Positions 1 through 64,000 of a DNA stretch of 64,000 bases are shown piece by piece. The position numbers and the translations under genes are program-made. Numbering within the stretch: position 1 is the first letter of the stretch; the number at the start of each line of letters is the position of its first letter. Location: assembly GCA_009773455.1 (NCBI GenBank), contig WSXU01000006.1, forward strand, positions 62,001-126,000, given 5' to 3'. The notes below the pieces were generated by a model that saw only the letters and a list, made by a program, of their open reading frames with translations, had not been told where the DNA came from and did not search any database. The stretch comes from Bacteroidota bacterium (lineage in GTDB: Bacteria > Bacteroidota > Bacteroidia > Bacteroidales > Lentimicrobiaceae).

Positions 1-1
1 T

Positions 2-1138
2 CCTGCAGGAGCTAACATCAAACGCATTGAGCGGGAGATAAGTGTTTCGGAACAGGAGTTCCTTGAATTACTGCACGGACTTAACCTTGCTAAATTAAAG
101 TTGCAGGATGCCGAACTTTCATCAAGTATCAAAGCGGTAGACCAGCCTTTCTTTCCACTTTCACCTAATCCTACAAAGAGAAAACTTCTGGTTATTGTTG
201 CTGCAGTTTTTGGTTTTATTATATTACTGGGAACCATTCTGGCCATGGAGTTTTTTGATAAAACACTGAAAAACCCGAGGAGGGCTTCCAAATTCCTTAA
301 GTTTAAGCTGGTTGGCATTTTCCCAAAAGTATTTCTTAAAACAGGAACCCTGAATTTTCCATTTGTTGCGAATCGCCTTTTAGAAATTCTTGTTCAGAAT
401 CTGGAACTGATTCCAAAAGTTACAATTAATCCCAATGAACCGCGAACCATAGTTTTCTTCAGCACCCTCAGCCGTGAAGGGAAATCAGTCCTGATGGGAA
501 ACATTGCCTTAAAACTCAAAAGTCTGGGTAAAAGGGTCCTGGTCCTGAACTACTCCGATGATACCCTTCTGCGTTCAGAAACATCCCTGGCTAGTCATAC
601 GGAAAGCCTCCCTGTCAATACCTCCAATGTCAAAATGAACAGGCATCCACTTTCATTTATAAGCAGGTTGTTGGGCTACAGCGATACAAGTGTAGATTAT
701 AATAGTCCTTTCCTAAGTGATCCTGAATCAATCCTTCACGAAGAAGAGTATATTTCTTATGATATTAATTCAGGTTATTACTCATCGGTCAGTTACAAGG
801 ATCTTATCCCGGCAGAAAAATTGAAAATCCCGGTACCGGATGTGGTGATGATTGAGATTCCGGATTTACTATCTTCGGCTTACCCTGCAGAACTCATCCG
901 ATCTGCGTCCGTTTCAATCCTGGTATGCAGGGCAAATCATCAATGGACAGAAGCTGATCAGGGGGCGTTGGAAGGATTTATGCAATGCACATCTTCCGAA
1001 CCACACTACCTTATCAATGGCGTTGATCTTCAGGCAGTGGAATCGGTTCTTGGTGATCTTCCGAAGAAACGGAGCTGGTTGAGGAGATTCTTTAAACGCC
1101 TTGTCCGTTTTCAGTTTTTTACAGGGTATCAACCTTAA
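2..1138 (+). CDS. Wzz/Wzc-like polysaccharide co-polymerase, C-terminal part (5' end outside window)
   Basis: The reading frame is open from base 2, so the gene begins upstream of the window and only its C-terminal ~378 codons are seen. The first ~40 residues resemble the end of a GNVR domain (a helical stretch with IERE and LLHGLNLAKL, then the PFFP proline motif). One transmembrane helix follows (VIVAAVFGFIILLGTILAM). The cytoplasmic part has a BY-kinase/MinD-like fold signature (FFSTLSREGKS), where kinases normally have a PGEGKS P-loop; here PG is replaced by SR. The Walker A' aspartates (usually DADxR) and the Walker B Asp (VVMIEIPDL) are also altered, and there is no C-terminal tyrosine cluster. 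I infer a chain-length/export co-polymerase with a pseudo-kinase domain. It sits 2 nt before the flippase gene, which fits a shared polysaccharide transcript. Confidence 0.8.
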   Translation, partial: PAGANIKRIEREISVSEQEFLELLHGLNLAKLKLQDAELSSSIKAVDQPFFPLSPNPTKRKLLVIVAAVFGFIILLGTILAMEFFDKTLKNPRRASKFLKFKLVGIFPKVFLKTGTLNFPFVANRLLEILVQNLELIPKVTINPNEPRTIVFFSTLSREGKSVLMGNIALKLKSLGKRVLVLNYSDDTLLRSETSLASHTESLPVNTSNVKMNRHPLSFISRLLGYSDTSVDYNSPFLSDPESILHEEEYISYDINSGYYSSVSYKDLIPAEKLKIPVPDVVMIEIPDLLSSAYPAELIRSASVSILVCRANHQWTEADQGALEGFMQCTSSEPHYLINGVDLQAVESVLGDLPKKRSWLRRFFKRLVRFQFFTGYQP

Positions 1139-1149
1139 ATTTGCTCCCT

Positions 1150-2517
1150 GTGAAAAAAACTGTTCATAAAATCATTCATGAGGCAAACTTCCTCTCCCTG
1201 TTGAGCAATATTACCAATGCCTTTTTTGGAATTGCCGGATTTGCCATTTTAACAAGAAGTTTCCCTATCGATATTTTCGGGCAGTGGGTGCTCTACATTA
1301 CAGCGGCGAACTTTATGGATATGTTCCGCTTTGGGATAACCAACACGGCAGTTGTGCGATACCTCTCGGGTGTGGATCATGATGAGAGAATCAGATTTAT
1401 CGGCTCAAACGGACTTATCGGACTTGTAGCAACCACCTGTATTGCTGTTCTGGTCTGGGCTTGTCAGTTGCTTTTCAGTGAGCCCATCAGTAATGCAGGA
1501 TATCAGCTATTCTTTGTCTGGTACCCATTGCTTGCATTTTTTACACTGCCTTTCAATACAGCGCTTGTCGTAATGCAGGCTGATCAGAAATTTGGAAAAT
1601 TACTCTGGATTAAAGCAGTAAACAGCGGTGGTTTTTTCCTGCTGCTGCTGATCAACTTTCTGTTTTTTAACATGACTTTGATGCAACTCATCTGGGTTCA
1701 GTTAGGGATTAATCTGCTGACTTCAGCCATTTGTGTTTTCAACGGATGGGACGGACTAAGGTACATGATGAAAGCAACCCGCAGAACGACAAGGGAATTA
1801 TTGAATTTCGGCAAGTACACGACTTTTACCATCATCGGTACTAACCTGCTGCGAAGTGCAGATACGCTGATCATCAGCCTGAGCCCGCTGGGAACAGCTG
1901 CTGTCGCATTGTATAGTATTCCTCTAAAACTTACTGAACTTCAGCAGATTCCTCTGCGTAGCTTTGCAGCGACAGCTTTTCCTAAATTATCAAAGGCAAG
2001 TATTCAGGGAAAGGTAGATGAAGTCAGGGAATTGTTCTATTCCTATTCCGGTGCAATGACTTACTTATTTATACTCATCAGTCTGGTTACTTTTATCTTT
2101 GCTGAACTCTTCGTTATGATCCTGGGAGGAAGTCAATATCTTGGCACAGACCCGGTTACAGGTTTCAATGCGACAACCATTGTCAGGATTTTCGCTTTCT
2201 ACGGTCTGCTTTTGCCCCTTGACCGGATGACTGGAATTGGTCTCGAGAGTGTTAATCGTCCTGACAGGAATCTGACTAAGGTAGGTTACATGGTACTTGC
2301 CAATGTAATAGGCGATTTGATTGCTGTATTTATTTTCAAATCATTGGCAATCATTGCAATAGCTTCAATCGTTTTTACAGCAATTGGTGTCTGGATTGGA
2401 TATTATTTCCTGGATAAGGAATTGTCGCTTTCACATAGGAAAGTATTCTCATCAGGATTAGATTTTTACAGAACCATGTATTTGAAATTCAGAAATACCA
2501 AATTGCTTCGGAATTAA
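1150..2517 (+). CDS. Wzx-type polysaccharide flippase (MATE/MVF-like membrane protein)
   Basis: About 456 residues with roughly 12 hydrophobic helices and an N-terminal signature (LSNITNAFFGIAGFAILTR) typical of the polysaccharide biosynthesis/Wzx transporter family, which flips undecaprenyl-linked repeat units across the inner membrane. No ATG lies near the start. TTG at 1141 or GTG at 1150 are the candidates, and GTG at 1150 (VKKTVHK...) gives a natural positively charged N-terminus. The gene follows the co-polymerase stop almost directly and precedes the polymerase-like gene, the usual Wzz-Wzx-Wzy company. The family is clear from topology and context; the substrate is not known. Confidence 0.85.
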   Translation: MKKTVHKIIHEANFLSLLSNITNAFFGIAGFAILTRSFPIDIFGQWVLYITAANFMDMFRFGITNTAVVRYLSGVDHDERIRFIGSNGLIGLVATTCIAVLVWACQLLFSEPISNAGYQLFFVWYPLLAFFTLPFNTALVVMQADQKFGKLLWIKAVNSGGFFLLLLINFLFFNMTLMQLIWVQLGINLLTSAICVFNGWDGLRYMMKATRRTTRELLNFGKYTTFTIIGTNLLRSADTLIISLSPLGTAAVALYSIPLKLTELQQIPLRSFAATAFPKLSKASIQGKVDEVRELFYSYSGAMTYLFILISLVTFIFAELFVMILGGSQYLGTDPVTGFNATTIVRIFAFYGLLLPLDRMTGIGLESVNRPDRNLTKVGYMVLANVIGDLIAVFIFKSLAIIAIASIVFTAIGVWIGYYFLDKELSLSHRKVFSSGLDFYRTMYLKFRNTKLLRN

Positions 2518-2565
2518 TCGTATTTTCAGGATTGGAAAAAGCAAAGGGATCTGAGGTAAAATAGT

Positions 2566-4059
2566 ATGCTCAAGGAAGAAAATCCATTTGAATCTAAATC
2601 AGGATCTGTTAAACTTGGGTCTCCCATGTTTTACATACCCTTTTTTATTGTTTGCCTGGTTGCTGCCATGATCATTGTTAAAGGCGGGCTGGTTGCCGGG
2701 ATGGGTCTGATCGTTTTGCCGTTCCTGTTTTTTTATCTCAACCTTTTATTCCGGAAACCGGTTGTTGGTATATTCACGGTCGCTATTTTAGGATATTTAA
2801 TACTAGGTGTACTGCGCTATGCTGAGGTTCCAATGATAGGCACTTCTATCGATTCAATCCTTGTTTTAACTCTCCTTGCCTTGTTTTTTCAGAATTTTCA
2901 TAAGGGGATGGATTGGAGTCCGGCGAAAAAAGATGTTACCTTGCTTGCAGCTATTTGGCTTGGTTATGGCGTCCTGAGCGCAGCCAATCCCGAAATCAGA
3001 AATTATTCTGTCTGGCTTTCCAGTTTGCGCACTGTTTCAGCATATATGCTGTTTGTTATTGTAGTGACTTTACTTTTGATCAATACGAACAAACGATTCT
3101 ACACATTTCTGTATATATGGGGTATCTTCTCTATATTGGCAACATTGAAGGGCATGTACCAGGTTTTTTTCGGAGTTGACGCCTGGGAGAAAGCCTGGCT
3201 TGACAGTGGTGCCTATACCACGCACCTGATATTTGGCAAACTCCGTGTTTTCTCTTTTATGAGTGATGCTGGTCAGTTCGGAGCTAACCAGGCTTACACC
3301 GGAGTCGTATTTCTTATCCTTTCTGTGGGACAAAAAGATACATTCAAAAGAATATTTTTTCTTATTGTGGGACTCCTGGGCATTTATGGAATGTTTATTT
3401 CCGGAACCAGAGGAGCCATAAGTGTACCTCTTGCCGGGTTTGTACTCTATTTTATTCTCAAAAAGAATAAAGCTGTTATGATCTCTGGTTTTATCTTTCT
3501 TGCAGTTGTATTTGTATTTTTTAAATACACGACCATCGGTCAGGATAACCAGCAAATCAGGCGTATGCGCACTGCTTTCGACCCAAATGATGCTTCATTA
3601 CAGACCAGACTGGCCAATCAGAGAACCCTGTCAGTGTATCTTTCAACCAGACCATTCGGAGGTGGTCTGGGTCATGCCGGAAAAAAAGTAAAAAAAATAC
3701 TTCCTAATACGGTCCTGGCTAATATAGCGACCGATAGCTGGTATGTTATGATCTGGGCAGAACAGGGTGTGGTTGGCCTGGTCCTTCATCTGATCATTCT
3801 TTTCTATATCATTATCAAAGCGTCTTACCTGATAATGTACAGGATCAGGGATCCGATTCTTAAAAACAATATGTCAGCCCTGGCTGCCGGGATGCTTGGC
3901 ATTATGGTTGCTTCGTATGGAAATGCTGTATTGGGTCAGGTACCTACCAGTATCATGATTTATGTTTCTATGGCCCTTATGCTGGACCCGATGAGGTTTG
4001 AACCAGATGTTAAAATACCGGAACTTCCGGCTGTATTAACCGAAGCAGGAGGGAAGTGA
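2566..4059 (+). CDS. O-antigen ligase/polymerase-like membrane protein (Wzy/WaaL family)
   Basis: 497 residues with about 11-12 membrane spans. A long periplasmic loop (about residues 320-390) is followed by a segment resembling the Wzy_C signature (TDSWYVMIWAEQGVVGLVLH). Such proteins polymerise or ligate lipid-linked glycan units at the periplasmic face of the inner membrane. Conserved Arg residues (e.g. GTRGA near residue 285) fit the family. It starts 48 nt after the flippase stop on the same strand and ends 26 nt from the convergent GT8 gene. Polymerase and ligase cannot be separated by sequence inspection; the flippase context favours Wzy. Confidence 0.82.
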   Translation: MLKEENPFESKSGSVKLGSPMFYIPFFIVCLVAAMIIVKGGLVAGMGLIVLPFLFFYLNLLFRKPVVGIFTVAILGYLILGVLRYAEVPMIGTSIDSILVLTLLALFFQNFHKGMDWSPAKKDVTLLAAIWLGYGVLSAANPEIRNYSVWLSSLRTVSAYMLFVIVVTLLLINTNKRFYTFLYIWGIFSILATLKGMYQVFFGVDAWEKAWLDSGAYTTHLIFGKLRVFSFMSDAGQFGANQAYTGVVFLILSVGQKDTFKRIFFLIVGLLGIYGMFISGTRGAISVPLAGFVLYFILKKNKAVMISGFIFLAVVFVFFKYTTIGQDNQQIRRMRTAFDPNDASLQTRLANQRTLSVYLSTRPFGGGLGHAGKKVKKILPNTVLANIATDSWYVMIWAEQGVVGLVLHLIILFYIIIKASYLIMYRIRDPILKNNMSALAAGMLGIMVASYGNAVLGQVPTSIMIYVSMALMLDPMRFEPDVKIPELPAVLTEAGGK

Positions 4060-4085
4060 TGCTAATTAATGATAAATATTAATAA

Positions 4086-5015
4086 TCAGGCCTTCTGACT
4101 TCCGGGTACTAAGCCTGTAAGTTTCGATATAATCCGGTAAGCCTTTTTAAATAATTTGTTCTGAAGTTTTTTGAATAATCTGATATGGTTCCCGATTGGT
4201 TTAAAATCAGCCCAGGGAGTTAATTTGAGATAACCAAAAAACTCATCCTTGTATTTCTGAATATAATTATACGATGTGAAAATTGGTTTAATCCCTATAA
4301 AATGAATAAGATAGGGGTCTTCCCGTTCAATCATTGAATAACTGTTCCATCCCGGATCGAGCTCAAGCCACTGGTTTGCAAAAACCACATTCAGTCCATA
4401 CTGATCAGGGAAATTGGCAAACCGGGTATTCACAGAAATGCATTCAATGATCTTTTTTGTAATTCCTGCTTCAATCCATTTTTTGCAATCAATCAGTAAG
4501 AGTCCGCTGTTGTAGTATTTGGTTTCTGGTTCAATGCCCAGTTCCTTATAATTGGCAATCCCTCCCCAGGAGCAGCTCACTACTTCCGACCTGTCAGGAA
4601 CACCACCGATCATCTTATCACCCAGATCAGTCTTCCATAGGTCAGCAATGTCTTTTCTGACAATCATATCAACATCAAGGTATATCACCTTTTCGATGTC
4701 GGCAGGTATAAAATATGGAAAAAAAAGCCGGATGTAAACAATCAGCGGAAAAGAGGAGCCGTCAAGGGGCAGACTTGATTTATCCTTAATGATATCCCGC
4801 ATATCCACCCAGAAAAATGAAATCCTTTCCGGATCGGCACACAGGGCAAGATTGCGTTTGTTTTTCTCCGTCAGTTTGTCACCAACGATATAGAAATCAA
4901 TGTGTTCATCTGAATGATGATTGACATCGATGGATTTAATCAATGCAGCCAGCAAGACAGAGAAATGGTTATCGCAGACTGTGAAAATGGTTATGTTGGC
5001 TGGCTTGTTATTCAT
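4086..5015 (-). CDS. Glycosyltransferase family 8 (LPS glucosyl/galactosyltransferase-like)
   Basis: About 309 residues. The N-terminus (ITIFTVCDNHFSVLLAALI) and the metal-binding DxD motif in VIYLDVDMIV are the marks of GT8 retaining transferases that use UDP-Glc or UDP-Gal. Further GT8 features are YYNSGLLLIDCKKW and FPDQYGLNVVF. I take the ATG at 5015 (MNNKPANITIF) rather than the one at 5045, because it gives an 8-base overlap with the upstream GT2 stop (5008), a normal translational coupling. It is the last gene of the reverse-strand GT2-GT8 pair and converges on the polymerase-like gene. It probably adds a hexose to the surface glycan; the acceptor is unknown. Confidence 0.85.
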   Translation of the reverse strand: MNNKPANITIFTVCDNHFSVLLAALIKSIDVNHHSDEHIDFYIVGDKLTEKNKRNLALCADPERISFFWVDMRDIIKDKSSLPLDGSSFPLIVYIRLFFPYFIPADIEKVIYLDVDMIVRKDIADLWKTDLGDKMIGGVPDRSEVVSCSWGGIANYKELGIEPETKYYNSGLLLIDCKKWIEAGITKKIIECISVNTRFANFPDQYGLNVVFANQWLELDPGWNSYSMIEREDPYLIHFIGIKPIFTSYNYIQKYKDEFFGYLKLTPWADFKPIGNHIRLFKKLQNKLFKKAYRIISKLTGLVPGSQKA

Positions 5016-5811
5016 TTGATCCGGTTTTAAGAAAAAGGTATTCATACCTGAATTTTATATTCCGGTAAACTGACCTGATGATTGAAATAATAAAGTTTTC
5101 AGATGCCTGAAACTGCATCCTGAGTTTTTTTCTTTTTACCTGACTGGGTTCCTGAACACTGTTCTCCTGTATGAAAATTTCCCTGTAATCATTGTGGATC
5201 ACGGCTCTGCCTTTATTCTGGAGAAATGCAATCACCATCATAAACTCGGCCCTGTCTGACTTGATTCCTTCTTTATATTCGCCGAATTTCTCAATGAAGG
5301 AACTCCTTCTTAAATGGGGGTGGTCGCTGTAACAATTAAACTGGTAGGCATTCGGTTTCCAGAAATTAAACTGCATTTCTGAGAAACCATATGCAACAGG
5401 CTTCAGAAAAGGATACTTCCGGTAGGCATAGAAACGAACGAGATCCAGGTTGGCATCCTCTTTTATCATGGATAAACCATCCGTTAATCTCTGACCAAAA
5501 ACCGGAGTCGGGATAAAATCCTCCTGAACGTAAAGAGTATAAGGTGACTTAACAGCATGCTGACCCTTGTTGATATTATTCGCCAGACCTTTGTTCTTTT
5601 CGGCCAGGACAGGTGTGATACCATACCGGTCTTTGAACAACAGTAGATTTTTTATGTGCTCAGGTTTGCTGCAGTCATCTGAAACTACAATTTCGTTAAA
5701 ACTGATCTTCAGTTCTTCAAATGACTTCAATAACCGCTCAAGGGATAAACTTCTGTTATAGTGTGTTATAAGCAGTGTTATCTCTCCAAAATGTTTTGAT
5801 TCAGAAACCAT
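5008..5811 (-). CDS. Glycosyltransferase family 2
   Basis: 267 residues with a GT-A fold start (ITLLITHYNRSLSLERLL, then IVVSDDCSKPEH), the nucleotide-sugar binding pattern of GT2 inverting transferases. The acceptor region has the tract YVQEDFIPT in place of the usual DxD. No membrane segment is evident, so it should act at the cytoplasmic face on lipid-linked sugars. It overlaps the GT8 gene by 8 bases and is separated from the upstream acyltransferase by ~210 bases. Donor and acceptor cannot be predicted. Confidence 0.82.
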   Translation of the reverse strand: MVSESKHFGEITLLITHYNRSLSLERLLKSFEELKISFNEIVVSDDCSKPEHIKNLLLFKDRYGITPVLAEKNKGLANNINKGQHAVKSPYTLYVQEDFIPTPVFGQRLTDGLSMIKEDANLDLVRFYAYRKYPFLKPVAYGFSEMQFNFWKPNAYQFNCYSDHPHLRRSSFIEKFGEYKEGIKSDRAEFMMVIAFLQNKGRAVIHNDYREIFIQENSVQEPSQVKRKKLRMQFQASENFIISIIRSVYRNIKFRYEYLFLKTGSNE

Positions 5812-6020
5812 AAATCAGCCCCGTGAATTGTTGTTTAAATTTAAATGTTCCCTTTCTGATTAAAACGTCAGAACATGGGATACGGCTTCGTTTTGATTCG
5901 TTGTAAATGGAGTGCCGTATAGATTAATTCCGTTTTTCAGATGAAAGTAATGCCTGTTTTTCAAATTATTGGTTCAGAGTCTGTTTTTCTCAAGCCTCAT
6001 TCAGATTCAAATCATTAATT

Positions 6021-7259
6021 TCAGGATGTTACCTTTTCCTGCTCATTTCTGCTGCTTTTGATAACTTCATATTTCCCTTTTAATCTGAGGAAATAATCTT
6101 CAACATACTTATAGGATAAACCTGACAGAACAAGGGTTGCTATCATTGATCCCAAATAAAGTAAAATGTTGAAAAGCACTGTATTTCCCGAAAAGTTGGT
6201 ATAATAAATTAAAAGGTTCAGGACAGAAATGATGCAGATGTTATGAAACAGGTAGATTCCATAGGAAATATTGCCCAGGTAATTAAATGCCCTGTTCTCC
6301 AGTTTGACCGGAAATTTTTCATTGGTTGAAATATTCATCATAATCACGGCTGCTATTACCCCTTCAACGAAAGTGTGGCCGTAAAAGTCAACTTTGATAA
6401 AGAACAGGTAAACATATAGGATAATAACAAGACCAATCACTATGGGATGATACATAAAATCCAGCACTTTTCTTACGTTATTGATCAGCAAATAAGCGCA
6501 GAGCGCACCTATAGCCAGTTGATCAACAGCGAAGATTTCCCACCATTTTATTAAAGTTACAAGCCTTTGTGGAGTTAATATGGTATTGGGAAACAGCGAA
6601 TAATTCTCCAGATACACCTTCATAAGTATTTCCATTGTAACCTTAAAGATGATAAAAACAATTACAAAACGGAGAAAATGATTTTTAAAAAACCGGGTCA
6701 GAAAAGGCCATACCATATAAAATTGTTCCTGGACAGCAATTGACCATAACTGGGTCACACCGAGAATGGGTTCAAAGATAAAACGTGCAAAATTGGCCAG
6801 CATCAGAACCACAACAGCGAATTTAACCCAGTATCCATCAAACAGCTGCGAATTGAACGATGTTCCGTCAGAATGAAGGATGTTCGTATATAAAGGCAGA
6901 ATCAAAAATGCAAATAAAACAACGAGTATATAAACCGGCCATACCCTGAGTGCTCGTCTGGTATGGAATTTCCTCAGATTAAGTGTCCCGGTTTTCCTGA
7001 TTTCTGCCAGAAAAAGGTAAGTAATCAGAAATCCGGATAAAACGAAAAAGATGATTCTTCCCTTATGTCCGATATTATCGCAAAACATTGTTTGCCATAT
7101 GTTTGGATAACGGTTACTGACTGGATCATTGATCCAGAATTTTGTTTGTTCGATATGATGAAGGATAACTGAGAACGCCGCGAAAAAACGGATTCCGTTC
7201 ATGCCGGGAAAATACACCTTCCCGGGTTTCTGACGTGTATCTGCAATTTTTGCTTCCAT
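6021..7259 (-). CDS. Acyltransferase family 3 membrane protein (OafA/YrhL-like)
   Basis: 412 residues with about 10 transmembrane helices. The N-terminal motif GMNGIRFFAAFSVILHH carries the conserved Arg and the catalytic-type His of acyltransferase-3 proteins, and FFVLSGFLITYLFL is the second family signature. Such enzymes move acetyl (or other acyl) groups across the inner membrane onto O-antigen, capsule or peptidoglycan sugars. It has no fused SGNH domain. Located among glycosyltransferase genes, it most likely O-acetylates the surface polysaccharide made by this locus. It is transcribed divergently from the forward operon that begins at 7723. Confidence 0.9.
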   Translation of the reverse strand: MEAKIADTRQKPGKVYFPGMNGIRFFAAFSVILHHIEQTKFWINDPVSNRYPNIWQTMFCDNIGHKGRIIFFVLSGFLITYLFLAEIRKTGTLNLRKFHTRRALRVWPVYILVVLFAFLILPLYTNILHSDGTSFNSQLFDGYWVKFAVVVLMLANFARFIFEPILGVTQLWSIAVQEQFYMVWPFLTRFFKNHFLRFVIVFIIFKVTMEILMKVYLENYSLFPNTILTPQRLVTLIKWWEIFAVDQLAIGALCAYLLINNVRKVLDFMYHPIVIGLVIILYVYLFFIKVDFYGHTFVEGVIAAVIMMNISTNEKFPVKLENRAFNYLGNISYGIYLFHNICIISVLNLLIYYTNFSGNTVLFNILLYLGSMIATLVLSGLSYKYVEDYFLRLKGKYEVIKSSRNEQEKVTS

Positions 7260-7722
7260 GTGGGAAATATTTTCCTGAAATAAATTTACAAATGCTTAAT
7301 TGTCTGCATCCTGTTAATGATTGGATTTCTGTCAACCTGATATATCCCGTTCAGATTCCTTATATAAATATTAAAAAACACCATTTGTAATCCGGCCATG
7401 GGTTCTTACCAAAACTTATACAGCAAAAAGCCCAGAATTACAGGGTTGTTGAATTATTATGACCGTGAATTTCTCCTGAGATAAACGATAAAGTTCAAAA
7501 TCTTCTTTGACTCAGATTAATTCGGTCATCCCGGCCTTCTGCAGAACTTACAGAGGTTACTTTTAGTGATTTTAGGAATAAAAATATATGCTTACAAACT
7601 TGAAGCGAAACATTTACTTTTTATATATGAGCTTAGGTTCATAACCTGGTCTGTGTAAAAAGTCTTGATAATGAGGGTAGTGGTGCAATTGAGCATCTTG
7701 CTCCCTGGCAAAAAAAAATAAT
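7260..7722. other. 463-base AT-rich divergent intergenic region
   Basis: This gap separates the reverse acyltransferase from the forward six-gene glycan operon and so should hold both promoters. I see AT-rich tracts with imperfect -7-like boxes (for example around 7613-7627 on the plus strand) and a small 5-bp inverted repeat near 7635 (AGGTT/AACCT), but no clear gene, no tRNA and no strong terminator. Confidence 0.4.
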
Positions 7723-8634
7723 ATGGATCACCCATTGGTTTCAATTATTACGGTTAACTACGATCACCCTGAGGTGACCTGTGCTTTGCTGTATTCACTA
7801 AGAAAGGTCACCTATCCGGAGATTGAAATTATAGTTGTCGACAATGCCTCTCCCAATGATGATCCCGCAATAATATATCAATCCTATCCGGAAGTAGTAT
7901 TTATTCAGAGTGAGAAGAACCTTGGGTTTGCGAATGGGAATAATCTGGGTATCAGTGTTGCCAAAGGTGATTATATTCTCCTGTTAAATAATGATACTGA
8001 GGTTGAACCTGGATTTATAGAGCCTTTGGTCAGGAAACTGCAGTCAGATCCTGGTATCGGCATGGTAAGCCCGAAAATAAGGTTCTATTATGCACCTGAT
8101 ACGATTCAATATGCAGGATATACCGGATATACGCCGCTTACACTTAGACAATTTCTGATTGGGCTGAATGAAGTTGATACCGGACAATATGATCAATGCA
8201 TTGAAACCTTCTCAATCCACGGTGCAGCTGTGATGGTTCCGGTTGCTGTTATTAAGGAGGTAGGGCTTATGGCTGAAATGTACTTTCTATATTATGAAGA
8301 GCATGATTGGTCTGAAAGGATAAAAAGGGCCGGATACAAGGTATTTTATGTTCCTGAATCCCTGGTTTTTCACAAAGAATCCATGTCAACAGGGAAGCAA
8401 AGTCCGTTGAAAACCTATTACATAACCAGAAACAGGTTTTTGTTTGCCAGACGGAATATCCGAGGATTAAAACGGATGATTACCCTCTTGTATTTGTCAT
8501 TCTTTGCTTTCCCTAAGGGAGTAATCGCATTTCTGTTTGACAAACGTCCTGATCTGGCTATGGCAACAATGAAAGCATATTTCTGGAATTTTATTCACTT
8601 TTCTGATATACGCAGAAATCAACTACTCAAATAG
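7723..8634 (+). CDS. Glycosyltransferase family 2 (rhamnosyltransferase WbbL-like)
   Basis: 303 residues. The GT-A motifs are complete: VSIITVNYDHPEVT at the N-terminus, IVVDNASPND, the NLGFANGNNLG loop, and LLLNNDTEVEP, which carries the DxD equivalent. The FLYYEEHDWSERIKRAGY segment is typical of the WbbL/rhamnosyltransferase-like branch. Near the C-terminus a hydrophobic patch (LLYLSFFAFPKGVIAFLF) suggests membrane association. It is the first gene of a tight forward operon and ends 2 nt before the asparagine-synthetase-like gene. The sugar donor is not established by sequence; dTDP-rhamnose is a common one for this branch. Confidence 0.87.
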   Translation: MDHPLVSIITVNYDHPEVTCALLYSLRKVTYPEIEIIVVDNASPNDDPAIIYQSYPEVVFIQSEKNLGFANGNNLGISVAKGDYILLLNNDTEVEPGFIEPLVRKLQSDPGIGMVSPKIRFYYAPDTIQYAGYTGYTPLTLRQFLIGLNEVDTGQYDQCIETFSIHGAAVMVPVAVIKEVGLMAEMYFLYYEEHDWSERIKRAGYKVFYVPESLVFHKESMSTGKQSPLKTYYITRNRFLFARRNIRGLKRMITLLYLSFFAFPKGVIAFLFDKRPDLAMATMKAYFWNFIHFSDIRRNQLLK

Positions 8635-8636
8635 CA

Positions 8637-10421
8637 ATGACGACATTAAACGGAATATTTAAAACAGGGATCATCAATAGTAGCCGGAATTGGTCGGTCT
8701 ATTTGGATGGTGACCTGACCGTATTCTTTTTCGGCACGCTTTTTTTGCCTGAAGTTGCTGATAATCCCTGTAAAAACCCATCGGCATATATAGCTTCGCT
8801 CTACCTCAAATCCGGTGTGGCTTGTTTCCGTCAACTTGATGGAACTTTTCTGGTGATCGTGAAAGATGTGGAACGCTTATTCCTTCACAGGGACCGATTT
8901 GGAAGTGGTCAGCAATTGTATTTCAATCAAACAGGGTTTTCTACAAACATAACCAACCTGTCAGAGCTGACAAATTCAGACAAGATCGCTGACAGGGGGA
9001 ATCTTACCGGTTTTCTGCAATTCGGGTACATTCCTGCTCCGGGAACCGGACTTAAGGGTATCAGTAAATTGCCTTCCGGATATCTGCTTTCGTGGAATGG
9101 GAGTGAACTTTCATCATCAGACATATTCTCTTCAGATGATTTTCATAATCAAAGAAATTCTTCAGGATTGAAGATGGAAGAAGCTGTTGAGCAGTATCAT
9201 GCGCTTCATCTGAATGCCATCAGGAAACGCATTGCCGGAGCGGACAATGTGGGTGTGTTATTGAGCGGGGGATATGATAGTGCTGGGAATATTGCAGCGT
9301 TGCGGGAGATATATAATGGGAAAGTTCAGGCCTTTTCAGTCGGGTTTAAGGATAATCCATGGTCTGAGATCCCCCTTGCCAGACAAATGGCTGACAGAAT
9401 CGGCGCCGAATTTCATCAGTACGAGATAGATGGTTCAGAACTCAATGAAATACCGGAATTGATCCGTCAATTGGGCGATCCGTTCCAGGAAGGCGGGATG
9501 ATGGTCAATTTCGCAGCCATGAAACTTGCTTCCGGGTATAAACCTGATGTTATTCTGGGTGGGGATGGCAATGACCAGCATCACGGAACATTTGCCAGAG
9601 AACTGGCTTTAAACCATTTTATCAGAAAATCAGGAATAAGCTTCCTGCAGAAAGGGTTCTACAATTTTACAAATTCCCTTACTGAAGCAAAAGACAATAA
9701 TCTCTTCAGGTATGGCTTTCATAACCGGAAGATTTTAAATATTTTAACCATGGATGCTTTTGGATTTTCAAAAGGAGAACTGAAAGCGCTTGGCCTGGAT
9801 AAGCCGGATATCAATAGATACGGGGCACCTGAAGGACAAAAGCCTTCGGGCGATTTTGACAAATTCTTCTTTCAACGGCAGTATCTGGTTGATGTTAAAC
9901 AGGTGATCAATGAAATAATCCTCTTCAAAGCCGGGCAGAATGCGGCATTGAGGGGTTTGAATATTGCATTTCCTTACATGGACATTGAGCTTGCAAATTT
10001 CGTAGCCGGATTACCAAGAGAACTTCGCTTTCAGGGAAGTTATACTGATCTTCTCAAAGGAAAGGGGAAAAGCAAGGTTCTACATAAGAACCTGTATTCG
10101 GGTTCAATGCCGGATGCTTTATCCTCGAAAAAGAAACAGGGAGGATTCGCCCCGTTGCCTTTGTTTTTTCAATCTAAAGTGAATCTGGATCTTGCAGAGA
10201 AGATCATTTTACAGTCTGGTCTGGCAAACCCGGGATTAAATATGTCCTGGATAGCTCAGTTTATACAACGTTACAGGCAGGAGAATCAGAAAAAATCAAA
10301 CTGGTTCTGGTATTCCCAGGTTCAGGCATTCAAACTGTTTAACCTGCTTGTACTCGCCGTCTGGTGGGAAAGCACATTTAACGGGAGGTCAGTCAATAAA
10401 CTTGAAGAACTTATAAAATAA
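8637..10421 (+). CDS. Asparagine synthetase-like amidotransferase lacking the N-terminal nucleophile Cys
   Basis: 594 residues with the two-domain AsnB layout. An N-terminal Ntn-amidotransferase-like part (about 1-170, with LHRDRFGSGQQLYF) is followed by a PP-loop ATP-binding synthetase part with an intact SGGYDS (residues 210-215). In active glutamine-dependent enzymes residue 2 is Cys followed by Gly-Ile. Here the start is MTTLNGIF, so the position before GIF is Asn and no Cys is available. The second synthetase motif reads GGDGNDQ rather than the usual GEGSDE. Sandwiched between glycosyltransferases with 2- and 3-nt gaps, it probably serves glycan synthesis, perhaps amidating a uronic acid with free or delivered ammonia. 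That role is inference. Confidence 0.82.
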   Translation: MTTLNGIFKTGIINSSRNWSVYLDGDLTVFFFGTLFLPEVADNPCKNPSAYIASLYLKSGVACFRQLDGTFLVIVKDVERLFLHRDRFGSGQQLYFNQTGFSTNITNLSELTNSDKIADRGNLTGFLQFGYIPAPGTGLKGISKLPSGYLLSWNGSELSSSDIFSSDDFHNQRNSSGLKMEEAVEQYHALHLNAIRKRIAGADNVGVLLSGGYDSAGNIAALREIYNGKVQAFSVGFKDNPWSEIPLARQMADRIGAEFHQYEIDGSELNEIPELIRQLGDPFQEGGMMVNFAAMKLASGYKPDVILGGDGNDQHHGTFARELALNHFIRKSGISFLQKGFYNFTNSLTEAKDNNLFRYGFHNRKILNILTMDAFGFSKGELKALGLDKPDINRYGAPEGQKPSGDFDKFFFQRQYLVDVKQVINEIILFKAGQNAALRGLNIAFPYMDIELANFVAGLPRELRFQGSYTDLLKGKGKSKVLHKNLYSGSMPDALSSKKKQGGFAPLPLFFQSKVNLDLAEKIILQSGLANPGLNMSWIAQFIQRYRQENQKKSNWFWYSQVQAFKLFNLLVLAVWWESTFNGRSVNKLEELIK

Positions 10422-10424
10422 ACG

Positions 10425-11651
10425 ATGGAAATTCTTAAGATACTGTTAAATATAATCGAGGCGGTTGTATTTATATACCTGGCAATTGCTGCTGTATATT
10501 TTCTTTTCTTTTCATTTATCGGCGTATTTCCATACAGGAGAAAGACTTTTTCAGCACCGGCATTACGAAAGATGGCAGTTCTTATACCGGGTTATAAGGA
10601 GGATATCGTAATTCTCGAAGTTGCTGAAGCATCACTCAAACAGAGTTATCCTTCATCGCATTTTGATGTTGTGATTGTAGCCGATTCTTTCAAACCTGAA
10701 ACCATTTCAGCGCTTAAAAAACTCCCACTGAAACTGGTAGAAGTTGTCTTTGAAAAAAGCACAAAGTCGAAATCGCTGAATGCTGCTATGACGGCGATCG
10801 GTGATGAATATGATATTGCTGTTGTGCTGGATGCTGACAACATCATGGATTACCATTTTCTTGAAAAAATCAACCAGGCGTTTGAAGCAGGCTACCCTGC
10901 CGTTCAGGGACACCGGATGGCTAAGAATATGAACAATTCAATGGCTGTTCTTGATTCTATCAGTGAAGAGATAAACAATCATATTTTCCGTAAAGGTCAT
11001 CGGGTCGCCGGATTGGCTTCAGGACTGATAGGCTCAGGCATGGCATTCCAGTACCGGATGTTTAAAAAGAGGATGTCGGAAATTCAGGCCATCGGTGGAT
11101 TTGACAAGGAACTTGAACTGACCATGCTTCGCGATGGGATAAAAATTGAATACATAGAAGATGCTGTTGTTCTGGATGAAAAAGTTCAGGATAAGGCTGT
11201 TTTTGAAAATCAACGAAGGCGATGGCTTGCTGCTCAGTTTATCTATTTCAGGAGATTTGCCTGGGATGGCCTTGTTCAGTTCATTACCCGCCTGAATGTC
11301 GATTTCCTGGATAAAGTTTATCAGATGGTTATGCCCCCGCGTATTTTGCTACTGGGAATAGTGACCATACTCACATCCCTCATGGGATTGGTTAGTCTGA
11401 TTGATTATTCATCGGTGAAGGGGTTTTTCCTGTTTAGTTTTTTCAACTGGTTTGTAATATGGATGTTCGTAGTACTGGCATTTGTCTTCTCTGTAAACAG
11501 GAAGTTCTATACAAAACAAACCCTTCATGCAATTATGACACTTCCAATGGGTTTCTGGCTGATGTTCAGGTTGTTGTTCAGGTTGAAGGGTGCCAATAAA
11601 GTCTTTATCCATACGCAGCACGGAGTCATCAAAGAGTCCTCTGGAAAGTAA
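10425..11651 (+). CDS. Membrane glycosyltransferase family 2 (processive GT2-like)
   Basis: 408 residues. An N-terminal membrane helix (about 10-35) is followed by a GT2 catalytic domain with AVLIPGYKEDIVIL, the donor-site Asp pair in VVLDADNIMD, a GSGMAF segment and the NQRRRWLAAQ motif, the QxxRW signature of cellulose/hyaluronan/PNAG-type synthases. Three C-terminal helices form the rest of the membrane part. It belongs to the GT2 branch that couples transfer to membrane-associated synthesis, although in this setting it may just add one residue to a lipid-linked unit. It begins 3 nt after the amidotransferase-like gene, so translation is likely coupled. Confidence 0.87.
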   Translation: MEILKILLNIIEAVVFIYLAIAAVYFLFFSFIGVFPYRRKTFSAPALRKMAVLIPGYKEDIVILEVAEASLKQSYPSSHFDVVIVADSFKPETISALKKLPLKLVEVVFEKSTKSKSLNAAMTAIGDEYDIAVVLDADNIMDYHFLEKINQAFEAGYPAVQGHRMAKNMNNSMAVLDSISEEINNHIFRKGHRVAGLASGLIGSGMAFQYRMFKKRMSEIQAIGGFDKELELTMLRDGIKIEYIEDAVVLDEKVQDKAVFENQRRRWLAAQFIYFRRFAWDGLVQFITRLNVDFLDKVYQMVMPPRILLLGIVTILTSLMGLVSLIDYSSVKGFFLFSFFNWFVIWMFVVLAFVFSVNRKFYTKQTLHAIMTLPMGFWLMFRLLFRLKGANKVFIHTQHGVIKESSGK

Positions 11652-11671
11652 AAACCCGAAACAAAACAGAG

Positions 11672-12874
11672 ATGATAAAGAACCGTGATATTTTAATACT
11701 TGGAATTCAGCCCTGGGACATTGAAATCGGTAGTAATTGTAAAAATATTGCCGAGGAATTTTCACGGAACAACAGGGTTCTTTATGTGAATGCACCGCTC
11801 GACAGGATGTCTGTTATAAGAAACCGCAAACAGGAAAAGGTTAGAAAACGGCTTGAAATTGTGAAGAGCGGAACTCCAATGATAACTGAAATCAGCAGGA
11901 ATTTATGGAATTTATATCCTGCTACAGTTCTTGAATCAATCAGCTGGATCAAATCACCGGCAATTTTCGACTGGCTCAATAAGATCAACAACAAAAGGTT
12001 TTCAACCCAGATATTGCTTGCCATCGAAAAGCTGGGATTTAAAAATATCATAGTTTTCAATGACAGTGATATGTACAGAAGTTTCTATATGAAGGAACTG
12101 CTGAATCCTGAAACCTATATTTACTATACCCGTGATAACCTGATCGTCGTAGATTACTGGAAGAATCAGGGAAAGAGGGTAGAGGGTCTGCATATGAAAA
12201 AAGCTGACCTTGTGGTTGCAAATTCAACTTACCTGGCATCGCAGGCACGTAAACATAATCACAATTCATTTTATGTCGGGCAGGGTTGCGATGTAAGCCT
12301 GTTCGATTCCAGGCTGGTAACCAGCATACCCGATGATATAAATGAGATTCCGAAACCTGTGATTGGCTATATCGGAGCGCTTCTTTCTCTGCGTCTCGAC
12401 ATAGATGTGCTTGAACATATAGCAATGAACCGACCCGACTGGAGTCTGGTACTTGTAGGTCCTGAAGATGACAGATTCAGAAACAGTCGTCTCCATCAGC
12501 TTGAAAACGTATATTTCCTTGGCAATAAATCCGGAAACGAACTACCTTCTTATCTCAATGCATTTGATGTAGCAATCAACCCTCAAATCCTTAGTCCCGT
12601 AACCATTGGAAATTATCCGCGGAAGATTGATGAATACCTCGCCATGGGAAAACCTACAGTTGCAACCAGAACCGAGGCAATGAGTGTTTTCGAAGACTAT
12701 ACATATCTTGCTGAAAATAAGCAGGAATACATCGAACTTATTGAAGCAGCGCTTCAGGAAAAAAGCGTTGATATTTCAGAAGGAAGAAAAGAATTTGCCA
12801 GAAAACATACCTGGGAAAATAATGTGATTGAAATTTCAAAGGCAGTTAACGCCGTTAAGGTATCTACTGCATGA
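11672..12874 (+). CDS. Glycosyltransferase, GT4-type (GT-B fold)
   Basis: 400 residues. The N-terminal domain starts with ILILGIQPWDIEIGSNCKN, a Rossmann-like acceptor domain. The C-terminal domain has VIGYIGALLSLRLDIDVL, WSLVLVGPEDD and a donor-binding block ending in KIDEYLAMGKPTVATRT, which aligns with the E-x7-E type region of GT4 enzymes. No signal peptide or membrane helix is seen, so it is probably cytoplasmic and peripheral. It lies 20 nt after the membrane GT2 in the same operon. Donor sugar unknown. Confidence 0.85.
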   Translation: MIKNRDILILGIQPWDIEIGSNCKNIAEEFSRNNRVLYVNAPLDRMSVIRNRKQEKVRKRLEIVKSGTPMITEISRNLWNLYPATVLESISWIKSPAIFDWLNKINNKRFSTQILLAIEKLGFKNIIVFNDSDMYRSFYMKELLNPETYIYYTRDNLIVVDYWKNQGKRVEGLHMKKADLVVANSTYLASQARKHNHNSFYVGQGCDVSLFDSRLVTSIPDDINEIPKPVIGYIGALLSLRLDIDVLEHIAMNRPDWSLVLVGPEDDRFRNSRLHQLENVYFLGNKSGNELPSYLNAFDVAINPQILSPVTIGNYPRKIDEYLAMGKPTVATRTEAMSVFEDYTYLAENKQEYIELIEAALQEKSVDISEGRKEFARKHTWENNVIEISKAVNAVKVSTA

Positions 12875-12992
12875 TAATCATGAATTACACTTTGAAGAGG
12901 CAGTTGCAAATCTGTTTCTTCACAACCCTTTAATTGTAAAAGATTGGTAATACGTTTGAAACTGACAGATTAATCAATTAAAAATAAAGAAA

Positions 12993-13820
12993 ATGTTTCG
13001 TCCGATCGTTCCGTCCGATATCCGAATGCACTGGCATGATTACCAAAAGATCGAAGATATTTCTGATGAAGTATTCAGGAAGATCAAAGCCGGTTTTGAC
13101 GCTCAAAAGACAGATAAACCCCTGGTTTCAATCAATATCATTGCCTGGAACGAAGAGTCGGCCATATTGCGGAACCTTTCATCACTGAGCGCCATGAAAA
13201 GCGCGGTTCCGGTTGAGTTTATTTATGTTGACAATAATTCAAAAGACCGGACTTCGGAAATTATCAGAAGATGTGGATTAACTCCCATTCGGGAATTGAA
13301 ACAGGGATATGGATTTGCCAGGCAGACGGCCATGGAAAATTCCCGTGGTAAATACATCCTGACCGGTGATGCCGATACTGCATACCCGCCAACCTGGGTT
13401 GATACAATGTTGAAACCAATACTTTCCGGAAAAAGTATGGGAAGCTTTGGTACCTATTCCTTTATTCCAGGTAAGAATCAGTCACGTTTAAGATATGCGT
13501 TTTATGAATTGTTCAGGGATATTGTGCATGCTTTGCGGAATATCAATAACCCTGAACTTGTGGTTGTAGGAATGAATTTTTGTTTTCCCAGGGAAGAAGC
13601 ACTCAAGATTGGCTTCATTAAAAATGATGCCCGAATGGAGGATGGGCAGATGGCAATGGCCCTGTTAAAAAATGGAAAGCTTAAACGTATTACTTCATCG
13701 CCTTCTATGGCGTGGACTGGGACAAGAACTGTTGAAAAAAGCGGATCATTCTTGAATGCTATCACATCCCGAATTTTAAAGGAAATTAAAAGAATCAGGA
13801 TTTATTTTCAAAACAAATAA
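12993..13820 (+). CDS. Glycosyltransferase family 2
   Basis: 275 residues. After an unusual N-terminal ~45 residues (MFRPIVPSDIRMHWHDY...) comes a GT2 domain with LVSINIIAWNEESAIL, FIYVDNNSKDRT and the metal-binding DxD in ILTGDADTAYPP. The segment VVGMNFCFPREEALK resembles the acceptor region of GT2 enzymes. A 118-nt gap before it could hold an internal promoter, but its direction and its 8-nt spacing to the following acyltransferase place it in the operon. Confidence 0.85.
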   Translation: MFRPIVPSDIRMHWHDYQKIEDISDEVFRKIKAGFDAQKTDKPLVSINIIAWNEESAILRNLSSLSAMKSAVPVEFIYVDNNSKDRTSEIIRRCGLTPIRELKQGYGFARQTAMENSRGKYILTGDADTAYPPTWVDTMLKPILSGKSMGSFGTYSFIPGKNQSRLRYAFYELFRDIVHALRNINNPELVVVGMNFCFPREEALKIGFIKNDARMEDGQMAMALLKNGKLKRITSSPSMAWTGTRTVEKSGSFLNAITSRILKEIKRIRIYFQNK

Positions 13821-13828
13821 GCCACCTC

Positions 13829-14449
13829 ATGTCAATCAAGGAACGTATTGTGTCAAATCCTAAAATCAAGGAATTGACTTTGCTTCTGATCACTTCAAAG
13901 CAGAATCCGCGGCCAAGGCTTTGGGTCCGTTGGTTTTTGAATCCTTTTATTCATAAAAAAGGTAAAGGGACAGTAATCAGGAGGCATTCCAGGATTGATG
14001 TTTTTCCCTGGAATAAGTTCACGACCGGTCATCATAGTACGATTGAAGATTTTGTTACATTGAACAACGGGGTTGGTGATGTTATCATCGGCAACAATTC
14101 AAGGATAGGGATGGGAAATACGATCATAGGACCGGTTAATATCGGGAATGAAGTAATTTTTGCCCAGAATATCGTGTTATCCGGTCTGAACCACGGTTAC
14201 ACTGATGTATCCATACCCATAAGAAAGCAGCCCGTTTCTAAAGCCCTGATCACAATCGGCGATGAAGTCTGGATAGGGGCAAATGCTGTTGTCGTCGCAG
14301 GAGTAACCATCGGGAAACACTCTGTGATAGCTGCAGGTTGTGTTGTTACCAAAGATGTTCCGCCTTATTCAGTTGCTGTTGGCAATCCCTGCCGTATCAT
14401 CAGGAAATACAATCATGAAACGTCTTCCTGGGAAAAGGTAACTTCCTGA
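13829..14449 (+). CDS. Left-handed beta-helix (hexapeptide) acyltransferase, WcaF/WcaB-like
   Basis: 206 residues built from isoleucine-patch hexapeptide repeats (visible as VIIGNNSRIGMGNTIIG, VWIGANAVVVAGVTIG, SVIAAGCVVTKDV), ending with the typical GNPCRIIRKYN cap. The histidine in SGLNHGYTD fits the catalytic His of sugar O-acetyltransferases that use acetyl-CoA. It closes the forward operon and probably acetylates a sugar of the repeat unit in the cytoplasm, separately from the membrane acyltransferase at 6021-7259. Confidence 0.88.
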   Translation: MSIKERIVSNPKIKELTLLLITSKQNPRPRLWVRWFLNPFIHKKGKGTVIRRHSRIDVFPWNKFTTGHHSTIEDFVTLNNGVGDVIIGNNSRIGMGNTIIGPVNIGNEVIFAQNIVLSGLNHGYTDVSIPIRKQPVSKALITIGDEVWIGANAVVVAGVTIGKHSVIAAGCVVTKDVPPYSVAVGNPCRIIRKYNHETSSWEKVTS

Positions 14450-14610
14450 AATGGAGAGAATGATCAACTTTCCTGATTGTTGCTGAAATCCGGTTTTCTT
14501 ATTACAGCCTTGATTCTATTTTAAAAAAAGGGTATTACACATTTTGGTGTCTGCACTTCCGGATTTCCTGTTTAATTAAAGATCACGATAATTGGTGTTT
14601 ATTTTCATTG

Positions 14611-14653
14611 AAAAAGGGCTGCTGGATGGTTGTTAATCACTCAGCAGCCCTTT
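14611..14653 (-). terminator. Rho-independent terminator downstream of the sugar transferase
   Basis: A perfect 12-bp inverted repeat (AAAGGGCTGCTG at 14613-14624 and its complement at 14642-14653) encloses a 17-nt loop. Read on the reverse strand it is followed by five T residues (14615-14611), the layout of an intrinsic terminator for the reverse-strand gene ending at 14673. It may also stop forward transcription, though only three T residues follow on that side. Confidence 0.8.
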
Positions 14654-14672
14654 GATGGGTTATCCGGTAAAT

Positions 14673-15842
14673 TTATACATTCTCCTTCTGCAATAAGGCA
14701 GGTATAGTGCGTAGAATCAGTTTGATATCTCCCCAGAAAGAATAATTCCGGGCATATACATTATCAAGGGTTTTCCTTTCTTCGATTGACATATCCTGCT
14801 TTCCCCTGAGTTCAACCTGCCACAACCCGGTTATTCCGGCAGGACCGAGAAACCTTTCACCCCATTCATCAGAAGTGAGCAGTTCAGCTTCATAAAGTGG
14901 CAGGGGCCTGTTGCCGACAATTGACATATCACCCTTAAGTACATTGATCAGCTGGGGTAGTTCATCAATACTGGTATTCCTGATAAAAGCACCAACTTTG
15001 GTTATGCGCGGATCGTCTTTTATTTTGATGAATGATTGGTTAATTTTAACCTGCCTCATTCGCATATAATGCTTCTCACAGATTTCGTCTCCCTCAATAA
15101 TCAGGAGGGTAGAACAGGGATGACCCAGCGATTCACAGTCCGGACACTTGTCCTCAATCTTTTCAGCCTCGTATTGGTTAAGATGAGCCATTGATTTCAG
15201 CATCTTATCAGCATTCAGGCTCATCGACCTGAGTTTATAGAAATCAAATATTTTATATCCGGTTCCAACCCTTTTTGAGATATAGTATACTTTGCCTTTA
15301 AAACCGGATTCAGCCCAGATGGCAAACATAATAACAAGCAGGAAAGGGGAGAGGAAGATCAATGCCATGCCGGCAACTGCAATATCGAATAGCCTTTTAA
15401 TCAACGGAATACTGTAGTCACGGAATTGTTCTGCCGTTTCCTGTTTCGAACTAAGCAATTCCTTATGATCCCTGAGAAAACGGATCCTGGTTTCGATGTT
15501 TTCTGGATTCAGGGGAGTAAGGTACAGGTCATCAACTTTATGTGAAATGGCGCTCTTCCTGATTTTTTCATCCTCATGCCTTGAAACAAGAATGAAAGGT
15601 ACTTCAGTGGCAAGGTTTTTTTTACCAAGGTATTGATGAAATTCAATTCCATTTGTTCCTGGCAGAAAGCTTTCACATAATATACCGTCCGGTTCGTTTC
15701 CATTGTTCAGCCAGTTGACAAAGAGCAGGCTGTTTCCAAAGTCTGAAATTTCAAACGCATCATGTGTTTTGAGCAATTCGATGGTGCTGGTGTCGCCACC
15801 GATATAAGCAATTTTGAGCTTGCCTGTTATTGTATCTTCCAT
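14673..15842 (-). CDS. Priming sugar transferase (undecaprenyl-phosphate hexose-1-P transferase) fused to a degenerate receiver domain
   Basis: 389 residues. Residues ~145-389 are a bacterial sugar transferase of the WcaJ/PglC superfamily: an N-terminal membrane helix (about 150-176), FYKLRSM, SIDELPQLINVLKGDMSIVG and AGITGLWQV. It should transfer a sugar-1-phosphate to undecaprenyl phosphate and start repeat-unit synthesis. Residues ~9-125 have the receiver fold pattern, but the phospho-acceptor position is Glu57 (PDGILCESFLPGTNG), the acidic pair is Gly16-Asp17, and the conserved Lys is Thr109. This is a pseudo-receiver, possibly phosphomimetic. A Cys-rich insert (Cys233, 236, 243, 255) interrupts the transferase and could bind metal. 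An intact receiver gene lies 11 nt upstream. Confidence 0.85.
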   Translation of the reverse strand: MEDTITGKLKIAYIGGDTSTIELLKTHDAFEISDFGNSLLFVNWLNNGNEPDGILCESFLPGTNGIEFHQYLGKKNLATEVPFILVSRHEDEKIRKSAISHKVDDLYLTPLNPENIETRIRFLRDHKELLSSKQETAEQFRDYSIPLIKRLFDIAVAGMALIFLSPFLLVIMFAIWAESGFKGKVYYISKRVGTGYKIFDFYKLRSMSLNADKMLKSMAHLNQYEAEKIEDKCPDCESLGHPCSTLLIIEGDEICEKHYMRMRQVKINQSFIKIKDDPRITKVGAFIRNTSIDELPQLINVLKGDMSIVGNRPLPLYEAELLTSDEWGERFLGPAGITGLWQVELRGKQDMSIEERKTLDNVYARNYSFWGDIKLILRTIPALLQKENV

Positions 15843-15853
15843 CTCTGTATGTT

Positions 15854-16234
15854 TTAATTACTGTCCGAAAGAATCAGTTCAACAAGTACTTCCAGTTCCT
15901 CAGGGTTAAAAGGTTTGGTGATAAAATTTCTCACCCTCATCCTGAAAAAGTTGATCCTGGTTTTACTGTCTTCTTCTCCTGAAAGCATCAACAATGGAAT
16001 TTTGCTGAATAATCCACTCGACCTGATCTGTTTGACAAAGTCATAACCATTCATTTCCGGCATGAGTATATCACAGATGATCAAATCAGGAATATTTCCA
16101 TTCTGAATATAGGACATGGCATCCATCCCGTTTGCTTTGGTTACCACATCGTATTGTTTGCTCAGAAACGTTTCAAGCAGTTTACGGATGACAGCTTCAT
16201 CATCAATTGCAAGAATCTTCTTTTTCATTTTCAC
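15854..16234 (-). CDS. Stand-alone response regulator receiver protein
   Basis: 126 residues forming a single receiver domain and no output domain. The acidic pair is Asp11-Asp12 (ILAIDDEAV), the phospho-acceptor is Asp55 (LIICDILMPEMNG), Ser85 takes the Thr/Ser switch position, and Lys107 (FITKPF) is the conserved lysine. All catalytic residues are therefore present. It ends 11 nt before the sugar transferase that carries a degenerate receiver domain, so the two are probably co-transcribed and may interact. I infer that a histidine kinase elsewhere tunes polysaccharide initiation through it. Confidence 0.88.
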   Translation of the reverse strand: MKMKKKILAIDDEAVIRKLLETFLSKQYDVVTKANGMDAMSYIQNGNIPDLIICDILMPEMNGYDFVKQIRSSGLFSKIPLLMLSGEEDSKTRINFFRMRVRNFITKPFNPEELEVLVELILSDSN

Positions 16235-16518
16235 GCAGTTAAAATTATTTATCTGAATCTATTTCCCACCTTCATCCGATCACAATATGGTTAACCCATG
16301 CTGTTAAAGAAATCCGGATAAATATTAATGGAAAAATTATCGAAAAGTAACAGCTGAACAGGCTGTATCAGAATGAAAAAAGAGAAATCACCGGGCTTTG
16401 CATAATCGGGAAAGCTTTTAACGGATAAAAATGTACTTCCGGAAGGTTTAAGTCTTTTTAAATCATTCATCAACTCAGGCACACAGAGAACTTCTGATGT
16501 CTTTTCGTGGAGGTTGTT

Positions 16519-17559
16519 TCAGGGGAACAATAAAAAATCCATGATTGTATTTATATATACTGCAGGTTGTTCAATCCCTATGGAATGACCGGCATCAGAA
16601 ACAATAACCAACTTGTGATCGGTAAACAGCCGGAGGTATTCAGTAGTATAACCCCAGGCTTTGCCATCGCATTGTCCACGTAGTACCAGGGCAGGAATCC
16701 GGCAGGCTTTCAGTTTGGACCGGATATCCGTTGCATTGTCAAAACTCTGAACTGTCTTCACCATAGCATAGTAGCCTGATCCTCCTTCTGCATCACTAAC
16801 TATGGCGGGGTCTTCAGGGTTGCAGACTGTTGATTTGCCCATTTCATGGTTCAACAGGGTAGCGAAGTTGTCCATTTCCCTGTCAGAAGCCAGTTTAAGG
16901 TTAAACGCTCTGGCTAATGCCTCAACTACCCTGGCCCGTAGGTTGTATACTTTTTCCCTTCCCTGTTTGTTTGTATACCTGGGTTTCTTCAGGTGCAGAC
17001 TATCTGGGGGCTTAATATCTTCCAGTTCAGTACGCCATGGCAGGACGGGTCCGGGACCGGTAAAGATCACTTTTTCAACCATCTCAGGATTTTCAGCAAT
17101 GAATGCGCATGCCAGCATGGCCCCCCATGATTGTCCGATCAGGATAACTTTCCCTGCACCTGTGGTCCTGACAATCTCTTCCAGATCACGACGATGCCGC
17201 TCAACCGTATAATCTCCTATGTTCTCAAGCCTCTCAGAAGACCCACATCCGATCTGGTCATACAGATAAACATCAAACCCCTCTGCGGCCAGAGGAGCCA
17301 GTAACCTGATGTTCCTGTCATATATGGGTCCTCCCGGTCCTCCCTGAAGAAATATTACAGGGTAGGGTTTACTTCTGTCTACCCCACTTATAAGGGTATA
17401 CCCGATCTTTGATCCTGTAGAGAGAGACCAGTATCTGGTACCCGCCCTTGCCTTATACTCCGGAACATCATAGTTTGTGGGAAAAAGAACCATAAACAAC
17501 AGGATTCCAATCAGCACAATCACTGACCAGAAAGCATAGCTCCGGACTTTATTTTTCAT
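16519..17559 (-). CDS. Alpha/beta hydrolase, proline iminopeptidase-like (S33 family)
   Basis: 346 residues. An N-terminal membrane anchor (YAFWSVIVLIGILLFMVLF, about 8-27) precedes an alpha/beta hydrolase domain with the oxyanion motif LQGGPGGPIYD, the nucleophile elbow GQSWGAM (Ser), an Asp in LRGQCDGKAWG and a late His in SDAGHSIGI. This triad and the GGPGG motif are typical of proline iminopeptidases and tricorn-interacting factors. The protein would be anchored in the inner membrane facing the periplasm. Substrate unknown. It is followed by a ~280-base gap and lies ~110 bases after the uvrB stop. Confidence 0.82.
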   Translation of the reverse strand: MKNKVRSYAFWSVIVLIGILLFMVLFPTNYDVPEYKARAGTRYWSLSTGSKIGYTLISGVDRSKPYPVIFLQGGPGGPIYDRNIRLLAPLAAEGFDVYLYDQIGCGSSERLENIGDYTVERHRRDLEEIVRTTGAGKVILIGQSWGAMLACAFIAENPEMVEKVIFTGPGPVLPWRTELEDIKPPDSLHLKKPRYTNKQGREKVYNLRARVVEALARAFNLKLASDREMDNFATLLNHEMGKSTVCNPEDPAIVSDAEGGSGYYAMVKTVQSFDNATDIRSKLKACRIPALVLRGQCDGKAWGYTTEYLRLFTDHKLVIVSDAGHSIGIEQPAVYINTIMDFLLFP

Positions 17560-17670
17560 ATCGGTTCTTTGGGAAATCTGGTATTAAACGGTCCTGAAAG
17601 CATTAAATTGCAGTTGTTTGATTCTGATTCAGGCACCGGAGGTTTAACAAAAAGCAACATTGACAGGATA

Positions 17671-19701
17671 TTAAGCTTTTCCATTGGCCTTGAGCAATTC
17701 CTGCAAAGAGAAAAGCTCGTCACGAAGCCTGGCAGCCTCAATAAAGTCAAGTTCTTTTGCCGATTTTTCCATGGATTTCCTGGTCTGGCTGATAGCTTTT
17801 TCAAGTTGTTCTGCACTCATGTACCTGACAACAGGGTCTGCAGCCAGGTTTACATTCTCATTTTCAATATATGCTTTGGCAGGGCGGTGCGATGAGTCAG
17901 CTACTGCGGTCTGACCCATGATTGAACTCGTAGAACGGACGATCTGCCTGGGAGTAATGTTATGTTCTGTATTGTAGGCTATCTGCTTCAGCCTTCTTCT
18001 GGCTGTTTCATCCATAGCCCTGCGCATTGAATCCGTAATCTTGTCTGCATAAAGAATTACCTTACTGTTGATGTTACGGGCAGCACGCCCGGCGGTCTGC
18101 GTCAGTGACCTTTCCGAACGCAGAAAACCTTCCTTATCGGCATCGAGAATGGCCACAAGAGATACCTCAGGCAGGTCGAGGCCTTCACGGAGCAGGTTAA
18201 CCCCGATCAGTACATCAAAGATACCCAGCCTCAGGTCGCGAAGGATTTCAACACGTTCAATCGTATCCACATCGGAATGGATATACCTGCATTTTACGTC
18301 AAGTCGTGTTAAATATTTGGTCAGCTCTTCTGCCATCCGTTTGGTAAGTGTTGTAACAAGAATGCGTCCACCAGCCTTAATTGTCCTGTCTACCTCATCG
18401 AGCAGGTCGTCAACCTGATTAACACTGGGTCTGACTTCCACAGGGGGGTCAATCAATCCCGTTGGCCGGATGAGTTGTTCAACCACCACACCTTCCGATT
18501 TCTGAAGCTCAAAATCAGCCGGGGTAGCACTAACGTAAATGGTTTGTCCGGTAAGCCCTTCAAATTCTTCAAATTTCAGGGGACGGTTATCCATGGCCGA
18601 GGGCAGGCGGAAACCATATTCGACGAGGGTAGTTTTACGTGACCTGTCGCCCCCATACATTGCCCTGATCTGAGAAACAGTCACATGGCTCTCATCAATG
18701 ACCATGATAAAGTCATCAGGGAAGTAATCAAGCAGACAGAAAGGCCTGGAACCTGTTGCCCGTCCGTCGAAATACCTGGAGTAGTTTTCAATACCTGAAC
18801 AATATCCGAGTTCCCGCATCATTTCCATATCGTAGGTTACGCGGTCTTCGAGCCTTCGGGCTTCCAGCGGTTTGCCATTTTCTGAAAAGTAATCTACCTG
18901 CTTTCTCAGGTCCGATTGAATCTCCTGGATCGAATCCTTCATCTTTTCTCTTGAAGTAACGAAAATATTGGCAGGGTAGATGTTGATCTGATCAAGTTTT
19001 TCAATGGTCAGACCATCTGTCGGATTAAATGATTCAATGGATTCAATGTTATCGTCCCAGAAGATTATCCTTACAGCATAATCGGCGTAAGCAGGGAAGA
19101 TATCCACCGTATCGCCTTTAACCCTGAAGTTGCCCCGGGTAAAATCGGCTTCTGTCCTGCTATATAGTCCTTCAACAAAATTCCATAATAGTTTGTTCCG
19201 GCTGATCACATCGCCTTTTTTCAAACGGATCACATTGTTGACGAAATCATCCGGGTTGCCGATACCGTAAATGCATGACACAGAGGAAACAACAATGACA
19301 TCGCGACGCCCGGACAAAAGTGATGATGTGGCACTGAGCCTCAGTTTTTCAATTTCATCATTGATCGACAGATCCTTCTCGATGTAGGTATTGGTTGAAG
19401 GAATAAATGCTTCAGGCTGATAATAGTCGTAGTATGACACGAAATACTCTACCGCATTTTCCGGAAAAAACTGCTTGAACTCGCCGTATAATTGTGCAGC
19501 AAGGGTTTTATTATGACTCAGGATAAGGGTTGGCCGGTTCACCTTAGCAATCACATTGGCTATGGTAAAGGTTTTGCCTGAACCGGTCACACCCAGGAGG
19601 ACCTGGGAAGGATCGCCTCTTTCCAGACCCTCAACGAGTTGTTGTATGGCCTGAGGTTGGTCACCGGTAGGCTCAAAGTCAGAAGTCAGCCTGAAATTCA
19701 T
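17671..19701 (-). CDS. uvrB: Excinuclease ABC subunit B
   Basis: 676 residues, the usual UvrB length. Walker A is GVTGSGKT (37-44). The DNA-inserting beta-hairpin region contains YYDYYQPEAFIPSTNTYIEKD-type residues. Helicase motifs include the DESHVT box, IYVSATP and the QTAGRAARN segment. A C-terminal UVR domain (residues ~630-668) binds UvrC. It works with UvrA and UvrC in nucleotide excision repair. A TATTTTTG -7 box lies upstream (19721-19728 on the reverse strand). Confidence 0.97.
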   Translation of the reverse strand: MNFRLTSDFEPTGDQPQAIQQLVEGLERGDPSQVLLGVTGSGKTFTIANVIAKVNRPTLILSHNKTLAAQLYGEFKQFFPENAVEYFVSYYDYYQPEAFIPSTNTYIEKDLSINDEIEKLRLSATSSLLSGRRDVIVVSSVSCIYGIGNPDDFVNNVIRLKKGDVISRNKLLWNFVEGLYSRTEADFTRGNFRVKGDTVDIFPAYADYAVRIIFWDDNIESIESFNPTDGLTIEKLDQINIYPANIFVTSREKMKDSIQEIQSDLRKQVDYFSENGKPLEARRLEDRVTYDMEMMRELGYCSGIENYSRYFDGRATGSRPFCLLDYFPDDFIMVIDESHVTVSQIRAMYGGDRSRKTTLVEYGFRLPSAMDNRPLKFEEFEGLTGQTIYVSATPADFELQKSEGVVVEQLIRPTGLIDPPVEVRPSVNQVDDLLDEVDRTIKAGGRILVTTLTKRMAEELTKYLTRLDVKCRYIHSDVDTIERVEILRDLRLGIFDVLIGVNLLREGLDLPEVSLVAILDADKEGFLRSERSLTQTAGRAARNINSKVILYADKITDSMRRAMDETARRRLKQIAYNTEHNITPRQIVRSTSSIMGQTAVADSSHRPAKAYIENENVNLAADPVVRYMSAEQLEKAISQTRKSMEKSAKELDFIEAARLRDELFSLQELLKANGKA

Positions 19702-19720
19702 CGTTACAGAATGTTTTTCG

Positions 19721-19728
19721 CAAAAATA
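19721..19728 (-). promoter_or_regulatory. Bacteroidota -7 promoter box upstream of uvrB
   Basis: The reverse strand reads TATTTTTG, matching the TAnnTTTG -7 consensus of the Bacteroidota primary sigma factor, 20 bases before the uvrB ATG at 19701. No convincing -33 TTTG is seen at the usual spacing, so support is the -7 match and the position. Confidence 0.5.
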
Positions 19729-19749
19729 CGGTAATTCGCCTTTGCAGGG

Positions 19750-20856
19750 CTAAGGGTTCGTATTAAATCCAAACCCTGCTAATACAGGAAAATGATCTGA
19801 GAGGTAGATTTTCTTTCTGCTGTAACTTCCTGTTTTCAACCTTCTGTCAATCAGAATGTGATCAATCCTTATTGGGTAAATACTCTCACCATAGGTCTTG
19901 TTAAATCCTGAACCGCTGTTTTCTGCAGGGTCATTCATGTTGTTCCTGAGCAGATTGTATGCGTAAGAAGCGGGAGTATCATTAAAATCACCGGCGATGA
20001 TTACCGGATATGGGCAGATCTTTATACTATTCTCTATCATCCATGCCTGATAGGCCCTGGCAGGAAAGGCCTTCCTTAGCTTGGTAATTGTGCCTTTCAG
20101 ATAGGTGAACAGATATTTTATCGCTCCAGGATTGCGGTGAGGTCTTAGCAGTTTTTTTTCGCCAAACAGTTTCACCGATTGGAGATGAATATTATATACC
20201 CTTATTATCCCTTCGGGAAACCGGATGTCCGTAAAGATTCCGCAAATATCCGAATCCATTGTAAATATTGTGCCTCTCTGTTCAATGGGATACCTGGTAG
20301 CCGTCATAAATGTGTAAGTAGTTCCCTTTGATTCTTCATTGAAGTCAGAAATATGCTTGTATTGTAGATCAAGCTCCTTGTTCAGATGATTAAGGTACCG
20401 GGCATGTTTTCTTGATTTCATCGGATATTCCTGCATACAGACGATAGCAGGGGCAAGATCATTCACCATTTCATGCACCATCGCCTGTCGTTCATAACTC
20501 GACTTCCCATTCCGGATACCGGCAAATCCATGCACATTGTAGGTCATAACCAGGTAGTCACCAGGTTTGTTCTTCTTAATACAAAGCGGTAGTGAGAAAT
20601 GTCTCAGCATCATAGGTATGGTAGCAAGAACACAGATCATCAAAACGATAAACCACCATTTTTTTCTGAACAGCAACAGGGCTGTAACCAGGCTGAGTAT
20701 CCAGACTGCAGGAAAGGCAAGACTAATAAAAGCGGCAGGCCAGAAAGCGTATGGATTGATGTATCTGGAAAAGAGACCTGTCAATAATGCCACTCCGAGA
20801 ATTATTGAAGATATTTTTAGTGTGGGAATAAAAAACCTGAAATATATTTTCTTCAT
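19750..20856 (-). CDS. Membrane-anchored endonuclease/exonuclease/phosphatase (EEP) family protein
   Basis: 368 residues. Three hydrophobic helices (about residues 10-90) come first, then an EEP (DNase I-like) domain with YLVMTYNVHGF, IVCMQEYP (catalytic Glu), VIIAGDFNDTP and a final RIDHILID...SDHFPVLAGF. These supply the Asn, Glu, Asp and His residues of the metal-dependent phosphoesterase fold. It is the second gene of a tandem pair and overlaps the upstream paralog by 4 bases (ATGA). Substrates of this membrane-bound branch are not established; DNA, RNA or phospholipid head groups are possible. Confidence 0.85.
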   Translation of the reverse strand: MKKIYFRFFIPTLKISSIILGVALLTGLFSRYINPYAFWPAAFISLAFPAVWILSLVTALLLFRKKWWFIVLMICVLATIPMMLRHFSLPLCIKKNKPGDYLVMTYNVHGFAGIRNGKSSYERQAMVHEMVNDLAPAIVCMQEYPMKSRKHARYLNHLNKELDLQYKHISDFNEESKGTTYTFMTATRYPIEQRGTIFTMDSDICGIFTDIRFPEGIIRVYNIHLQSVKLFGEKKLLRPHRNPGAIKYLFTYLKGTITKLRKAFPARAYQAWMIENSIKICPYPVIIAGDFNDTPASYAYNLLRNNMNDPAENSGSGFNKTYGESIYPIRIDHILIDRRLKTGSYSRKKIYLSDHFPVLAGFGFNTNP

Positions 20857-21998
20857 TCAGGTCTCATTTTTTCAGGAAGGGTAATATAGGTTGAAACAGG
20901 ATAATGGTCCGAAAGAGGAACACGGATCCTCTTAAACCCTGATGATGTCAGTGCCGGATCATGAAGGATATAATCAATCCGGAACGAAGGGAATCTGCCG
21001 GCATATGTCTGACCAAAGCCACTTCCGGATTCTTTGAATGCGTCAGAAAGTCCCCGGGACATTTTATGGTATGTATATGAAGATGGAGTATCGTTGAAGT
21101 CACCGCAAACAATAACCGGATACGGAGATTCCTTTATCTGGTCGGCAACCTGCCTTGCTTCGGAAGCCCTGGAAATAAATGCCTGCTTGAACTTTCTCAG
21201 GATTTTTCTCGAATTTTCAGAAAAGATATCCTGGTCTTCAGCCTGATTGGTCAGTTCCGACACAAATAGGTAATCCTCACGGCTCAGCTGGATTGATTCA
21301 AGATGAATGTTGAAGACACGAATGGTATCGCTTTGATAGACAATGTCATTATATATACAGAAATTTACCGGGTTTCGTTCGAATAAAATAATGTTCGAGG
21401 AGATTACAGGCCAACGGCTATAGGTCGCAATACCAAAAGCCTTGGTTTTTCCCTGATACCTGGCAAATTCTATATGCCTGTACTTCAGACCGGTATATTT
21501 AACAATTGAATCCTCCATATCGGCAGTTCCTTTCCGTCCTGCGTGATATTCCTGCAGGCACAGGATATCAGGTTCAAGTGTTCCTGTAAGTTTAAGAATA
21601 TCTTCTGCTGTTTTGCTGATGCGTTTTGATTGCCAGTTGTATCGATCAAAAATTCTGACATTATAGGAAACCACTTTAATGCTTTTTTCTGTTTTTCCTT
21701 TTTCGTCAGTATTATTGAACTGGATAAAACCGGTTAATCTGGTCCAACAGATAAGCAGGGCAGCCAGAGAAATAAAGAAATACTTTTTCCCTGAAACCAT
21801 CCAGATAAAGATAAACACAACATTTATAAGGGCGAGATAGGGAAAAGCAATACCGGCAAAGGCAAAAATCCAGTATTTATCAGGAGGAATGTAAGCAGCA
21901 AGGTATCCCATAGCAAGTCCTGTCAGGACCATTGCATTGGCTGCGAGAAACAGCTTAGACAGTAAAGAAGTCTTCTTTTTCTTTTCTTTTGCCGTCAT
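20853..21998 (-). CDS. Membrane-anchored endonuclease/exonuclease/phosphatase (EEP) family protein, paralog
   Basis: 381 residues with the same architecture as its downstream neighbour: an N-terminal membrane region of about three helices (residues 15-90), then VVSYNVRIFDRYNW, ILCLQEYHAG, VIVCGDFNDTP and RIDYILHD...LSDHYPVSTYI. The two genes overlap by ATGA, so they are translationally coupled and may act together. This one lies 9 nt downstream of the rhomboid gene at 22008, which suggests a rhomboid-EEP-EEP transcription unit. Confidence 0.85.
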   Translation of the reverse strand: MTAKEKKKKTSLLSKLFLAANAMVLTGLAMGYLAAYIPPDKYWIFAFAGIAFPYLALINVVFIFIWMVSGKKYFFISLAALLICWTRLTGFIQFNNTDEKGKTEKSIKVVSYNVRIFDRYNWQSKRISKTAEDILKLTGTLEPDILCLQEYHAGRKGTADMEDSIVKYTGLKYRHIEFARYQGKTKAFGIATYSRWPVISSNIILFERNPVNFCIYNDIVYQSDTIRVFNIHLESIQLSREDYLFVSELTNQAEDQDIFSENSRKILRKFKQAFISRASEARQVADQIKESPYPVIVCGDFNDTPSSYTYHKMSRGLSDAFKESGSGFGQTYAGRFPSFRIDYILHDPALTSSGFKRIRVPLSDHYPVSTYITLPEKMRPE

Positions 21999-22007
21999 TC
22001 CTGTATG

Positions 22008-22943
22008 CTATTTTTTTTTCTGACTACTTGAGAACAGCAATTCCTTTTCTTCTTTCGTCAGGCTGTCATAACCCGACCTGGATATCTTATCAAGTATTGA
22101 ATCTATTCTCTGTTGTCTTAATAACTTTTCACGGTTATAGTCATCATCTGACAAAGGCCTTCCACCTTTATGCACTTTGAATTTTGACTTTTTTGCCGTT
22201 CCCTGAAAATGAAAATTCTTTTTATTGAAGATTTCAAAAACACGTGTCGGGTCAAATCCGGGTAGCATCTTTACATAACCGAATCCCCACAACGCACCAC
22301 CAAGATGGGCAATATGTCCACCGGCATTTCCTGAATTAATCATCAGCAGGTCAATGGCTATCGTAATTATTGCGATATATTTAATCTTCATCTGGCCCAG
22401 AAATAACAAGTGGACTGTATAATCGGGCACGTAAAAAGCTATCGTGACAACGATCGCAAGTACTGAAGCCGATGCACCCAATGCCAGGGCAGATTCTCTT
22501 GCTATGCTGAAAACAGGGAAGAAATTGAAAGCAGCAATATAAAGTAAAGCACCGGCAATCCCACCAAAAAAATAAGTGCCCAGAAGTTGCCTTTGCGAAA
22601 GATATTGAATAAATATAGCCCCAAACCACCAAAGCCACAACATATTGAACAAAATATGGAAGAAATCGAAATGCAGAAACATGTATGTGATGAGGGTCCA
22701 GGGCCTTTCAATCAAAACCCCGGTATTGGCAGAGACAGCAAAAGCATTCATCAGCCACTCACTGATCAGTGACTTATAACTCCCGGAGAAGGCAGATTCG
22801 GGGCTCGCAAAAAGGAAGGCAAAATTCCTGACAAGTATGGTCACCAGCCAAACGGCAGCATTTACCAGGATAAGCACAGGCAAAGCTTCGCGCCGGCTAA
22901 AAAAAATCCTTATCCTTTCAACGGGTGACAATTGCTGAAACAT
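22008..22943 (-). CDS. Rhomboid family intramembrane serine protease
   Basis: 311 residues with about six membrane helices. The catalytic Ser lies in ALGASASVLA (the GxSx motif) and the His in GHIAHLGGALWGF. YMFLHFDFFHILFNMLWLWWFG carries the conserved HxxxN-type loop. It cleaves membrane-spanning substrates within the bilayer. The C-terminal ~80 residues are a basic cytoplasmic tail rich in Lys. It is immediately upstream of two membrane EEP genes and downstream of a second rhomboid gene (23188), separated by a 244-base gap. Confidence 0.92.
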   Translation of the reverse strand: MFQQLSPVERIRIFFSRREALPVLILVNAAVWLVTILVRNFAFLFASPESAFSGSYKSLISEWLMNAFAVSANTGVLIERPWTLITYMFLHFDFFHILFNMLWLWWFGAIFIQYLSQRQLLGTYFFGGIAGALLYIAAFNFFPVFSIARESALALGASASVLAIVVTIAFYVPDYTVHLLFLGQMKIKYIAIITIAIDLLMINSGNAGGHIAHLGGALWGFGYVKMLPGFDPTRVFEIFNKKNFHFQGTAKKSKFKVHKGGRPLSDDDYNREKLLRQQRIDSILDKISRSGYDSLTKEEKELLFSSSQKKK

Positions 22944-23135
22944 ACTATTTCTATAATTTAAGTAATAAAGCCTGATCAGGAGGGTTCTTCAATAAGTAGC
23001 CTGCATTCAGCATAATCTCTATTGCTAAAATTGTCACCTGAATATCAGCTCTTTAAGCTTATTAGTCCTGATTTCCTTAACCAGACATCAATTTTAATCA
23101 AAAACCAGCCAACAATTGCTCCTCCTGCCTGTAAA

Positions 23136-23184
23136 CTGTTATCTGTTAGTTGTTAACTGTTAACTGTTAACTGTTAACTGTTAA
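23136..23184. repeat. Heptanucleotide tandem repeat (TGTTAAC)n
   Basis: Four exact tandem copies of TGTTAAC occupy 23151-23178, followed by a partial copy to 23184 and preceded by degenerate copies from about 23136. The unit contains the palindrome GTTAAC. The tract begins three bases after the stop codon of the second rhomboid gene (which ends at 23188 on the reverse strand), so it lies in the 3' region of that transcript and in the spacer to the first rhomboid gene. Confidence 0.85.
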
Positions 23185-23187
23185 TCC

Positions 23188-24024
23188 TCATTCCCAGCTA
23201 TTGTAACGGTTAATTTTCCTGTTCCAGTATCTGATAAGGAAAAATCCGAAGATCATTCCGCCAAGGTGAGCAAAATGAGCCACATTATCTCCCGGGTTGT
23301 TGGAAAATCCTAAATATATCTCTGCTGCCCCGTATAGGATTACAAACCACTTCGCCTTGATCGGGAAGAAGAAGTAAAGATAAATCAGTGAATTCGGGAA
23401 CATCATTCCAAAAGCCAGCAAAATTCCGTATACAGCACCTGAAGCCCCGACGGTTGGAACATCCATCTGGATATTTATCAGGTCATTCATGTAACCTGAA
23501 GCCTTATTGATATACTCCCCATTTGTCGGATCCGAGCTCCATGCATTCATAAAGTCGAACAACTGGCTCCTGAATCCTGGAAAATGATCATCAACAAAGG
23601 CGGAAAACAATGCCGGGTCAGGCGACCTCATAACTGCAGCAGCATCGGCCTGAATCCCTGAAATACTAATATACAGTACCAGCATGTGAACCAGGGCTGC
23701 ACCAATCCCTGTGATAAGGTAATATGTCAGAAATCTCTTCCCACCCCATACATTTTCAAGGGTATAGCCAAACATCCACAGAGCAAACATATTGAAAAAG
23801 ATATGCGAAAATCCCCCGTGAAGGAACATATAGGTCACCAACTGAGCAGGATTGAATTTGGCCGAACCGAAGTAATGCATTCCCAGGTAATCGGTAAGGT
23901 CAATATGATAAACCTGTTCGATAGATAGCTGGGCAAGAAAGAACAACCCGTTGATTATCAGAAGGTTTTTGACCACCGGAGGCAACATACTGAAACCCCT
24001 GGGTGAGTATTGTTGTAAGTTCAT
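23188..24024 (-). CDS. Rhomboid family intramembrane serine protease
   Basis: 278 residues, about six or seven membrane helices. The motifs are VGASGAVYGIL (catalytic Ser) and HFAHLGGMIFGF (catalytic His), with YMFLHGGFSHIFFNMFALWMFG as the conserved first-loop region. A large loop (about residues 120-190) between helices 2 and 4 distinguishes it from its neighbour. It lies 13 nt downstream of mutL on the same strand, so the mutL-rhomboid genes probably share a transcript. Substrate unknown. Confidence 0.93.
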   Translation of the reverse strand: MNLQQYSPRGFSMLPPVVKNLLIINGLFFLAQLSIEQVYHIDLTDYLGMHYFGSAKFNPAQLVTYMFLHGGFSHIFFNMFALWMFGYTLENVWGGKRFLTYYLITGIGAALVHMLVLYISISGIQADAAAVMRSPDPALFSAFVDDHFPGFRSQLFDFMNAWSSDPTNGEYINKASGYMNDLINIQMDVPTVGASGAVYGILLAFGMMFPNSLIYLYFFFPIKAKWFVILYGAAEIYLGFSNNPGDNVAHFAHLGGMIFGFFLIRYWNRKINRYNSWE

Positions 24025-24037
24025 GAATCAGTTTCTT

Positions 24038-25867
24038 TTAGTTAAATCTTTTGTCCAGGTCGTCGGTGCCGATAATTACCGTGATTGTTTTGCCGGAAGG
24101 GCTAAGGTTTGGTACCCTGCAGGCAAAGAGATCATCAACCAGCGATTGCATTTCTTCAGTCATCAGTACTTTCCCGGGTCTGATTGCCAGGTTTCTTGCC
24201 ATCGATCTGGCCAGATTGCTCTTCCTGTCAAGTTTCAGGCCGAGTTGGTTCTTTTTGTAATTCTCAAGCACATTTTCGAGAAATTCCTGGATGTTCTCAT
24301 CCGGCAGGTCGGCAGGAGTACCATTGATAATAAAGGTATTTGGCCCGAACGGTTCTATTATAAAGCCAAGCAACGATATTTCACCAAGAAGCTCATTGAC
24401 AAGTTCTGTGTCAGGTGCTGACAATTTAACAGTGTGGGGAAAGAGTTGTTGCTGAGCCATCCCTTTTTTCTGCTCGATCCGGTCCAGATAACGTTCAAAC
24501 AGGATGCGTTCGTGGGCTGCCTGCTGGTCAATAACCATAAGTCCGGATTTGACTTTTGTAATGATGTACCTGTTCTGAAGCTGCATAAATCCCCGGTCAC
24601 CCTGTCCTTCTGTACCGAAATTTGAGCCGATGATCATCGTCTGACCAATGGGTTCTGTTCCGGCTTCCTGTCTTAATCCTTCGTACAACTTCTCCCAATT
24701 GTTGGTATCATTGCTCCTGTAATCAGATCCGGGTGTTAGCCGGAGCTCGGGTTGCGGATTTTTGGTGAAAGGGTTGAATTCAGGATTGATATGAATACCG
24801 GGCGCATTCACCTGTTTGTCTTTCGGAAAATTGAAATTGAAACTCTGTTCTGCATCAAAATCAAGGGTAGAGGAGAGGCTGTATTTTCCTATGGAAGCCC
24901 TGACTGCCGACCTGAGAATGGCATAGATGGTCTGATGGTCCTGGAAATTGACCTCTGTCTTGGTTGGATGAATGTTTATATCGATCTGTGCAGGGTCTAC
25001 CTCCAGAAACAAGAAATAGGAAGGGAAGTATCCTTCCGGGATCAGGTCATGGAATGCTTCTTCCACTGCATGGTTCAAATATGGATGCCTGATGTACCGG
25101 TTGTTGGCAAAAAAGTATTGTTCGCCTTTAGTCTTCCGGGCATTCTCAGGTTTTCCTATAAATCCCGATACTTTAACAACATTGGTTTCCTGATTTACTG
25201 AAATCAGCTTTTCAAAATTAACTGTTCCCATGGCATTGGCTATCCTTTGCTTCAGGCCCGATTTGGGCAACTGGAACAAGGGCTTGCCGTTGTTGGTAAA
25301 ATTGAATGCAATTCCGGGGTTGACCAGGACAACACGTTCAAATTCCTCGATGATGTGCCGGAGCTCTGCAGGATCTGATTTCAGAAAGTTCCTTCTTGCA
25401 GGAACATTGAAAAAAAGATTCTTAATCTGAATGGATGTGCCGGCTGGGCAGGCGCATGGCTGCTGACTTTTTACTGTTGAACCTTCAATGATCAGATGTG
25501 TACCCAGTTCATCTTCGATGCGGCGGGTCTTCATCTCAACCTGCGCAATGGCCGCAATGGATGCCAGGGCTTCACCACGGAAGCCAAAAGTCCTGATCCT
25601 GAACAGATCTTCTGCTGTTTTAATCTTTGATGTAGCATGTCTTTCAAAGCTCATCCTGGCATCGGTCGGCGACATTCCGCATCCATTATCAATGATCTGA
25701 ATCAGTGTTTTACCAGCGTCTTTGATGATCAGCTCAATGGTGTCCCCGCCTGCATCTATGGCATTTTCAAGCAACTCTTTCACAGCCGAGCCCGGCCTCT
25801 GGATTACTTCTCCTGCGGCTATCTGGTTGGCAACTGAATCGGGCAATAGCCTGATGATATCTGACAT
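24038..25867 (-). CDS. mutL: DNA mismatch repair protein MutL
   Basis: 609 residues. The GHKL ATPase domain shows IAAGEVIQRPGSAVKELLENAIDAG, DNGCGM and TFGFRGEALASIAA. The C-terminal dimerisation/endonuclease domain has DQQAAHERILFE, a close match to the DQHA(x)2E(x)4E endonuclease motif, with Gln in place of the His. It couples MutS recognition to strand incision in mismatch repair. A small conserved membrane protein gene lies 21 bases upstream and a rhomboid gene 13 bases downstream. Confidence 0.96.
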   Translation of the reverse strand: MSDIIRLLPDSVANQIAAGEVIQRPGSAVKELLENAIDAGGDTIELIIKDAGKTLIQIIDNGCGMSPTDARMSFERHATSKIKTAEDLFRIRTFGFRGEALASIAAIAQVEMKTRRIEDELGTHLIIEGSTVKSQQPCACPAGTSIQIKNLFFNVPARRNFLKSDPAELRHIIEEFERVVLVNPGIAFNFTNNGKPLFQLPKSGLKQRIANAMGTVNFEKLISVNQETNVVKVSGFIGKPENARKTKGEQYFFANNRYIRHPYLNHAVEEAFHDLIPEGYFPSYFLFLEVDPAQIDINIHPTKTEVNFQDHQTIYAILRSAVRASIGKYSLSSTLDFDAEQSFNFNFPKDKQVNAPGIHINPEFNPFTKNPQPELRLTPGSDYRSNDTNNWEKLYEGLRQEAGTEPIGQTMIIGSNFGTEGQGDRGFMQLQNRYIITKVKSGLMVIDQQAAHERILFERYLDRIEQKKGMAQQQLFPHTVKLSAPDTELVNELLGEISLLGFIIEPFGPNTFIINGTPADLPDENIQEFLENVLENYKKNQLGLKLDRKSNLARSMARNLAIRPGKVLMTEEMQSLVDDLFACRVPNLSPSGKTITVIIGTDDLDKRFN

Positions 25868-25888
25868 ATAAAAGAAGGTCCGGTAAAA

Positions 25889-26149
25889 TTAACGGAAGAA
25901 GATAAAGTATATGATGACGAACGCTGCAACAAGATAGATGTAGAGTGTTCGTTTGGAAATCACATTGTTCCTTTTCTCCCTGATCCTCCATGTTTCCCTG
26001 ATCCTCGAACGCATCCTGTCTGTAATCTGTTCTTCAGGATTGGTATACTTCTTCATCCGCTCTTCCATCTCCTCTTTTTTCTTGTCATAATAAAGAGGCT
26101 TATAATTGAACGGTTTGGGCTTGCGTGTATTAAAGGCAACTATTTTCAT
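25889..26149 (-). CDS. Small conserved single-pass membrane protein of unknown function
   Basis: 86 residues. The N-terminal ~60 residues are charged and probably helical, with KPKPFNYKPLYYD and a Glu/Lys/Arg-rich stretch. Residues ~67-85 form one hydrophobic helix (YIYLVAAFVIIYFIFF) ending at the C-terminus, so it is a tail-anchored type protein. I recall similar short proteins near mutL in other Bacteroidota, which supports this being a real gene, but no function is known to me. It starts ~85 bases after a TATTTTTG box on the reverse strand and probably heads the mutL operon. Confidence 0.75.
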   Translation of the reverse strand: MKIVAFNTRKPKPFNYKPLYYDKKKEEMEERMKKYTNPEEQITDRMRSRIRETWRIREKRNNVISKRTLYIYLVAAFVIIYFIFFR

Positions 26150-26233
26150 ACTATATGATTTTCGGTTGAAAAATGCTGAAAATGAGCAAGAAAAAACCAG
26201 GCTCAGGTCTGAATCAGCAGACTTAACATATTA

Positions 26234-26262
26234 CAAAAATACCACTTTTTTCAATAATTTTG
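26234..26262. promoter_or_regulatory. Divergent -7 promoter boxes between the mutL operon and the groES-like gene
   Basis: On the reverse strand 26234-26241 reads TATTTTTG. On the forward strand 26255-26262 reads TAATTTTG. Both fit TAnnTTTG and point to the mutL-side gene (start 26149) and the groES-like gene (start 26308) respectively. The two boxes lie 13 bases apart. Confidence 0.55.
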
Positions 26263-26307
26263 CCCACGTATTCACCACCTGATTCAGGGTTTAAGTAAAT
26301 TATTCCA

Positions 26308-26691
26308 ATGAAGCCAAATAGTCCTGATACTTTGCAGAGGATACTCGTTGTTGGGGATCGTCTTTTGATAAAGCCACTCACACTATCCCAAAAGTCAAAA
26401 GGGGGTTTGTTTTTACCACCGGGTTACAATGAAAAGGAAGAAATACAGTCGGGTTATGTCCTGAAAACAGGGCCTGGGTACCCCATTCCTGCAACCTATG
26501 AAGAAGATGATCTATGGAAACAACAATCAGGGGAAAACACCAGGTATATTCCACTTCAGGCAAAAGTGGGTGATCTTGCCATTTATCTTCAGAAAGGAGC
26601 CATAGAGATTGTTTATAACGACGAGAAATACTTTATCGTACCCCAGCATTCTGTACTTCTCCTTGAGCGTAATGAAGATATTGTGATCTGA
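26308..26691 (+). CDS. GroES-like co-chaperonin family protein
   Basis: 127 residues with the GroES (Cpn10) pattern: GDRLLIKPLTLSQKSKGGLFLPPG at the start, a mobile-loop-like KGGLFLP, SGYVLKTGPGY, VGDLAIYLQKGA and a final VPQHSVLLLER. It is longer than canonical GroES (about 95), mainly through a central insertion (PATYEEDDLWKQQSGEN). No groEL lies next to it, so it is probably a second, divergent co-chaperonin as found in other Bacteroidota. A TAATTTTG -7 box precedes it and a strong terminator follows. Confidence 0.82.
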   Translation: MKPNSPDTLQRILVVGDRLLIKPLTLSQKSKGGLFLPPGYNEKEEIQSGYVLKTGPGYPIPATYEEDDLWKQQSGENTRYIPLQAKVGDLAIYLQKGAIEIVYNDEKYFIVPQHSVLLLERNEDIVI

Positions 26692-26706
26692 TAGGATAAA
26701 GATGGT

Positions 26707-26747
26707 AAAAAAAACCACCTTCATGTTACGCATGAAGGTGGTTTTTT
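26707..26747. terminator. Bidirectional intrinsic terminator
   Basis: A long inverted repeat (arms 26709-26725 and 26731-26747; core ACCACCTTCATG) with a 5-nt loop is flanked by an A-run on the left and a T-run on the right. It therefore works in both directions between the convergent groES-like gene (ends 26691) and the membrane protein gene (ends 26772). Confidence 0.9.
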
Positions 26748-26771
26748 AATGGATAAAAGTATTTTTAACAA

Positions 26772-27299
26772 TCAGGCTTTGATCAGTTTAGGGAAACGCA
26801 ATCCCAAAAGATAAAATCCACCGAATAGAATCGTGCTGTAGAATAAATCACCCAGCAATCCATTGTTGAAGAAAGGAACTCCTGCGGCATATGCCTGCAA
26901 AAGTCCGGAAAAATCTTTTGAATAAGGCATCATTCCGCTTAACCATGAACCGAAATTGGTAATGATGAAAAACACAACCGATGAAAAAACAGAAGCCAGG
27001 GCAACATTTCCGGTTTTCACCCGGCTACTTAACCACATGCCGGTAAGGACTGTAATACCGAAAGCAGCATAAACAGCGATCATTGTTGAATGAAATCCCA
27101 GAAAAAGATCACTGATAAACATTGCAGCGAAAGGGATCATAAATGCCAGTGATCTTCTGCTGATGTATGCCCCGCTGAAAAGCGCAATCGCAGCTACTGG
27201 AGTAAAATTAGGCCAGTGAGGTACCAAACGCATAAAAGCAGCAGCAAGAATTGCGGTTATGATCAGCATCATTCTGGGTGAAAAAAACTTATTGTTCAT
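26772..27299 (-). CDS. DUF6580-like integral membrane protein
   Basis: About 175 residues with five or six hydrophobic helices. MLIITAILAAAFMRLVPHWPNFTPVAAIALFSGA near the N-terminus, with its conserved Arg and Pro-His-x-x-Asn-Phe, is typical of a Bacteroidota/proteobacterial membrane family annotated DUF6580 and possibly related to ECF transporter substrate-binding components. I take the ATG at 27299, because an upstream TTG at 27329 would overlap the TAATTTTG -7 box at 27327-27334. Function unknown; transport of a small nutrient is a guess from the fold. Confidence 0.72.
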   Translation of the reverse strand: MNNKFFSPRMMLIITAILAAAFMRLVPHWPNFTPVAAIALFSGAYISRRSLAFMIPFAAMFISDLFLGFHSTMIAVYAAFGITVLTGMWLSSRVKTGNVALASVFSSVVFFIITNFGSWLSGMMPYSKDFSGLLQAYAAGVPFFNNGLLGDLFYSTILFGGFYLLGLRFPKLIKA

Positions 27300-27326
27300 A
27301 CTCAGACCGGGTTTAGTTTGTGGATC

Positions 27327-27334
27327 CAAAATTA
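27327..27334 (-). promoter_or_regulatory. -7 promoter box for the DUF6580-like gene
   Basis: The reverse strand reads TAATTTTG, matching TAnnTTTG, about 28 bases before the ATG at 27299. This position argues against translation starting upstream at 27329. Confidence 0.5.
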
Positions 27335-27594
27335 TAAAAGGTTTTCGATTTACCGGTTATTTCAGCTACCAATTTTATATTTCTGAATTAAACTCCGGTC
27401 ATTCTTATTGAACACCTGAAATGTTTGATTGTTTACACTCTGATTACAACGAATCCCAATCATTTTATATCTGTTTCTGCAGGTGTAGTTTACCTGACTT
27501 TGTTGAAAAGTTTTAGGGAAAGCCTGAAAAAAAAGCAATTTATATAAAAAAAGCTGAGAAAAATTATGTTTAAGTTTGCTGAAAAATTAGCCTG

Positions 27595-29235
27595 ATGTTG
27601 CGAAGATTAATTTTCTTACCGGCTATCATTATGGGACTGACTTCCTGCCTCAGCGACAGAACTTCTGCTGATCTTATCATTCAGAACGCAGTGATCTACA
27701 CTGCCGATAGTGTTTTCAGCATTCAGGCTGCCATGGCAATAGCTGACGGGAAAATCCTTCAGGTAGGAGACAACGATCTTATCAATGGTAAATATCGGGC
27801 TGATTCAGTGATTGATGCCGGGGGAAAAGCCATTTATCCCGGTTTCGTTGATGCCCACAGTCATTTTTATGGTTTTTCACTCTTAAGCCGGTATGCTGAC
27901 CTTTCTGAGGCAACTTCGTTTGAAAGGGTGCTTGAGATTCTTCAGGAACAACAGGAAAAAACACAGTCAAACTGGATTACCGGCCGTGGTTGGGACCAGA
28001 ATAAATGGCCGGGACACCGCTTTCCTGATAATAAAAGACTGAATGAATTGTTCCCCGAAATTCCCGTGGTGCTGATCAGGGTAGATGGACATGCTGTGTT
28101 GGCCAATGAAGCAGCCATTGTACTTTCCGGCCTTACAACTGACAGCATAGTCAATAAAAAGGAAGCTATCATTGAAAACGGCAATTTTACCGGGATTTTC
28201 ATGGAATCGATGGCCGACAGGTTTCGGAATCTTATACCTGAGCCGGCTGGGCAGGAACTTACGGATCTGGTAACCATCGCAGCCGAAAAGTGTTATCAGG
28301 TTGGCCTGACCATGGTTACCGATGCAGGCCTCGATGCCCGGATCATAGATTTTTACGACAGTCTGCAGCAGGAAGACAACCTGCAACTGACCATTTATGC
28401 GATGCTGAATCCCAACGAGGAAAATTTCGGACGTTTTCTTAAAAGGGGAATTGTCAGAAAGCCCAAACTGATTGTTAGGTCGGTAAAAGTCTATGCCGAC
28501 GGGGCGCTTGGCTCGAGGGGGGCCTGCCTTTTAAAACCTTACAGTGATTCTCCGGGCGATTATGGTATCCTTACCATTACACCTGAAGATCTGGGAAGGT
28601 ATTGTGTAATGGCTTATGACCATGGTTATCAGGTTAATACCCATGCTATAGGTGATTCAGCAATCAGAACTGTACTAAAAGTATACAGCGATTACCTTCT
28701 TCCGGACAATGATCTTCGCTGGAGGATTGAACATGCCCAGGTGGTGCATCCTGATGATTTCAGACTGTTTGGTGAATTTTCAATCATACCTTCAGTTCAG
28801 GCAACCCATGCCACATCCGATATGGGATGGGCAAAGCAACGCCTCGGTGATCACCGTATCAGAAATGCCTACGCTTATAAAAGCCTGATGGATCAAAACG
28901 GATGGATCCCCAACGGAACTGATTTTCCGATTGAAGATATCAATCCGGTATTTACTTTCTATGCTTCGGTTGCCAGAAAAGATATTCACGGAAGACCTTC
29001 CAGGGGATTCCAGAAAGAAAATGCCCTTACACGCCAGGAAGCGTTAAGATCGATTACCCTTTGGGCCGCTAAAGCTTGTTTTGAAGAAGACCGGAGGGGT
29101 AGTATAGAACCTGGGAAAAACGCCGATTTTGTAATTACCGATCGGGATATGATGCAGGTCCCCGAACGCGAAATACTTCTCACCAAAATAACACGTACAG
29201 TTATAAACGGGCAGACTGTGTTTTTAAGTAAATAA
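27595..29235 (+). CDS. YtcJ-type amidohydrolase, lipoprotein
   Basis: 546 residues. The signal peptide ends in a lipobox (GLTSC, Cys18), so the enzyme should be a lipoprotein. The amidohydrolase-3 domain shows FVDAHSHFYG (metal His pair), THAIGDSAIR, RIEHAQVV and GTDFPIED (metal Asp), the set found in N-substituted formamide deformylases and YtcJ-like enzymes. Residues near the C-terminus (GSIEPGKNADFVITD) are the usual family ending. Substrate unknown. It is alone on its strand, between a 265-base spacer and the arfB gene. Confidence 0.9.
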   Translation: MLRRLIFLPAIIMGLTSCLSDRTSADLIIQNAVIYTADSVFSIQAAMAIADGKILQVGDNDLINGKYRADSVIDAGGKAIYPGFVDAHSHFYGFSLLSRYADLSEATSFERVLEILQEQQEKTQSNWITGRGWDQNKWPGHRFPDNKRLNELFPEIPVVLIRVDGHAVLANEAAIVLSGLTTDSIVNKKEAIIENGNFTGIFMESMADRFRNLIPEPAGQELTDLVTIAAEKCYQVGLTMVTDAGLDARIIDFYDSLQQEDNLQLTIYAMLNPNEENFGRFLKRGIVRKPKLIVRSVKVYADGALGSRGACLLKPYSDSPGDYGILTITPEDLGRYCVMAYDHGYQVNTHAIGDSAIRTVLKVYSDYLLPDNDLRWRIEHAQVVHPDDFRLFGEFSIIPSVQATHATSDMGWAKQRLGDHRIRNAYAYKSLMDQNGWIPNGTDFPIEDINPVFTFYASVARKDIHGRPSRGFQKENALTRQEALRSITLWAAKACFEEDRRGSIEPGKNADFVITDRDMMQVPEREILLTKITRTVINGQTVFLSK

Positions 29236-29377
29236 TTCTTAAACCCATTCACATAAAGTTAGATCCTGGATTTAAGCTAAACTGCCGTCAATTTTTTTCT
29301 GACAATTGAGGATAATCATTCTCTGCCATATCTGAAAATCTTCAAAAAAGCTTTACTTTGCATTAAAGCAATCATGA

Positions 29378-29803
29378 ATGGATCCTCAATTCAGTCAAGC
29401 CGGTCTTCCTGACCTGGAAAGGGAAATTGAATTCTCAACATCCAAAAGCAGCGGTAAGGGCGGACAGCATGTCAACACCACTGAAACCAGGGTTGAGTTG
29501 AAATTCAACATCCGTTCTTCATTGATCCTCACCGGTGAGCAGAAAGATCTCTTGCTGATCAGGCTGCATTCCAGGCTCACAGAAGCCGGAACGCTGAGGA
29601 TGTATTCGCAGAAGGAGAGGAGCCAGTCTGCCAATAAAGAAGATGTATTATTCCGCTTTTATACGTTGATATCCAAAGCTCTCAGGCATGTAAAAAAGCG
29701 TATTCCGGTCAGGCCCGGCAAGGCTGCCAGAGAATCGCGACTACGGCAGAAGAAAGCAATCTCTCAAAGAAAGGAGTTGCGCAGATCGCCCGGTGAAGAT
29801 TAG
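29378..29803 (+). CDS. arfB: Peptidyl-tRNA hydrolase ArfB (ribosome rescue)
   Basis: 141 residues. The catalytic GGQ loop lies in SSGKGGQHVNTTETRVEL. The C-terminal ~40 residues are strongly basic (KKRIPVRPGKAARESRLRQKK), which in ArfB/YaeJ enters the empty mRNA channel of stalled ribosomes. The protein releases nascent chains from non-stop ribosomes without a stop codon. A TTACTTTG box at 29353-29360, one mismatch from TAnnTTTG, lies 18 bases before the start. Confidence 0.93.
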   Translation: MDPQFSQAGLPDLEREIEFSTSKSSGKGGQHVNTTETRVELKFNIRSSLILTGEQKDLLLIRLHSRLTEAGTLRMYSQKERSQSANKEDVLFRFYTLISKALRHVKKRIPVRPGKAARESRLRQKKAISQRKELRRSPGED

Positions 29804-29881
29804 AATACGGATTCGTTAGTGTGCAGAATTACAGAAGTTAAGAATGATTGTTCTATACTGTTTGTTTAACTGATTTCAAAT

Positions 29882-30343
29882 TTACTCCTTCTTTCCGACA
29901 ACACCTGTGTAATTGGGTTCCCAAATGGCGTTCAGTATTTTCCACCCATTCTCAGTTCTCGCAAGGTGCAGATAATCAATGTATTGCTTGCTAATACAGG
30001 TTACACTTGCTATATTCCTGCCCAATTCATTGATTTTGATATCACTTTCCGGTTTTCGATGATCCTTGAGATTCCCTTTCTGATAAACTGTCCAGTTGAC
30101 CATCTCCTGGTAAGAGGCATTGAGAATATCAGTTCCGTTACCTGATTTCGCGGGAACAATACCGTGCTTTGTCAGACCCCGGTGAAGACTCTGAGCCATC
30201 CTGGATGAATCCCCGGTTTCCCAGCCTTCGATGTAATTAAGCACGGTTTTGAGGATCGCTTCAGTATCATCTGACTTTGTCTGGGCAGAAAGCCCGGACA
30301 GGAATAAACCCATAACACATAGAATAAACAGCAGTTTTTTCAT
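29882..30343 (-). CDS. Secreted NTF2-like (lumazine-binding/SnoaL-type) protein
   Basis: 153 residues. Signal peptide: MKKLLFILCVMGLFLSGLSA, with cleavage before Gln. The mature part starts with an alpha helix (AILKTVLNYIEGWETGD) and has the cone-shaped NTF2-like pattern, ending with GWKILNAIWEPN. It matches the 'putative lumazine-binding' DUF group found in Bacteroidota as small periplasmic proteins. No catalytic residues can be named. Function unknown. Confidence 0.78.
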   Translation of the reverse strand: MKKLLFILCVMGLFLSGLSAQTKSDDTEAILKTVLNYIEGWETGDSSRMAQSLHRGLTKHGIVPAKSGNGTDILNASYQEMVNWTVYQKGNLKDHRKPESDIKINELGRNIASVTCISKQYIDYLHLARTENGWKILNAIWEPNYTGVVGKKE

Positions 30344-30632
30344 TTCTTACCTTTTAAAGTTACTGAAAATGTTTAGGTTTCTGCTTCCGGCAGCCATTTG
30401 ATCTGATAAACGGTGATACCGGATGTTAAAAATCAGCAAATATGACACAACCTTCAAAGGCTGTGCCATATAGTATATACTACTGATTGTCAATATTATG
30501 AATACCAGAAAAGTACATGAATAGAGAAATACCCACGGATACTGATCGTTTCCGGACAACCGCCTTTATAAGAAATCAGGCGGCAGAATTGTGCCAGGGT
30601 AAAAAACAACAGCCTGACCGGTGGGAGGGGGG

Positions 30633-30968
30633 TTAACGGATAAAATGGGGAAGATTTTCAGGGATGACCATTGAAAGTTCAACCAGGCCTGCGAACTCTC
30701 CGTTTTCATACCATGGACACTGATAAATGAGTTTCTTCATGCCGTTTTTCTCAATGGTATAGGCATTGGTGGCTTTATCTTTTGTCAGATGGGCTATAGT
30801 CGCCTGTGAATTCGGATTGTGACAATCGTTCAGGGGCTGACCGATCAGTTCAATCCCGCCATATTTTGCGAAGACTTCAGCTGATTTATTGTTCATCTCT
30901 ACAATTTTCCCATCCTTACCTGTAACAGTAATGGCTATGGGCAGTTCCTGCGGCCAGTTTACTTTCAT
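30633..30968 (-). CDS. Small stand-alone PAS domain protein
   Basis: 111 residues from the ATG at 30968 (MKVNWPQELPIAITV). A PAS fold is suggested by AITVTGKDGKIVEMNNKSAEVF, LIGQPLNDCHNP, then the beta strands LIYQCPWYENGEFAGLVELS. The DCHNP tract resembles the Cys-His of DUF438-linked PAS domains (RNCHPP). A longer reading frame extends to 31262, but it would translate antisense through the tRNA gene and its terminator, so I reject that extension. It has no output domain, so it may bind a small ligand or partner. Confidence 0.8.
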   Translation of the reverse strand: MKVNWPQELPIAITVTGKDGKIVEMNNKSAEVFAKYGGIELIGQPLNDCHNPNSQATIAHLTKDKATNAYTIEKNGMKKLIYQCPWYENGEFAGLVELSMVIPENLPHFIR

Positions 30969-31015
30969 CCTGTAGTTTTTTTTTTGATTTGGATGCTTCA
31001 AAAGTACCTGAAAAA

Positions 31016-31045
31016 TTTGAAAATCCGGAAAATTGTGTATCTTTG
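31016..31045 (+). promoter_or_regulatory. Bacteroidota promoter for tRNA-Arg
   Basis: TTTG at 31016-31019 and TATCTTTG at 31038-31045 are separated by 18 bases, an exact match to the TTTG/TAnnTTTG layout. The tRNA begins 12 bases downstream of the -7 box. Confidence 0.82.
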
Positions 31046-31057
31046 CACCCTCGTAAT

Positions 31058-31134
31058 GGCCCCGTAGCTCAACTGAATAGAGTATCTGACTACGGATCAG
31101 AAGGTTACAGGTTTGAATCCTGTCGGGGTCACCA
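31058..31134 (+). tRNA. tRNA-Arg (anticodon ACG)
   Basis: A 77-nt cloverleaf. The acceptor stem GGCCCCG pairs with CGGGGTC (one G-T pair), the anticodon stem TCTGA/TCAGA encloses the loop CTACGGA with anticodon ACG, and the T arm is ACAGG-TTTGAAT-CCTGT. The 3' CCA is encoded. A Bacteroidota promoter precedes it and a terminator follows. The 3' part of this gene is repeated at 31417-31510. Confidence 0.95.
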
Positions 31135-31164
31135 AAAGGGGGATGTTTTTCATCCCCTTTTTTT
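31135..31164 (+). terminator. Intrinsic terminator directly after tRNA-Arg
   Basis: GGGGATG (31139-31145) pairs with CATCCCC (31151-31157) around a TTTTT loop and is followed by seven T residues. The tRNA 3' CCA ends at 31134, so the hairpin abuts the tRNA. The same hairpin recurs at 31512-31541. Confidence 0.88.
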
Positions 31165-31169
31165 GCATT

Positions 31170-31427
31170 ATGGCATATACGGTATATGTTATTCAGAGTG
31201 AGATTGATCATCGTCTCTATAAAGGGATGACTGAGCATATTCATATTCGATTGACTGAGCATAATTCAGGTAAATGTTTTTCAACAAGTCCTTATCGCCC
31301 ATGGAAGCTTGTTTACACGAGAGAATTTTCTAATTCTACTGAAGCCAGAAATTGGGAAAAATACCTGAAATCCGGGAGAGGTCGGGATATGCTGAAAAAT
31401 CTGTTAAAGGGAAATCAGAGTATCTGA
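31170..31427 (+). CDS. GIY-YIG nuclease domain protein (short, URI/UPF0213-like)
   Basis: 85 residues from the ATG at 31170. The GIY-YIG pattern is present with substitutions: VYV (residues 5-7) and YKG (17-19), Arg27, His31-Asn32, PWKLVY, and Glu58 in the AxxWEKxLK tract. It would cleave DNA with a metal ion. It starts only 6 bases after the tRNA terminator T-run. Its last residues and stop (about 31413-31427) lie inside a copied piece of the tRNA-Arg gene. I reject the earlier in-frame ATG at 31113, inside the tRNA. Whether it is expressed is unclear, as it has no obvious promoter of its own; it could depend on tRNA read-through. Confidence 0.75.
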   Translation: MAYTVYVIQSEIDHRLYKGMTEHIHIRLTEHNSGKCFSTSPYRPWKLVYTREFSNSTEARNWEKYLKSGRGRDMLKNLLKGNQSI

Positions 31428-31510
31428 CGACGGATCAGAAGCCCGCCTGCGGCGGGCAGGGTTACAGGTTTGAATCTCTGCCCGCGGCAGGCGGGCTGTC
31501 GGGGTCACCA
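31417..31510 (+). pseudogene. Broken copy of the tRNA-Arg 3' half, split by two 19-nt inverted inserts
   Basis: Bases 31417-31441 repeat the tRNA anticodon arm (31079-31103) with T to G at universally conserved position 33. Then comes a 19-nt GC-rich insert (31442-31460), the T-arm piece 31461-31476, a second 19-nt insert (31477-31495) that is the reverse complement of the first with two mismatches, and finally the tRNA 3' end with CCA (31496-31510). The 5' half is missing, so it cannot be a functional tRNA. Confidence 0.9.
31442..31495. repeat. Pair of inverted 19-nt GC-rich hairpin elements
   Basis: The first element (31442-31460) contains CCCGCC-TGC-GGCGGG, a 6-bp stem. The second (31477-31495) is nearly its reverse complement. 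Each can fold alone, and together they bracket 16 nt of tRNA-derived sequence. Their base composition is far from the surrounding DNA, so they look inserted. Confidence 0.85.
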
Positions 31511-31511
31511 A

Positions 31512-31541
31512 AAGGGGGATGTTTTTCATCCCCTTTTTTTT
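31512..31541 (+). terminator. Duplicated terminator after the broken tRNA copy
   Basis: This is the same GGGGATG/CATCCCC hairpin as at 31135-31164, with eight instead of seven T residues. It is part of a ~112-bp near-identical repeat (31120-31231 and 31496-31608). Confidence 0.8.
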
Positions 31542-31546
31542 GCATT

Positions 31547-31651
31547 ATGGCATATACGGTATATGTTATTCAGAGTGAGATTGATCATCGTCTCTATAAA
31601 GGGATGACGCAAAATATCGGTATTCGTTTGTATGAGCTTATTATTCATTGA
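31547..31651 (+). pseudogene. Truncated GIY-YIG nuclease gene copy
   Basis: The first ~20 codons are identical to the nuclease gene at 31170 (MAYTVYVIQSEIDHRLYKGM). The sequence then diverges (TQNIGIRLYELIIH) and stops after 34 codons. The DNA after the stop still resembles the intact gene with small insertions, so this looks like a decayed copy. It lacks the Glu needed for catalysis. Confidence 0.8.
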
Positions 31652-32013
31652 AACGTAAATGAATGAGATTGAAATCTTTCAGATTGTAGCTTTATTTATT
31701 TAAATCATGAGAATTTTCTCCGGACAACGATGATTTCTATTTGATTCTATTGCTATTGGTCGATGATATCGGTCAGATAAATCATTGTATGCAGAGTCGC
31801 TCAATCGTGAGCCAATCCAATGAATTCCAAAATAAAATATTGTTTCATAATTTATATTATGTCAAATATCAATTTTCTGCCCTTACCCTCTCCACATAAA
31901 TATGCTTAGACTAAGTTGCCTATTGATCAGGATATACAACCGGATAATGTGAATGTAAATGAAAAAAAAGGCTGCCTTGTATGGCAGCCTTAAAGTAAGA
32001 ATATAATTATCGT
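31652..32013. other. 362-base AT-rich spacer with a terminator
   Basis: It holds the tail of the decaying nuclease copy, then AT-rich sequence with no reading frame or RNA that I recognise, and at its right end the terminator of the reverse TPR gene. Confidence 0.5.
31962..31991 (-). terminator. Intrinsic terminator of the TPR gene
   Basis: AAGGCTGCC (31968-31976) pairs with GGCAGCCTT (31983-31991) around a 6-nt loop. On the reverse strand it is followed by an eight-T run (31969-31962), 23 bases after the stop at 32014. Confidence 0.88.
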
Positions 32014-33156
32014 TTACAAACCTGAAAGTTTGGCTTCCACTTCCTTGCGTTTATCCATCATATTAAGCCTGGTGTAGATTTCTTTCAGGGATAATAATGT
32101 ACTTTTATCCGTAGGATCCAGTGTTGAAGCTGTTTCAAGATAAGGAATTGATTTTTTCAGAATATTGTCAGCTTCCAGTTTGAGTGCATCGTATTCAGTG
32201 GTAGCCGAAAGCGGCAGTTTATTGGCCTTTTCTATAACGGTAGCAGCCTGGTTAACATAGAGAGCTCCAAGGTTATAATTGGCTTCAAAATAATCGGGTT
32301 TTAATTGAATGGCCGCTAGATAACTCTTTTCCGCTTCTGCTAAATTATTCATTGATGCATAGTTTACTCCTACTGCATAATGAATGGTCGGGTTGTTGGG
32401 ATCTGTTACAATGGCTTCTTTCAGGTTGGCCATCGCCTTGTCATTCTGCTTTGAAAACAGGTAAATATTGGTTTCCTGGATGAGTAACTGGAAATTGTCA
32501 GGATATTTTACCCTGCCGGCCTGCACAGTTGCAAGAGCCTGAGTTGTATCCTTTTCTTCCAGGTATACATTTGACAATGAGTTATAAACCAAGGGTTGCG
32601 GATAATTAAGTTCGATGATCCTGCCATAATGCTGTTTGGCTTTAGCCCAGTTTTTGGCATTCTCAGCTGACAGACCGGCGTTAAAAATTGCCAGGGTATC
32701 AACGCTTCCGTATGTCATATTCACGTCGGCCGATTTTTCGAACGAACTCAGGGCTTTGTCAAACTCTGATGCACTGAAATGTTTGACACCCTGATTGTAT
32801 AGCTGTTCGCTGATGACGAAAATATTCTGAATGGCTTCTGTATAGAATTCTTTCTTGGTGTCAAGTTCAAGCAGCTTTTTATAGGATTCATAGGCTTTTT
32901 CAAGCGCATTCGGATCAAGGTTCTTATATTCAGGCTTGTCGCTCATATGAATCTGAAGGTAGATGTTACCACGATAAAACCAGGTTTTGGCATCGCTCAT
33001 GGTAGTCGGATCTGCAATGGTAGGCTCAATATTTTGCATGGCTTTGTCAAGCTGCCCTTTACGAAGATCATTAAAAGCAGTTGTCCGGAGTGCTTTTTGC
33101 CCAAACACAGCAGTTACTGTAAAAACAGTAAGGAAGATCAGGGATAATTTTTTCAT
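32014..33156 (-). CDS. Secreted tetratricopeptide-repeat protein
   Basis: 380 residues. Signal peptide: MKKLSLIFLTVFTVTAVFG, cleaved before Gln. The rest is a series of TPR units, clearest at residues ~110-330 (for example NPTIHYAVGVNYASMNNLAEAEKSYLAAIQLKPDY-type repeats with the W/L-G-Y-A-F-A-P spacing). TPR proteins act as protein-binding scaffolds; this one is periplasmic or outer-membrane associated. A TATATTTG -7 box lies at 33198-33205. It follows gyrA on the same strand with a 55-base gap that contains this box. Confidence 0.88.
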   Translation of the reverse strand: MKKLSLIFLTVFTVTAVFGQKALRTTAFNDLRKGQLDKAMQNIEPTIADPTTMSDAKTWFYRGNIYLQIHMSDKPEYKNLDPNALEKAYESYKKLLELDTKKEFYTEAIQNIFVISEQLYNQGVKHFSASEFDKALSSFEKSADVNMTYGSVDTLAIFNAGLSAENAKNWAKAKQHYGRIIELNYPQPLVYNSLSNVYLEEKDTTQALATVQAGRVKYPDNFQLLIQETNIYLFSKQNDKAMANLKEAIVTDPNNPTIHYAVGVNYASMNNLAEAEKSYLAAIQLKPDYFEANYNLGALYVNQAATVIEKANKLPLSATTEYDALKLEADNILKKSIPYLETASTLDPTDKSTLLSLKEIYTRLNMMDKRKEVEAKLSGL

Positions 33157-33197
33157 TGTTGGTGGTTTAATGGTTTAATACCCTTGGTAAAACGGTG

Positions 33198-33205
33198 CAA
33201 ATATA
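33198..33205 (-). promoter_or_regulatory. -7 promoter box for the TPR gene
   Basis: The reverse strand reads TATATTTG, a match to TAnnTTTG, between the gyrA stop and the TPR start (33156). It gives the TPR gene its own promoter despite the short distance to gyrA. Confidence 0.5.
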
Positions 33206-33211
33206 TAAGGA

Positions 33212-35839
33212 TTAATCTTCACTAGCAATATCCTTGCCATTATCCTCATCATCTGCCTCCTCCCCGTTATCAGAGCCTTCCGTGATCTCATCCGGATCTG
33301 TCTCAACCGGGAACGTATCAAAAGAACTTTCTGTTGGAGGAACAGGATGCTCGGATTCCGAATCAATGACTTCTTCATCTATTGGTTCATCGGCCTCAAC
33401 TTTTGTCACAGCTGCTATAGAGTCGTTATCACGCAGATTGATCAGCCGCACACCCTGAGTGGCCCTGCCCATAACCCTCAGATCGGCAACCGCCAGTCTG
33501 ATAATCAGGCCGGAACGGTTAATAATCATCAGATCATCATTATCGGTCACAGAATCAATGGAGATAAGATGCCCGGTTTTATCGGTGATGCTAATTGTTT
33601 TAACACCTTTTCCACCCCTGTTTGTAACCCTGTAATCATCTAATTTGGAGCGCTTTCCATATCCGTTTTCGGAAACAACCAGGATATCGAAATTGTTGTT
33701 CTCCATACAGATCATACCTACAACTTCATCATCGGCTCCTGCAAGGGTAATGCCTTTCACTCCGGAAGCATTCCTGCCCATTGGTCTCACCGTCTTTTCA
33801 TTGAAACGAATGGCCCTGCCCGATTGCAATGCCATTACAACCTCGCTGGTTCCATTGGTTAGCCTGGCTTCCAGTAACTGGTCATCATCACGGATTGTGA
33901 TGGCATTGATACCATTCTGCCTTGGCCTTGAATAGGCCTCCAGTGAAGTTTTCTTGATGATTCCCTTGCGGGTACAAAGGATAATGAAATTATTGTTGAT
34001 GTATTCCTCGTCCTTGATGCTCTTCAGGTTGATGAACGCCCTTACTTTATCGCCGGGCTCAATGTTGATCAGGTTCTGAATTGCCCTACCCTTAGAAGTC
34101 TTGGTTCCCTCCGGAATTTCATAAACCCTCATCCAGAAGGCTTTACCCTTTTCAGTGAAAAAGAGCATATAATTGTGCATGGAAGCAACAAACAGGTATT
34201 CCAGGAAGTCCTCATCCCTGATATCAGATCCTTTGGCTCCCCGTCCTCCCCTGTTCTGACGGCGATATTCTGACAATGCAGTGCGCTTGATATAACCCAT
34301 GTGGGAAATAGTAATCACCACGTTTTCATCGGCTATTGTATCTTCTATCCTGAAATCACTGGCTGAATAAACGATTTCTGTGCGGGCTTCGTCACCGTAG
34401 TTTTCTTTTACTGCCAGTAACTCACCCTTGATAATATCCATACGCATTACCTCACTTTCAAGAACATTACGGTAATGTTCAATCATTTTCAGCAGTTCGT
34501 TGTACTCTTCACGGATTTTATCACGCTCAAGTCCGGTAAGTCTTTGCAGGCGCATGTCGAGAATAGCCCTGGCCTGAAGTTCTGAAAGGCTGAATGTTTC
34601 CATCAGGCCGTTTCTTGCTTCTTCCGGAGTCCGTGCTGCCCTGATCAGTGCAATGACTTCATCCAGGTGATCAAGTGCAATCAGCAAACCTTCAAGAATG
34701 TGGGCTCTTTTTTCGGCTTCATTCAACTCATACCTCGTACGTCTGATTACAACCTCATGTCTGTGCTCCACAAAATAGTGGATAAGCTGTTTCAGATTCA
34801 GCAGCATAGGCCGACCTTTAACCAGGCAGATGTTGTTTACACTGAAGGAGGTTTGCAACTGGGTCAGCTGATAAAGCTTATTGAGTACCACATTGGTTAT
34901 GGCATCCCGTTTCAGTTCATAAACTATGCGCAATCCGGTACGGTCTGATTCGTCGCGAATATCAGAGATGCCTTCAATTTTCTTGTCGTTGATCAGATCG
35001 GCTGTTTTCCTGATCATTTCTGCTTTGTTTACCTGGTATGGAATGGAGGTAACAATGATGCTCTCACGACCATGGGCATCGGTTTCAACTTTGCTTTCAG
35101 CACGCATGACAATACGGCCCCTGCCGGTTTCATACGCATCTTTAACGCCTTCGTAACCATAAATGATACCACCGGTAGGGAAATCCGGTGCCTTGATGAA
35201 TTTCATCAGTTCCGGGATGGTGATTTCATGGTTGTCTATATAGGCAATGATGCCATCTATAACCTCTTTCAGATTATGAGGTGGCATATTGGTCGCCATT
35301 CCGACTGCAATACCGGATGCTCCGTTGATCAGCAGGTTGGGTATCTGAGCTGGTAATACGGTTGGTTCTTCGAGTGTATCGTCAAAATTATTCTGGAAAT
35401 CAACAGTGTCCTTGTTGATATCAGCCAGCATTTCTTCTGCGATTTTCTTTAATCTGGCTTCAGTATAACGCATAGCTGCCGGACTGTCACCATCAATGGA
35501 TCCAAAGTTACCCTGTCCGTCGACGAGGGGATATCGAAGTGACCATTCCTGTGCCATCCTGACCATGGCATCATAAACTGATGTATCTCCGTGAGGGTGG
35601 TACTTACCGAGGACCTCCCCTACTATTCTGGCACTTTTTTTATAAGCCCTGTTTGAAAGAACTCCCAGATCGAGCATTCCATAGAGTACCCGGCGATGTA
35701 CCGGCTTTAACCCATCGCGTACATCCGGAAGGGCCCTCGACACTATAACCGACATTGAATAGTCGATATAGGCCGATTTCATCTGATTTTCAATGTTAAC
35801 TTTTACAATTTTTTCGCCACTGGCTTGATTTTCCATCAC
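33212..35839 (-). CDS. gyrA: DNA gyrase subunit A
   Basis: 875 residues. The breakage-reunion domain has [17 protein letters not shown] (quinolone-resistance region; Thr86 and Asp90 at the positions of E. coli Ser83 and Asp87) and catalytic Tyr125 in MRYTEARL. The C-terminal beta-pinwheel repeats include a GyrA-box-like NRGGKG, which separates it from ParC. The last ~65 residues form a very acidic tail (Asp/Glu-rich), as seen in some GyrA proteins. It wraps DNA and, with GyrB, introduces negative supercoils. A weak TACTTTCG -7 box lies at 35886-35893. Confidence 0.96.
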
Positions 35840-36165
35840 TTATCCCGGTCAAATTTAAGAATGCAACTAGTATTTTAAAGGGATACGAAAGTACGGATTT
35901 TTTGCTTACAAAGTACCCTATCAATGAATGTAATGTAAGGTATTTACTAACAGGGGAATGTTAGGAATTGGAAAACGGCACTGTATTTGATCTCGGCTTT
36001 TCTGGCCACCTTTACCGATGTAATTTTGCAGTTGTTGATTTTGACTGAATTTCACCGTAACTTTGAATTACATTACAGAACATAGTTACCTACAAATTGT
36101 TATTTTACTCAGGCAGGCAGGTGGGAATGATTTAAACTAACTCAACTAATTAATCTCTTATAAAA
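35840..36165. other. 326-base divergent spacer between gyrA and clpC
   Basis: It carries promoters in both directions. On the reverse strand TACTTTCG (35886-35893) points to gyrA. On the forward strand TAATTTTG (36021-36028) and TAACTTTG (36058-36065, about 100 bases before clpC) point to clpC. No gene or RNA is recognised. Confidence 0.5.
36058..36065 (+). promoter_or_regulatory. -7 promoter box upstream of clpC
   Basis: TAACTTTG matches TAnnTTTG, with TTTG at 36040-36043 upstream (14-base spacing, shorter than usual). A second candidate is TAATTTTG at 36021-36028. The leader before clpC would be about 95-135 bases. Confidence 0.45.
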
Positions 36166-38671
36166 ATGGAAGCAAAGTTTTCTCAGCGTGTAAAAGATGT
36201 ACTCACCTACAGCCGTGAAGAGTCTTTAAGGCTTGGCAACGACTACATTGGTGTGGAGCATTTGCTTTTAGGAATCATTCGTGAGGGTGAAGGGATGGCT
36301 ATCCAGATTCTGAATCTTTTGAATGTTGATACAAACGAAGTTCGCAGAACCATAGAAACAGCTATAGGCACTTCGGTCAAACGTGACAAATCGGCAGAGA
36401 ACCTGCCATTGGTCAAGCAGGCTGAGAGGGCATTGAAACTTACTTACCTTGAAGCAAAGATGTTTAACAGCGAATTAATTGGAACCGAACACCTGTTACT
36501 GGCCATTCTGAAGGATGAAGACAACCTGGTGACCAGTACACTGGGTAAATACGGAGTAGATTATGATGCTGTCAGGGATGAGCTGAAATCGATCATCAGC
36601 AACGAGGAGCAATCAACTTATGAAACTCCTTCGGATGAATTGCCCGGCAGTTCTTCGGAAGATGATGGTGATGAAGGGAAAGGATTCAGTGGTGGTACCC
36701 GGAAGGCAGCAGACTCAAAATCGAGGACCCCGGTACTTGATAATTTCGGACGTGATCTGACAAAGGCCGCCGAGGAGGGCCGTCTGGACCCCATTGTTGG
36801 ACGTGAAAAGGAGTTGGAAAGGATTGCTCAGATTCTCAGCAGGCGTAAGAAAAACAACCCCATCCTTATCGGCGAACCCGGAGTTGGGAAATCCGCGATT
36901 GCTGAAGGGCTGGCTTTAAGGATTATTGCCAGGAAAGTTTCGCGCGTTTTATTCAACAAACGAATTTTCACCCTTGACCTGGCTTCTCTCGTTGCCGGAA
37001 CCAAATACCGCGGACAATTCGAAGAAAGGATGAAAGCCGTTTTGAATGAACTCGAAAAAAACAGGGACATCATTCTCTTTATTGATGAAATTCATACCAT
37101 AGTCGGAGCAGGGAACGCTTCCGGATCGCTCGATGCCAGCAATATGTTCAAACCTGCCCTTGCCAGAGGTGAAATACAGTGCATCGGGGCAACTACACTT
37201 GATGAATACCGCCAGTATATTGAAAAAGACGGTGCCCTGGAGCGCAGGTTTCAGAAAATTCTGGTTGATCCGACCTCCATTGAGGAAACGGTTGAAATCC
37301 TGAATAACATTAAGGAAAAATATGAGGATCATCATCTTGTAAAATACAATCCTGAAGCCATCAAAGCTTGTGTCTCCCTGACAAACAGGTATCTCACTGA
37401 CCGGTTTCTTCCTGACAAGGCCATAGATGCCCTTGATGAAGCCGGTGCACGGGTTCACATCACCAATATGCAGGTGCCTGTTGAAATTCTTGAGCTTGAA
37501 AGCAGGATTGAAGAAGTAAAGAAAAATAAAAACAAAGCCATACACAGTCAGAAGTTTGAAGAAGCGGCCAAATACCGCGATTCAGAGCGGAAACTGATGA
37601 TTGAGCTTGAATCCGCCAAGCGTCGCTGGGAAGAAGACTCCAAAATACACAGGGTTGAAGTCAGTGAAGAGAATGTTGCAGAAGTTGTTGCCATGATGAC
37701 GGGTGTCCCTGTTCAGCGGATTGCCCAGAATGAAAGTGACAAACTGATCAATATGGTGGATGACCTTGCCGGAAGCGTAATCGGTCAAAATGAAGCCATT
37801 CAGAAAGTAGTAAAGGCTATCCGGAGAAACCGGGCTGGCCTTAAGGATCCGAATAAACCAATTGGAACATTTATTTTTCTTGGTCCCACAGGGGTAGGAA
37901 AAACTCATCTTGCCAAGGTTCTTGCCAGGTATCTCTTCGATTCTGAAGATACACTGGTAAGGATTGATATGAGTGAGTATATGGAGAAGTTTGCTGTCTC
38001 CAGGCTGGTTGGCGCACCTCCGGGATATGTTGGTTATGAAGAAGGTGGTCAGCTCACCGAGAAAGTCCGTCGGGAACCTAACTCCATCGTTGCTGCAGGT
38101 GCTTGATGATGGTGTTCTGACAGATAGCCTTGGTAGAAAGGTTGATTTCAAGAATACCATTGTAATTATGACTTCTAATATTGGTTCCAGACAGTTGAAG
38201 GATTTCGGTCAGGGAGTCGGGTTCTCGACCAATGCCAAACTCACCGGCAGCTCAACCTATGCCCAGGGTGTCATCGAGAATGCGCTGAAACGTTCATTTG
38301 CCCCTGAGTTTCTGAATCGTATTGACGATGTAATAATTTTTGATTCCCTAGAACGTGATGATATTCATAAAATCATCGACATTGAGCTGAAAAATCTATT
38401 TAAGCGCATTGCTGAAATGGGGTATACCATGGAAGTTACTACAGCTGCAAAGGATTTTATTGTTGAAAAGGGCTGGGATGCCCAGTTCGGGGCAAGACCA
38501 CTTAAACGAGCCATTCAGAAATATATTGAAGATGCCCTGGCTGAAGAAATCATAAAATCAAAACTCCACGACGGTGATCTGATCCAGATTGATTACAAGG
38601 AGAATGATCCTGAGATACAGATCATTATCAGTAGACAGGGAAAAGAGTCTGAAGTCCCGAAAGAAGGATAG
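36166..38671 (+). pseudogene. clpC: ClpC-type AAA+ unfoldase, frameshifted with loss of the second Walker B motif
   Basis: The first frame (36166-38106) encodes 646 residues: two Clp_N repeats (~1-145), NBD1 with Walker A GEPGVGKS (236-243) and Walker [10 protein letters not shown], a middle UVR-like helix region, and NBD2 with Walker A GPTGVGKT (573-580). After REPNSIV the frame ends. Coding continues in another frame from about 38090 ([13 protein letters not shown]...) to 38671, with MTSNIGS and the C-terminal domain. Family members have about 15 residues between these points, including the NBD2 Walker B (LLDEIEKAH). About 47 nt are thus missing at 38091/38092. Intact ClpC unfolds substrates for ClpP. 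Either this copy is broken or the base sequence is wrong here. Confidence 0.88.
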
Positions 38672-38694
38672 CCCTTTCGTAAAGACACCTGGTT

Positions 38695-38726
38695 AAAAGA
38701 GGAAAAGCTTTGCTACTTCCTCTTTT
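38695..38726 (+). terminator. Intrinsic terminator after clpC
   Basis: AAAAGAGGAA (38695-38704) pairs with TTCCTCTTTT (38717-38726) around a 12-nt loop, 24 bases after the clpC stop. The stem is AT-rich and the T-tract is part of the stem, so strength is moderate. Confidence 0.65.
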
Positions 38727-38799
38727 GCTTTTATATAATACCACTTACTTCCGTATGATTGAATAAGTTTTTATATTTGATCTTACATTTCGTGAAACC

Positions 38800-41088
38800 A
38801 TGGGGAATCAAAAGGAAATCCGGATACTGTTTGCCGAAGACAATACACCCGATTTTGAACTAGCTGTTCATGAATTAGAATCTGCCGGTCTCAGTATTAT
38901 CAGTGAATGTGTTGAAAAAAGGAATGATTTCGAGAAGCAGCTCTTTAATTTCAACCCTGATATAATTATCTCCGATTTCTATTTACCTGACTTTACCGGG
39001 TTGGATGTTCTGGAATTTGTTATCGGCCAGAATTTACAGATTCCTGTAATCATTACAACTGGCTCTATCAACGAGGAAACTGCTGTTAATTGTATGAAAG
39101 CAGGAGCTTCTGACTATGTCCTGAAGAACCAGTTCAGGAGACTTCCGGTTACCGTTAAGGAGATTCTTCACAAAAAACAATTGCAGAAAGCCAGGCTTGC
39201 TTCCGAAGCCGCCATCAGGCAGAGTGAGGAAAGATTCAGTACTCTGTTGAACCATATTTCTGATATTGCAGTTCAGGGTTACCTGAAGGACGGTACCATC
39301 AAATACTGGAACAAGGCTTCTGAAAGGTTGTATCAGTATCGTGCTGATGAAGTAATGGGTAAAAGCCTTTTTAAACTGATTGTGCCGGATGAATTGACCA
39401 ATTATGTTAAAGCAGGAATAATGAGTATGCTTGAAACCGGGCAGGTAATTCAGGGTGAAGAGCTCAGGATGAAACGCAAGGATGGAAAATATGTGCATGT
39501 ATTTTCAAATCATGCAATTTATCGCCTTACGGAAGAAGAATCAGAGCTTTACAGCATTGATATTGACCTGTCGGCCAGGATTAATGCTGAGAATGCGCTG
39601 CTGGAATCTGAAAAAAAGTACAGAAAACTGGTTGAAAATTCATTGATTGGAATTTATCAGTCCTCTTTTGATGGCCGTTTCAGGTTTGTGAATGAAGCCC
39701 TTGCTCGGATGCTTGAATATGAATCATCAAAGGAATTGATGGCAATTCCGGTCAAAGATATTTACCTTTTCCCCGACGATAGAAAAGAATTATTGCAATC
39801 TATTTCTGAAAGCAAAAGTACCAGTGATTTTGAAACGATCCTGATTACCAAATCAGGCCATAAAAAGGATGTCGTCATCAACGCCTCCTCTGAAGGAGAA
39901 GATATTGCCGGAATGGTGCTGGACATCTCTTCGCGAAAAGCAGCTGAAAGAGAAATGGTCAGGGCCAGGGAGATAGCGGAAGAGAGCGACAGGCTTAAAT
40001 CATCATTTATGGCAAATCTAAGTCATGAAGTAAGAACACCGATGAACGGAATTGTCGGATTTGCCGAATTACTTCTGGATGATGGTTTTGATGAGGAGAC
40101 AAAGCGTTCATTCATTGAAACGATTTCCCAGAACTCATACCAGCTTCTGGATATTATCACCGACATCATTGAAATTTCGAAAATAGAGACGGAGCAACTG
40201 ATTATCAATTACAGGGAATTCTCATTGGCCGAAATGATGAAGGATATTGAGAAAAAATATCAGTTGGTTGCTGCAAAAAAATCACTCAGCATCAATTTTT
40301 TGATTGAATGCAGGAAAGAAGATGTTATAATTATTTCGGATGAGGCAAAAATCAGGCAGGCACTTTTTCACCTGCTGAACAATGCAGTAAAATTTACCGA
40401 GACAGGAGGAATTGAGGTAAGGTGCAGTAAAAAAGGATCTTCCATAGAATTTATGATCGAAGATACAGGCATTGGTGTAAAGAAAGGATCTGAAGAATTG
40501 ATTTTTAAACCATTCAGGCAGGTGGAAGAATCATTGAACCGGAAATATGGGGGAAACGGACTTGGATTGCCCATTTCAAAGGCCTACATTGAATCCCTGG
40601 GAGGAAACCTGTGGCTGAAGCCTAATCCTGCCGGAGGATCCATCTTTGGGTTCAACCTGCCTGTGAGGTTCAAGGCAATTGAATTGACTGGCAGCCTTCA
40701 GGATTTGAATGAAAATCCTGATTATTCGATGTTTACTTTTCTCATCGCTGAAGATGAGTTCACCAATATGACCTATTTAAAAAAGCTACTGGTTCCTACA
40801 GGTGCATCCCTCATAAATGCGACCACCGGCAAGCAGGCCATTGAAATTGTGGAGATGAATTCGACGTTAAATCTGGTATTCATGGATATCAAGATGCCTG
40901 AAATTGACGGTCTTGAAGCCACACGTGTGATTAAAAAAATGAAACCACACATTCCCGTTATTGCTACAACAGCTTATGCAATGACCGGCGATAGGGAGAT
41001 TTGTCTCTCGGCCGGGTGTGATGAATATATTGCCAAACCCATCAGGAAATCAGAGCTTTTCAGAATTATCAGGAAAGTACTCGATTGA
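38800..41088 (+). CDS. Hybrid sensor histidine kinase (REC-PAS-PAS-HisKA-HATPase-REC)
   Basis: 762 residues without membrane segments. The domains in order are: a receiver with phospho-acceptor Asp59 (IIISDFYLPDFTG), two PAS domains (~145-260 and ~270-385), HisKA with His409 (LSHEVRTPMNG), a HATPase_c domain with NNAVKFTE, DTGIGV and NGLGLPISKA, and a second receiver with Asp696 (LVFMDIKMPEIDG). Having receivers at both ends suggests it takes phosphate-based input from another kinase and passes phosphate on through its C-terminal receiver. No DNA-binding partner is adjacent. It converges on the T9SS protein gene with 6 bases between stops. Confidence 0.93.
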   Translation: MGNQKEIRILFAEDNTPDFELAVHELESAGLSIISECVEKRNDFEKQLFNFNPDIIISDFYLPDFTGLDVLEFVIGQNLQIPVIITTGSINEETAVNCMKAGASDYVLKNQFRRLPVTVKEILHKKQLQKARLASEAAIRQSEERFSTLLNHISDIAVQGYLKDGTIKYWNKASERLYQYRADEVMGKSLFKLIVPDELTNYVKAGIMSMLETGQVIQGEELRMKRKDGKYVHVFSNHAIYRLTEEESELYSIDIDLSARINAENALLESEKKYRKLVENSLIGIYQSSFDGRFRFVNEALARMLEYESSKELMAIPVKDIYLFPDDRKELLQSISESKSTSDFETILITKSGHKKDVVINASSEGEDIAGMVLDISSRKAAEREMVRAREIAEESDRLKSSFMANLSHEVRTPMNGIVGFAELLLDDGFDEETKRSFIETISQNSYQLLDIITDIIEISKIETEQLIINYREFSLAEMMKDIEKKYQLVAAKKSLSINFLIECRKEDVIIISDEAKIRQALFHLLNNAVKFTETGGIEVRCSKKGSSIEFMIEDTGIGVKKGSEELIFKPFRQVEESLNRKYGGNGLGLPISKAYIESLGGNLWLKPNPAGGSIFGFNLPVRFKAIELTGSLQDLNENPDYSMFTFLIAEDEFTNMTYLKKLLVPTGASLINATTGKQAIEIVEMNSTLNLVFMDIKMPEIDGLEATRVIKKMKPHIPVIATTAYAMTGDREICLSAGCDEYIAKPIRKSELFRIIRKVLD

Positions 41089-41094
41089 TTTTTT

Positions 41095-44000
41095 CTATCT
41101 CTGTTTGATCACTTTTTTACGCACATATTCAGATCCACCCTGTAGAGTTACCAGGTACATCCCATCGGGAAAGCCCGAAAGATCCGCTTCAACCGGACTT
41201 CCAGGATGAACTGATATTTCCCTGGACAAAACACACAGCCCCGCTGAATTGTAGACTTTCAGCGATGATCTGCCTGAAATTGACGGTGAATAAATTCTGA
41301 TGACATCCCTGAAAGGGTTTGGGTAAATACTGAACGCTTCTTTATCAGGATTATTGATGTAATAGGATTCACCCAGGTTGAATGCATACAGGACCGATCT
41401 GCCGAAATCCGGATTAAAGGATTTCAACTGGACTCCTTCCAGACTGCCGATCCTGAGATAGCCACTCCCCTGCTCAGGATAAGCCCAGTAAGAAAGACCC
41501 ATATTCTCCTGATCAATCAGTTCGAGGGTATAGCATCCATCAGCAAAATCGATGGTATCATTATAAATCGTATTGTTTTCAAGGTTCTCCAGGCTAAGAA
41601 CCTCCTGCCCCATGTTATCCCTGATTTTCAGGGTATATCGGTAAGCCTGCTTATTGGTTTTCAATGTCAGTACAAATGGTTCATTATAAAAATCAGGCAT
41701 ATTAAACCTGCTGACATATGTGTCATTTTCAGGATACTGATCAACCAGTTCGTTGGGCAAACTCACTGTAACCCTGAATTTATGCAGAGAATCACCCATC
41801 CAGAAACTGTTCCCCGGGACCGGCAGAAATACAGAAGTGGTTTCATGTGGCAGTACCAGGCCGCTCCAGTACCAGTTTTCAGGTTTTCCTCCTGAAACTG
41901 AATATTCGAATTTCAGGGATGTAAGATCTGAGGAACCATTGTTGCGGATCACTACTTCAGGATCATAGCATACCGGGTTCAGACGAGAATAGTATCTTGA
42001 ATTACCCGGTGAAACCACTTCATAAACTTCAGCATCGGTTTCAAAGGTGTCAGGGCCATATTGCAGCAGTTGCATCCCGACCATATAATTCCCCCATCCC
42101 ATTCCCTCATTGTCAGGAGGAACCGGAGTTATGTCATAATCTATTGATATTGTATCGCTGTTGACAAATTCAGTGATTTCATAATCCCTGTACTTCACCA
42201 TATCACCGGGGCACCAACCTTCACGTGCGCCATTCCATGTACCTCCCTGCGGGAAAACAGGGTTCAGGGCACATTCATTGTACTGGAAAATTTTCCAGTC
42301 CCTGACAAGCGCCCCATTAGCATATAAATAATGGTCATTGTCTTTCCATTCACAGCAATGTGGGTATTCTCCGGTATTGCTGTTGTGCCCGTGACCCGAA
42401 AGCAGTGTCTTTACTTTAAACTGGGATGCTCCGGGGGTTACCGGAATTTTAGTCAGCGACAATGCCGCATTGGAAGCCAGGTCCCTGTAATACCAGAAAT
42501 TAAGTCCACCCCACAATTTATCAAGCTTTATGATTTCCCTTGGTGGCTGCCCTGTTATAAAAAGGAATTTTACATCAATGAGCTCCTGCTGGTTTCCGGC
42601 ACTGAAATCCACAGCTCCCCTGAGTAAACCGGCGTAATCCGTAACGTCATATGTCCACGTAAATCCCTGAGGACCCAGATCGAGGTTAATTCCATAGGGG
42701 GTAATGAACCTTCCGATTTCATAATCATCAATGATCTCATAGGGTTTATCGTAGTATGGTCGCATTTCCAGTTTCAGGACATCATCGGGGGTGTTCCAGA
42801 CCGAATCAACTTTCTGCCAGTTGTCATATACCCAGGTATAACCTGCCTGATATCGCTGAATTGTATCTGTGGCAATCAGGGGGTTAGCCGGATCGTTGAA
42901 AAGGATATATTCAACCGGTGGATTTTCAATTGAATCGATCACGGATACTACTTCCTGATAAAGGTCCGAAGTAACCAGGTTCTCAAAAATCAGGCGAGGT
43001 CTCAGTGAGGTGGTATCAAAATCAGTCTGCAATTCTTCTCCCTGCAACCTGTAATATTGGGGTAATCCATGCAATTTTCCGGTATGCTGGTGCATCGACA
43101 GATCTGTTACTTCATTGCCAGTCCCCTGATCAAATGAATAATAATAAACGAGTGTACTGTCAGATTGAGGTTCAGGCACTGATTTTCTGAAATTTGCTGC
43201 AATATCCTCCGGCTCCAGGGCATAATTGAAAAGTCTGACTTCATCAATCAGCATATCAGCAAATCCATCGTTCTCCCAGTTGCTCCGGCCAATAAAATTA
43301 TTCTTCCTGACAGTGCTGTCGGGTGGGGTGAGCACCCCGGCTTTGGTGTACTGTCCATCAATGTATACCCAGCCTATGCTGTTTCTCAGTCTGAGTGTGA
43401 CATGGGTCCAGGTATTCAATGGCATTGCTTCCGGCATAACGAACGATTTGGAAATACCCGGCTTGTTTACATGAAAACTCAGTTTACCAGAGCTTTCATT
43501 GGAGAGAACGATGATGACATTGTCACTACCCGGACCGTTTCCAAAATCGAAAACCCGGCTCCAGTTGTTGTTGCTTCGCTTGAATATCCATGCCTGGAAA
43601 GTAAAGTTTCCATCAAAATAGTTGTCTTCAGGAAGCTTTACAAAATCAGTGAGGCCGTCCAAACTCAGGGCAAAATTCCGGCTTCCTGCCGCGATGCCGC
43701 AGGTAAATCCTGTTGAATCCGCAAAAATCTGAGCATTCTGACCCTGTCCAGGGCGGGAGGAACTAAAATCGATCAGCAGATCAGATAACCCATCCCAGAT
43801 AAATGGGTGGCTGAAATTAAGATCCAGCAAGCCCGCTTGAGAAAAATCAACCGAATTTACAAACAGGGTATCCAGATGTTCAGCAGGATTACTTAACGGA
43901 AGGGTTGCATTTGTGTGGGTCATCCGGATTGTAAATCTGTCAACCTGGTCACCTCCCCCTGTTGAATACAGCTTTATGCCCGTAACCGGACCTGCTGTGA

Positions 44001-44520
44001 TGCCGGATGCCAGTAATTCTTCCATACTCCAGATAAACTGCGATCTTGACGCAGTATTACCGGTTCTTAGCAGTGAAGAAGTGGTAACCTCTCCTTCACC
44101 GATTGTAGTATTCGTCAATAATAGGGTATCCTGAGCTGTAACAGTTGTATGAAAATGCCGGTGATAAGACCAGGTAGGCTGATCACGTAAAAGAATGGAA
44201 TCGACCATCTTCCCTCCTATCAAAGTAAAGGATGGATGATGCATCAGTACCGAATCATAGAGGCCGGTATGTTTATGGAACATATTGTAGGTCAGATAGT
44301 CCCATTCTCCGCATGGGTATTGGTCCTGTTGTGTCTGAGCATCACATTTCAGGGTATATTTCATAAGTATTTTTCTAAACGAACCCTCCTGAGGAAACTG
44401 CCAGATTCCCCTCCTGGTTGTTATTGAATCAAAAGTCAATGTCTGCACCGTAATGGTGTCCTGCGACATCCCGGCAAATGAAAGGATGAGGAGTACAACG
44501 GTTAGAATCAGGTTACGCAT
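41095..44520 (-). CDS. T9SS-exported LamG and PNGase F-like domain protein
   Basis: 1141 residues from the ATG at 44520 (MRNLILTVVLLILSFAG signal peptide); a longer start at 44580 would hide this signal. N-terminal motif GEWDYLTYN is found in PNGase F-related proteins. A LamG/concanavalin-like domain lies at about 280-450 (GSRNFALSLDGLTDFVKLPED). A PNGase F C-domain-like part follows (GHGHNSNTGEYPHCCEW, WCPGDMVKYRDYE). The last ~80 residues are a type A T9SS sorting domain (YPNPFRDVIRIYS, DGMYLVTLQ, KKVIKQR). It is thus predicted to be exported by the type IX system and may bind or cleave N-glycans or glycopeptides. Catalytic activity is not shown. Confidence 0.88.
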   Translation of the reverse strand: MRNLILTVVLLILSFAGMSQDTITVQTLTFDSITTRRGIWQFPQEGSFRKILMKYTLKCDAQTQQDQYPCGEWDYLTYNMFHKHTGLYDSVLMHHPSFTLIGGKMVDSILLRDQPTWSYHRHFHTTVTAQDTLLLTNTTIGEGEVTTSSLLRTGNTASRSQFIWSMEELLASGITAGPVTGIKLYSTGGGDQVDRFTIRMTHTNATLPLSNPAEHLDTLFVNSVDFSQAGLLDLNFSHPFIWDGLSDLLIDFSSSRPGQGQNAQIFADSTGFTCGIAAGSRNFALSLDGLTDFVKLPEDNYFDGNFTFQAWIFKRSNNNWSRVFDFGNGPGSDNVIIVLSNESSGKLSFHVNKPGISKSFVMPEAMPLNTWTHVTLRLRNSIGWVYIDGQYTKAGVLTPPDSTVRKNNFIGRSNWENDGFADMLIDEVRLFNYALEPEDIAANFRKSVPEPQSDSTLVYYYSFDQGTGNEVTDLSMHQHTGKLHGLPQYYRLQGEELQTDFDTTSLRPRLIFENLVTSDLYQEVVSVIDSIENPPVEYILFNDPANPLIATDTIQRYQAGYTWVYDNWQKVDSVWNTPDDVLKLEMRPYYDKPYEIIDDYEIGRFITPYGINLDLGPQGFTWTYDVTDYAGLLRGAVDFSAGNQQELIDVKFLFITGQPPREIIKLDKLWGGLNFWYYRDLASNAALSLTKIPVTPGASQFKVKTLLSGHGHNSNTGEYPHCCEWKDNDHYLYANGALVRDWKIFQYNECALNPVFPQGGTWNGAREGWCPGDMVKYRDYEITEFVNSDTISIDYDITPVPPDNEGMGWGNYMVGMQLLQYGPDTFETDAEVYEVVSPGNSRYYSRLNPVCYDPEVVIRNNGSSDLTSLKFEYSVSGGKPENWYWSGLVLPHETTSVFLPVPGNSFWMGDSLHKFRVTVSLPNELVDQYPENDTYVSRFNMPDFYNEPFVLTLKTNKQAYRYTLKIRDNMGQEVLSLENLENNTIYNDTIDFADGCYTLELIDQENMGLSYWAYPEQGSGYLRIGSLEGVQLKSFNPDFGRSVLYAFNLGESYYINNPDKEAFSIYPNPFRDVIRIYSPSISGRSSLKVYNSAGLCVLSREISVHPGSPVEADLSGFPDGMYLVTLQGGSEYVRKKVIKQR

Positions 44521-44722
44521 ATCGGATGGCGTTGGTTGATTTTGTAAAGATATTCTCAATTCGACTTCAATAACCTGCATAATAACTAATTTTCAAAAGT
44601 CAATATTCAGGCATGAGAATGTCTTTAATTCTTTGCTGATCAAGTGATTAATAAATTTTGGACTTTGAACCCGAACAAAACAGGATACGATCAGTTTATT
44701 ATTTCAATATTAAGCATGTGCT

Positions 44723-45139
44723 ATGAAAAATAATACTTTTAGTTTGCTGATACTGGGTCTTCTAATACTTACCGGAAACCAGCTGAGTGCTCAGGAAAGC
44801 AAAAAAGGCAACGAGCCTGACCCTGAAAAGATGACAACCTATTTTATGGCTTTTCTAAAAATAGGTCCTGACAGGAGTCATGATTCCGTCACTGCAGCCA
44901 AAATACAGGAAGGTCACATGGCACATATCATGAAAATGGCCGGTGAAAAAAAACTTGTGCTGGCCGGACCATTTATGGATAAAGGCGATATCAGGGGAAT
45001 ATTTATCCTGAATGTTGCCACCATGGAGGAAGCCATCGAACTTACCAGCCAGGACCCGGCGGTTAAAGCCGGAAGACTGAGCATGGAGATTCATCCCTGG
45101 TACGGGCCTGTGAAGCTCAAAGAAATAAATTGGGATTAA
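44723..45139 (+). CDS. Secreted YCII-like domain protein
   Basis: 138 residues. Signal peptide: MKNNTFSLLILGLLILTGNQLSA, cleaved before Gln. The mature part has the YCII pattern: EGHMAHIMKMAGEKKLVLAGPF, GIFILNVATMEEAIELTSQDP, ending with HPWYGP. YCII proteins form ferredoxin-like dimers with a His-Asp pair of unclear enzymology; here a periplasmic version. It is a single gene between AT-rich spacers. Confidence 0.8.
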   Translation: MKNNTFSLLILGLLILTGNQLSAQESKKGNEPDPEKMTTYFMAFLKIGPDRSHDSVTAAKIQEGHMAHIMKMAGEKKLVLAGPFMDKGDIRGIFILNVATMEEAIELTSQDPAVKAGRLSMEIHPWYGPVKLKEINWD

Positions 45140-45381
45140 GAATTCAGGTGATTAGATTTAATAATATTAATATCAAATAATTATAAAGAAACATTTCATA
45201 TAGGTATCCCTAATTGCTGATCATTGCTAAGTTGAATTTTGTCCCGATAAAGTCTGTGATCAATCAGCAGAATAGTTGGGGAAATATTAATCTGACAGCA
45301 ATATTTATCTTTTACTTTTAAAATTTATCTTATCAACAGGAATTGCAGGGAATTTTAGCTTTCCTGATTCTAAAATCTCGT

Positions 45382-45389
45382 TAACTTTG
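45382..45389 (+). promoter_or_regulatory. -7 promoter box of the second glycan operon
   Basis: TAACTTTG matches TAnnTTTG and lies 31 bases before the ATG at 45420. It is the only clear promoter-like box before the five-gene operon that runs to 51348. Confidence 0.55.
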
Positions 45390-45419
45390 TCATCCTTGTA
45401 ATAAACAGTATGGTAAATA

Positions 45420-47024
45420 ATGGAAAAACTAAGGAAGTATTTTAGCTGGAGCAATCTTGCCATTGCTATTATATTATATGTAATTATATCACAGACATTT
45501 AGCCTGAAATTTTACCAGAATCCGCACAGGATTATTGACAGCGATGTAAGTAACTACTACGCATATCTTCCTCTGACCTTCATTTTTGACCAAATGGATT
45601 ACAGGTTCGATGAAGTGAGTTTCCCGATAGTGAAAGATTATATTTACAGTGTTCCAGTGGGTAATGGGAATTATATTAACCCATACACGATGGGATTGGC
45701 CATTGCCTACTCCCCTTTCTTTTTTGCGGTTCATCTGCCTATGAAATGGATGGGTTACCCGACAACCGGATTTTCGCAGCCTTACCGGATCTCGATCATT
45801 CTGGCCTGCTTGTTTTATGTGATGACTGCAATTTTATTATTGAAAAGTATACTTATCAGGTTATTTAATGACAGAGTGACTGCTATCTCTATCATAGCAT
45901 TGATTCTGGCAACAAACCTGCTCTATTATACAACCTTTGAACCTGGCATGCCTCATGCCTTTAATTTTGCTTTTGGCGTTTACTTTCTTTACCTAACCAT
46001 TAAGTGGCATGAGAATCCGGGGATTTTTAATTCCATTGGTATCGGACTGATGACCGGTATGATTTCCCTCATCCGTCCGACCGATGTTGTCATCGCGTTG
46101 GTATTTATACTCTGGAAAGTAAATTCTTTAAACGCTTTGAAAAGCAACGTAGTGCTTTTTGGCAGGAAATGGTACCTGATTCTCACCATTGTGGTTTTCG
46201 CCTTCCTTGTCTGGTTGCCACAGATGATGTACTGGAAGCATTTTACCGGTCAGTATTTTTATAATCCCTATAAAGACTCCGGTTTTAAGTTCTTTTTCAA
46301 TAATCCGCAGATTTTTCTGTCTCTTTTCAGTTACCGGAAGGGCTGGTTGCTTTACACACCGGTCATGTTACTGATTTTCCCCGGCTTTATAGTCCTCTAC
46401 CGCAAATACCGGGAGTATTTCTGGCCTGTAGTCATTTACTTTCTCATAAACCTCTGGATAGTATCTTCCTGGTGTTTGCCATGGTACGGTGGTAGTTATG
46501 GTCAGCGCGCTTATGTTGTATCATACAGCATCATGATACTTCCGCTTGCAGCAATATTTTCGGTATTTTTCTCAAAAAGAAAGACACCTGGTTTTGTAGC
46601 CGGAATTTTTGTCACTGCTTTGTTTGTATCTCATAACCTCTTTCAGATGAGGCAGCACTACTACGGAGCCCTTCATTATGTTTCTATGACCAGGGAGGCC
46701 TATTGGGATTCATTTCTGCGTATGCATCCTTCACCACGGTTAAAGTATCTGCTTTCATTTCCCGATTATGAAAGTGCAAAAAAAGGCGAGTATCCGACGC
46801 CGGTGATTGATCCGCTCTATACCGGGGAGCTTACCAGACAGGAGATACTGGTGAGATTTCAACAGGATATCACTACGGAACTGAAGAACGACAGTACAAG
46901 ACACAGGGAATGGATGGATCAGGCCTCCAGGGAGAAAATCAGCTTTGAGGATCTGATAAAAAAGCATGCCGGAATCCGGATGGAAGAACAAATCAATCAA
47001 GGCATCATTCTCCCCAAGCAATAA
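45420..47024 (+). CDS. Multi-pass membrane protein, GT-C glycosyltransferase-like
   Basis: 534 residues with about 10-11 membrane helices. The first large loop, RIIDSDVSNYYAYLPLTFIFD, carries an acidic DxD-like pair (IDSD), typical of GT-C enzymes using polyprenyl-phosphate sugars. GGSYGQRAYVVSY in a late loop is a tract seen in Bacteroidota GT-C-like proteins. The last ~90 residues are soluble. It opens the operon, 8 bases before the iron-sulfur protein gene. It may transfer a sugar from a polyprenyl-phosphate donor made by the DPM-like enzyme at 50389. Substrate unknown. Confidence 0.75.
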   Translation: MEKLRKYFSWSNLAIAIILYVIISQTFSLKFYQNPHRIIDSDVSNYYAYLPLTFIFDQMDYRFDEVSFPIVKDYIYSVPVGNGNYINPYTMGLAIAYSPFFFAVHLPMKWMGYPTTGFSQPYRISIILACLFYVMTAILLLKSILIRLFNDRVTAISIIALILATNLLYYTTFEPGMPHAFNFAFGVYFLYLTIKWHENPGIFNSIGIGLMTGMISLIRPTDVVIALVFILWKVNSLNALKSNVVLFGRKWYLILTIVVFAFLVWLPQMMYWKHFTGQYFYNPYKDSGFKFFFNNPQIFLSLFSYRKGWLLYTPVMLLIFPGFIVLYRKYREYFWPVVIYFLINLWIVSSWCLPWYGGSYGQRAYVVSYSIMILPLAAIFSVFFSKRKTPGFVAGIFVTALFVSHNLFQMRQHYYGALHYVSMTREAYWDSFLRMHPSPRLKYLLSFPDYESAKKGEYPTPVIDPLYTGELTRQEILVRFQQDITTELKNDSTRHREWMDQASREKISFEDLIKKHAGIRMEEQINQGIILPKQ

Positions 47025-47032
47025 ACCTGCAG

Positions 47033-48376
47033 ATGTCATTAGATGTTAATGAGTTAATACAGCTAGTTGTTAAGAAGGGCACCTGTACAGGGTGTGGCTT
47101 GTGTGTGGGGCTTGATGAATCAGGCAAATCATCCATGCGCGATACCCCACTTGGACCCAGGCCCGTGATTGATAAAAATCACACTATTCCAGAATTGATC
47201 AGCCGGTGTTGTGCCGGGCATGAGATCAATTACCCCCTGCTCTACCTGAATCATTACGGAAAATACCCTGACAGCTGGCTTACCGGGATAATCTCTCGTG
47301 TGTACACCGGATTCTGCATGGATGAGAAAATAAGAAGAAACAGTTCATCAGGTGGGGTGTTAACTGCTGTACTTTGTTCTTTGCTCGAATCAGACCGGAT
47401 CGATGCCGCCATTGTTGTTACCCAGGGTGTTCCGGAACCCGAAAAGGCATCTGTGGTGATTGTAAGCTCTGCTGCTGATATTCAGGCTGCTTCCCAATCG
47501 GTATATGTTCCGGTTTCAACGCTTGATATACTCAGCAAACTTGATCCCGCGAAAAGATATGCCATGACCTGTCTGCCTGAACAGGCGGCTGCCCTCAGGT
47601 TACTACAGAAGCATGGTCATGAAAAAGCGCTGAGCATCAGATATATTCTGGGACCTTACACCGGTACTGCCATTTATCCTGCTGCCATTGATACGTTTAA
47701 ACGAATTAACGGAATACACAAATCAGATCGTGTTGTTTCGCTGAAATGGAGAGCCGGAGAATGGCCCGGCTACCTTGAAATTATTACGCAATCAGGCAAA
47801 GTATTGCGTTCACCAAAAGTATATTATAACTTTCTGATACCTTTCTTTGTTACCAACGCCAGTCTTCAAAGCATGGATTTTGCCAATGAATTTGCGGATC
47901 TTGCCGTTGGTGATGCCTGGTCGCCGGAGTTTGAGTCGCAGGGACAAGGCTTTTCTGTTGTCGTAAGCAGGAATGAAGCTATGACTGCATTGCTTGAAGA
48001 TCTTCAGATGAAAGGTGTCTTAAGCCTGAAGGCAGAGCCCGTGGAATCTGCTTTTTCGATGCACGGACATATGATTGACTTCAAGAAGAGAGGAAGTTAT
48101 ATCCGCAACCAGACTCGCCGGAAACTGGGAATGAAAGCCCCTGATTTTGGCTATAAACCTGCCCGGATCGGGTTTAAAAGAATTATGGTTGAAATGGTAA
48201 TTTCAACTATTTTCGTGCTTGGCAAAACTCCTCTATTCCGGCTGATCTTATTTCTTTTACCTGAAAGGATTATTGGACCGCTTTTTAATAACCTGAGACT
48301 GAGGTGGAAGAAAATATCGAAAAAAACGAAGCGCCAGGGGCTTGAATCCTATGAAGTAATTATCTCAGAAGAATGA
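47033..48376 (+). CDS. FrhB-like iron-sulfur flavoprotein (coenzyme F420 hydrogenase/dehydrogenase beta family)
   Basis: 447 residues. The N-terminal CTGCGLC motif with a later RCC gives ligands for an iron-sulfur cluster. The domain then reads RRNSSSGGVLTAVLCSLLE and YAMTCLPEQAAALRLL, the SSGG and Cys-containing signatures of the FrhB N- and C-domains. FLIPFFVTNASLQSMDFANEFADLAVGDAWSPEF fits the C-terminal FrhB part. Proteins of this type occur in polysaccharide loci, where they are thought to reduce or oxidise a sugar or its precursor with a flavin. It overlaps the next gene by ATGA. The substrate and electron donor are not known. Confidence 0.85.
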   Translation: MSLDVNELIQLVVKKGTCTGCGLCVGLDESGKSSMRDTPLGPRPVIDKNHTIPELISRCCAGHEINYPLLYLNHYGKYPDSWLTGIISRVYTGFCMDEKIRRNSSSGGVLTAVLCSLLESDRIDAAIVVTQGVPEPEKASVVIVSSAADIQAASQSVYVPVSTLDILSKLDPAKRYAMTCLPEQAAALRLLQKHGHEKALSIRYILGPYTGTAIYPAAIDTFKRINGIHKSDRVVSLKWRAGEWPGYLEIITQSGKVLRSPKVYYNFLIPFFVTNASLQSMDFANEFADLAVGDAWSPEFESQGQGFSVVVSRNEAMTALLEDLQMKGVLSLKAEPVESAFSMHGHMIDFKKRGSYIRNQTRRKLGMKAPDFGYKPARIGFKRIMVEMVISTIFVLGKTPLFRLILFLLPERIIGPLFNNLRLRWKKISKKTKRQGLESYEVIISEE

Positions 48377-49962
48377 CCATGGTTGATTTCCATCCACTTA
48401 TTAACAGGAATTTCCCAAGGATACTCACTCAGTTAAACCGTGACCCAAATACTGCTCATTATGGCAGTTTTGATCGTAACTGGTGGCATTATAAGATCAG
48501 GGATTTTTCGTCTATCATTCTTCAACAAGGCGGGTATTTTCTTGAAATGGCAGCTAAGATGCCTGAATACAAGGATTTTTCCGAACAACTTCATGCATAT
48601 TCCGCTGCTTCTGTAGGTTTCTGGGCCGGAAGAGCAGGCAGGAAAGGGGCATTTGAAGAATACTATCCATGGGAAAACGGCTATCCTCCGCTTGCATTTT
48701 CAACCCTGGCGGCTGCAAAAATATTTCTTTCACAAAACCTGCCGGTTACCGTAACAGGGGATGCTTTAACAATTGCCGCCCGAAAACTTCTGCAACGATT
48801 TGAGGCTAAAGCAGCTAATCAGCAGTTAGCCGGACTTGCGGCTCTTGCAGTATTGAAAAAAATAAATCCGGATCTGGTCGATGGCCTGACATTCGATCGT
48901 CTGACAGAACAAACCCTTGCTCTCCAGTCTGATGAAGGATGGTTTACCGAATACGACGGCCCTGATCTTGGTTATCTGTCAGTTTCACTCGATTGTTTGT
49001 GGGATCTGTCTGACTATACAGAAGATCAGAGGTTTGCTGATTCGGCGACCATGGCTTTCAGATTTCTGGCAAAACTGATCATTCACAACCGTGGGCCGGT
49101 CGGAATGCACAATTCACGTAACACGGATTATATTGTTCCCTACGGAATCTGCCGGTTTCTTGGTTCAGGTAATCAGGAGGACAGTATCCTTGCCAGCCAG
49201 GTGATGGATATCCTGTATTCAGATACTGACAATCCGGATCATTTTTTTCAGGCAGTTGATGATCGTTACTGGAGCCACTATATCGGTCATTCTGTGGTTA
49301 GGGCCCAGCTTATCCTTGATGGAATACACCGGAATACTGAAGTTACCACTCCAAAGGATTCCCCTGATTTATTCTGGAATGGATGCGGATATGCCATGGC
49401 ATCCCAGAACAATCACCGCATGATGATCAGCTGTCTTAAAGGAGGAATAATCACCATCAGGAATCAGAAGAACTATTTCAATGATTTTGGCTGGATTATT
49501 TTTGACGGAAAGAAGCAATTTGTCACGCATTGGTGGACTCCGTCAATCCGGTTTACAGGTAACCCTGACGATCTCGGAATTACGGGACATCCTGTTCAGT
49601 TTAAAGAGAACACAAGCACACCGTTCAAGCATTTCGTTTTGAGGATAGTGAGCTACTTTTCAGGACACAAAATCATAAAACTGCTGAAGGACCTGTTGAT
49701 TTTCAGGAAGAGCGATCAAAGATTTGAGTTTAAGAGAAATATAAAAATTCAGCATGGAAAAATTGTCATCACAGATGTGATTTCCGGATTGAAGGGCAAT
49801 GAAAAGTTTGTAAAGGCACCTCGTTTTTCAAAAAGGCATGTTGCCAGTGCAGATTCATTTCACCTTGAAGATATGGCCATGGTAAAAGGTTATGAATACA
49901 ACACCCGGAGCCAGGTCATCGGAAGGATTTTCGAAGCCACAACCATCGTAAATCTCGATTAG
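48373..49962 (+). CDS. Cytoplasmic alpha/alpha-toroid-like protein of unknown activity, heparinase II/III-like
   Basis: 529 residues without a signal peptide. The N-terminal ~300 residues are helical repeats with aromatic and acidic residues (YPWENGYPP, SDEGWFTEYDGPDLGYLSV, HNSRNTDYIVPYG), like the (alpha/alpha)n toroids of polysaccharide lyases and hydrolases. The C-terminal ~200 residues are beta-rich (GGIITIRNQKNYFNDFGWIIFDGKKQFVTH, IQHGKIVITDVISG), like the C-domain of heparinase II/III enzymes. It overlaps the FrhB-like gene by 4 bases and the GtrA gene follows 10 bases later. A lyase-type protein in the cytoplasm inside a biosynthetic operon is unusual. I do not assign a reaction. Confidence 0.6.
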   Translation: MTMVDFHPLINRNFPRILTQLNRDPNTAHYGSFDRNWWHYKIRDFSSIILQQGGYFLEMAAKMPEYKDFSEQLHAYSAASVGFWAGRAGRKGAFEEYYPWENGYPPLAFSTLAAAKIFLSQNLPVTVTGDALTIAARKLLQRFEAKAANQQLAGLAALAVLKKINPDLVDGLTFDRLTEQTLALQSDEGWFTEYDGPDLGYLSVSLDCLWDLSDYTEDQRFADSATMAFRFLAKLIIHNRGPVGMHNSRNTDYIVPYGICRFLGSGNQEDSILASQVMDILYSDTDNPDHFFQAVDDRYWSHYIGHSVVRAQLILDGIHRNTEVTTPKDSPDLFWNGCGYAMASQNNHRMMISCLKGGIITIRNQKNYFNDFGWIIFDGKKQFVTHWWTPSIRFTGNPDDLGITGHPVQFKENTSTPFKHFVLRIVSYFSGHKIIKLLKDLLIFRKSDQRFEFKRNIKIQHGKIVITDVISGLKGNEKFVKAPRFSKRHVASADSFHLEDMAMVKGYEYNTRSQVIGRIFEATTIVNLD

Positions 49963-49972
49963 CTTGTATTAT

Positions 49973-50383
49973 ATGGCGGGTATCAGATTTTCCGATAAAT
50001 CAAGAAAGCTATTTTTACAGCTGATCAAATTCGGAATTGCCGGTTTGCCTTCATTCCTTGTCGCCATTCCGCTTAACTGGTTCCTAGTTGAGAAGATTCT
50101 GCTGGTTAAGCCTGTGGCCTATCTGATTACCTTGTTTTTTCAGGTGACAGTAAATTTCATCCTTTTAAAAATCTTTGTATTTAAGAGTGAAACTCAGGAG
50201 AATGTGGTGAAACTCTATTTTGAGTTTCTTTGGGGGATTGCTTTTTTCAGGCTGCTCGACTGGAGCTTATATACATTGCTGGTGCAAAACACGAAAATCT
50301 ATTACCTGATCATCCAGATTGGAAATGTTGTTATATTTTCGCTTGCGAAGTTTTTCTACAGTAAAAAAATAATGGAGAGATAA
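49973..50383 (+). CDS. GtrA-like membrane protein
   Basis: 136 residues with four membrane helices and the GtrA pattern (LIKFGIAGLPSFLVAIPLNWFL near the start, then VNFILLKIFVFK). GtrA proteins are thought to flip polyprenyl-phosphate-linked sugars (for example bactoprenol-glucose). I take the ATG at 49973 over the TTG at 49964. It lies 5 bases before the DPM-like GT2, the usual GtrA-GtrB pairing, so the two probably make and flip a polyprenyl-phosphate sugar used by the GT-C protein at 45420. Confidence 0.88.
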   Translation: MAGIRFSDKSRKLFLQLIKFGIAGLPSFLVAIPLNWFLVEKILLVKPVAYLITLFFQVTVNFILLKIFVFKSETQENVVKLYFEFLWGIAFFRLLDWSLYTLLVQNTKIYYLIIQIGNVVIFSLAKFFYSKKIMER

Positions 50384-50388
50384 CCGTT

Positions 50389-51348
50389 ATGAAACTCATT
50401 ATACAAATCCCTTGCTTCAACGAGGCAAAAACACTGCCTGAGGTCATCCGTGATCTTCCAAGATCTTTGCCGGGGATCAGCGAAATAGAATACCTCGTGA
50501 TAGATGACGGCAGTTCTGACAATACTGTGGCCATTGCTCATCAGCTTAAGGTGCACCATGTGTTGCAACTGGGCAGTAACCGGGGGCTGGCCTTTGCATT
50601 TTCAGAAGGAATAAAATATGCATTGGAAAAAGATGCCGACATTGTTGTTAATACAGATGGTGACAATCAATATGTTGGTGAAGATATTGCCTTGCTGGTG
50701 CAACCGATCCTGGATGGAAAAGCAGATATGGTTGTCGGTTGCAGGCCAATCATAGAGCATAAGGAGTTCAGCCCTGTTAAGAAACTTTTTCAGCTGATGG
50801 GCAGCTGGATTTTACGGAAAATTTCAAAAACCAATGTCAAAGATGCCCCATCTGGATTCAGGGCATTTTCGAGGGAGGCCTGCCTGAGAATTTTTATCTA
50901 TTCGAAATTCTCGTACACGATGGAAAACCTCATCCAGGCAGGAAATTCAAATCAGCGGGTTCAGTCGGTTGACATCAGGGTCAATGCCAGGACGCGGGAA
51001 TCAAGATTGTTCAGAAACATCTTTGAACACATATACAAATCAGCCGATACCATAATCAGGATGTATATACTTTACCGGCCTGGAAGGTTCTTTCTATGGA
51101 TCGGTAATATCTTTAACCTGGCAGCGGCAGTGTTGGGCATCAGGTTTGTCTATCTGCTTTTTATTACCGACCATCCCGACAAGGGCAGAACCTACATCCC
51201 ATCTTTGATTTTACTGGCCATTCTGGCTTTCTGGGGTGTGGTATCCTATATGATCGGAATCCTGGGCGAACTGCTTAAATTTATCCGGAAACAAAACGAA
51301 GAGATCCTTGGCAACCAGCGCAGGGAGAAATTCAGGAAAAAGCAGTAA
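50389..51348 (+). CDS. Glycosyltransferase family 2, dolichyl/polyprenyl-phosphate mannose synthase-like (GtrB type)
   Basis: 319 residues. The GT2 domain shows IIQIPCFNEAKTLPEVI, YLVIDDGSSDNT, NTDGDNQY (DxD equivalent) and VKDAPSGFRAFSREA, the DPM-synthase signature set. Two C-terminal membrane helices (about 230-300) match GtrB/DPMS3 proteins. It would load a sugar on polyprenyl phosphate. It is the last gene of the operon, next to GtrA. Confidence 0.9.
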   Translation: MKLIIQIPCFNEAKTLPEVIRDLPRSLPGISEIEYLVIDDGSSDNTVAIAHQLKVHHVLQLGSNRGLAFAFSEGIKYALEKDADIVVNTDGDNQYVGEDIALLVQPILDGKADMVVGCRPIIEHKEFSPVKKLFQLMGSWILRKISKTNVKDAPSGFRAFSREACLRIFIYSKFSYTMENLIQAGNSNQRVQSVDIRVNARTRESRLFRNIFEHIYKSADTIIRMYILYRPGRFFLWIGNIFNLAAAVLGIRFVYLLFITDHPDKGRTYIPSLILLAILAFWGVVSYMIGILGELLKFIRKQNEEILGNQRREKFRKKQ

Positions 51349-51418
51349 TGACAATGAATACCCTGACTGAGAAAGCCAGGACATTTGATATTATTCACTT
51401 TTAAAGAAGTGATTCTGT

Positions 51419-52780
51419 TTATTTATTGATTAAGGTTTCAGCAAGATCCTTCAGATCTGTTCCTTCGAAATTACCGGAACTCATCATCAGCAGGTTGGCA
51501 TGATTCCAGTTCATGGATTTTAAAAATCCAATGAGTTTGGTGTTTTCATTAAATACCTGTATATCATCTCTTCCGAATGCCTTACCTACATCTTCAGTTG
51601 TAAAAAATGGTAACCGCTTCAGTTCGAGTGCGTGCCTGCTGTAAAAAACAACGGCTACATCAGCCTTATTCATTGTATTCCTGTATTCCTCCAGAAACTG
51701 CAGATTGAGACTGCTATATGTATGCAGCTCCATGCATGCAATCAGTTTACGATCAGGAAACTGTTCCTTCACAGCGTTGATGGTAGCCTGAAGTTTTGAT
51801 GGACTGTGAGCGAAATCCTTATATACCGAACAGGAATCATGGCCGGCAACAAATTCAAGTCGTTTTGAGGCCCCGGAGAATGTACTGATGGCATTATAAA
51901 ACGTAACGGTATCCACACCCATGGCTTCACAAACATACCTCGCCCCTTCCAGATTGAGCATATTGTGATGACCGAATATCTTCATCGGGATGGATTTCCT
52001 GTTGTAGTTCAAACGGGTGATTCCATTTTCAATTTTATAATCGGGGCATGTATATGGAAGTTTATGTACGTTTTCTGCTGCTGAAGCGGAGGCAGCCACA
52101 ACATTCTCATCTTCGGCACAATAGATCAGGCTTCCTTCCGGTGGAACCATCCCGGCAAAAATCCTGAACTGTTCTACATAGTTGTCAAATGTCGGGAATA
52201 CATTAACGTGATCCCAGGCAATCCCACTGATAAGGGCAATGTGAGGCTGATAAACATGGAATTTAGGGCGTCTGTCAAGTGCTGAAGTAAGGTATTCATC
52301 GCCTTCGAAAACCATGAATCGTGCATCCTTTGTAAGTCTGACCATCACATCAAAACCTTCAAGCTGTGCCCCGACCATGTAATCGGTGTCAATTCCGGCT
52401 TGTTTCAGTACGTGTAATATCATGGCAGTAATGGTGGTTTTACCATGGCTGCCGCCAATGACCACGCGGATTTTATCCTTTGCCTGTTCGTAAAGGTATT
52501 CGGGATAAGAATATATTTTCAGCCCAAGCGCTTTTGCCTTCAGCAATTCAGGGTTGTCGCCCTTGGCATGCATACCCAGGATAACGGCATCAAGCTCACT
52601 ATGGATCATTTCAGGATTCCATCCAATGGAGTGAGGCAGGAGGCCCAGTTTCTGAAGCCTGGTCTTTGCCGGATCAAAAATCTCATCGTCTGAGCCGGTA
52701 ACTTTATATCCTTTGTGATGCAGGGCAATTGCCAGATTGTGCATTGCGCTTCCGCCAATGGCAATAAAATGTACGTTCAT
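51419..52780 (-). CDS. mpl: UDP-N-acetylmuramate:tripeptide ligase Mpl
   Basis: 453 residues from the ATG at 52780 (MNVHFIAIGGSAMHNLA). The Mur ligase pattern is VIGGSHGKTTITAMILHVL (P-loop), GHHNMLNLEGA and VYKDFAHSPSKL. Mpl reattaches the recycled tripeptide to UDP-MurNAc. An upstream frame to 52930 exists, but the TACATTTG -7 box at 52800-52807 lies between, so the shorter start is supported. Length and the start GGSAM favour Mpl over MurC. Confidence 0.9.
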   Translation of the reverse strand: MNVHFIAIGGSAMHNLAIALHHKGYKVTGSDDEIFDPAKTRLQKLGLLPHSIGWNPEMIHSELDAVILGMHAKGDNPELLKAKALGLKIYSYPEYLYEQAKDKIRVVIGGSHGKTTITAMILHVLKQAGIDTDYMVGAQLEGFDVMVRLTKDARFMVFEGDEYLTSALDRRPKFHVYQPHIALISGIAWDHVNVFPTFDNYVEQFRIFAGMVPPEGSLIYCAEDENVVAASASAAENVHKLPYTCPDYKIENGITRLNYNRKSIPMKIFGHHNMLNLEGARYVCEAMGVDTVTFYNAISTFSGASKRLEFVAGHDSCSVYKDFAHSPSKLQATINAVKEQFPDRKLIACMELHTYSSLNLQFLEEYRNTMNKADVAVVFYSRHALELKRLPFFTTEDVGKAFGRDDIQVFNENTKLIGFLKSMNWNHANLLMMSSGNFEGTDLKDLAETLINK

Positions 52781-52799
52781 CGGAAATCGTTTGTTTCCG

Positions 52800-52807
52800 C
52801 AAATGTA
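52800..52807 (-). promoter_or_regulatory. -7 promoter box for mpl
   Basis: The reverse strand reads TACATTTG, a match to TAnnTTTG, 20 bases before the mpl ATG. Confidence 0.5.
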
Positions 52808-52873
52808 ATGAAATATGTTTCCTGTAGGATAGGTAGTCAGGGCACCGTAGATCAGCGGAAGACCTAAAAATGC

Positions 52874-52881
52874 TAAATTTG
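52874..52881 (+). promoter_or_regulatory. -7 promoter box for the MBL-cysH pair
   Basis: TAAATTTG matches TAnnTTTG and lies 18 bases before the MBL ATG at 52900, so the leader would be only about 12 bases. It also argues against a start at 52870. Confidence 0.5.
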
Positions 52882-52899
52882 CAACAAAAAACTCAGGGA

Positions 52900-53751
52900 A
52901 TGAAGTTAACGACCATCGAAGCAGATTCATGGAAAATGGATGGGGGTGTCGCTTTTGGGGTGGTGCCGAAGTCGATGTGGATCAAGGTATATCCTGATGA
53001 CGGTGACAACCTGATTAAAATCACAACCCGGTGTCTGCTGGTTCAGCTCTCTGACCGCAATATCCTGATAGATACCGGTATGGGCGATAAACGGGATCAG
53101 AAGTATTACAGCTACCGACATCGCTTTGGTACGTCAGGGTTGAATGAACCTCTTAAGAAAGCAGGCCTCTCCCCTGCCGACATTACCGATGTCCTGTTCA
53201 CTCACCTCCACGACGATCATGTTGGAGGAGCCACTTACATTGATAAAGCCGGAGCAGTCGCAGAATCCTTCCCGAATGCCCGTTACTGGTGTTCTGAAGC
53301 ACAATGGGAATGGTCGAAAAATTCAAACAGGCGGGAAGCGGCGGCATTTTTCAGCGATAACCTCGAGCCATTGGAGAAATCTGGGAAGCTTCGTCTTATC
53401 AGGCAGGATGGCACCTGGCTTCCTGGAATTGAACTGAAGATGTACAGTGGTCATACCCGTGGACAGATCATCCCGTTTATCACGTATGGTGATTTTATGG
53501 TTGTGTTTCTGGCGGACTTTATCCCGGCCCGGGCGTTTATACCCATCCCATACGTGCCATCGGTTGATATAGAGCCTTTGCTGACATTGAAAGAGAAAGA
53601 AACATTTCTCGACGAAGCTGCTCAGAAAGGATATATCCTTCTTTTCCAGCATGATTATTTTCATGAAGCCTGCCGTGTGGAGCGGGGTGAGAAAGGCATT
53701 GTTGCCATTGAAGAATTGAAAATCAGTCAACTTATTAATTTATCAAGATGA
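52900..53751 (+). CDS. MBL-fold metallohydrolase
   Basis: 283 residues. The metal ligands are in FTHLHDDHVGG (HxHxDH), SGHTRGQ (His), FLADFIP (Asp) and LFQHDYFHE (His), the set for a two-metal beta-lactamase-fold hydrolase. It is close to the lactonase/quorum-quenching-type and general hydrolase branch; a specific substrate cannot be named. It overlaps the cysH start by 4 bases (ATGA at 53748), implying coupled translation. I use the ATG at 52900. Confidence 0.88.
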   Translation: MKLTTIEADSWKMDGGVAFGVVPKSMWIKVYPDDGDNLIKITTRCLLVQLSDRNILIDTGMGDKRDQKYYSYRHRFGTSGLNEPLKKAGLSPADITDVLFTHLHDDHVGGATYIDKAGAVAESFPNARYWCSEAQWEWSKNSNRREAAAFFSDNLEPLEKSGKLRLIRQDGTWLPGIELKMYSGHTRGQIIPFITYGDFMVVFLADFIPARAFIPIPYVPSVDIEPLLTLKEKETFLDEAAQKGYILLFQHDYFHEACRVERGEKGIVAIEELKISQLINLSR

Positions 53752-54455
53752 TAAAAAAGGAAAATGTTTCGCACATCAACGGGCTGTTGGCAGGCAAACC
53801 GGCAGAAGAAGTACTGAACTGGTTTCTTAATGAATTTGAAGGAAAGGTGGCCTTCTCAACCAGTCTGGGGGCCGAGGATCAGGTTATAACCCGGATGATT
53901 TCTGACATAGACAGGTCAGCGCATATATTCACCCTTGATACCGGGCGTCTTTTCCCGGAAACCTATGATCTGATCGACCTCACTGCGAAGAAATACGGGT
54001 TGAAAATTAAAATCATGTTTCCGGATGCAGCCAGGGTTGAATCCATGGTCAATACGAAAGGTATTAACCTTTTCTACGACAGTATTGAAAACCGGAAACT
54101 CTGCTGCCATATCCGCAAGATCGAACCCCTGAAAAGGGCTTTCGAAGGACTTGATGCATGGATCTGCGGTTTGCGCAGGGATCAGTCGGTTACGCGGAAA
54201 GAGGTGCAGCTTGTTGAGTGGGACGACACCAATGGTCTGATCAAGGTAAACCCATTGATAGACTGGACTGAAGCGCAGGTTTGGGATTATATCAGGGGGA
54301 ATCACATTCCCTATAATCAGTTGCATGACAAAGACTATCCGAGCATCGGTTGTCAGCCCTGCACACGGTCAATTCTTCCGGGTGAAGATATCAGGGCGGG
54401 TCGCTGGTGGTGGGAAAATCCGGAATCCAGGGAATGCGGCCTCCATAAAAAATAA
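53748..54455 (+). CDS. cysH: Adenylylsulfate (APS) reductase, CysH family
   Basis: 235 residues. The PP-loop-like start is AFSTSLGAEDQV. KLCCHIRKIEPL and CQPCTR give the Cys-Cys and CxxC ligands of the [4Fe-4S] cluster that separate APS reductases from PAPS-specific ones. The C-terminal ECGLH holds the catalytic Cys. It reduces APS to sulfite with thioredoxin in assimilatory sulfate reduction. No other cys gene lies next to it in the window. Confidence 0.92.
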   Translation: MIKKENVSHINGLLAGKPAEEVLNWFLNEFEGKVAFSTSLGAEDQVITRMISDIDRSAHIFTLDTGRLFPETYDLIDLTAKKYGLKIKIMFPDAARVESMVNTKGINLFYDSIENRKLCCHIRKIEPLKRAFEGLDAWICGLRRDQSVTRKEVQLVEWDDTNGLIKVNPLIDWTEAQVWDYIRGNHIPYNQLHDKDYPSIGCQPCTRSILPGEDIRAGRWWWENPESRECGLHKK

Positions 54456-54617
54456 AAAAATCAAAAAAAAACGGGCACTTAGTAACCGTACAGGCATTTT
54501 ATCAACCGGGCTTTTCAAGGCGATTACAGGCACCTTAAGTGTATATTAAACACTTACAAATCAAGCGATTTAACATTTTAATAACATTCGGATTTCGCCC
54601 GATACGCGGAATTTCGT

Positions 54618-54625
54618 TAATTTTG
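54618..54625 (+). promoter_or_regulatory. -7 promoter box for the CBM48 gene
   Basis: TAATTTTG matches TAnnTTTG, with TTTC at 54593-54596 as an imperfect -33 box. The leader before the ATG at 54692 would be about 60 bases. Confidence 0.5.
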
Positions 54626-54691
54626 CATCGTTTTACTGATCATATATTATCTGTAAACAGCAAAACTATTGTTTAATAAAAACGAAGATTA

Positions 54692-55000
54692 ATGAGTATT
54701 AAGAAACAGTTTTTGAAAAGTAAGCCGGTTTGTAAAGTAAGTTTCAAACTCACCAAAGATCAGGTGAACAATGCCGGTAAAGTTAACGTTGTTGGTGATT
54801 TCAACCAGTGGAACGAAACTTCTGATGAATTAAAGCCTTTGAAGGATGGTTCTTTCAGCCAGACCCTTGAACTGGAATCAGGTCGTGAATATCAGTTCCG
54901 TTACCTGATTGATGGTACAACCTGGATGAATGACGAAGAAGCTGACCGGTATGTTAACAGCGGGCTTGGCGATTCGCACAATGCTGTTATAACTCTATAA
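54692..55000 (+). CDS. Free-standing CBM48/AMPK-beta-like glycogen-binding domain protein
   Basis: 102 residues. After a basic start (MSIKKQFLKSKPVCKVSFKL) comes the early-set (Ig-like) fold with VNVVGDFNQWNET, the aromatic glycogen-binding signature, then FRYLIDGTTWMND. This domain usually sits in front of glycogen branching or debranching enzymes or in AMPK-beta. Here it stands alone with no catalytic domain and no signal peptide, so it may bring a partner protein to glycogen. Confidence 0.85.
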   Translation: MSIKKQFLKSKPVCKVSFKLTKDQVNNAGKVNVVGDFNQWNETSDELKPLKDGSFSQTLELESGREYQFRYLIDGTTWMNDEEADRYVNSGLGDSHNAVITL

Positions 55001-55023
55001 AATAAGAATAAATAAAAGCAGTT

Positions 55024-56244
55024 TTATTCAAACCTGATGGCTTTCACCGGTGATATGTATCTGATAACCAGTGATGGTATCAGCATCATGAGTGTACAGA
55101 TAAAGATTGTTGCCAGGTTTATAAGAAGAATGGCCGGCAGTCCGATGGCGACAGGAACCACCGAAACAAAGTAGGAATCCTCAGGCAATGGAATAAATCC
55201 ATAGGTTTTCTGAAGGAAAATCAGGGTCAGGGCTACCGCATTTCCCCATAACAGTCCATAGAATGTAATATTCACAGAGGCGTAGATGAAGATTTTCCTG
55301 ATGCCTGCGTTGGTTGCTCCCAGCGCCTTGAGCATGCCAATGTCGCGTGTATGTTCAAGAACAAGGATCAGCAGTGTTGAAATCATTGTAATTCCTGAAA
55401 CCAATGCCATCAGTATAAGAATAATCAACACATTAAGATCCTGTATTTCGATCCAGTCGAAAATCTGAGGATAAAGCTGTTTGATGGTCTGAGTATTCAG
55501 CTTAAACCCGATGATGTTATATACCTTGTCGGCCGTTTCATTGAGCCTGTTAAAATCCCTGATGTTGATTTCGATGCCAGAAACCTGGTTATTATCCCAG
55601 CCGTTAAGTTTCCTGATATGCCTGATATCGCCGAAGACATACATTTCATCGAATTCGGCCAGGCCGGTATTGTAAATACCACTCACTTTGAATTTTCTTC
55701 CGCGGGCTGTGTTGTCGATGATGAAATACATCCTGATATCATCCCCGGCTTTGAAACCGAGCAGATCTGCCACTTTTCCGGATATCAGCACTTCATTGCC
55801 GGCAGAAGTGTCTTTGTTCTCAGGAACCCTGCCTTCTGTAATTTTATCCTTCAGAAATGTCCAGTCATAGCTTGAATCAACACCTTTAAGCACTACCCCT
55901 TCAATCTGATCCTCAGTTTTGATGATCCCCGCTTTTAACCCGAATTCCTGCACATTCAGTATTCCGTCAATCCGGCGTATCCGGCTGATTTTGGCATCAT
56001 TCTTATCGATGGGGGTTGGCTCATAGGAGTTGTTTGAATCAAATCCTGTAATCTGAATATGACCGCCAAAGCCGGAAACCTTGTCACGGACCTGTGTCTG
56101 GAATCCCTGGAGGATGGCAACAGAGATCAGCATAACAGCCAGACCCAGAGCAATGCCGGTAACAGAGACCCTGACTATAGGTCTCGAAAATGAGCTACCG
56201 TCCTTTGAACGGATGCGCCGGCTAATAAAATACTCGTAATTCAA
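55024..56244 (-). CDS. FtsX-family ABC transporter permease (LolC/LolE-like)
   Basis: 406 residues. One helix near residue 30 (VTGIALGLAVMLISVAILQGF), a large periplasmic domain (about 55-260) and three helices at the C-terminus give the LolC/E topology. The start SRRIRSKDGSSFSRPIVRVSVTGIALG is a family signature. Such permeases work with an ATPase to release lipoproteins from the inner membrane. No ATPase gene is adjacent. A mirrored promoter with the NamZ gene lies upstream. Confidence 0.88.
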   Translation of the reverse strand: MNYEYFISRRIRSKDGSSFSRPIVRVSVTGIALGLAVMLISVAILQGFQTQVRDKVSGFGGHIQITGFDSNNSYEPTPIDKNDAKISRIRRIDGILNVQEFGLKAGIIKTEDQIEGVVLKGVDSSYDWTFLKDKITEGRVPENKDTSAGNEVLISGKVADLLGFKAGDDIRMYFIIDNTARGRKFKVSGIYNTGLAEFDEMYVFGDIRHIRKLNGWDNNQVSGIEINIRDFNRLNETADKVYNIIGFKLNTQTIKQLYPQIFDWIEIQDLNVLIILILMALVSGITMISTLLILVLEHTRDIGMLKALGATNAGIRKIFIYASVNITFYGLLWGNAVALTLIFLQKTYGFIPLPEDSYFVSVVPVAIGLPAILLINLATIFICTLMMLIPSLVIRYISPVKAIRFE

Positions 56245-56260
56245 CCTGGTTTACTTTACT

Positions 56261-56290
56261 GCAAAGTTAAATGTTTACGCTTAACTTTGC
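56261..56290. promoter_or_regulatory. Palindromic divergent promoter pair
   Basis: A perfect 10-bp inverted repeat (GCAAAGTTAA at 56261-56270, TTAACTTTGC at 56281-56290) surrounds a 10-nt spacer. Each arm carries a -7 box: TAACTTTG on the reverse strand at 56262-56269 facing the FtsX gene and on the forward strand at 56282-56289 facing the NamZ gene. Confidence 0.7.
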
Positions 56291-56322
56291 AGTTGAACAA
56301 ACCATTAACTGTTGGTCACCGG

Positions 56323-57567
56323 ATGCGTCTTTCCCGATTTAACCTGTTACTAGCCTCTGTTATTCTCGTCTCCTGTTCGCAACAACGACGGCTACAGAAA
56401 AATCAGCCCGTCGCCGAAAGTAAGCCGGCGGAGCGATCGGCTGTTGCTGCATATGAACAAGCCATCAGGCCTGCTGCTGAGCGTACCCGTCATTATTTCG
56501 GGAAACTGGAAAATAAACGCATTGGTGTTGTCGCAAACCAGACATCCTTAATCGGGCAGACCCACCTTGTTGACAGTCTGATTACCTCCGGAATCAATAT
56601 TGTCAGGGTTTTCACCCCTGAACACGGTTTCAGGGGGCAGGCAGAGGCAGGGGAACATGTTGACAACAATATTGATGTAAAAACGGGATTACCCCTGGTT
56701 TCACTTTATGGTGAACACAGGAAACCTTTGGCTGAAGACCTTGCCGGCATTGATTTAATCCTTTTCGATCTGCAGGATGTTGGTGCCCGGTTTTATACCT
56801 ATATTTCAACCCTTACCCTGGTGATGGAGGCCTGTGCCGAGAACAATGTTCCATTGCTGGTGCTTGACAGGCCCAACCCGAATGGGTTTTACATTGACGG
56901 TCCTGTCCTAGAGCAAGGGTTCAGTTCTTTTGTAGGCATGCACCCTGTTCCTGTGGTTCATGGTATGACAATGGCGGAATATGCACGAATGGTGAATGGT
57001 GAGTTCTGGCTGAAAGACAGTCTCCGGTGTGATCTTGACTGGGTTGAGATTTCAGGATATACCCACAGGAAGTTTTACAGACTTCCCGTAAGACCGTCAC
57101 CCAACCTTCCCGACATGGAATCGGTTTACCTTTATCCTTCCCTGTGTTTCTTTGAAGGAACCATGGTCAGTGTCGGGCGGGGAACCGATCATCCGTTCAG
57201 TATCATTGGTTTTCCCGGATTTGAAAAAGGTGATTTCAGCTTCACACCTGAGAGTCGCCCCGGAGCCAGCCTGAATCCTTTATATAAAGGTATTGAATGC
57301 AGCGGATTGGATCTGCGTGGTGAAGCAGCCAGTGTTCAGCAGAACCCCGGAATCAGGCTTAACTGGTTGCTCGATATGTACCATGCCAGTCCTGAGAAGG
57401 ATAAGTTTTTCACCTCATTTTTCAGTAAACTGGCGGGATCGGATCAGCTTCGCCGGCAAATTGAAGCCGGTTTTTCAGAAGAAGAAATCAGGGCATCCTG
57501 GCAACAGGGTCTTTCTGATTTTCAAAAAATCAGACATCGGTACCTTCTGTATAACGATTTCAAATAA
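56323..57567 (+). CDS. NamZ/DUF1343 exo-beta-N-acetylmuramidase-like lipoprotein
   Basis: 414 residues from the ATG at 56323. A lipoprotein signal peptide (MRLSRFNLLLASVILVSC) is followed by the DUF1343 pattern: IGVVANQTSLIG, VRVFTPEHGFRG, LILFDLQDVGARFYTYISTL and LDRPNPNGFYIDGPVLE. The family includes NamZ, which releases MurNAc from peptidoglycan-derived chains. An upstream TTG (56287) overlaps the -7 box and is rejected. Its location in the envelope and the presence of mpl ~3.5 kb away fit a role in cell-wall recycling. Confidence 0.9.
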   Translation: MRLSRFNLLLASVILVSCSQQRRLQKNQPVAESKPAERSAVAAYEQAIRPAAERTRHYFGKLENKRIGVVANQTSLIGQTHLVDSLITSGINIVRVFTPEHGFRGQAEAGEHVDNNIDVKTGLPLVSLYGEHRKPLAEDLAGIDLILFDLQDVGARFYTYISTLTLVMEACAENNVPLLVLDRPNPNGFYIDGPVLEQGFSSFVGMHPVPVVHGMTMAEYARMVNGEFWLKDSLRCDLDWVEISGYTHRKFYRLPVRPSPNLPDMESVYLYPSLCFFEGTMVSVGRGTDHPFSIIGFPGFEKGDFSFTPESRPGASLNPLYKGIECSGLDLRGEAASVQQNPGIRLNWLLDMYHASPEKDKFFTSFFSKLAGSDQLRRQIEAGFSEEEIRASWQQGLSDFQKIRHRYLLYNDFK

Positions 57568-57594
57568 AAAAGGAGGCGATAATGCCCCCTTTAA
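57568..57594. terminator. Weak bidirectional terminator between NamZ and aminotransferase genes
   Basis: AAAAGGAGGC (57568-57577) and GCCCCCTTT (57584-57592) form a stem with one A-C mismatch around a 6-nt loop, with A and T runs on either side. It lies between two convergent genes (stops at 57567 and 57614). Confidence 0.5.
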
Positions 57595-57613
57595 TTCTTA
57601 AGACTGAGTTGTC

Positions 57614-58810
57614 TTATTTCCTTCCCGGATAAACCTTCAGTGCTTCTTCCAGACATTTAACTGCATTCTTCAGGTCTTCCTTTTTCAATACATAGGCAAT
57701 ACGGGCTTCATTTTTACCGAGTCTAGGTGTTGCATAAAATCCGGTGGCAGGTGCCAGCATGACAGTCTGCTGATTATAACTGAAATCCTCGAGAAGCCAT
57801 TGACAAAAGATATCGGCATCATCAATCGGGAGGCTGATGACCGAATAGAATGCACCCTTTGGGAGTGGGGCAAAAACACCCGGAATCTTATTCAGTTCTT
57901 CGATAACCAGGTTTCTGCGTGATATATATTCATCGTAAACTTCTCTGAAATACTCCGCTGGTGTATCCAGTGAGGCTTCACCGATCACCTGTCCGAGCGA
58001 AGGAGGACTCAGCCGTGCCTGTGCAAATTTTAGGGCGGTGGCAATCAGTTTCTTATTTTTCGAAATCAGTGCTCCAATCCTTACGCCACATTCACTGTAT
58101 CGTTTCGAAACCGAATCCATGAGAACAGCATGCTCTTCAAGTCCTTCGAGATTCATAACAGAAAAATGTTCATTTCCGTCATAGCAGAATTCCCTGTAAA
58201 CTTCATCCGCAAAAAGATACAGGTCGTGTTTCAACACCAGTTCCCTCAATTGTAAAAGTTCTTCCTTACTGTATAAATAACCGGTAGGGTTGTTGGGATT
58301 GCATACCATGATGGCTTTGGTCCTGGGCGTAATTGATTTCTCAAACTCGCTGATGGCGGGCAATGCAAAGCCTGTTTGTATTGACGATGTTATCGGAACC
58401 ACCTTCACCCCTGATGCCAGTGCGAAAGCATTGTAATTGGTATAAAATGGTTCAGGAATAATGATTTCATCACCCGGATTCATACATACTTTTAAAGCAA
58501 AGGAAATGGCTTCGGAACCTCCTGTAGTTATGATAATTTCTTCATGAGTGATGTTGATGCCGATGCCCTGATAATAGGTTGCCAGTTTTCTCCTGTAGCT
58601 TTCGTTACCGGCTGAATGGCTGTATTCAATGACCTTTTGATCGAAATTGCGGATGGCTTTCAGCGCAACCTCAGGTGTTTGAATATCCGGCTGTCCGATG
58701 TTGAGATGATAGACTTTAATCCCCTTCTTTTTTGCAGTTTCTGCAAAGGGAACAAGTTTACGGATGGGTGATGCGGGCATTTGGCAACCGCGTTCTGAAA
58801 TTTTAGGCAT
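57614..58810 (-). CDS. Class I/II pyridoxal-phosphate aminotransferase
   Basis: 398 residues with the aspartate aminotransferase fold: VYHLNIGQPDIQTPE, TTGGSEAISFAL, VCNPNNPTGYLY, LFADEVYREF (Asp-Tyr), and the PLP lysine in SVSKRYSECGVRIG. The C-terminus has the substrate Arg in NEARIAYVL. It most likely transaminates an amino acid such as aspartate or an aromatic one; the exact substrate is open. A TACCTTTG -7 box lies at 58849-58856 on the reverse strand. Confidence 0.92.
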   Translation of the reverse strand: MPKISERGCQMPASPIRKLVPFAETAKKKGIKVYHLNIGQPDIQTPEVALKAIRNFDQKVIEYSHSAGNESYRRKLATYYQGIGINITHEEIIITTGGSEAISFALKVCMNPGDEIIIPEPFYTNYNAFALASGVKVVPITSSIQTGFALPAISEFEKSITPRTKAIMVCNPNNPTGYLYSKEELLQLRELVLKHDLYLFADEVYREFCYDGNEHFSVMNLEGLEEHAVLMDSVSKRYSECGVRIGALISKNKKLIATALKFAQARLSPPSLGQVIGEASLDTPAEYFREVYDEYISRRNLVIEELNKIPGVFAPLPKGAFYSVISLPIDDADIFCQWLLEDFSYNQQTVMLAPATGFYATPRLGKNEARIAYVLKKEDLKNAVKCLEEALKVYPGRK

Positions 58811-58848
58811 GGCAGTTTATTTTTTCAGATTTTGTTTGAATTCCGAAG

Positions 58849-58856
58849 CAAAGGTA
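58849..58856 (-). promoter_or_regulatory. -7 promoter box for the aminotransferase gene
   Basis: The reverse strand reads TACCTTTG, a match to TAnnTTTG, 39 bases before the ATG at 58810. Confidence 0.5.
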
Positions 58857-58916
58857 TAAGCAATTTCAAGAGTTCCAAAAAAATGTAATTTCATTTTTTT
58901 TCTTTCACTGTAAAGC

Positions 58917-58941
58917 AAAAAAGCCGGGTTAACCCCGGCTT
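58917..58941 (-). terminator. Intrinsic terminator of the DUF1573 gene
   Basis: AAGCCGGG (58921-58928) pairs with CCCGGCTT (58934-58941) around a 5-nt loop. On the reverse strand a T-run follows (complement of 58922-58917). It lies 21 bases after the DUF1573 stop. Confidence 0.88.
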
Positions 58942-58962
58942 CATATTCCTGAGAATTGGATA

Positions 58963-59436
58963 TTATTTTTTCGAAACAGGCACTGTACCCGGGGTAACAC
59001 TTTTTTCAGGAACAGAACCCTCTTCGGTTTTCTGGATGATGTTACCGGTAATCTTCAGCACCACTGTAGCTGTTTTGCCATTTGACATAACAGTGATCGA
59101 TTTGTTGATAGGTCCCAATCTGTTGGTATCGTATTTTACTTTAATGCTCTCTTTTTTGCCGGGAAGAATCGGTTCGCGGGGATAGCTCGGAACAGTACAG
59201 CCACAGGATGATTTTACACTGGAAAGAATCAAAGGCTCTTTACCTGTATTGGTAAAAACGAATTCACAATTTCCATCGCCACCAACATAAAGTGTTCCGT
59301 AATCGTGTACGACTTTATCAAAAGTGATTTCGGGTGCGTTTGGATTTGGGGCAGCTGTTTCGGTTTTTACCTCCTGTGCAAGCACAGAACCTATGCCTAA
59401 AAGAACTGCAACAAGTAATGAAACTGACTTTTTCAT
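58963..59436 (-). CDS. Secreted DUF1573 protein
   Basis: 157 residues. Signal peptide: MKKSVSLLVAVLLGIGSVLA, cleaved before Gln. The mature part is an Ig-like DUF1573 domain: ITFDKVVHDYGTLYVGG, CEFVFTNTGKEPLILSSVKSSCGCTVPSYP, with the typical SCGCT motif. Common in Bacteroidota and periplasmic or surface-located; function unknown. A TATTTTTG -7 box lies at 59489-59496 (reverse strand). Confidence 0.92.
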   Translation of the reverse strand: MKKSVSLLVAVLLGIGSVLAQEVKTETAAPNPNAPEITFDKVVHDYGTLYVGGDGNCEFVFTNTGKEPLILSSVKSSCGCTVPSYPREPILPGKKESIKVKYDTNRLGPINKSITVMSNGKTATVVLKITGNIIQKTEEGSVPEKSVTPGTVPVSKK

Positions 59437-59488
59437 TTTGTAATGGTTAGATTATTTAATAAAGTGTTGTTTTTGCTCAGCAATAGCA

Positions 59489-59496
59489 CAAAAATA
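59489..59496 (-). promoter_or_regulatory. -7 promoter box for the DUF1573 gene
   Basis: The reverse strand reads TATTTTTG, matching TAnnTTTG, 53 bases before the start at 59436. Confidence 0.45.
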
Positions 59497-59693
59497 CATA
59501 AAAAACGAGGCTTTGCTAAATTTTTCAGATTTTTTTACACTTTCAACTATTGTACCAGAAATTCAATTCCGGATTTATTTCTGAGAATTATTTTAATTGA
59601 GGAATCATTTGAAGGAATAAAACGATATTTGCAGAAACACTACCGATTATTAGGCAACAAAGTATATTAACCCATTAATTATTACATAAGGTA

Positions 59694-60200
59694 ATGCAGA
59701 GAACTTCAATTATCACACTACTTGCTCTGGCTTTCATTGTGGTTTTCACGGGTTGTAAATCAAAATCACCAATGTCTGGTTCACAAAACAGAACAGGCAC
59801 TACCGGACCCAGGGTTGTCGTTTATAAGACCAGTGAGAATTATTATCTCCATGTGCCTGTAATTCTGTCAAAAGATAAAAAGACCGTTGTTTCCTACCCT
59901 GCACCCACAGACCTGTTTTATAATGGTGATCTTGCATTTCCGGTGAAACTGGAAAACGGGTACCTGCTAGATCGCCGCGGAATTGGTGAAGGATGTGCAT
60001 TTTTACAATGGACATACTATGAATACAGTCGCCTGGAGAAAACACCGGACCAGAAAGAATTACTTAAAATGATTCTTGACCCCGATCCGTTGACTGAGTT
60101 GTATGATTGTGGTAAAAGAAGCAATTTCAGGGATATTGAATCAGAACTGAATCAGATCATCCGGGAAGGCAGGCTTCATCAGTTCAAACGAATCAGATAA
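59694..60200 (+). CDS. Small lipoprotein of unknown function
   Basis: 168 residues. The lipoprotein signal peptide MQRTSIITLLALAFIVVFTGC ends with Cys21 (lipobox FTGC). The rest includes VVYKTSENYYLHVPVILSKDKKTVVSYPAP and LDRRGIGEGCAFLQWTYYEYSRL, and a second Cys in LYDCGKRSNFRD. I recall similar lipoproteins in Bacteroidota but no function. The region between the two Cys is well ordered and the gene has a clear start. Confidence 0.78.
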   Translation: MQRTSIITLLALAFIVVFTGCKSKSPMSGSQNRTGTTGPRVVVYKTSENYYLHVPVILSKDKKTVVSYPAPTDLFYNGDLAFPVKLENGYLLDRRGIGEGCAFLQWTYYEYSRLEKTPDQKELLKMILDPDPLTELYDCGKRSNFRDIESELNQIIREGRLHQFKRIR

Positions 60201-60557
60201 ATCTTATCCAACAGCTGACTCCAGTCTTTATTCGTTGATTCACCGCAAAAGATATCAACAAGTAATAATATTCTAACATATTGTTATACAATTATATAGC
60301 ATACTTATAACCATATTTCATTCCCTTTTAGGCTTAAAACCGGATTAAAATAGCATCCATAAACTTCAGTAATCACTTCTTTAATTTTTTTATGAATTAC
60401 TTTTGCACCCGATACTGACCAGGAAGGGATCCGGTTTACATTTCTATATTTTCGTTCTCGGCATTTCTTATGCTTTTGTCCCTTTTTTTTTCAGGTCTTT
60501 AACATTTTGGTAAATAGCTTGTTAATAGCTTCAACTTGTTTAATCAAAAACCAGACA
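60201..60557. other. 357-base AT-rich spacer with promoter and leader
   Basis: It holds a TACTTTTG -7 box at 60398-60405 and, after it, a leader of roughly 145 bases before the DAK2-DegV gene if that starts at 60558. The leader has a T-rich run (60483-60490) and no recognised riboswitch or RNA gene. Confidence 0.45.
60398..60405 (+). promoter_or_regulatory. -7 promoter box for the DAK2-DegV gene
   Basis: TACTTTTG matches TAnnTTTG and is followed by GCACCC, as before the tRNA. The distance to the likely start (60558) gives a long leader. Confidence 0.5.
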
Positions 60558-62369
60558 TTGAACACTCCATCAAAATCAGTAACTGAACTCGACGGGAAAA
60601 CACTTTATTATAGTTTTCTGGCCGGAGCCCAGAAGATTTTCGAGAATCAGGTTTTAATCAACAAAATCAACGTTTTTCCGGTAGCCGATGCCGATACAGG
60701 AACCAACCTGGCATCCACGATGCGGTCGATTGTTGAAAGCCCTATACCCACCTCTGACCTCAAGCTTACTGCTGCGGCACTTGCCGATGCTGCGCTTACC
60801 GGTGCAAGGGGGAACTCGGGGATTATCTTCGCACAGTTTATTTATGGCTTCAGCAATGAAATACAAAAGCATGAAACCGTAAGTGTAGAAACTTTTGCTG
60901 AAATCATAAAGAAAGCGGTTACATACGCTTATGAAGCCATTGCCAACCCCGTTGAGGGTACAATGATCACCGTGATCAGGGAATGGGCTGAGTTTATTTA
61001 CATTCTGAAGGACACCATCCAGGACTTTATTGAACTGCTGGCCCAGGCCTATCAGAAAGCGCTGGAATCACTTCAGGCTACCACGGGACAGCTTGCTGTT
61101 CTGGCCAAATCGAATGTTGTTGATGCCGGTGCCAAAGGCTTTGTGGTCTTTTTGCAGGGAATGGTTGAATTTGTGAAAGCCGGTGAGTTGAGAAAACTGC
61201 TTTCGGGGCGTGAAACCGTTGTTATTGCTGATTCCGAAATAGTTTCGCACGATGAGATTACTTTCAGGTATTGCACCGAAGCGATGCTGATGCTGGATGA
61301 AAAGAAAAATGTGGATCTGACCCAGGTGCGCAAAGGCATTGCCCATATGGGGGATTCCATGGTGGTTGCCGGCTCGGCCAAAAAAATGAGGGTTCACATC
61401 CACAGCGACCATCCCGCCAAAGTGATGAAGGTACTGACCAAATTCGGAAACATTACCTATCAGAAAGTGGACGATATGGTGATGCAACAGGAGGTTTCTT
61501 CCAATGCCAGATTTCCGGTTGCTTTGGTTACTGACTCAACCTGCGATATCCCACAGGAACTGATTGAAAAGTACCAGTTACATGTTGTTCCGCTAAGCGT
61601 GCATTTCGGGGAGAACTATTTCCTTGACCGCCTGACCATTCTACCGGCACAGTTTTATTCGATGATCGACAAGGCTACCAGTTATCCTTCTACCGCGCAG
61701 CCGGCCTATAAAGACTTTTTTAACCGTTATTCCTATCTTGCCAGCCACTATGATTCCATCATCGGGATCCACATCAGCGCAGCCATGAGCGGAACATGGA
61801 GCAACAGTTCCAAAGCTTCGCATGCCGTGGCTGAACACAGCGGCAAGAAGATCAATGTAATCAATTCCAAACGCCTTTCCAGCGGTCTCGGACTGGTTGT
61901 TCTGCGTGCTGCCAAAGCCATTGAAAATGGTGCAACGCATCAGGATGTTGTTGACAATATTGATAAATGGTCAAACAACACCAAAATGTTTGTCTCTTCA
62001 AAAACCATCAAGTACATGGTTAAGAGCGGCAGGGTCAGTTATACCAAGGGTCTGATCGGATCATTGCTTAATCTGAAGCCGATTGTTACGGTGAACAATG
62101 AAGGTCGGACTGAAACCTTCGGTAAACCGTTTACTGAGAAGAGCAGTATGGCACTGGTCATGGCAAAAGTGAAGAGTATGGCTGCTGAGCGTAAAATCTG
62201 GGGTTACTCAATTTCCCATGCCCGGAACATCAGCACAGCCAACTGGTTTGCCGACAGAATGAAAGAGATCAGCGGACTGGAGCCTGAATTTATCAACGAT
62301 GCATCCCCTGTGCTGGGTGTGAATGCCGGACCAGGTGTGGTTGCCCTGTCGATAATGTTTGAAGAATAA
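60558..62369 (+). CDS. DAK2-DegV fusion protein (fatty acid kinase FakA/FakB-like)
   Basis: About 603 residues. The N-terminal DAK2/DhaL domain shows INVFPVADADTGTNL, with the Asp residues that bind Mg-ATP, and ALTGARGNSGIIFAQ. The C-terminal DegV domain begins near FPVALVTDSTCDIP and ends with GVNAGPGVVALSI; DegV (FakB) domains bind a fatty acid for phosphorylation by FakA. The two partners are one polypeptide here. No ATG lies near the start. TTG at 60558 (NTPSKSVTELDGK) fits homologous lengths, while the open frame reaches a TTG at 60507. It should phosphorylate exogenous fatty acids for phospholipid synthesis; specificity is not known. Confidence 0.88.
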   Translation: MNTPSKSVTELDGKTLYYSFLAGAQKIFENQVLINKINVFPVADADTGTNLASTMRSIVESPIPTSDLKLTAAALADAALTGARGNSGIIFAQFIYGFSNEIQKHETVSVETFAEIIKKAVTYAYEAIANPVEGTMITVIREWAEFIYILKDTIQDFIELLAQAYQKALESLQATTGQLAVLAKSNVVDAGAKGFVVFLQGMVEFVKAGELRKLLSGRETVVIADSEIVSHDEITFRYCTEAMLMLDEKKNVDLTQVRKGIAHMGDSMVVAGSAKKMRVHIHSDHPAKVMKVLTKFGNITYQKVDDMVMQQEVSSNARFPVALVTDSTCDIPQELIEKYQLHVVPLSVHFGENYFLDRLTILPAQFYSMIDKATSYPSTAQPAYKDFFNRYSYLASHYDSIIGIHISAAMSGTWSNSSKASHAVAEHSGKKINVINSKRLSSGLGLVVLRAAKAIENGATHQDVVDNIDKWSNNTKMFVSSKTIKYMVKSGRVSYTKGLIGSLLNLKPIVTVNNEGRTETFGKPFTEKSSMALVMAKVKSMAAERKIWGYSISHARNISTANWFADRMKEISGLEPEFINDASPVLGVNAGPGVVALSIMFEE

Positions 62370-62388
62370 AGAATTGCCAGATACACGG

Positions 62389-62424
62389 AGCCGGAATTGC
62401 TGATGCTTTTCCGGCTTTTTTTTT
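62389..62424 (+). terminator. Intrinsic terminator of the DAK2-DegV gene
   Basis: AGCCGGAA (62389-62396) pairs with TTCCGGCT (62409-62416) around a 12-nt loop, followed by a T-run. It begins 20 bases after the stop. Confidence 0.9.
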
Positions 62425-62590
62425 GTAAAATAATTATTTGTAAGTTTATTCATCCGTCAGCCCCTGATTTCTTTTTTCAAGCAACGATGCTATGCCCTTC
62501 AACGTTTGAAACAGAAAGAAAGTCGTTACTGATCTGATATTAATATCTTCAGAAAATTGATAAAGTATTCAATTTAAATCCAACCAATCA

Positions 62591-63355
62591 ATGTTCAATT
62601 ATCTCCCTGAAATTACATTGGTGGTCATGATATATATGACACTCGTGTTCCTGCTTGCAATGGTTTTAAAGGATAATTCAATTGTGGATATCTTTTGGGG
62701 TCTGGGATTTATAGTTCTCACAGCTTACAGTTTATGGAAGGCTGATGACATTGACATCAAAAAAATTATAGTCAGCACATTGGTTCTGATCTGGGGTTTA
62801 CGGCTGGCTGCACATATTTTTCTCCGTAATCGTGGACGGGGCGAGGATTTCCGTTATGCCAACTGGCGTCGTACATGGAAATATTTTGTATTGCGCAGCT
62901 TCTTCCAGGTGTTTATGCTGCAGGGCTTCTTTATGCTGATGATTGCCTTGCCTGTTTTGCACATTAATCATGGAACACCGGTAGATTCCGGAATGATTGA
63001 TGTTGCCGGATTACTGATCTTCCTGGCTGGTTTTCTCTTTGAAGTGATTGGTGACGCTCAATTGGCTGCTTTCAGGAAGGACTCCGCCAATACCGGAAAG
63101 ATCATCACTACCGGTTTGTGGAAATATACCAGGCATCCCAATTACTTTGGTGAAGCACTGCTTTGGTGGGGCATCTGGCTGATGGCGGTTCCGGTTGTGG
63201 ATGGAATTTTTACTGTTATCAGTCCCATCACCATCACATTGCTGTTGCGCTATGTTTCAGGCGTGCCGATGCTGGAGACTAAATATGAAGGTCGGGCAGA
63301 CTGGGAAGATTATAAAAGGAGGACGCCGGTATTTTTACCGTTCAGATTCAAATAG
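62591..63355 (+). CDS. DUF1295 membrane protein (steroid 5-alpha-reductase-like)
   Basis: 254 residues with about six or seven helices. The C-terminal LWKYTRHPNYFGEALLWWGIWL is the signature of DUF1295/isoprenylcysteine-methyltransferase-like and steroid 5-alpha-reductase-like membrane enzymes, which hold NADPH or SAM near this His-Pro-Asn. SIVDIFWGLGFI near the N-terminus is also typical. It would act on a lipid substrate in the inner membrane; the reaction is unknown. Confidence 0.88.
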   Translation: MFNYLPEITLVVMIYMTLVFLLAMVLKDNSIVDIFWGLGFIVLTAYSLWKADDIDIKKIIVSTLVLIWGLRLAAHIFLRNRGRGEDFRYANWRRTWKYFVLRSFFQVFMLQGFFMLMIALPVLHINHGTPVDSGMIDVAGLLIFLAGFLFEVIGDAQLAAFRKDSANTGKIITTGLWKYTRHPNYFGEALLWWGIWLMAVPVVDGIFTVISPITITLLLRYVSGVPMLETKYEGRADWEDYKRRTPVFLPFRFK

Positions 63356-63486
63356 AAAAGCAACAGCATGCATGGGATCTCACCTGGCTATAGTAGGTGA
63401 AGTGCGCAGGAAACAACATGCGTAGTGTACCCTGTTTTAAAATGCAGTATTTCTTATGTTGCATTTCTCATTTCTCAACCATTTCA

Positions 63487-63494
63487 TACCTTCG
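63487..63494 (+). promoter_or_regulatory. -7-like promoter box before the acyl-CoA synthetase gene
   Basis: TACCTTCG differs from TAnnTTTG at one position. It lies 57 bases before the ATG at 63551. Confidence 0.4.
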
Positions 63495-63550
63495 CAACCA
63501 GTAACCGGTGTCTATTTTCTCGCAGATAAAATTAAAAATCATTCATTATC

Positions 63551-64000
63551 ATGATTAACCAGCAACTTATCCATCCGAAAAGCATAGTCGTTATCGGAGG
63601 TTCAAACGATGTTACCAAACCCGGGGGGAAAGTCCTGAAAAACCTGATCGATCATGGGTTTTCAGGGCATTTGTATGTTACCAACCCCAAAGAGGTTGAA
63701 ATACAGGGTATCAGATGTTATCAGAATCCGAACGATCTGCCCGATTGTGATCTGGCCATTCTAGCCATTGCTGCAAAATATTGTCCTGAAACGGTTGAGT
63801 TGCTTGCAATAAATAAAAACACACGTGCATTTATCATTCTCTCTGCAGGCTTTCACGAGGAAAGTGAAGCCGGAGCAGTGCTGGAGCAAAAGATTGTTGA
63901 TACCATCAACAGTGTGAATGGCTGCCTGATAGGGCCCAACTGCATTGGTGTGATGAACACGCATCATACCTCCGTTTTCACTACACCCATTCCGAAGCTT
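63551..64000 (+). CDS. ADP-forming acyl-CoA (acetyl-CoA) synthetase, N-terminal part (cut by window end)
   Basis: From the ATG at 63551 (MINQQLIHPKSIVVIGG) the frame stays open for 150 codons to the last base, so the gene continues outside the window. The visible part is the CoA-binding Rossmann domain: SIVVIGGSNDVTKPGGKVLKN, LYVTNPKEVEIQG, AIIAAKYC-like and GCLIGPNCIGVMN. The family makes acetyl-CoA or other acyl-CoA from acid and ATP with ADP release (or the reverse, gaining ATP), a step in fermentation of peptides and sugars. Only the N-terminal part is seen, so subunit arrangement is unknown. Confidence 0.88.
   Translation, partial: MINQQLIHPKSIVVIGGSNDVTKPGGKVLKNLIDHGFSGHLYVTNPKEVEIQGIRCYQNPNDLPDCDLAILAIAAKYCPETVELLAINKNTRAFIILSAGFHEESEAGAVLEQKIVDTINSVNGCLIGPNCIGVMNTHHTSVFTTPIPKL

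Follow-up and report, generated by a model that had tools for sequence, protein, structure and literature searches.

A GIY-YIG nuclease unit at a tRNA-Arg gene and its likely kinship to a proposed family of very small mobile units in bacterial tRNA genes

The window analyzed here is a 64-kb stretch of DNA from a 159-contig draft genome, and it contains a single tRNA recognized by ARAGORN, an intact tRNA-Arg(ACG) on the forward strand at positions 31058 to 31134 (62 bits against the Rfam tRNA model). All features described below lie on the same strand. The tRNA is followed by a terminator hairpin at 31135 to 31165 (folded as 31135 to 31166, with a z score of -4.35 and -15.5 kcal/mol), which by eye resembles the terminator at the nuclease-free sites L063 and L078 described below. 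Next comes an open reading frame of 85 amino acids at 31170 to 31427 that comprises only the catalytic domain of a GIY-YIG nuclease (Pfam PF01541, E value of 5.4e-12, 46.3 bits with a cutoff of 22.6). Its TGA stop codon at 31425 to 31427 falls inside a second, broken copy of tRNA-Arg that starts at 31417, and its last codons are tRNA derived. Repeat comparison delimits two pieces of this broken copy, one carrying tRNA positions 22 to 46 with one mismatch (31417 to 31441) and the other positions 46 to 62 (31460 to 31476), and an acceptor end can be read from the sequence at 31496 to 31509. Two GC hairpins interrupt the copy, at 31442 to 31459 and at 31478 to 31495. The second is a near reverse complement of the first, and the two pair with each other through 27-nt arms (85% complementary, fold z score of -6.99). 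A second copy of the terminator hairpin (31510 to 31543) and a truncated second GIY-YIG copy (31547 to 31651), near-identical to the first until 31608 and diverged after, complete the locus. The initial annotation had described this order from the tRNA to the truncated nuclease gene, with the nuclease frame ending inside the second tRNA copy, and the ARAGORN, open reading frame, and repeat analyses bear it out; the two GC hairpins were absent from that description.

A 112-nt segment at 31120 to 31231 recurs at 31496 to 31608 with one extra T, a difference already noticed in the initial annotation and recovered both by reading the sequence and by alignment from 31134. The length and identity of this repeat exclude chance. 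The difference between unit spacings of 338 and 377 bp is due to the two GC hairpins in the second tRNA piece. Past the end of the repeat, the aligned GIY-YIG frames diverge abruptly, so the second stub continues as a different allele. This second copy is probably an older allele, the first part of which was duplicated or converted. We propose that a unit was duplicated or reinserted at tRNA-Arg(ACG) and that the downstream GIY-YIG copy is decaying.

At 81 to 85 residues, the nuclease consists entirely of catalytic domain, and an 81-residue structural model has a pLDDT of 94.7. In an alignment of 20 sequences, Y17, R27, and E63 are invariant and Y6 and H31 are nearly so; we presume that these conserved Y, R, E, and H residues have the catalytic roles assigned in I-TevI. 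By domain, residues, and modelled fold, the window protein belongs to the GIY-YIG nucleases. The closest solved chains by sequence are UPF0213 proteins (1zg2, E value of 2e-15) and SLX1, and the window nuclease shares sequence family and fold with both. A fold search gave the best E value to UPF0213 BH0048 (TM of 0.59) and TM values of 0.63 to 0.72 to SLX1, while those to I-TevI, at 0.47 to 0.62, were lower than for SLX1 and not significant. No separate DNA-recognition domain of the I-TevI type is present in the 81 modelled residues. The window protein belongs to no NCBIfam family and matches no PHROG. Three relatives (L097, L104, and L003) score 20 to 23 bits against the NCBIfam group I intron endonuclease model, under its cutoff of 56, and L003 also matches a homing-endonuclease PHROG (E value of 4.4e-5). 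dS was estimable in 7 of 17 gene pairs, the other 10 being without an estimate, and dN/dS in those 7, one of which (L105/L106) is not tRNA linked, ranges from 0.05 to 0.17, showing that the nuclease is under purifying selection.

Three familiar kinds of element were considered and rejected. Integrative elements with a tyrosine integrase target a tRNA gene and restore it by a carried piece. Our units resemble them in target and restoration, but they measure only about 300 to 450 bp, and the 377-bp unit of the window holds no integrase-size open reading frame. A group I intron does not fit a locus in which the upstream tRNA is intact, and no Rfam intron family was matched within 30900 to 31800 at E values up to 1. 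As for a phage or plasmid origin, searches of 50,697 phage records, of plasmids, and, by pattern scan, of viral contigs gave no match to the window protein, while the protein type found at tRNA-Met has only three weak matches, namely two Listeria phage records and one Azospirillum replicon.

The same arrangement recurs within the genome of the window. The Pfam GIY-YIG model identifies nine places above its cutoff in these 4.8 Mb, two of them in long frames of 605 and 458 codons that presumably encode a UvrC-like protein and another GIY-YIG protein. At another two (L051 and L052), the flanking DNA examined contains no tRNA. Four of the remaining five have an intact tRNA close by: the window itself; L003, which adjoins tRNA-Pro(TGG) and where a displaced 3' fragment of tRNA-Pro, hairpins, and a terminator of another sequence can be made out by eye; L005/L058 at tRNA-Pro(GGG), which is cut by a contig end; and L056, which adjoins tRNA-Val(TAC) and has a displaced piece including hairpins together with the same terminator (by eye). 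The fifth, L004, has no intact tRNA and appears by eye to lie between tRNA-like remnants and terminators.

To follow the unit beyond this genome, we assembled 113 related loci, picked by protein similarity. A scan with the window protein, using one genome per species, gave 23 loci in Bacteroidota, Chloroflexota, candidate phyla, and others. The closest relative with a name, L091 of the Lentimicrobiaceae, shares 59% identity, and from it we take the window's phylum to be Bacteroidota. A 20-protein profile gave matches in 250 of the 392 genomes of the window's phylum at an E value of 1e-10 or less, and 90 loci were taken from this search: the 30 first returned and 60 from down the score list, chosen regardless of tRNAs, with some places near the list end skipped, the tail left out, and the window as one of the 90. 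An intact same-strand tRNA lies within 300 bp in 99 of the 113 loci (16/23 and 83/90). Within 100 bp of the nuclease gene there are 91 same-strand tRNAs versus 0 on the opposite strand, and same-strand tRNA density in the 90-locus set declines from 435 per 100 kb at 0 to 100 bp to 2.5 at 1000 to 1500 bp. Depending on the locus, the tRNA is upstream or downstream of the nuclease gene. The initial annotation had read the window as a small-nuclease element with a tRNA target and one decayed copy and had suggested looking for it at other tRNA genes; we found the arrangement at tRNAs for 13 different amino acids and also at tmRNA. At L160, a GIY-YIG unit directly follows the tmRNA gene (1136 to 1500) and is itself followed by a broken 3' fragment of tmRNA that contains an insert (by eye), and at L267 a tmRNA lies 163 bp from the GIY-YIG gene on the same strand. 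Old, independent copies without tRNA-derived junctions, named at the outset as the outcome that would speak against such an element, did not appear among the relatives. The initial reading of the tRNA 3' end as the target needs widening to the whole tRNA gene, of which either the 3' or the 5' part may be duplicated.

Linkage to tRNA genes weakens among lower-scoring relatives. A census of three single-contig genomes at an E value of 1e-5 or less found a same-strand tRNA or tmRNA within 300 bp of 15 of 33 GIY-YIG clusters, comprising 11 of the 14 clusters above 75 bits and 4 of the 19 below. The weaker-scoring relatives are mostly not tRNA linked and are thus probably other GIY-YIG families. 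One of the three high-scoring misses (L265) has tRNA-Leu-like 5' pieces with a hairpin (by eye).

Duplication of part of the host gene beyond the nuclease gene, which is also found in the fungal mobile open reading frames (mORFs) discussed below, is the rule among the 99 tRNA-linked loci. At least 12 nt of the locus's own tRNA lies beyond the nuclease gene in 82 of the 99, versus 11, 14, and 14 for tRNAs of other isotypes, 5 for a region further out, and 0 for shuffled tRNAs. A hairpin of at least 5 bp sits between two collinear tRNA pieces in 69 of 99 loci; the corresponding controls gave 7, 16, and 8 (other isotypes), 3 (further out), and 2 (shuffled). The window's own copy does not count among these 69, since the search began only past the last GIY-YIG stub. 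Random insertion of the hairpins is incompatible with 69 loci versus 7 to 16, even though similar palindromes are dispersed in the genome.

The position of the hairpin recurs within isotypes. Most Arg loci have it in the D-loop at 21-22, and two of them (L094 and L095) have a further hairpin in the T-arm, whereas those of the window are at tRNA positions 46 and 62. Met loci carry it at 37-38/47-48 when the tRNA is upstream and at 21/32 in two loci with the tRNA downstream. Asn loci have it at 57/60 (several) or 23-25/33-35, and at 20-21 in two with the tRNA downstream. Three Cys loci share position 38/56, and most Ala loci with the tRNA upstream, as well as the listed Val, Gly, and Gln loci and one Pro locus, have it near 25-29. 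By eye, broken tRNA copies with hairpins also occur without a nuclease gene at L112, L113, L155, and L178, some in tandem; they are near an intact tRNA or a nuclease gene and are possible nonautonomous derivatives. A genome-wide pattern for the Met-type hairpin copy, which proved too narrow, gave 7 matches in 6 of 296 genomes.

We consider it likely that the window module belongs to a family of tiny mobile, or selfish, units that occupy tRNA genes. Such a unit would comprise part of the tRNA gene, often with its terminator, the catalytic-domain-only GIY-YIG gene, and a further tRNA fragment that is broken and bears a hairpin. On insertion into a tRNA gene, the carried part would complete the gene on one side and so preserve a functional tRNA for the cell, and the displaced fragment would remain beyond the nuclease gene. 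Movement could proceed through a DNA break made by the nuclease and repair by homologous recombination via the tRNA pieces, which would copy the unit, and the hairpin may protect or mark the broken copy.

A precedent in kind exists in fungal mitochondria. The mORFs of Allomyces (atp6) and Glomus (atp6, atp9, cox2, and nad3) are described as an endonuclease gene joined to a copied host-gene end, which completes the gene and leaves the native end further downstream; the gene of a close relative is free of the mORF, and endonuclease activity is reported to have been shown biochemically (PMC3630166). They lie in mitochondrial protein genes and encode LAGLIDADG enzymes in three Glomus cases and a GIY-YIG enzyme in atp9. 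The anatomy of our units fits the same course of insertion, with the gene completed by the carried piece and the resident piece displaced, and element-free alleles exist here as well. Unlike the mORFs, our units occupy bacterial tRNA and tmRNA genes, encode a single 80-residue domain with predicted nuclease activity, carry a hairpin in the displaced piece, and occur in 5' and 3' versions. The initial annotation was right that no integrase is present; its conclusion that a known integrative element does not explain the module overlooks the nuclease-driven mORFs and phage SegB.

Several observations weigh against mobility. No movement was observed, and the protein has no separate DNA-binding domain and a fold closer to SLX1 than to I-TevI. 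Only the 15 of 33 census clusters noted above are at a tRNA or tmRNA, and the search of phages, plasmids, and viral contigs provided no vehicle for the window protein. The hairpins of the window are not in the D-loop typical of Arg, and its near-identical terminators are also expected from plain tandem duplication.

We evaluated whether the nuclease follows the tRNA or the host using a tree of 99 nuclease domains (77 columns), in which many forks are without resolution. The tRNA amino acid requires 25 changes on this tree, compared with a shuffled mean of 69.5, and the host family, for the 88 rows with a family, requires 46, compared with 61.6; none of 200 shuffles was as low in either case. 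Both are thus clustered, isotype much more so. The Met clade spans several host families, and the window nuclease branches beside Arg-associated ones in a fork without resolution. Because host family is also clustered, isotype tracking may partly reflect vertical inheritance at one locus. One Ala clade, in which two loci from the window's phylum group with four from Chloroflexota, requires either transfer or very old inheritance.

Single-contig genomes also contain tandem arrays of these units (L155, L159, and L191), with five units 315 bp apart at tRNA-Asp in L191 and five units 450 bp apart at tRNA-Leu in L155. The presence of the same units in such genomes makes an assembly artefact unlikely, and the two GIY-YIG copies of the window differ in sequence; although the window comes from a draft, we give this explanation next to no weight. 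Arrays could form by repeated events or by unequal exchange. tRNA genes are prone to recombination, and arrays and near-identical copies can arise by plain tandem duplication, in which unequal recombination at a tRNA gene carries the nuclease gene as a passenger and nothing is mobile. This does not explain why GIY-YIG genes accompany the tRNAs for 13 amino acids as well as tmRNA, always on the tRNA strand within 100 bp, nor does it explain the hairpins or the isotype-following clades, and we regard it as improbable. The arrays fit nuclease-promoted tandem amplification, as for SegB of phages T4 and T6, a free-standing GIY-YIG homing endonuclease in tRNA clusters that is reported to go with tandem amplification of tRNA and a truncated nuclease gene and to show no isotype preference (PMC13096335). 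SegB and our units are alike in having a GIY-YIG gene beside tRNA genes and tandem copies of tRNA and truncated nuclease gene. SegB is phage-borne, whereas our units are chromosomal, follow isotype, and include a tRNA piece and a hairpin. At L162 (1810 to 3122, reverse strand), nine consecutive tRNA matches lie beside GIY-YIG copies, those named by ARAGORN being tRNA-Asp, and it looks as if the tRNA itself had been amplified. The region at 1536 to 4020 of L271 (G285) has seven GIY-YIG matches with the palindrome CTCCGAAGCTTCGGAG and a terminator, and no recognized tRNA.

Sites with and without the module, a comparison already suggested in the initial annotation, are found in two genera. In two congeners of the window genome (L063 and L078), tRNA-Arg(ACG) and a similar terminator adjoin the same TPR gene, and the nuclease is absent. 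L062, from a third congener, offers a partial case: its tRNA 3' end lies at a contig end, and the stretch from there to the TPR gene contains no nuclease. The remaining 14 of the 17 congener loci show no tRNA at this site, leaving only three usable comparisons for the window locus. A clearer case is a tRNA-Met site in another genus, where the neighboring gene (START-like by eye) is present in 61 of 61 genomes searched. Thirty of these loci were fetched, and all have the tRNA, with the nuclease in one (G229, a five-unit array) and not found in 29, two of which (L230 and L232) extend only about 220 to 240 bp past the tRNA. The last broken copy of G229 is followed by the same downstream gene as the empty sites L205 and L211 (by eye). 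The intact tRNA-Met of this filled genome is identical to 12 empty ones, and these tRNAs are too conserved to trace the carried versus the native end. A resistance mutation protecting the intact tRNA from self-cutting is thus absent at the one site examined, and a nuclease that simply recognized the tRNA would still cut its own host. Within the same genus (L204 to L233), tRNA-Met exists in eight sequences at this one locus, differing mainly in the T-arm, which are possibly traces of past conversions. A tyrosine-integrase-like frame (by eye) follows tRNA-Met (2045 to 2119) in the congener L206 and is perhaps an ordinary island at the same target.

The patchiness of the unit bears on whether it serves the host. 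A host-useful system acting on RNA, in which the nuclease serves in tRNA cleavage or transcript processing and the hairpin-bearing broken tRNA is a decoy or a 3' end, would account for the same-strand placement, the isotype tracking, and the purifying selection. It is difficult to reconcile with presence at 1 of 30 loci in one genus and any match at all in 250 of 392 genomes, with decaying copies, and with the activity of GIY-YIG enzymes, which to our knowledge act on DNA. We therefore consider it very improbable.

If the units are mobile, as we favor, the nuclease could act in either of two ways. It may home, cutting the intact tRNA gene in a chromosome that lacks the element, at the position that the hairpin occupies in the broken copy, with repair from the donor copying the unit and the hairpin destroying the cut site in the donor's broken copy. 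Hairpin positions that recur per isotype and nuclease clades that largely follow isotype agree with homing, as does SegB, which is described as cutting tRNA-containing sequence and thereby causing tandem amplification (PMC13096335). The donor's own intact tRNA should be cut too, and its unchanged sequence at tRNA-Met means that a plain homing model must explain the escape of the host tRNA. The lack of a separate DNA-binding domain and the greater likeness to SLX1 than to I-TevI also count against homing, and we hold it to be plausible at somewhat less than even chances.

The hairpin stems raise the second possibility. Among sixteen distinct 16-nt hairpins from Met, Asn, and Asp units, the ends TCC...GGA are invariant, while the inner pairs vary yet remain paired. 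Pairing holds in 95 of 96 cells, compared with a shuffled mean of 79.2 and a maximum of 86 in 1000 shuffles; the count is ungapped, takes each sequence once and only hairpins of this length, and trims extra flanks. Since these sixteen were preselected as hairpins, pairing as such is partly built in, but the variety of the inner pairs speaks for a structure under selection. An SLX1-like nuclease might act on the broken copy, at the hairpin or cruciform extruded there, with specificity residing in the tRNA arms and not in the protein. Such a cut would free ends of tRNA sequence, which would limit recombination to tRNA genes of matching isotype. SLX1 itself acts on branched DNA together with SLX4, and we found no report in accessible parts of the open literature searched that links UPF0213 or SLX1 to tRNA genes. 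The paired stems, the SLX1-like fold, and the unaltered intact tRNA are all consistent with hairpin cutting. However, a cut in the donor copy alone does not drive spread, the hairpin could work at the RNA level, no hairpin was found in 30 of 99 loci, and the counted stems had been chosen as hairpins; we judge this version rather unlikely. The absence of a recognition domain, the SLX1-like fold, and the unchanged tRNA sequence lean toward hairpin cutting, while the isotype-specific hairpin positions and the SegB precedent lean toward homing.

Palindromes of the window type are also dispersed in the genome, as REP-like elements are: allowing up to two mismatches, we found 22 matches, two of them the window's own, versus 0 for a reversed-pattern control. 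REP and Rickettsia palindromic elements are likewise short, dispersed GC palindromes in or near RNA genes. Unlike these, the hairpin of our units goes with a GIY-YIG unit and with recurrent tRNA positions. None of the 17 dispersed palindrome loci scanned outside the window has a tRNA gene. Palindromes like CCTGCCTGCGGCAGGCAG occur at L034, L038 to L040, L045, L049, and others, often between short AT-rich repeats, and are perhaps a separate palindromic repeat family.

The open literature searched, in the parts accessible and mostly without subscription papers and without bioRxiv preprints, does not describe any chromosomal GIY-YIG units linked to tRNA genes in bacteria. A nuclease-driven element that forms a hybrid with its host gene is already known in kind. 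Its location in bacterial tRNA and tmRNA genes, the minimal size of the protein, the marking by a hairpin, and the existence of two-sided versions did not turn up in that literature, which is no proof of novelty. If the mobile-unit reading is right, common minimal units attack bacterial tRNA genes and hand back a working hybrid tRNA, which would extend the gene-hybrid strategy of the fungal mitochondrial mobile open reading frames to bacterial RNA genes. It would also explain the many small GIY-YIG genes beside tRNAs and the tRNA pseudo-pieces with hairpins, and perhaps local changes in tRNA copy number. Five near-identical units in single-contig genomes make the mechanism directly testable. 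The boldest version, which we rate a little more doubtful still than hairpin cutting as such, is that the hairpin is the cut site of a structure-cutting, SLX1-like GIY-YIG domain that lacks a recognition domain and is the unit's only protein, and that the carried tRNA arms alone pick the target by homology. One generic nuclease fold would in this way have colonized the tRNAs for 13 or more amino acids, tmRNA, and even genes for proteins, in the phylum of the window as well as in Chloroflexota and candidate phyla. The hairpin as cut site with tRNA arms as guide would, if true, be a new targeting principle.

Some related loci depart from the common arrangement. At L154 and L197, the GIY-YIG gene lies between two intact tRNAs of the same isotype (Phe and Ser, respectively). 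Related GIY-YIG genes are also located in or between protein genes with short inverted repeats flanking them (L105 and L106, both 3001 to 3255; L185, 1554 to 1785; L266, 1535 to 1807; by eye), and one at L104 (2312 to 2563) follows a broken gene start (by eye). The protein-gene hosts across these loci appear by eye to be dehydratase-like, leuC/leuD-like, and four-helix-bundle-like, with one unit after a uracil-DNA glycosylase-like gene.
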